A stretch of 22,603 nt of DNA from Gemmatimonadota bacterium (GTDB lineage: Bacteria > GCA-2686955): positions 1-22,603 of the forward strand of contig NYZA01000237.1 of the NCBI GenBank assembly GCA_002686955.1, in the 5' to 3' direction. The translations under genes and the position numbers were made by a program. Positions 1 to 22,603 of the stretch are shown in pieces. The notes under the pieces were generated by a model. The model made no database searches, was not told the DNA's origin, and saw only the letters and a program-made list of their open reading frames with translations. Every line of letters starts with the position of its first letter. Position 1 is the first letter of the stretch.

Positions 1-1680
1 CCAGGCCGGCGCCAGTCGCAGATCACCCGCCAGTAGATCGAGGGTGCCGCCGATACCGATGCAGACACTGGCGCCGCTGGCGGCCAGGTGACGGGCGCCC
101 CAGACATCCTGTTTCGGCATGCCGAAGGCAACGAGGATCACCTGCGCGCCCGAGCGTCGGATCGTCGTTACGATCTCGTCGTCCTCTTCGCTGGGGCGGT
201 CGGGATCGAAGCGGGGCGCGAGAGTTCCGACGATCTCGATTCCTGGGTAGCGCGATCGGGCTTCTTCGGCGGCACGCTCCGCCACGCCGGGACCGGCGCC
301 GAGGAAGAAGATCTTCCATCCTTCGTTCGCGCCCCGCTCCAGGATTCTTTCGGCGAGGATACGGCCCTGCACCTTCTCGCGAAGCGGCTCTCGCAAAAGA
401 CGGGCCGCCCGCACGACCCAAGCACCGTCGGGGATGTTGAGGCGGGTCTGGGAGAGGAGCTTCGAGAAAGAGGGCTCCCGCGCCGCCCGCATCAAGAAGT
501 TGACGTTTGGTGTCGCGATCTGGCTCGGTTTGCCCTCTTCGATGAATCGGGCCACCAGATCGACACACTCGTCCATGGTGACATCGTGAATCGGGACGCC
601 CAAAATCTGTCGCTTGACCGGATCCCCTATCCTCGCCGCGGCCGCTGCCTCGACGGCGGAGATATGGCCCACCGAGCGAGATCGGGTCACGGTATCGAGG
701 AGCTCGGCGAAGCTCTCGGCGGGGCTGCCGGCGAGCTTCCGACCCGCATCGTCGAGGGCCGCTCGGCCGAGCTTTGCGCAGAGCGATGGGTTGCAGGCGA
801 GCCGTACCAATGCAGCCCCCAGCTTCTCCACCTCCCCGACCAAGCCGGTGACTTCGTGCTCGATCAGCTCGCTCCCGGCGATTCCGCGCACAGCGAGCAC
901 GACCTGACCGGCGCTCATAGCTTCGATCACCGCGCCGCGGGTCTGTGGCGGTCCGAGGGCCACGGCGATTGTGGGGGCCTGCCCCTCGTGGAGGTGGTCC
1001 AGTGCCTCGCGCGGAGCCAGCCAGGGATCGAGCAGGCGTGTGCGCAGCTCGCCGGCGGTGCGGGCTTCCAGCTCTCGCACGGTCTGCAGGGCGATGCGCA
1101 CGTGGGTCTGCTCCGCCTCCCGCAGGGAGTGCAGGGCGGTGAGGACACGTTCCACGTCGGCCCAGCGACGCAGCGGCACCGGTACCGCCGCCAGGATCGG
1201 AAAACCGGGTCCGGCTCCGCTCGCCCAAGGAGAGCGCTCCACGGTGGGAGCCCCCGGCAGACGAACGCAGCGCGCCGGGGGAAAATTGGCGCGTAACGCG
1301 GCGAAATGGGCCGCCGAGGTGCTCAGGAGCACCGCGTGAGCGTAGAAACGCAAGGGGAAACGCCGCCGCGGCGGGTCGTCGTGCCCGGACCCGGCGGGAT
1401 CGATGACCACACGGCGCGGGATCCGATGGCGCATGCCCAGCGCAAGGGCCTCGCGCGTCGCCTCTGGCCCCACGCCGATGATCCCGCGCAACTTCACCTG
1501 TTCACGCAGCCTGCCGAGCTCCCGCGGCCGCTCGATCACGTGGAAGAGCTGGTCTCCGATCCGCTCCGCTTCGATCGCGCGGCGCAAGGGCGCGGGCGCC
1601 GCGGAGAGCCCCTCGCGCGGGAGAAGCACTGCCCAATGGTGGGGGCGTTTGGTCGACAGGGTGAAGGCGGTTGGAGACAT
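1..1680 (-). CDS. Glycosyltransferase fused to WecG/TagA/CpsF domain (C-terminus cut by window edge)
   Basis: This open frame starts at ATG 1680, one codon after an in-frame stop (1683-1681). It runs without a stop to base 1, giving about 560 visible residues. Residues about 1-340 resemble the C-terminal half of a GT4 glycosyltransferase: near 245-280 a segment contains AVIEAMSAGQ followed by SELIEHEVTGLVG, the usual nucleotide-sugar-binding lobe. Residues about 358-560 are a clear WecG/TagA/CpsF domain: TPNVNF (390-395), the IPDGA motif with its conserved Asp (D418), FGMPKQDVW (518-526) and GIGGTLDLLAG just before the edge. Members of that family transfer an N-acetylmannosamine-type sugar onto a lipid-linked acceptor at the inner membrane. 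A single chain would thus carry two sugar-transfer steps. The N-terminal part is diverged and its donor is unknown. No strong ribosome-binding site precedes the ATG, so the start is less certain than the reading frame. Confidence 0.85.
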   Translation of the reverse strand, partial: MSPTAFTLSTKRPHHWAVLLPREGLSAAPAPLRRAIEAERIGDQLFHVIERPRELGRLREQVKLRGIIGVGPEATREALALGMRHRIPRRVVIDPAGSGHDDPPRRRFPLRFYAHAVLLSTSAAHFAALRANFPPARCVRLPGAPTVERSPWASGAGPGFPILAAVPVPLRRWADVERVLTALHSLREAEQTHVRIALQTVRELEARTAGELRTRLLDPWLAPREALDHLHEGQAPTIAVALGPPQTRGAVIEAMSAGQVVLAVRGIAGSELIEHEVTGLVGEVEKLGAALVRLACNPSLCAKLGRAALDDAGRKLAGSPAESFAELLDTVTRSRSVGHISAVEAAAAARIGDPVKRQILGVPIHDVTMDECVDLVARFIEEGKPSQIATPNVNFLMRAAREPSFSKLLSQTRLNIPDGAWVVRAARLLREPLREKVQGRILAERILERGANEGWKIFFLGAGPGVAERAAEEARSRYPGIEIVGTLAPRFDPDRPSEEDDEIVTTIRRSGAQVILVAFGMPKQDVWGARHLAASGASVCIGIGGTLDLLAGDLRLAPAW

Positions 1681-1938
1681 CTATTGTGTCGGGGTGGGAC
1701 GATCGAAGAGGGGGCAGCTGTGAGAGAAACAGAGAGAGTACTACCCGATCGGTCGGGACGCTCGCTGTCCTCCACCCAAATCTCCGGGGGGACCGGAGAA
1801 TCGCCTCTCGCTCACCCTGTGGCACTCCCGCCGCGCGCGAGCAAGTAAGCGATTGACTGATGGGGCGAACCACTCAATCCTCTGCCCGGCGGGACAGGGG
1901 GCTACGGGATCGAATCGGACGAAGCGGGAAGAACCTAG

Positions 1939-2239
1939 CCGATCAGCTGCGGAGGCGCCGATTACGTTGCTCAGCAACGCGAGCGATGGATCGATGGCGC
2001 CAACTGCTTGGCTCTCGCCCCAGGGATCATCGCCCTCTACGATCGCAACCTGCGGACCGCCGCCGAGCTGTCGCGGCACGGTTTCGACATCGTGCGCGCC
2101 GAAGGAGATCCTGCTCGGCGGCATCGAGCTCGACCTCGACCACGCCGGGCGAACCTGCATCCTGCTGTCCAGCCACGAGATCTCCCGCGTCCGGGGCGGA
2201 CCTCATTGTCTCACCCATCCGCTCCTGCGCGACGCTTGA
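1939..2239 (+). pseudogene. Arginine deiminase C-terminal remnant, frameshifted
   Basis: Two adjacent frames together read as the C-terminal hundred residues of an arginine deiminase (ArcA family, arginine to citrulline plus ammonia). Frame 1 begins right after an in-frame TAG at 1936 and gives PISCGGADYVAQQR, then DGANCLALAPGIIALYDRN and a Phe-Asp-Ile-Val segment ending near 2103. Frame 2 continues from about 2104 with EILLGG, DLDHAGRTCILL and RGGPHCLTHPLLRD, stopping at TGA 2237-2239. Removing one G at about 2103-2106 (GAAGGAG to GAAGAG) joins the two. The catalytic Cys of the family sits in the GGPHC motif and is retained. The other three quarters of a normal ~400-residue enzyme are absent upstream: nothing deiminase-like is readable between 1681 and 1938. 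This is therefore a decayed relic. A sequencing error could explain the shift but not the missing N-terminus. Confidence 0.72.
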
Positions 2240-2309
2240 GGGGAGTGGGCCGAGCAGAGGAAGGGGCGTGGAGGCGGGGTGGGCTGCGGTTACAGGCTCC
2301 TTGTGGGGC

Positions 2310-2338
2310 TTGACCCCCGGAGGGCCCGATTCTAGCCT
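2310..2338 (+). promoter_or_regulatory. Possible sigma70-type promoter for the GT4 gene
   Basis: TTGACC (2310-2315) and TAGCCT (2333-2338) are separated by 17 bases and lie about 45 bases before the ATG at 2383. The -35 box is near consensus and the -10 box is weak. This is pattern recognition only. Confidence 0.35.
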
Positions 2339-2382
2339 CCCACGTCTCCACCACATCAGTTCCCGAGCAGGATGCCACGGCA

Positions 2383-3558
2383 ATGGCCAGAATCGATCGT
2401 TGGGGTGAGCCGGATCCGCACCGGATCACAGTGCTCTTCTTCAGCTGCAACTATGTGATCGGCGGCATGCAGAGGCAGCTCACCGATCTCGTGACCCATA
2501 TCGACCGCGACCGCTACCGCCCCCTCGTCGCCTGCTTCGGTCCATCCGGACCCTTCGCCGACGAGCTGAAAGCGGCGGGCATCCCCTTCGAATGCTGGAA
2601 CGTGGAGCCCTCGTACGATCTCAGCGCACCCCGGATGATCGCGCGCATGGTCCGCCTTTTGCGCCGCGAGCGGGTTCAGATCTTCCAGACCTACGAGTTT
2701 CCGACGAAAGTGCTGGGATGGACGGCGGGACGGATCGCGCGGGTTCCGGTGATCACCTGCGCCGAGCACGGCACCGGCGAGCCGAAAGACACTCCGCGGA
2801 AGACCTGGCTCCTGCGCAGACTCAGTCACCTCTGCGATCGTTTCATCTATGTCGCCGACGCTCAGCGGCGCTTCTATCGCGACGAGCGCGGCTTTCGGCT
2901 CGATGGCCGCACTGAAGTCATCTACAACGGAATCAACCATCGCCGATTCGACCCCGGCACCGTCGTCCCCGTCCCGCGCGCCGAGTTTGGGGTCGATGAC
3001 GACGCCCCGATCGTCGGAATCACGGCCGTCTTGCGTGAGGAGAAGGCGCACGAGGTGTTGCTGCGCGCGATGCCGGGGATCGAGCGGCACGCGCCGGGAG
3101 CTCGCGCGCTGATCGTCGGGGACGGACCGGAGCGAGCGAAGATCGAGTCGCTCGCCCGCGAGCTCGGCGTCGAAGATCGAATGGTCATCACCGGATTTCG
3201 CAACGATGTGGAGCGCATCCTGCCCCTCTTCGACGTGATGACCCTCTGTTCCGATCCGGTAGCCGAAACCTGCCCCCTCTCCGTGCTCGAAGCGATGTGC
3301 ATGGGGAAGCCGATCGTCGCCACGAGCGTCAGTGGTTTGCCGGAGCTGGTCGTCGAAGGGAAGACCGGCTACCTCGTCGGTATCCGTGACAACGAAGCTC
3401 TCGGTGAGCGCATCGGCGGTTTACTGGCGAATCGTGTCCGTGCCCGCACCATGGGTGAAGCAGGCCGGGCACGTGCCCTCGCCGGCTTCACCATCCCCCA
3501 TATGGTGGCGCACCACGAGCGCTACTACGAACAGATCTGGTCGGAGACCCAGCGCTGA
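2383..3558 (+). CDS. GT4-family glycosyltransferase
   Basis: A 391-residue cytosolic or membrane-associated GT-B enzyme, predicted to move a sugar from a nucleotide donor to a lipid-linked or glycan acceptor. The N-terminal lobe opens with ITVLFFSCNYVIGGMQRQL (15-33), the acceptor-side beta strand and Gly-Gly loop of GT4 enzymes. The hinge is at YNGINHRRFDP (181-191). The C-terminal lobe has VGITAVLREEKAHEVLL, LIVGDGPER (243-251) and the diagnostic E-x7-E pair, E295 and E303, in AETCPLSVLEAMCMGKP. Length is normal for the family and the frame is intact. It is isolated on the plus strand between the deiminase relic and the convergent korAB operon, whose last stop lies only 10 bases away. It presumably belongs functionally with the polysaccharide genes of this window. 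The exact sugar cannot be read from sequence. Confidence 0.93.
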   Translation: MARIDRWGEPDPHRITVLFFSCNYVIGGMQRQLTDLVTHIDRDRYRPLVACFGPSGPFADELKAAGIPFECWNVEPSYDLSAPRMIARMVRLLRRERVQIFQTYEFPTKVLGWTAGRIARVPVITCAEHGTGEPKDTPRKTWLLRRLSHLCDRFIYVADAQRRFYRDERGFRLDGRTEVIYNGINHRRFDPGTVVPVPRAEFGVDDDAPIVGITAVLREEKAHEVLLRAMPGIERHAPGARALIVGDGPERAKIESLARELGVEDRMVITGFRNDVERILPLFDVMTLCSDPVAETCPLSVLEAMCMGKPIVATSVSGLPELVVEGKTGYLVGIRDNEALGERIGGLLANRVRARTMGEAGRARALAGFTIPHMVAHHERYYEQIWSETQR

Positions 3559-3568
3559 GCCGAACCCG

Positions 3569-4606
3569 CTACTCCACATCCCAAGTCGCCCGCCCCGACA
3601 GCAGCTCCTGCATCGCCGCATCACCGACGGGTCCAGCACTTTTCTGAATCTCAGCGATCTTCTCGTGCACCGCCCGGTCGTAAGGCATCGAGTCGACCGC
3701 GCGCAACACACCGATCGGCGTCGGATAGACCGGAAAGCCAAGCCTCGCAAGCAAGAGCGCCAGAGTCGGTTCCGGCGCAGCCTCGTCGTGCACCAGCAGA
3801 TCGTCCTCCGCGATGCCTCCCTCGCCGAGTGTCACTACCTCCGGCGTAAGATCGCGCATGCGGATCCCTTTCTCTCCGCCTGGCCCGAAACGCATCGGTC
3901 GACCATGCTCGAGCAGAAGCTGCTGCTCCTTTTTGACCTTCTTGTCGGTGATGTTCTCAAATGCACCGTCGTTGAAGACGCTGCAATTCTGCAGGACTTC
4001 TACGAAAGCGACACCTTTGTGTTCCGCCGCTCGTCGCAGCACCTGCTGCATATGTTTCGGCTCTCGATCGATCGTGCGCGCCACGAAAGTCGCGTTGCAG
4101 GCGAGAGCCAAGAAAACCGGATTGAAGGGCTCTTCGATAGATCCATATGGTGTCGACTTGGTGATCTTCCCGACCTCCGACGTTGGCGAGAACTGCCCCT
4201 TGGTCAGTCCGTAGATCCGGTTATTGAAGAGAACGATTTTCAGATCGATGTTGCGTCGGATCGCATGGATCAGGTGGTTCCCGCCGATCGACAGACCGTC
4301 GCCATCGCCCGTGATGACCCAGACCGACAGATCTGGGCGCGCGGTCTTCAACCCTGTCGCGACCGCCGCGGCCCGACCATGAATCGTATGGAAACCGTAG
4401 GTGTTCATGTAGTACGGAAAACGGGAGGAACATCCGATTCCGCTGACGAATGCGTAGCGCTCCTTCGGAACTCCGAGTTCCGGCAACACCTTTTGGATCT
4501 GCGAAAGGATCGAGTAGTCGCCGCAGCCCGGGCACCAACGGACCTCCTGATCTGAAACGAAGTCCTTTTTCGTAAGCGTCGCGCTCTCCGCAACCTGGCC
4601 GCTCAT
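3569..4606 (-). CDS. korB: 2-oxoglutarate:ferredoxin oxidoreductase, beta subunit
   Basis: The 345-residue thiamine-diphosphate subunit of the CoA-acylating 2-oxoacid:ferredoxin oxidoreductase, which converts 2-oxoglutarate plus CoA to succinyl-CoA, CO2 and reduced ferredoxin (reversible). The TPP/Mg site is GDGDGLSIGGN (100-110) followed by NN at 128-129. Four cysteines fit the family's [4Fe-4S] ligand pattern: C25 and C28 in WCPGCGD, C59 in GIGCSSR and C208 in LQNCSVFND. The start overlaps the korA stop by 4 bases (ATGA), with GGGAGAAGAG just upstream, so it is translationally coupled. The length, and a partner with a fused gamma-alpha layout, match two-subunit KorAB enzymes. Assignment to 2-oxoglutarate over pyruvate or branched-chain 2-oxoacids rests on overall similarity to the KorB type, not on a residue I can verify. 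Confidence 0.93.
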   Translation of the reverse strand: MSGQVAESATLTKKDFVSDQEVRWCPGCGDYSILSQIQKVLPELGVPKERYAFVSGIGCSSRFPYYMNTYGFHTIHGRAAAVATGLKTARPDLSVWVITGDGDGLSIGGNHLIHAIRRNIDLKIVLFNNRIYGLTKGQFSPTSEVGKITKSTPYGSIEEPFNPVFLALACNATFVARTIDREPKHMQQVLRRAAEHKGVAFVEVLQNCSVFNDGAFENITDKKVKKEQQLLLEHGRPMRFGPGGEKGIRMRDLTPEVVTLGEGGIAEDDLLVHDEAAPEPTLALLLARLGFPVYPTPIGVLRAVDSMPYDRAVHEKIAEIQKSAGPVGDAAMQELLSGRATWDVE

Positions 4607-6441
4607 CGCTCTTCTCCCGAATGTTCCCGGATCGCCGCGAGAATCTCGCTTCGCTTGAAGGGACGTCCCTCGACCCGATTGAGCCGTTTCACGCGCACCG
4701 GGTAGGTCGCCTGCAAAAGAAACGCGAGTTGCCCCATGTTCATCTCGGGCACCAGCACCGTATCGAAACCGCTCAAGATCTCTCCCAGATCGCGAGGAAG
4801 AGGACTCAAGTGCCGCAGATGCACATGGCCAACATCGATTCCATCACCACGCGAGCTCTCGATGGCGGCCCGGACCGATCCATAGGTGGAACCCCAGCTC
4901 ACAATCAACAATCCACCCCGCCCCGGCCCGTCGATCTCGGTAGGAGCGTAGCTCCGCGCGATCCGCGCCACCCGTTCGTGCCGCAGGTCGGTCATTTCCT
5001 GGTGATTTGGCCCGCCGTAGGCGACGTTTCCAGTCTCGATATCGGTCTCCAGCCCGCCGATGCGATGCTCCATACCGGGTGTGCCGGGCAGGCCCCAGGG
5101 GCGGGCCAAAGTGTCGGCATCTCGTTTGCACTGGTGGAAAGTGTCGGCGTCCTTCCATACATGTGTCGCGAGCTGTGGCAATTCGCCGAAGTTTGGAATC
5201 AACCAGGGCTCCGCGCCGTTCGCCAGATACCCGTCGGTCAAGAGGATCACCGGCATCATGTACTCGAGCGCGATTCCGCACGCCTCATACATCGCATCGA
5301 AACAATCGGATGGGCTCCTGGCCGCGATCACCGGAATCGGAGTGTCGCCGTTTCTACCGAGCACCGCCTGAAAGAGATCGGACTGCTCGGTCTTGGTCGG
5401 CAGGCCGGTCGACGGCCCGCCGCGCTGAACATTGACGATCACCAGCGGGAGCTCCGCCTTCACGGCGAGACCGAGCGCCTCTGATTTCAGCGCCATCCCG
5501 GGTCCGCTCGTGGTCGTAATTGCCAACGAGCCTCCGTACGCCGCCCCGATCGAGGAACAGACACCGGCGATCTCGTCCTCCGCTTGAAAGGTCACGACAC
5601 CGAAACGTTTGTGCGCCGCCAGCTCGTGCAGGATGTCGGAGGCCGGCGTGATCGGGTAGGAACCGAGAAAGAGCGGCCGCCCCGATCGCGCCGATGCCGC
5701 CACCGCCCCCAGCGCCACCGCCTGATTCCCGGTGATGCTCCGATAGGTGCCCGTGGAGAGTTTCGCCGGCTCCACCCGAAACCGTGAGTGGAAGATTTCG
5801 GCTGTTTCTCCGTAGCTGTGGCCCGCCTTCAAGACCCTGATATTCGCCTCGGCCAGCTCCCCCTTCGACGCGAACTTCCGCGTGATCCAATCGATCGTCG
5901 GCTCCAGCGGACGTTCGTAGAGCCAGCACATCAGCCCGAGCGCGAGCATGTTCTTCGTGCGCCCGACCACCGATGAGTTGAGGCCCATATCGGACACCGC
6001 GGCCGCCGCGAGCTTGTTCATGTCGACTTCGACCACCTGAAATGCGTCGAGTGAGCCGTCCCCCCTTGGATCCTCCGTGTAGCCCGCCTTGGCGACATTG
6101 GCCGCCTTGAACGCCGCCGTGTTCAGCACGATCACGCCGTTCGGCTTGAGGATGTCGAGATTCGCCTTCAGCCCGGCCGGATTCATCGCCACCAAAGCGT
6201 CGAGCTCGTCGCCCGGCGTGTGGATGTCGACGCTTCCGAAGTTCACTTGAAAGCCCGAAACACCCGCGAGCGTCCCGGCGGGGGCGCGGATCTCGGCGGG
6301 ATAGTCGGGAAAAGTCGCGACGTCGTTCCCCGCGATGGCCGATGCGTTGGTGAACTGCGTCCCGGTGAGCTGCATTCCGTCGCCGGAGTCACCCGCGAAT
6401 CGAATCGTCACGGATTCGAGCGGTTGCACGGTTTGGGTCAT
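4603..6441 (-). CDS. korA: 2-oxoglutarate:ferredoxin oxidoreductase, alpha (gamma-alpha fused) subunit
   Basis: A 612-residue subunit combining the gamma domain (about 10-205; opens with IRFAGDSGDGMQLTG) and the alpha pyrimidine-binding domain (about 235-600). Alpha-domain signatures are YPITPASDIL (262-271), TTSGPGMALKSEA (310-322) and RGGPSTGLPTKTEQSDL (340-356). The C-terminal transketolase-C-like part contains LIVSWGSTYGSVR. The gamma domain contributes to CoA/ferredoxin chemistry and the alpha domain completes the TPP site with KorB. The gene is intact and of usual length. A promoter-like pair (6518-6489) gives a leader of about 40 bases. Upstream of the ATG only a weak GGAAA is visible. 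Presence of KorAB indicates that the TCA step at 2-oxoglutarate can be ferredoxin-linked. Whether it runs oxidatively or reductively cannot be told from these two genes. Confidence 0.94.
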   Translation of the reverse strand: MTQTVQPLESVTIRFAGDSGDGMQLTGTQFTNASAIAGNDVATFPDYPAEIRAPAGTLAGVSGFQVNFGSVDIHTPGDELDALVAMNPAGLKANLDILKPNGVIVLNTAAFKAANVAKAGYTEDPRGDGSLDAFQVVEVDMNKLAAAAVSDMGLNSSVVGRTKNMLALGLMCWLYERPLEPTIDWITRKFASKGELAEANIRVLKAGHSYGETAEIFHSRFRVEPAKLSTGTYRSITGNQAVALGAVAASARSGRPLFLGSYPITPASDILHELAAHKRFGVVTFQAEDEIAGVCSSIGAAYGGSLAITTTSGPGMALKSEALGLAVKAELPLVIVNVQRGGPSTGLPTKTEQSDLFQAVLGRNGDTPIPVIAARSPSDCFDAMYEACGIALEYMMPVILLTDGYLANGAEPWLIPNFGELPQLATHVWKDADTFHQCKRDADTLARPWGLPGTPGMEHRIGGLETDIETGNVAYGGPNHQEMTDLRHERVARIARSYAPTEIDGPGRGGLLIVSWGSTYGSVRAAIESSRGDGIDVGHVHLRHLSPLPRDLGEILSGFDTVLVPEMNMGQLAFLLQATYPVRVKRLNRVEGRPFKRSEILAAIREHSGEER

Positions 6442-6488
6442 GGGGTTTCCAGGTGGGCGAGCGAACTTGAAAGAGGAGCGAACCGGTC

Positions 6489-6518
6489 ACTATAAGCCGC
6501 GTACGGATGTCGGATCAA
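6489..6518 (-). promoter_or_regulatory. Predicted sigma70 promoter of korAB
   Basis: Read on the minus strand, TTGATC (6518-6513) and TATAGT (6494-6489) are separated by 18 bases. Transcription would start near 6482, about 40 bases before the korA ATG at 6441. This is the best promoter-like pair I see in the window, judged by box match, spacing and position. Confidence 0.55.
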
Positions 6519-6532
6519 CGAAGGGTCGGCTC

Positions 6533-6544
6533 TGACCGCGGTCA
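6533..6544. promoter_or_regulatory. 12-bp perfect palindrome upstream of the korAB promoter
   Basis: TGACCGCGGTCA is self-complementary over all 12 bases. It lies 14 bases upstream of the predicted -35 box, with its centre near -56 relative to the inferred start. That is a normal place for a dimeric activator to bind. The cognate regulator is unknown and no second copy was recognised in this window. Confidence 0.35.
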
Positions 6545-7004
6545 ACTCCTTGGGAGACTGCGCACTGGCGGGCGGGTTGCCGTGAATCACCGCCAGGCAT
6601 GCCCCGCGGCTCCGCGCCGCGCCGAACCTGCCGTACCGGGCGCGGCAACGCTCTGGAGCCGATCCCGTGGTCCCGGCCCGCATCCCGAAGCCGAAAACGC
6701 CGATTCGCCCTGAGGATCCTTCCCATTGCGCCCGATCTCAGGTTATCCTCACCCCAACAATACGCTCGAATCGCCCGCGCGCACCGGAAAGCGCCGCCCG
6801 GAGACCGATTCGAGCCCCCATCGCGGCGGCACCGTCCGCGGTGGCAGATCTGAAGCGCTCGGTTCCGGGGGGGACGAGCGCTGGAGTGGGGGTCTCAACG
6901 GGCCCCCGCTCCTCTTCTGTACGAAACCGCCCAAGAGCAGAATCCGCCGTTCCGCATCCCATTTTCGGGCCGTCTCCGGGCGCGCCTTCCGCGTCGCCCC
7001 CGAA
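6545..7004. other. Non-coding stretch between korA leader and methyltransferase gene
   Basis: About 460 bases with no convincing coding frame on either strand; open frames here are arginine/proline-rich artefacts of high GC. It contains 7-bp arms CTGGCGG (6565-6571) and CCGCCAG (6590-6596), and a longer hairpin at 6883-6912 listed separately. Nothing else is recognised. Confidence 0.5.
6883..6912. repeat. Inverted repeat, possible terminator of the aldehyde dehydrogenase operon
   Basis: GGAGTGGGGG (6883-6892) pairs with CCCCCGCTCC (6903-6912) through a 10-base loop. There is one T-G mismatch (a wobble in one RNA orientation). It lies about 92 bases past the methyltransferase stop at 7005 on the minus strand. 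No T-run follows on that strand, so a classical intrinsic terminator is not shown. Confidence 0.35.
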
Positions 7005-7814
7005 CTACCCCCGCCGGCAGCAAAAGAGCGCCGTCGACTCCACCCAAGCCGGATAGTGCGGATCGAGCACCGGAGCTCCGTCCATTCCCCCCTTCTCGTA
7101 GCTGCCCCAGGCCTCTTCCACCTCGAAGCCCGCCGTCTCGAGCATCGGCCGCAGCTCCTCCGGCTCGACATAGTGCTTTCGCAGATCGAGCGAGCGCACC
7201 CGCTCCGCGCCGTCGGCGCCCACGATCACCCATCTGTGGCGGCTCTCGATGCCGCGCCGCGCCGCGTCGTGTACCACCCGCTGGCTCCGGATCACCCGCT
7301 CCCCGGTCCCCGGCCGCACCCGCTCGTACCGCTCGATCCACCGCCCATCGAAAAGCGCGAACACCGCCTCGTGTGGACGAAATGCGTCGAGCAGAAAGAG
7401 CCCACCCGGCTCCAGATGCGCGTGCACCCGCTCGAACGTGCACGCGTACTCCTCATCGCTCCCCAGCAGCAGGCAGGTCTTCCGCGGCAGCAGCACCACA
7501 TCGAAGCGCCGCCCCAGATCGAAATCGCGCATATCGCCGACCCGCAGGTCGATCCTCGACCGTACTTCCGGACCCTCCGTCGCGATCTTCGCCCGGCTCA
7601 CCTGCAACATCCCCGACACCAGCTCGAGACCGGTCACTCGATGACCATCCCGCGCCAGAGGGATCAGAATCCGCCCCGTCCCGCACGCCAGCTCGAGCAC
7701 CGCCCGCGCCCGACCCCGCAGCAACCCCCGATAGAGCAGCACGTCCGCCTCGAACCCCTCGTAGTCGAGGTCGTACAGCTCCCAGGGGTAGTCCTGGTAG
7801 GTCGTCTCTTTCAT
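7005..7814 (-). CDS. Class I SAM-dependent methyltransferase
   Basis: A 269-residue soluble protein with a Rossmann-type SAM fold. Motif I is VLELACGTGRIL (39-50), the acidic residue closing strand 2 is in VTGLELVSGML (E64), and motif II/III surroundings are VGDMRDFDLG (92-101) and FDVVLLPR. The second half (about 150-269) adds beta strands typical of small-molecule methyltransferases and ends FCCRRG. The start is ATG 7814, 12 bases after the stop of the upstream semialdehyde dehydrogenase gene, so the two are probably co-transcribed. The ribosome-binding site is weak (GAG at about -9). The substrate is not identifiable. Linkage to an ALDH7 enzyme hints at an amino-acid-derived or amine compound, but that is inference from position only. 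Confidence 0.88.
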   Translation of the reverse strand: MKETTYQDYPWELYDLDYEGFEADVLLYRGLLRGRARAVLELACGTGRILIPLARDGHRVTGLELVSGMLQVSRAKIATEGPEVRSRIDLRVGDMRDFDLGRRFDVVLLPRKTCLLLGSDEEYACTFERVHAHLEPGGLFLLDAFRPHEAVFALFDGRWIERYERVRPGTGERVIRSQRVVHDAARRGIESRHRWVIVGADGAERVRSLDLRKHYVEPEELRPMLETAGFEVEEAWGSYEKGGMDGAPVLDPHYPAWVESTALFCCRRG

Positions 7815-7826
7815 CTTTGCTCGGAA

Positions 7827-9338
<1,512 letters not shown>

Positions 9339-9418
9339 GGTTCGTTCCTCTCAGGACCGGAAGTCTGTTTCGATTGCGCGAAGTGTAGCTGCAACGCAAC
9401 TCCCGACTCCAGCGGCCG

Positions 9419-9450
9419 CCTCCCCTCATCCGGGAATAGGAGGGGGGAGG
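9419..9450. repeat. Imperfect inverted repeat downstream of the polysaccharide operon
   Basis: CCTCCCCTC (9419-9427) faces GAGGGGGGAGG (9440-9450) across 12 bases; pairing needs a two-base bulge. It sits about 125 bases past the last stop of the polysaccharide operon and before the dehydrogenase gene. It could end transcription, but no T-run is seen. It overlaps the dispersed repeat at 9445-9467. Confidence 0.3.
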
Positions 9451-9467
9451 ACCGAGCACTGATCGGC
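9445..9467 (-). repeat. Dispersed 23-bp repeat, copy 1
   Basis: On the minus strand this reads GCCGATCAGTGC, one variable base (T), then CGGTCCTCCC. It matches 20080-20102 on the plus strand at 22 of 23 bases. Both copies are intergenic and near GC-rich hairpins, as expected of a small extragenic repeat family. Confidence 0.55.
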
Positions 9468-9575
9468 TGGTCGTCCGCACACGAAACCAGGCCCGCCCCC
9501 CGGCTCCGCGTGTCCGATCCGGATGTACCGGTTGCCCGCGGCTGCCCTCACACGCGCTCCCTGAGCGGATCCTGG

Positions 9576-9863
9576 TTAGAGCAACCGCATCACGATGATC
9601 GGCCCACGCCACATCGCCAGCGCGAAGATCAGCCCGAGAAGGATCGCGAACACCAAGACGTCGAAAAAGGTGCGCTCCGAATCGCGCGCCAACATGTAGT
9701 GGATCCGGGTCGCCTCGTTCTGGGGCATCCAGCGACCCCGATAGAAAACCATGCCCTGGTTGCGCTGCTGATAGGTGTCGGCATCCAGGCGTGGCAGCAG
9801 CAGGCGACGGAAGGCGGTCTTCACCGCCTCGATTCGGGATTGTTCATCGAAGCTGGAGAGCAT
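9576..9863 (-). CDS. Small single-pass membrane protein, last gene of polysaccharide operon
   Basis: Ninety-five residues, not a family I recognise. Residues 1-65 are hydrophilic, with a mixed-charge helical start and a short central motif GMVFYRGRWMPQNEA (37-51). Residues about 67-92 (FFDVLVFAILLGLIFALAMW onward) form one transmembrane helix, so most of the protein should lie on one side of the membrane. The ATG at 9863 follows GAGGG by about nine bases and is 12 bases after the stop of the preceding 83-residue gene, which also ends in a membrane helix. Such a pair at the end of a Wzz/Wzy operon suggests accessory components of the polymerisation or export machinery. No catalytic motif is visible. 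Confidence 0.75.
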   Translation of the reverse strand: MLSSFDEQSRIEAVKTAFRRLLLPRLDADTYQQRNQGMVFYRGRWMPQNEATRIHYMLARDSERTFFDVLVFAILLGLIFALAMWRGPIIVMRLL

Positions 9864-9875
9864 CTCGGCAATCCC

Positions 9876-10127
9876 TCAGGCAAGGAAACGGCTGCTGAAA
9901 TAGGCCCAGAAGAAGAGACCGGCGACCGCGCAGATCAATCCGAGGGCCGCTTCGTTGAGCAAGCGAACCGCCGACCGGCGCCGCATCATCGCGAACTCGT
10001 CTTCACTCTGAACCCGCGATTCGGAAACCTCCTCCTCGGCGACCACGGAGTAGTACGCCGCGATCTCCTGCTCGAGCGTGCGCCGCTCCAGCGGGGTCAA
10101 TAGATCGAGCAGGCTCTGGCGGCTCAC
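9876..10127 (-). CDS. Small single-pass membrane protein following the Wzz-type gene
   Basis: Eighty-three residues, unrecognised. The N-terminal 50 residues are helical and acidic (LTPLERRTLEQEIAAYY, then a Glu-rich stretch). Residues about 59-79 (AALGLICAVAGLFFWAYF) form a single transmembrane segment close to the C-terminus. The start is GTG 10127, overlapping the Wzz-type stop by 4 bases (GTGA), with GGAGAG about eight bases upstream. This indicates coupling to the chain-length protein. The helical cytosolic head plus membrane anchor could pair with Wzz or with the following 95-residue protein. This is inference from position and topology only. Confidence 0.75.
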   Translation of the reverse strand: MSRQSLLDLLTPLERRTLEQEIAAYYSVVAEEEVSESRVQSEDEFAMMRRRSAVRLLNEAALGLICAVAGLFFWAYFSSRFLA

Positions 10128-11515
10128 GTTTCGGTCTCTCCAGCGCCGCCCATCGCCTCGATCATCTCGCGATCGACGAACACGACGCCCCGAATCGAGC
10201 GTTCTCGCTCCAGGTCGTTTCGCTCCACGATCACGCAGTAGACCAAAGAGACCATCAGGGCAAGCGCCACACTCACCAGCATATTGGCGAAAGTGTTCGG
10301 GTATCGAGGCTGAGTAGGAGCGGTCGGTCCGTCGAGAATCTCGAACGAGACCATCTCTTTCACACCCTGGATCTTCACCTCTTCAAGCTGGGTTTCGAGC
10401 GACTCTTCGATCTTGCGGTCTCGGGTTACATCGTCTTGCAGGCGGCTCATCGACGTGCGGATCTCCGGGGCCGCCATCGCATGGTCGTTGAGAGTCATGT
10501 AGACCTCTTGCAGCGCGTCGCGCTCGGCCTTTAGCGCCTCGTTGCCGATCCGCTCCTTGATGTAGTCCGACTGGATGCTGCGCTGAATCGGATTGAGTCC
10601 TTCAGTTTCGACCCTCAGGTTCCGTTCGATCTCCTTCCGCAGGAGTTGGCGCAGCTCGACCAGAGCCGCCTTGGTGCCCGAGACCGTTGGGTGGGAAGTG
10701 GTCAGCTCCTGCGAAGCGCTGGCGAGTTGGACCTCCTTCTCCGCGATCTGGCTGCGTAGCTGGGTGATCACCGGGCTCTCCGCGAGCTGTTCGTTGCTCA
10801 CCTCGATCTCGGCTCGCCTGAGCTCGGCTCTGAGCGTGGTCAGTCGTCCGTTCGACTCTCTGAGGGTGACGACCGTCCGGTCGATCCGGTCGGCGAAGGC
10901 GCTTCGCTTGCTGACCAAGAGCGAGAGCTCCTGGTCGAGATTGACGATCTCTTGCTGCCGGTGGTACTGGAGAAGCTCGCCCTCGGAAGTGTCGCGTCGA
11001 GACCGGACCGCCTCCAGCTCTCCTTCGATGAATTCGCGGACGCGCCGGTTGTTCTCCAGAGAGACCTTCCGGAAGATGCCGTTCATTGCGTCGTAGACCC
11101 GCAGAGCGGTCCGCTGGCCGTCCTCCACATTGCGGGTGTAGTTCGTGATTCGGATCAGCCCCGAGTCTTCGACGTCGATGTCGGTCGTCGAGGTATTGAT
11201 CCGCTCACCCGCGATCTGCTCGGCCATATCGTCGATCGCACCCAGGGCGAGAATATCGGTGAGCGCATCGATCTCCTTGTCCCCACCGGTGGGCAGCATC
11301 GGGCGCAAGATCTCGGCCGAAGGAGGGGTCGTGAGCCCCACCATCGGCGCGTTGCGCGGCATGATGCAGTCGATGGTGACCCGGTAGACCGGCGGAAACA
11401 CCGACGACAGCCCAACGCTGGCCAACACCGAGACCAGAACGATCACGAGAATGGAGCGCCGTCTCGCGGCGATCACATGCATCAAATCTAGGAAACTAAG
11501 TTCTCTCATGCCCAT
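10124..11515 (-). CDS. Wzz/GumC-type polysaccharide co-polymerase (chain-length determinant)
   Basis: A 463-residue inner-membrane protein with the co-polymerase layout: cytosolic N-tail, TM1 at about 20-40, a long periplasmic coiled-coil domain (about 45-400, rich in heptad-like Leu/Glu/Arg) and TM2 at about 408-430. The Pro-rich motif just before TM2, ILDGPTAPTQPRYPN, is the family signature. A short cytosolic tail follows, with no Walker motifs or Tyr cluster, so there is no fused BY-kinase. The protein is longer than enterobacterial Wzz (~330) and closer to exopolysaccharide-type co-polymerases. It overlaps the upstream polymerase gene. ATG 11515 is given, but ATG 11509 makes a 4-nt ATGA overlap and is equally likely. 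It should set chain length of the polymer built by the adjacent Wzy-like protein. Confidence 0.9.
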   Translation of the reverse strand: MGMRELSFLDLMHVIAARRRSILVIVLVSVLASVGLSSVFPPVYRVTIDCIMPRNAPMVGLTTPPSAEILRPMLPTGGDKEIDALTDILALGAIDDMAEQIAGERINTSTTDIDVEDSGLIRITNYTRNVEDGQRTALRVYDAMNGIFRKVSLENNRRVREFIEGELEAVRSRRDTSEGELLQYHRQQEIVNLDQELSLLVSKRSAFADRIDRTVVTLRESNGRLTTLRAELRRAEIEVSNEQLAESPVITQLRSQIAEKEVQLASASQELTTSHPTVSGTKAALVELRQLLRKEIERNLRVETEGLNPIQRSIQSDYIKERIGNEALKAERDALQEVYMTLNDHAMAAPEIRTSMSRLQDDVTRDRKIEESLETQLEEVKIQGVKEMVSFEILDGPTAPTQPRYPNTFANMLVSVALALMVSLVYCVIVERNDLERERSIRGVVFVDREMIEAMGGAGETET

Positions 11516-13026
11516 CTCGTGTGCGGCAAACCACGGATCAGCTCGTCTCGTCGCAGCTTGGCCGTGATGTTCTCGCCTTGTTTCTGGCGAAGATAGATCG
11601 TCATCGCCTCGATCGACCCAAGAAGGAAATAGTTGATGTGGAAGTTCAGTGCCTGCTCAAACTGCTGCATTATCAGGCTGAGGATCAGCGCTACGAAAAG
11701 AACCACGGCCAGGTTGCGATCGAAAGGATCGAGCGCCATGAAAAGGTTGCGAATCGCCCGGTTCATGCCATGGACGTAGAGCAGTATGATCAGTGTGCCG
11801 CCGACCAATCCCAACTCCGTGAACGCCATCATAAACGTGTTGTGGACGTGCATCGACTGAATGTTTCCGGGGTAGTACCGGAACGACTGAAGTCCGGTCC
11901 CGAACCACGGACTTCGGGCGAAGGCATCGAAGCCCAACCGCATGATCTCAACGCGGTAGTTCACCGACGACGACTTGGCTTCGATCATGTAGTCGATCCC
12001 CGCGCCGAGCCCACCGGCCAGCACGAAAAGCAGACCCGTGATCGAGATGAACAGGATGTATCTGACTGCCCAGTTCGGTTTGAGGAGGGGTGGCACGATC
12101 AGCGCGGAGACCATGACGGCGAGCCAAGAAGCTCTGCTGAAGGAGCAGAAAAGGCCGATGAGCATCCAGGCCACAACGGCGAGGAGCTTGATCGTCGTTC
12201 GCCGGTCGCGCTGTGGAAGCGCCAGCGCCGCCAAGGGGAAGAGCGCCCCGAACGCGCAGACTTGGCCCAAATAGGCGGGGTGCTTGAACAGGCCGGTCGC
12301 CCGAAGGAAGTGCAGGCCGCCGAGCGAGAAGAAGCGGCGGGCACCCTCTTGGGTGCTCATGAGCGAGGTGACCTTTCCGGTGAAGCTGTACATCGCGACC
12401 TGGTAGATCGCCACCAAGACCGTAATCGCCCCGATCGCGATAAAGGTCTTGGCCGCGAACTCGAAATCGTCTCGGTCACGGAGGAAATTCACGATGAAGA
12501 GCACCGAGAGGAAGCGTGCGAAGGGCTGCAGCAAGACCGTGATCTGGAATGGGGAGCCCCCGCGCGTGAGCACCTGCAAGCTCAAGGCGCAGGCAGCCAG
12601 ATAGGCAAGCATCCACCAGTGGATCGGTGTAAAACGGAGCCGGAAATCGATTCCGGCGAACGATCCGAGAAAGAGCAGAACGTAGTAGAGAACGAGCAGA
12701 ATGCCCACATATGGGCCGGGCAGAATCGAGAAGTAGAACCCGGATACGAGCAGAACGAAGAAGATCTTCTTCGGTGCGGGTACCCGCAAATGGTGCACTC
12801 GCCGTCTCGCGAGTGCAGCCACGCTCGCGATCCCCACGAGAAGGAACGCCATCGAATAGGAGTGATCCAGCAGCCCGAAAGGGAGCGGAGAGACGTCGGT
12901 CGAGGCGATCCGCACATAGGCGGCTGGAGAGAGCGCGACGAGCAGCGGTACGCATAGCCCCGCCAGCAAGAGCATGGCGTAGAAGGGCCTGCGATCGGCC
13001 GGTCGGTCGGGAGCTTCGTTGGTCAT
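11506..13026 (-). CDS. O-antigen ligase/polymerase-type membrane protein (Wzy/WaaL superfamily)
   Basis: A 506-residue polytopic inner-membrane protein with about 10-12 hydrophobic segments. The family's large periplasmic loop is present: FSRASWLA in the middle, then MRLGFDAFARSPWFGTG (about 345-361), a gap, and MHVHNTFMMAFTELGLVGG (about 374-392), carrying the Arg, Gly and His-Asn residues typical of Wzy_C proteins. Ligases and polymerases cannot be separated by sequence. Immediate linkage to a co-polymerase favours polymerase (repeat-unit polymerisation in the periplasm). The gene starts 69 bases after the stop of the upstream glycosyltransferase. That spacer is unusually AT-rich and may hold an internal promoter. 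No clear ribosome-binding site precedes the ATG. Confidence 0.88.
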   Translation of the reverse strand: MTNEAPDRPADRRPFYAMLLLAGLCVPLLVALSPAAYVRIASTDVSPLPFGLLDHSYSMAFLLVGIASVAALARRRVHHLRVPAPKKIFFVLLVSGFYFSILPGPYVGILLVLYYVLLFLGSFAGIDFRLRFTPIHWWMLAYLAACALSLQVLTRGGSPFQITVLLQPFARFLSVLFIVNFLRDRDDFEFAAKTFIAIGAITVLVAIYQVAMYSFTGKVTSLMSTQEGARRFFSLGGLHFLRATGLFKHPAYLGQVCAFGALFPLAALALPQRDRRTTIKLLAVVAWMLIGLFCSFSRASWLAVMVSALIVPPLLKPNWAVRYILFISITGLLFVLAGGLGAGIDYMIEAKSSSVNYRVEIMRLGFDAFARSPWFGTGLQSFRYYPGNIQSMHVHNTFMMAFTELGLVGGTLIILLYVHGMNRAIRNLFMALDPFDRNLAVVLFVALILSLIMQQFEQALNFHINYFLLGSIEAMTIYLRQKQGENITAKLRRDELIRGLPHTRWA

Positions 13027-13044
13027 CGGTGGGGGGCAAGAGCA

Positions 13045-13086
13045 AGGATCAACAAACCTCTATAAATATCCTCGTTTCGACCGGAT
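13045..13086 (-). promoter_or_regulatory. Possible internal promoter before the Wzy-like gene
   Basis: In the 69-base spacer the minus strand shows TTGCAA, 18 bases, then TATTTA, followed by TAGAGG. The AT-rich island (around 13055-13078) stands out from its GC-rich surroundings. This is suggestive only. Confidence 0.3.
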
Positions 13087-13095
13087 TTGCAACCA

Positions 13096-15606
13096 TCAGA
13101 CCGCCGCTTCCAGCGTTTCGAACCAGGCGGGAGGGGAAGATCCCCAGCGCTCACGGGCTTTTTCCAAGAGCTGCAGGGCTTCGGCGGCGCAGTCGAGCTC
13201 GACCGCGCATGTCGCGAGATTCTCGATCACGACTGCGTCGTCGCACCCCGCTTCCACCGCGCCGCGTAGAGTTCGAAACGCCTCTTCTCTCTCGCCGGTG
13301 CTCCAAAGCGCCGCTCCCAGGTTGCCCGAAAACCGCGGGTTGGCTCCCGGCAGCGCCGCCGCCTGGCGAAACGCCTCGATCGCCTCTCGTTCTCGTCCGG
13401 CCACCACCAGAACGCGGCCCAAACCGTCGTGCAGATCGGGTTGATCGGGTGCGGCCTCCAGCGCGGCCAGGAAGACCCGCTCGGCGCCGCCTGCGTCGCC
13501 GAGGCGCAGGCGAGTGTCGCCCGCCCAGGCCAGGATCAAGGCCCTCTCCGATGGGGCGAGGGGATGTTCCAACACGGTCCGTTCGAGCTGTTCGACCGCT
13601 TCGGCCTCGCGACCCGCCCGCGCCCAGGCGATCCCCAGGCGCATCGCGGCCTCCGCCGACGCCGGAGCGACCTCGAGTAGTTTCTCGTAGACCTTGGCGG
13701 CCTCCGCTGGTGCCCCGTTCCCCAGCAAGAGCTCGCCCAGGCGCTCGAGGGGCGCCGGATCTTCCGGCAGGAGCGCCGCCGCCGCCAAGTACAGCTGGCC
13801 CGCCTCCTCGATCTTCCCCTGTTCCCGAAGCTTCTCCGCTCGAATGAAGGCAGCATGCCCCTTCTGAATCCGTTGCTCCCGCAGTGTGGCGTCGGGTCGC
13901 TCCGAATCGGTCGCTTCAGTGGCTTCGTGTGTCTCGTCCCTTCCCACCGCTTCCATCGGTCGCGAGGTCTCGGCCTTCTCCTCGCGAGCCGAAGCCTTGG
14001 CCCATTTCTCGCGGAAGATCTTCTGGTTCTTCTCGAGCAGCGCCGCATAGTCCTGGCCCGTCGCGCGGAAGGTCACGGATCCAAAGTGATGGATGAAGAC
14101 ATCATGACAAATACCTATTTGAAAGTCAGATAGCTTGGCACGAACGCAGTAGTCGTCGTCCTCGAAATTGCCGATGCCGAAACGCGTGTCGAGCAGACCG
14201 ATCCGATCGATGGTGTTCCGCGAGATCATCATGCAGAAGCCGGTGATGCGGCTGACCCGCTCTACCTCTCCCTTGTGCTCCAGGCTCCGCAGACGAGCGA
14301 ACTTCTGCAAATCGTTCTCGTCGGAGTATCGCGCGTCCTTCACGAGCTGGGGACCGGAGATGCAATTCGAGGTCGGACCGGCCACGCCGAGCTTCGGATT
14401 CGCCTCGAAGGCGTCGAGCATCGTCTCCAGCCATCCCTCGGTGAGCAGTGTGTCGTTGTTCAGCAGCACCACGAAATCGCCACTCGCCGCCTCGATCCCG
14501 CGGTTGAAGCCGCCCGCGAATCCCAGGTTCTCCCCATTCTCGATCACCTTCGCGCCCGGCACCGACCGGAAGTACTCGAGCGTACCGTCGGTCGAACCGT
14601 TGTCGATCAGTATCAGCTCGTAGGGCGCCCGGGTGTACCTCCGAATCGACTCCACGCACATTCGGTTGTACTTCTCCTCGTTGAAGGCCAACACCAGCAC
14701 CGAGGTCAGTGGGCGGCTCTCGCGGCGCGGAGCGAAGGTCTGCCCTTCTCCCGCGCCCGCCTCGCCGATCGCTCGAAGAAGCCGGCCCATCCGTTCTGCG
14801 TAGCTGTGGTTTCGCCGGACCTCCTCCGCCCCCGCGGCCGCGATCGCTTCGCGCTCGGCATCGTTCGCGAGGTAATGGCGCATCTTCTCGATCGCTTCGT
14901 CGACCGAGCCGTAGGTCACCAGATGCTCGCCGTCGCGCAGCAGCTCCTCCTGCCCATTCTTCGACAGATCGTTGGTCACCAGCAGCCGTCCCGAGGCGGT
15001 CGCCTCGAAGACTCGCATGTTCACGTCATCGCGAATCGATCGATTGACAAGGATCTTTCCCGACGAGAAGCGGTCCGCCATCTCGTCGAAGAACGCCTGA
15101 CCGATGAAGTGCTTGGGGAACTCCCGCGCCACCCGTTCGAGCAAGTCTTTGCGTGGGCCGGGGAAGATGTTGCCGACGAAGACCACATCGTTTTCCGCCT
15201 CGATTTCGGGATTGAGGCGGTGGATTCCGGGGTCGCAGGCGAGCGGTAGCCAATGGGCCGATTCGATGCCGTCGGCACGAAGTTTGTCGGCGCCGTTCTT
15301 TTGGGCGGCGAAGACCCAGTCGAAGGCGCATGCCTTGTGCCGGTCCCAGGCGTACTGCAGATGGGTATCGATCACCCAGAACGCCGATGGACGAAGTCGG
15401 TCCGGCAGCAGATAGCGGAAGCTGTCGTCGACATTCAGATAGAGGTCATAGCCAGATTCGAGCTCGTGAAGATCCCGCGGATGCACGTGCGTCGGCTCGC
15501 AGATCTGCTCGAGCGCCCGCAGGCAGTACCCCCCCGTAGTATCGGGACGTACCTCGTTGTCGAAGATCACCGCGACCCTTGTCGTGGCGAAGCTGCCTTT
15601 GCTCAT
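13096..15606 (-). CDS. Three-part glycosyltransferase: GT4-like domain, GT2 domain, TPR tail
   Basis: An 836-residue protein with three modules. Residues about 10-285 resemble CgeB/GT1-type glycosyltransferases (DTTGGYCLRALEQ near 22-34; NMRVFEATASGRLLVTN 196-212, the C-lobe donor-binding helix). Residues about 300-545 are a GT2 (GT-A) enzyme: SVLVLAFNEE (302-311), LILIDNGSTDGT (331-342), the NND metal-binding motif (383-385) and NFEDDDYCVRA (480-490). After a charged linker (540-580), residues about 585-836 form TPR helices (repeated Ala/Leu/Gly pattern, e.g. YEKLLEVAPASAEAAMRLGI). The start ATG overlaps the upstream stop by 4 bases. One chain may add two sugars in sequence, with the TPR part docking partners. 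Acceptor and donors are unknown. Confidence 0.92.
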   Translation of the reverse strand: MSKGSFATTRVAVIFDNEVRPDTTGGYCLRALEQICEPTHVHPRDLHELESGYDLYLNVDDSFRYLLPDRLRPSAFWVIDTHLQYAWDRHKACAFDWVFAAQKNGADKLRADGIESAHWLPLACDPGIHRLNPEIEAENDVVFVGNIFPGPRKDLLERVAREFPKHFIGQAFFDEMADRFSSGKILVNRSIRDDVNMRVFEATASGRLLVTNDLSKNGQEELLRDGEHLVTYGSVDEAIEKMRHYLANDAEREAIAAAGAEEVRRNHSYAERMGRLLRAIGEAGAGEGQTFAPRRESRPLTSVLVLAFNEEKYNRMCVESIRRYTRAPYELILIDNGSTDGTLEYFRSVPGAKVIENGENLGFAGGFNRGIEAASGDFVVLLNNDTLLTEGWLETMLDAFEANPKLGVAGPTSNCISGPQLVKDARYSDENDLQKFARLRSLEHKGEVERVSRITGFCMMISRNTIDRIGLLDTRFGIGNFEDDDYCVRAKLSDFQIGICHDVFIHHFGSVTFRATGQDYAALLEKNQKIFREKWAKASAREEKAETSRPMEAVGRDETHEATEATDSERPDATLREQRIQKGHAAFIRAEKLREQGKIEEAGQLYLAAAALLPEDPAPLERLGELLLGNGAPAEAAKVYEKLLEVAPASAEAAMRLGIAWARAGREAEAVEQLERTVLEHPLAPSERALILAWAGDTRLRLGDAGGAERVFLAALEAAPDQPDLHDGLGRVLVVAGREREAIEAFRQAAALPGANPRFSGNLGAALWSTGEREEAFRTLRGAVEAGCDDAVVIENLATCAVELDCAAEALQLLEKARERWGSSPPAWFETLEAAV

Positions 15607-16457
15607 GAGCCGATCTCCAGAGCTTCCGATTCCGATGGGATACTCGATTGCTCGTCCTTCCCGCGGGTGAGCTTCCGCATCTCCTCCAAGGCGCCGGGAT
15701 GATCGGGAGCGGCCCGCAGAGTGGCGTCCAACCCCTCCCGGTACAGGTCCTCCCGCCCGGCGAGTCGATGGATCGCCGCCCGGTTGAAATGGGCGTCCGC
15801 CAGGTCCGGCTCGAGCTCGATCGCTCGCTCGAAGTGGGTCCAGGCCTGACCCGGTCGGCCCTGCTGGAAGAGCACGACCCCGATGCGATTGTGCTCCGAG
15901 GCCGACGACCGGAGCGCCCGCAGAGCCGATCCGATCCAGGCGATCGGTTTCGATCCCTGCGGCCCCCAGGCGTGGAGCCGATCGATGAGCAGGTCGTGGC
16001 GCGCGAGGAGGCCGGGCAGAGCCGACTCGGCGAGAATCTCGGGGTAGGGGGTCGATGCACCGGGTACGGCCGCCGGGTTCGCGACGGCGATCAAGGCGCG
16101 TCCCCCTTCTCGGAGAACCCGCCGGATCTCGCCGAGGGTGCGGGCAGGTGCATCGTCCTCTTCGATCCGCCCGAGAAGGAGGACGAGATCGATGCTCTCA
16201 TCCTCCAGTGGATAGGGGTATTCGATCGGACAGGTCGTCAGTGCCGGGGAGAGGGGTGTCGTGCCGTCGTGGAGAGCCCAAGCCTCGTGCCGGTCGGAGA
16301 GCAGGGTGGCAACGCCGCCGAGCCGCGGCGCGATCTCGAGAACCCTCATCGGGGGGCCGTCTGCCATCTCAGCGACCAGCTCTCGCTCGACGTCGTCGAG
16401 AAGACGAAACCAGAGATCATCACTCAGCTCGGTCCGCAGTCCGCAATCCAGTTCCAT
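15603..16457 (-). CDS. Methyltransferase-like domain plus TPR protein
   Basis: The start is ATG 16457, giving 284 residues. It has GGAG seven bases upstream and follows the previous stop by 4 bases; an open frame extends back to 16661 but overlaps the upstream gene and reads as low-complexity Arg/Pro. Residues about 36-150 follow a class I SAM-methyltransferase plan: MRVLEIAPRLGGVATLL (motif I position), IDLVLLLGRIEE, and EIRRVLREGGRALIAVANP (the post-II helix and strand). The glycine loop is EIAPRLGG rather than ExGxGxG, so SAM binding is doubtful. Residues about 185-265 are TPR-like (IGVVLFQQGRPGQAWTHFE, then AIELEPDLADAHFNRAAI). It overlaps the next gene by 4 bases (ATGA). It may modify or scaffold the glycan-assembly step, but the role is inferred from the operon. 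Confidence 0.82.
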   Translation of the reverse strand: MELDCGLRTELSDDLWFRLLDDVERELVAEMADGPPMRVLEIAPRLGGVATLLSDRHEAWALHDGTTPLSPALTTCPIEYPYPLEDESIDLVLLLGRIEEDDAPARTLGEIRRVLREGGRALIAVANPAAVPGASTPYPEILAESALPGLLARHDLLIDRLHAWGPQGSKPIAWIGSALRALRSSASEHNRIGVVLFQQGRPGQAWTHFERAIELEPDLADAHFNRAAIHRLAGREDLYREGLDATLRAAPDHPGALEEMRKLTRGKDEQSSIPSESEALEIGS

Positions 16458-16461
16458 CTGG

Positions 16462-17103
16462 TCACTCCAGCCCGCGACCGGCCGCGGAGCCCGCGCCGGT
16501 GCCCGATGTCCAAACGTCAATCTCGTCCTCCGCTCGTGGATGGGCCCAGCGGAAGATCTGGTGCAACAAGCGCCCTTCCGGTGCGGGACCGGGAGGAGGA
16601 AGAACCTCGAAATGCCCCAAGAGCGAAGGCTGCAGGTCCACGGGACTTCCCTCGATATCACCGGCGATGATGTCGGGACCGATCGCTACGAATCCGCTCC
16701 TCTGCGGGCTGGTCGAGTGGCCGACAATCAACAGATTCACACCCTCGAGGGCCGCGGTGAGCCTCGTCCATCGGTCACAAACCCCGGCCCTTACGATCAC
16801 GAGATCGGTTCCCAGCGCCAGCGCCGAGCGCACGCGCTCGACGGCGGAAAGCTCGTAGCCATCCCCCGATTCCTCCTCGAGATCGAGCTCTTCGGTCGTC
16901 AGGCCGTACGTTGCCAACACCTTGCGAATGTCGGTGCCATTTCCGGATTCTAAGGAGCCGCTTAGCAGCACCTCCTCCGGGTCGAGCTCGAGCGGAAGGG
17001 GCCGCAGCGAGCCCCGGGCGCACTCCGGACGGTCGAATGAGAGGTCCTGCGCCGCCTCCGACGTGAGCCCCGGAACGAGAATCAGCACAATTGGGGACGA
17101 CAT
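16462..17103 (-). CDS. Unrecognised protein with alkaline-phosphatase-superfamily-like segment, first gene of polysaccharide operon
   Basis: A 213-residue protein with no confident family. The N-terminus PIVLILVPGLTSEAAQ resembles the first strand of alkaline-phosphatase/phosphodiesterase folds. Residues about 97-185 follow the second half of that fold in order: DLVIVRAGVCDRWTRL, NLLIVGHSTSP where metal-binding Asp-His usually sits, GFVAIGPDIIAGDIEG, then VDLQPSLLGHFEVLPPPG with a final EGRLL. The metal-ligand DH pair is replaced by GH, and the protein is half normal length, so it may be a degenerate, non-catalytic member. There is no signal peptide. The ATG at 17103 has a strong GGAGGAAA site six bases upstream. 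It leads an operon of glycosyltransferases, so a regulatory or binding role is conceivable. The fold assignment is inference. Confidence 0.7.
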   Translation of the reverse strand: MSSPIVLILVPGLTSEAAQDLSFDRPECARGSLRPLPLELDPEEVLLSGSLESGNGTDIRKVLATYGLTTEELDLEEESGDGYELSAVERVRSALALGTDLVIVRAGVCDRWTRLTAALEGVNLLIVGHSTSPQRSGFVAIGPDIIAGDIEGSPVDLQPSLLGHFEVLPPPGPAPEGRLLHQIFRWAHPRAEDEIDVWTSGTGAGSAAGRGLE

Positions 17104-17420
17104 CGCTTTCCTCCGCGTATGCGCGTTCTACGGAGGGATCGGCGCAATTCCCGAAATACTTGACGGGGATTGGGAGGGACTACCTATTCGGCCTTCGTCG
17201 TAAGGGTTCGCGCAAGAATAGCTTCCCGTGTTGGCGCCCAGATGTGCCGCGGGCCGCGGGGTGCGGATCCAGTCGAGGGGTGGCGGCACGACTCGCCCCG
17301 GGGCGAGTCCACACCGGCACGAGGTTGAACAGTGAACGGCAAGGGCACCCTAAGACAGGTTCCGGAGAGCCACGCCTTGGCTACCCCACCGACGCGGCAT
17401 TCAGACCGGCTCCTGCCATG
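17104..17420. other. Intergenic region between beta-helix gene and polysaccharide operon
   Basis: 317 bases lying upstream of the polysaccharide operon and downstream of the beta-helix gene. The operon's promoter should lie here, but I found no well-matched -35/-10 pair. The one strong structure is the 20-bp palindrome at 17290-17309. No coding frame is convincing. Confidence 0.45.
17290..17309. repeat. 20-bp perfect palindrome
   Basis: GACTCGCCCC is followed immediately by its reverse complement GGGGCGAGTC. With no loop it is better suited to binding a dimeric protein than to forming an RNA hairpin. It lies 187 bases upstream of the first polysaccharide-operon ATG and 112 bases past the beta-helix gene stop, so operator and terminator roles are both possible. 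Confidence 0.6.
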
Positions 17421-19159
17421 TTACATCGGGCTGACTTGCTCGGCATCCGCTGGCCTGACGCAGCGAATAGGGGAAAGCGGATACCCTTGTACCTCGGTCT
17501 TGGAAGATTCTGAGCCTGGCCCGCCCGTCGCTGCAACGAGATGGCCCCGCCACTCCTCCTCCCACCCCGAGCCAAGCAGAACGCTTACCGTCAGAGTGCC
17601 CTGTCCGAGTTCCGCGGGGACAAGGAATCGAACGATCCCTCTCCATACCTGACCTGGCCCCAATCGCAGCGAGCGCCGAACAGTCCGGATTTGCCGCCCG
17701 TCCTTTTCCAAGCAAATGCGGATCTCCTCGACCACTGATTCCGGGAGAATGTTGTCCACGGTCACCGACCACTCCTCTGTTTCGCCGAGCTCGAGGACGG
17801 AATCGGAACGCGAGATGTACGCGTGAACCGGATATCGTTGATCGATCGCGTGTGCCCCAATGTCGGAGCGAGTGCCGTCGAGATCGACCACATCGGGATG
17901 GCCAACATCCAGGGCCTTCGAGCCGCTGGTAATTCGATAATCCCGTTCTTCAGGGTCTACGAATTCAGGTACACCCATTACATCCACGGGCTGAATGAAT
18001 CCATATCGCGAGTACTCACCGTCAGCGTTACCATGGAATAGCTGGTAGCCCCATCTCACTGTCCGGCTCGCAATTGCCACCGCCGGCCCACCTACGTTTT
18101 CAACAATGCTGTTGTTTCCGCAGAATCCTTCAGCTCCGATCAGAATCGCCGCCCCGTCCCCGGCCCTGGAATCAATGTGGTAATGCGCTAGATTGTCCAC
18201 GAACGTACTGTTCGTTACATTCACATTCCCACTGCTTGATACCCATGAGACGGCGCCGCCCTCGCCAGGAAATATGAGGTGGTATTCGTTAGCCGTACCT
18301 ATTGCTCTATTCTGGGCAAATACTGTTCTGTTAATGCTTCCAGCTGCGCCTGACGCCCAAATAGCGCCGCCGTGTGTAGCAAGACCGTTGACAAAGCGCG
18401 AATCCATGACCTCAAGGTACCCGTCCCACGCGCAAATTCCTCCCCCGAACGAGAAGTACGGTAAATACCAATCGGTTTTCGTTTCGTGGTCAGCGAATAT
18501 GCATCTCTCAATGAACAGATTGGTATCAACAGAGTATATCGCTCCTCCGTCTGCAGTACCATCAAGACCGCCCGGGAAACCGATTCGGTTTCTCACGAAT
18601 GTGCAGTCCTCAATGTGAACGTCGCTCTGCAAGAACTCTCCGGCCCCGCCATCCTCCTTCGCAAAGTTCTCGACAAATGAGCAGTGCTCCAGCATTGCGA
18701 CAGCACCATGCAGAGCGATTGCACCTCCGGCGCTCAGCGGCGGAGTGACATTATTCTGTGTGAAGAGGCAGTTGGAGATCACCAGCTCTCCTCCTTCGAC
18801 ATAGCATCCACCTCCCGCTCTTCGCGAATAGATCCAGTTGTAACCTCCGCCGCCGGTGACAGTGAAGCCGTGAATCCGCGCATTGGCGGCCGGACCCATC
18901 CAGCGGATCACGGAATCGTGACTCTCCCCGTGTATGACCGTGCGTGCGGCGCCACCGTCCGAAAGCAGCCGCGTGCCCCCCCCCTGAGGATGATGTTTTC
19001 TCGGTACGTTCCAGGCGCTACGAGGATGGTGTCCTGCTCACTAGCTTCGTCAATGGCACACTGGATCGACTCGTAGTCGCCAGGCACGTGCAGGACAGCC
19101 CCTGGTGCCAGCGTCGTCGCCATTGCCCAGGCGGCGACAGCTGGTCTGGAGGGGATCAT
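17421..19159 (-). pseudogene. Secreted right-handed beta-helix repeat protein, frame interrupted at a G9 tract
   Basis: Two frames join into one protein of about 579 residues if one G is added at the nine-base run (18984-18976). The N-terminal frame starts at ATG 19159 with a compact signal peptide (MIPSRPAVAAWAMATTLAPGA). It continues with LHVPGDYESIQCAIDEA and TILVAPGTYRENIIL, the standard opening of parallel beta-helix proteins. After the run the correct frame gives GGGTRLLSDGGAARTVIHG, and from 18911 the long frame. It contains Pmp-like FxxN/GGAI repeats (AGGAIALHG, FVENFAKEDGGAG, THGGAIWASG, GEGGAVS), then the ALDVGHP/RSDIGAHA end motif and a C-terminal beta-sandwich-like domain (about 110 residues) ending QVSPM. 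Base composition in 17.9-18.8 kb is AT-richer than its neighbours. The protein is probably cell-surface or exported. It is called broken as written, but it could be phase-variable or a sequencing error. Confidence 0.8.
18976..18984. repeat. Homopolymer tract C9 (G9 in the gene sense)
   Basis: Nine C on the plus strand lie inside the beta-helix coding region, exactly where the frame changes. Ten, or seven, bases would restore one continuous reading frame. Such tracts slip during replication and are also error-prone in sequencing. Confidence 0.85.
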
Positions 19160-19422
19160 GGACATGTCTGCGTGGTCCACGGCGCGCCGAGCAGTGTGCA
19201 TTGGACGATGCGATTGGTCCGCTCGACTTTGTCCGTGAGGGGAGTGTACCAGTCCCAAGAAGCTGTCTGATTTTGGTCGTCGATACCTCTCATCATTCCC
19301 CAGTTTTGTGTGTTCCCGGTGACTTTTGGCTCATCGAGGGCCAGTCCAAACCCATGATCCGCCACCAAATTCAATAGAAAACCTCGTTGGCCCTTGAAGG
19401 ACAAGGAGTTAAGATCGCGCAT
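19156..19422 (-). CDS. Possible 88-residue hypothetical protein before the beta-helix gene
   Basis: From ATG 19422 this frame gives 88 residues with balanced, non-GC-artefact composition (MRDLNSLSFKGQRGF..., then SWDWYTPLTDKVERTNR). Its TGA (19158-19156) overlaps the ATG of the beta-helix gene by 4 bases. I do not recognise a family. There is no clear ribosome-binding site, and the frame continues upstream as Arg-rich noise antisense to the IS1380 transposase. It could therefore be the 3' end of an older gene cut by that element. The AT-richer composition matches the beta-helix gene rather than the flanks. Confidence 0.3.
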   Translation of the reverse strand: MRDLNSLSFKGQRGFLLNLVADHGFGLALDEPKVTGNTQNWGMMRGIDDQNQTASWDWYTPLTDKVERTNRIVQCTLLGAPWTTQTCP

Positions 19423-19455
19423 ATCAACACAAACGATCACGAACGAGGTGCAGGC

Positions 19456-19860
19456 ATGGTAGCAGAAGGCGTTCTTCCCTTCGCATTCGTTCCTGAGACG
19501 GGCAAGACGAGCCTGACGGGCTTGGCTGGGCTGCCCGTTTACCTCGATCTCGCGGCGGTGATGGGGCTGAGGGAATCGATCGAGGCGCACGTGGAGATGG
19601 GGGAAAGCGGCCAGGGATGGAGCCATTCTCAGGTCGTGACCTCGCTTCTGCTTCTGAATCTTGCGGGCGGGGATTCGGTAGATGATCTTCGGATCCTGGA
19701 AGGAGACACCGGGTCTAGCCGCTTGCTGCGTCGCACTGAGCAGAGCGGGATGTGTCGGCGGGAGCGTCGCGGGGCGGAGCGTCGGTTTCGCAAGGGGCGG
19801 CAACGATCGTTTCCATCGCCCTCGGCGGCTCGCCGCGGGCCTCATCTCGGCGCGTCGTAG
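19456..19860 (+). mobile_element. Truncated IS1380-family transposase (N-terminal fragment)
   Basis: From ATG 19456, with GAGGTG seven bases upstream, the frame reads about 134 residues of an IS1380-type transposase N-terminus: GVLPFAFVPETGKTSLTGLAG, LPVYLDLAAVMGLRESI, GQGWSHSQVV, LLLLNLAGGDSVDDLRILEGD, then SRLLRRTE and a basic stretch ending PSPSA. Full-length relatives are roughly 430-500 residues and continue from the PSPSA point with a Phe-Arg-Tyr segment and the DDE domain. Here the match stops at about 19825 and the frame ends at TAG 19860. No catalytic domain and no terminal inverted repeat could be found, so this is an immobile remnant. Its 3' side runs into non-coding sequence holding a dispersed repeat. 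Confidence 0.82.
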
Positions 19861-20198
19861 GGCATCTGCAGACCTCGACGGGCCAGAGCTGCGCTCAGTT
19901 AGTTCAGATTTGCGCGGCTTACGGTGATCGGTGACAGCGTTCCGAACACCGCAGCCGAGAGCCCCCGATTCGACGCGGAGAGGGGCGCGCTGACCAGTGC
20001 TGCCTCGCCGGCACGCAGGGCGGGAAGTTCGCCCCGAGTGGAGCCGCTGGGCATGCCTGGCCCGGTAGGACGGCGAAGGGCCGATCAGTGCGCGGTCCTC
20101 CCGGGAATTCCCCATATCGAAACGTCAGAATCGGTGCATCGAGCCGGCCGGCAGAGGCATCACCGAGATCCGGCGGATCCTCCGCGTCGTCCCCTTTT
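19861..20198. other. Non-coding stretch after the IS remnant
   Basis: 338 bases without a convincing gene on either strand. It contains copy 2 of the 23-bp dispersed repeat (20080-20102). The transposase does not resume in any frame. Confidence 0.5.
20080..20102 (+). repeat. Dispersed 23-bp repeat, copy 2
   Basis: Reads GCCGATCAGTGC, G, then CGGTCCTCCC, with 22 of 23 bases identical to the minus-strand copy at 9467-9445. Weaker similarity (a GCCTGG block about 25-35 bases upstream and ATTCCC downstream) extends beyond the core. Confidence 0.55.
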
Positions 20199-21029
20199 TC
20201 AGCGCCGAGATCGCCCCCGCGCGACTGCTCGCCGCCCGCGTGCTCCCGACACCGCCGCCGGACCGGGAGGCGGAGCCACAATCGCGCTCAGCTCCCACTC
20301 CCAAATCCCCCCGTCGCCGCTTGTGCCGGCCAGCACGCGGCCGTCCTGGGTGTGCAGGAGCGCGAGCATCTCCTTGGCGCCCTCCATCGCACTCGTCGGA
20401 TTCCAGCTCAGGCCGCCATCCATCGAGATCCAGGCTGGGCTGCCGCCGGAGGGCTGCATGCCCACGTATAGCCATCCTCGGTCGTTCTCCACCATCTCGA
20501 AGACGAAGCTGTCGTTGTACTCGCTCCCCCGTTGGAAGGGGCCGTCTACCTCCCAGTCGATTCCGCCCGTATGGCGCATCACGTAGGCGCCGACGCCGTG
20601 ACCCCAGCCCATGGCCCAGAGTGTGCCCCTGGAGTCTCGGAAGCAGTCGGCGGCGGCGCCGACACTCACATGCGTGCCGAAATCGGGCGCGATCGGCAAC
20701 CAGGTGATTCCTCCGTTTACCGAGCGATGGATCGTGCCGTTGCTGGCCGAGGCCTCGAACACCAGCACGGTGCCGTCGGCCGAGAGGGAAGGGCGACACT
20801 CGGAGTTGTACCGACTCAACGCCTCGAGGGACCGGGGAAAGGTCCATGGGCCGGGGATCGCGGCGGCCGCGGGGGCGTTGTCGTTCATTTCCCGTCGTTC
20901 CGTCGCACTCGAATTCGGCCGAACGATGGTCCCTGAGCCGCCCGGGCAGGCGGTGGCCAGTGTTGGCCAGACCAGCGAGAGCGCGGTGAACGAGAGGATG
21001 AGGGGGGTCGGTTGTCGGGCTGGTCGCAT
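20199..21029 (-). CDS. Secreted Asp-box (BNR) beta-propeller-like protein
   Basis: 276 residues. The N-terminus has a Sec signal peptide: Arg-containing start, hydrophobic LILSFTALSLVWPTLA, then ATAC at 25-28, where cleavage or, less likely, lipidation could occur. Two Asp-box motifs, SVNGGITW (103-110) and SMDGGLSW (202-209), and repeated strand patterns (GTLWAMGWG, GWLYVGMQP, GRVLAGTSGDGGIWEWE) indicate sialidase-type propeller blades. Fewer blades than usual are present, so either the fold is small or part is lost. The last 30 residues (APPPGPAAVSG then Arg-rich) look like run-on sequence, and the original C-terminus may have been replaced. The ATG at 21029 has GGAG about eight bases upstream. 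The protein is exported to periplasm or surface and its ligand is unknown. It stands alone in its transcription direction. Confidence 0.82.
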   Translation of the reverse strand: MRPARQPTPLILSFTALSLVWPTLATACPGGSGTIVRPNSSATERREMNDNAPAAAAIPGPWTFPRSLEALSRYNSECRPSLSADGTVLVFEASASNGTIHRSVNGGITWLPIAPDFGTHVSVGAAADCFRDSRGTLWAMGWGHGVGAYVMRHTGGIDWEVDGPFQRGSEYNDSFVFEMVENDRGWLYVGMQPSGGSPAWISMDGGLSWNPTSAMEGAKEMLALLHTQDGRVLAGTSGDGGIWEWELSAIVAPPPGPAAVSGARGRRAVARGRSRR

Positions 21030-21218
21030 CTAGGGGCTCCGGAGTGGGGCGCAATAGGCTCTGCGCAACAGGCTCCTGGCGTCGCGTAGACACCGGCGAA
21101 TCTGTGCCGCTTGGGGACCGCCGCTCTCTCTACATCGGCGCGCGGCCGGATCGCCTCCTCAAGGGTGCGTCGATCGAGTACTCTTACGCCATCGCATCAC
21201 CGAGACGAGGAGGCACCC

Positions 21219-21686
21219 ATGGGCTCATTCGACGACGTTCGGCGGGCGTTTAGAGGGACGGCACCCCTCGCGGCGGATGCCGACGGGCGGGCGGCCGACA
21301 CGGAGCTGAAGGTGGCGACCGCTGTTCTGCTGTTGGAAACAGCGCACGGCGACGCGGAGTACGCGCGCGATGAGGAGACGACGATTCGCCGCGCCCTCGA
21401 GCGTGAATTCGGGCTCAGCAGGAGCCAGGCACGCGACCTGCTCGAAAAAGCCCATGTCTCGCGCCCGGTCAAGGGCGATTTCTCCAAGTCCTCGGGGCTC
21501 GTGCAGGAACGCTACAGCGTCGAGCAGAGAATGCGGATCATGGGGCTGATCTGGAAGGTGGTGTACGCCGACGGCAGCGTGGAGGCGTCGGAGAGGAAGT
21601 TCGCGCGCTACCTCGCGCGGATTACCGGACTCACGCCGGATCAGGCGGCGATGGCGCGGGCGCGCGTGGAGCGGGGGCGGATTTGA
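21219..21686 (+). CDS. TerB-like (tellurite-resistance/DjlA-N superfamily) protein
   Basis: The start is ATG 21219, giving 155 residues, chosen for the strong AGGAGG site six bases upstream; the open frame extends further up but that part is Arg/Ser noise. The protein is all-helical and soluble, with the two-half TerB pattern: ATAVLLLETAHGDAEYARDE (33-52) with EETTIRRALEREFGLS, then MGLIWKVVYADGSVEASE (108-125) and FARYLARITGL. The conserved acidic positions after each first helix (the GD and ADG/E sites) are those proposed to bind metal in the family. No other ter genes are nearby, so this is one of the common stand-alone TerB domains of uncertain function, not evidence of tellurite resistance. 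Its stop lies 16 bases from the stop of the convergent membrane-protein gene. Confidence 0.88.
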   Translation: MGSFDDVRRAFRGTAPLAADADGRAADTELKVATAVLLLETAHGDAEYARDEETTIRRALEREFGLSRSQARDLLEKAHVSRPVKGDFSKSSGLVQERYSVEQRMRIMGLIWKVVYADGSVEASERKFARYLARITGLTPDQAAMARARVERGRI

Positions 21687-21702
21687 GTGTTTCATCGGCG
21701 AT

Positions 21703-22603
21703 TCAAGGCAATTGCCAAGAGAGCCGGAGCACGCCGTCTAGCAAGATCAGCAGACCGCCCACGAGCATCGCTCCCCAGACGCGCGGGCGCGGAAGGAGCG
21801 CGAGTAGCGCCGCGGGCATCAGGGGGATGGCGATTCTGCCGACTTCGCCGCGCACGACTCCGCTGGCCAGCAGGGCTATTGCGGCGATCGCGAAGGCGCG
21901 CCGGAAACGACCTTCGGCAGCCGTCGGCGGGGGCGTCCCCGCCCGAAAGAGGGCGGCCAGGGCAACCGGGGGTCCAAGGAAGAGCAGGAAATCTACCGGG
22001 TTGAAGAGGAGCCACAGGGCGTAGCCGCGCGGCGCGGTGAAGCCGGCCCGATGGATCGAGAGAGCGGTTCGCGCGGCGCCGATCGGAGAGGTCCCCCAGA
22101 GGGCCGGTAGGAGGAAGAGGAGGGCTGCGACGGCGAGCGCCCCGGCGGCCGCTCTCCGCATGCCGCGGAGCGATTGGCCGGGGTCGGTCCGGTCGAATGC
22201 GGCGGCGAAAGCCGCGAAAGAGGCCACGGCGAGGAAGGCCGCCGCGCCGTAGGAGAGGTGCAGCGCGAACGCAGCCGCCACCCCGGCGGAGATACCGGCG
22301 ATCCAGCCGCCGGCGCGATTCTCGGTTCCGGCCCCCACAATCAGCGCGGCGAGTGCGACGGCGACCGGAAACGCGATCGCCTGATCCAGCTCGGGCAGCA
22401 TGAGCGCCGGCCCGGGCAGGAGCAGCCAGAGCATGCCGGTCCTCGCGGCGGCGGATGGCTCACCGTGCAGGCGCCACGCGGCCAGAGCGATCGGGGCGGC
22501 GGCCGCCGCCGAGAGCAGAGTCAGCAGCAAAGGCACGAGCAGGGCCGCCGCGACCGCGGGGGGCGAGAGCGGAGGATGGAATCCGCGCGGATCGACCCCG
22601 GCG
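21703..22603 (-). CDS. Polytopic membrane protein, N-terminus beyond right edge
   Basis: The frame is open from the right edge to TGA at 21703, giving about 300 visible residues; a GTG at 22536 is internal, since readable sequence (GVDPRGFHPPLSPPAV) continues upstream of it. Roughly eight or nine hydrophobic segments alternate with short loops (e.g. LVPLLLTLLSAAAAAPIALAA, LLFLLPALWG, LVGGLLILLDGVLRL). A loop with LLFNPVDFLLFLGPPVALAALF and short Asp/Glu- and Arg-containing loops are reminiscent of GT-C or ArnT-like integral membrane transferases. The catalytic Asp/Glu of those enzymes lies near the N-terminus, which is missing here. The family is therefore not assigned. The composition is very Ala/Leu-rich, as usual for membrane proteins in GC-rich genomes. 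Confidence 0.8.
   Translation of the reverse strand, partial: AGVDPRGFHPPLSPPAVAAALLVPLLLTLLSAAAAAPIALAAWRLHGEPSAAARTGMLWLLLPGPALMLPELDQAIAFPVAVALAALIVGAGTENRAGGWIAGISAGVAAAFALHLSYGAAAFLAVASFAAFAAAFDRTDPGQSLRGMRRAAAGALAVAALLFLLPALWGTSPIGAARTALSIHRAGFTAPRGYALWLLFNPVDFLLFLGPPVALAALFRAGTPPPTAAEGRFRRAFAIAAIALLASGVVRGEVGRIAIPLMPAALLALLPRPRVWGAMLVGGLLILLDGVLRLSWQLP

Follow-up and report, generated by a model that had tools for sequence, protein, structure and literature searches.

Wzx/Wzy-dependent polysaccharide pathways with co-polymerases (PCPs) of the EpsF/XrtA and Wzc types are the closest described counterparts of the operon analysed here, which shares with them a Wzy_C protein, a Wzz/PCP protein and glycosyltransferases (GTs). 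Unlike these pathways, the operon is devoid of export and initiation genes, and it contains a TPR-fused glycosyltransferase, degenerate AP-like and methyltransferase (MT)-like proteins and two additional small transmembrane (TM) proteins, s1 and s2. In Myxococcus, EpsV, a PCP devoid of a kinase domain, is backed by a pseudokinase acting as its scaffold, EcpK (PMC12004946). Our operon resembles this system in that its PCP has no kinase domain, but it carries no gene for a BY-kinase or pseudokinase, and s1 and s2 are far smaller and membrane-anchored. The joining of a glycosyltransferase to TPR is known from FlmG, the TPR of which binds flagellin, i.e., a protein substrate and not a polymerase (PMC7591256), whereas here TPR is C-terminal to GT4 and GT2 domains, and Wzy and Wzz are encoded in the same operon. 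Finally, the Psl system of Pseudomonas aeruginosa, to whose complex the glycosidase PslG belongs (PMC6813494), is similar with respect to its PCP.

Gene content of the operon

The window, that is, the whole stretch of DNA analysed, is the entire contig C237 (22,603 bp) of a MAG (G000, 84.5% complete). Positions 9576-17103 on the minus strand hold seven genes in the order AP-like, MT/TPR, GT4-GT2-TPR, Wzy, Wzz, s1 and s2. A preliminary description had counted eight same-strand genes mostly coupled by 4-nt overlaps; the common strand is confirmed, the number of genes is seven, and such overlaps are found at 3 of the 6 junctions (MT-GT, Wzy-Wzz and Wzz-s1), the remaining ones being gaps of 4, 69 and 12 nt. 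A plus-strand ORF at 6726-10103 (1125 aa) was discarded as a high-GC artefact antisense to a genuine aldehyde dehydrogenase gene.

The AP-like protein (16462..17103, minus strand, 213 aa) has no Pfam match; it is related to type I phosphodiesterases, but short and degenerate. The AP-like reading of the preliminary description is borne out for the C-terminal ~50 residues only: a four-member AP-like profile aligned with full-length PF01663-type proteins over 49 C-terminal columns (hhalign E 1.7e-6). The D-H-G core, invariant in full-length type I phosphodiesterases, reads V-G-H-S or similar in the AP-like proteins, which do not keep the metal-binding and catalytic residues of the alkaline phosphatase superfamily. 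An AF2 model of the protein alone reached a pLDDT of 34 and was not carried into a fold search. The next gene (15603..16457, minus strand), most likely starting at 16457, encodes a protein of 284 aa with Methyltransf_11 and TPR matches in Pfam. Its SAM motif region is LEIAPRLGG both here and in the orthologue from a second genome (G001); this differs from the usual glycine-rich SAM motif, and we take the methyltransferase to be degenerate. Both proteins, AP-like and MT-like, probably have an accessory role and no catalytic activity.

The glycosyltransferase (13096..15606, minus strand, 836 aa) is a fusion of GT4 (Glyco_trans_1_2), GT2 and TPR domains by Pfam, and is 61% identical over its full length to its G001 orthologue. 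It is followed by a Wzy-type polymerase (11506..13026, minus strand, 506 aa, ~11 predicted TM segments), which matches PF04932 (Wzy_C) at 1.1e-18, above the Pfam cut-off; the sole solved structure found to be related is that of a polymerase/ligase.

The Wzz-type co-polymerase (10124..11509, minus strand) measures 461 aa counted from a conserved start at 11509 and is 67% identical to its G001 orthologue. Pfam Wzz and GNVR matches fall under the gathering cut-off, and matches to the NCBIfam XrtA/EpsF PCP models (1.8e-19 and 3.5e-15) are also under those models' own cut-offs. We read the protein as a PCP because these models match it together with the sequences of solved structures, its profile finding Wzc at 4e-13 and PslE at 5e-8 among PDB sequences. 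Two TM segments flank a large loop and only ~35 residues remain past the second, so that the protein has no kinase domain; Pfam found neither the fused tyrosine-kinase domain of PCP-2a (Wzc-type) proteins in it nor a PCP-2b-style neighbouring BY-kinase or pseudokinase gene in the operon or the 22.6-kb window. For a PCP without a kinase domain, as in EpsV, a separate cytoplasmic partner is therefore expected. An AF2 model of Wzz built from two sequences was, like that of the AP-like protein, poor (pLDDT 50) and was not carried into a fold search.

The last two genes encode s1 (9876..10127, minus strand, 83 aa) and s2 (9576..9863, minus strand, 95 aa, with a Y-x-G-x-W motif), each with a single predicted C-terminal TM helix and neither belonging to a Pfam or NCBIfam family. 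Thus, the MT-like/TPR protein, the GT4-GT2-TPR protein, the Wzy-type polymerase, the kinase-less Wzz-type co-polymerase and the two tiny membrane proteins of the preliminary description were all recovered.

Conservation in a second genus

In the genome collection searched, the phylum of G000 is represented by one further genome only, G001. Its contig C880 (locus L018) carries the end of the MT gene followed by GT, Wzy, Wzz, s1 and s2; the gene order matches that of G000, with identities of 53-67% (55% for Wzy). Codon position 3 was the most divergent in all six aligned gene pairs tested. Contig C792 (locus L033) of the same genome holds the AP-like gene and the adjoining start of the MT gene, and its end overlaps the end of C880 by 157 nt with 5 mismatches, the MT orthologue being spread over both contigs. 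Upstream of the AP-like gene in G001 lies the orthologue (L033:378-1937, 53% identical) of the window gene at 21703..22602 (minus strand), which encodes a multi-TM membrane protein without a Pfam family, possibly a GT-C enzyme, as guessed from its many TM segments. The order is thus multi-TM membrane protein, AP-like, MT/TPR, GT, Wzy, Wzz, s1 and s2, with the region at 17.1-21.7 kb of the window being additional in G000. That region includes a right-handed beta-helix protein (17421-19258, minus strand), apparently broken into two frames (17421-18911 and 18908-19258); both match consecutive parts of a single protein at L020:440-2305, and the gene is thus frameshifted or mis-sequenced.

Synteny of six genes with another genus (53-67% identity) makes the operon more than a chance arrangement and supports its interpretation as a conserved polysaccharide-assembly operon. 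A search of genome contigs with the Wzz alignment returned the G001 record alone (JALXCG010000880.1, labelled Gemmatimonadetes); Wzy as a query against genome contigs gave no match.

Export and initiation genes

Pfam searches detected no OPX, Wzx or initiating transferase gene on the 22.6-kb contig. The left edge of the window, however, offers an explanation. Its two genes, one encoding a GT4-like and WecG/TagA glycosyltransferase (1..1680, minus strand, PF03808) truncated by the contig end and the other a GT4 glycosyltransferase assigned by Pfam (2383..3558, plus strand), are 59% and 78% identical, respectively, to the pair at the right end of G001 contig C178. Before that pair, C178 carries genes for an OPX (PF02563), preceded by a kinase-like fragment, an initiating transferase (PF02397), a Wzz and, beside the WecG/TagA-type gene, a Wzx (PF01943). 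Elsewhere in G000, there are four OPX, five Wzx-type and three Wzz (PF02706) matches, as well as Wzc genes. Orthologues of the C178 OPX, Wzz and Wzx were present in none of the G000 contigs examined, as expected if the corresponding stretch is absent from the MAG. C178-type genes are thus probably located directly beyond the left edge of the window, in sequence missing from the assembly, and the reported lack of export genes is largely an effect of the contig end. A second copy of the left-edge glycosyltransferase pair occurs on another G000 contig (C10), in a frame joining GT4 and WecG domains (L110:11955-15386), one end of which may be over-extended.

Linkage of the C178 set to the operon at its s2 end is an unproven candidate arrangement: the operon and the window edge genes are separated by ~6 kb containing housekeeping genes, and in G001 the operon and the C178 set reside on separate contigs, with no contig continuing C178 having been found. 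The statement that the operon has no flippase, initiating transferase or OPX gene, while literally correct, reflects the contig end, and the novelty argued from the missing export parts is not supported, given the genes beside the edge orthologues in G001, an OPX gene near the homologous module in a distant genome (G103, see below) and the additional OPX and Wzx genes of the G000 genome. The preliminary description itself had proposed that standard Wzx/OPX genes adjacent to the operon in relatives would count against it, and C178 and the G103 OPX provide this in part. A complete, unusual polymer system which needs no Wzx or OPX and is held together by TPR scaffolds would be in line with the gene content of the contig, but is very improbable in the face of the same observations.

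The Wzy-Wzz-s1-s2 module in other phyla

Searching 386 genomes with s2 produced one good match outside G000 and G001, in G103, where the gene order is GH39-Wzy-Wzz-s1-s2-epimerase-OPX and the locus also includes glycosyltransferases. A Wzz profile search led to a second distant locus, in G025, with the order GH39-Wzy-Wzz-methyltransferase-s1-s2-type I phosphodiesterase; the Wzz of G025 was the top-scoring one outside the query set, with 210 bits vs 152 for the next. Both genomes are assigned to small phyla of their own, and their Wzy proteins are 25% (G103) and 23% (G025) identical to that of the window. When profiles built from G000 and G001 only were used to rank all ORFs of each locus, the correct ORF came first for s2 (6.1e-8 in G103 and 4.6e-4 in G025) and also for s1 (0.026 and 0.002, respectively), although the long-range similarity of s1 is weak. 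Homologues of s1 and s2 thus occupy the equivalent place in G001, G103 and G025, so that a search for the gene order in other genomes, as had been suggested, recovers six genes in order in G001 and the Wzy-Wzz-s1-s2 core in the two distant genomes.

A four-member s2 profile stood clear of noise in these 4 of the 386 genomes only. Its many weaker matches, at E 0.002-0.1, were treated as noise, corresponding to frames with stops or to large proteins; an s2 match in G327 was discarded as lying inside a 516-aa reading frame without any operon match. The plasmid collection gave no s2 match. As far as Pfam, NCBIfam and literature searches show, s1 and s2 are an undescribed pair.

It is conceivable, though less likely than not, that s1 and s2 are unrelated small membrane proteins, such as regulators or lipid-carrier recycling factors, staying by chance in the operon of an otherwise similar pathway. 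The methyltransferase gene inserted between Wzz and s1 in G025 could be taken in this sense, but the order is kept 3' of Wzz in three phyla and the pair is missing after other Wzz genes, the next-best Wzz loci (G079, G047 and G350) having no s1 or s2 ORFs after Wzz.

In both distant loci, the GH39 glycosidase gene is located immediately 5' of Wzy (L031:4602-6812 in G103 and L067:11447-13519 in G025), an arrangement reminiscent of PslG, which is a member of family GH39. The best PDB matches of these proteins are GH39 beta-xylosidases, and a direct match to PslG was not obtained. By contrast with Psl, there is no GH39 gene in the G000 window or the G001 operon, and we know of no counterpart of s1 or s2 in Psl. 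A full-length type I phosphodiesterase gene adjoins s2 in two phyla, being convergent in G001 (L018:1117-2964) and on the same strand in G025 (L067:5263-6921).

Discussion

Collectively, these results suggest that the operon is probably the polymerization module of a pathway of the Wzx/Wzy type, for an exopolysaccharide or a capsule, in which s1 and s2 would be partners of a kinase-less Wzz; that the gene set serves to join sugar units into a long polysaccharide of the cell surface is very probable. Sequence analysis identifies the GT4-GT2-TPR protein as a soluble glycosyltransferase, the Wzy_C protein as a membrane protein of the polymerase/ligase family and Wzz as a co-polymerase without kinase. 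The glycosyltransferase would make lipid-linked repeat units on the cytoplasmic side, genes off this contig would supply initiation, flipping and export through the outer membrane, and polymerization by Wzy with Wzz would take place in the periplasm, with export via OPX-type genes encoded elsewhere.

The short N-terminal domains of s1 and s2 are probably cytoplasmic, because arginines precede the TM helix, which would place them in the position where the kinase sits under Wzc. The kinase-less Wzz (or else Wzy) would be bound by the two proteins at its cytoplasmic or TM base, and they would provide the scaffold for which other PCP-2 systems use a tyrosine kinase or a pseudokinase. A PCP that lacks a kinase and has a scaffold partner is known from the EpsV/EcpK pair, and s1 and s2 are proposed as another such partner. 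A stronger version of this proposal, which we advance only tentatively, is that a distinct class of co-polymerases, independent of kinases, has s1 and s2 as obligate, tail-anchored small subunits, which control Wzz oligomerization or link Wzz-Wzy to cytoplasmic TPR-glycosyltransferases and thereby replace tyrosine-kinase control. Against our interpretation, a separate BY-kinase could still serve the operon Wzz, as the kinase-like fragment on C178 illustrates.

The TPR domains had been taken to suggest a physically assembled complex, and a TPR scaffold with Wzz and Wzy is no more than a possibility. TPR-fused GT2 proteins are frequent in G000 and G001, and one of those in G001 is encoded next to flagellin, FliS and FliD, with an AP-like paralogue in the vicinity. 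In the flagellar clusters of both genomes (L034, G001:C553; L035, G000:C209), which contain FliD and FliS and, in G001, flagellin, an AP-like paralogue lies beside a fused sulfotransferase-type I phosphodiesterase, which suggests an unusual flagellin-modification locus. Given these neighborhoods and the flagellin-binding TPR of FlmG (PMC7591256), we considered whether the operon encodes a protein glycosylation system, e.g., for flagellin or pili, in which the TPR-glycosyltransferases would bind protein substrates and the Wzy_C protein would act as an O-oligosaccharyltransferase or ligase, PF04932 including ligases and the only solved relative found being a polymerase/ligase. This appears unlikely: the Wzz-type and Wzy genes are coupled in translation, as suits polymerization, neither flagellin nor pilin nor any other evident acceptor is encoded in the window, and the G103 module is accompanied by glycosyltransferases, an epimerase and OPX.

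The polymerization module of a Wzx/Wzy-type exopolysaccharide pathway is of a known kind, and no new pathway is at hand. The novel element is the Wzy-Wzz-s1-s2 module, the rest of the operon representing a variant, specific to this lineage, of a common pathway for exopolysaccharides. How co-polymerases are controlled without a tyrosine kinase is an open question, to which a pseudokinase scaffold has been the recent answer in Myxococcus (PMC12004946). The small membrane-protein pair kept with a kinase-less Wzz and Wzy in three phyla emerges as a concrete candidate for another solution, and narrows the genes worth testing to a few.
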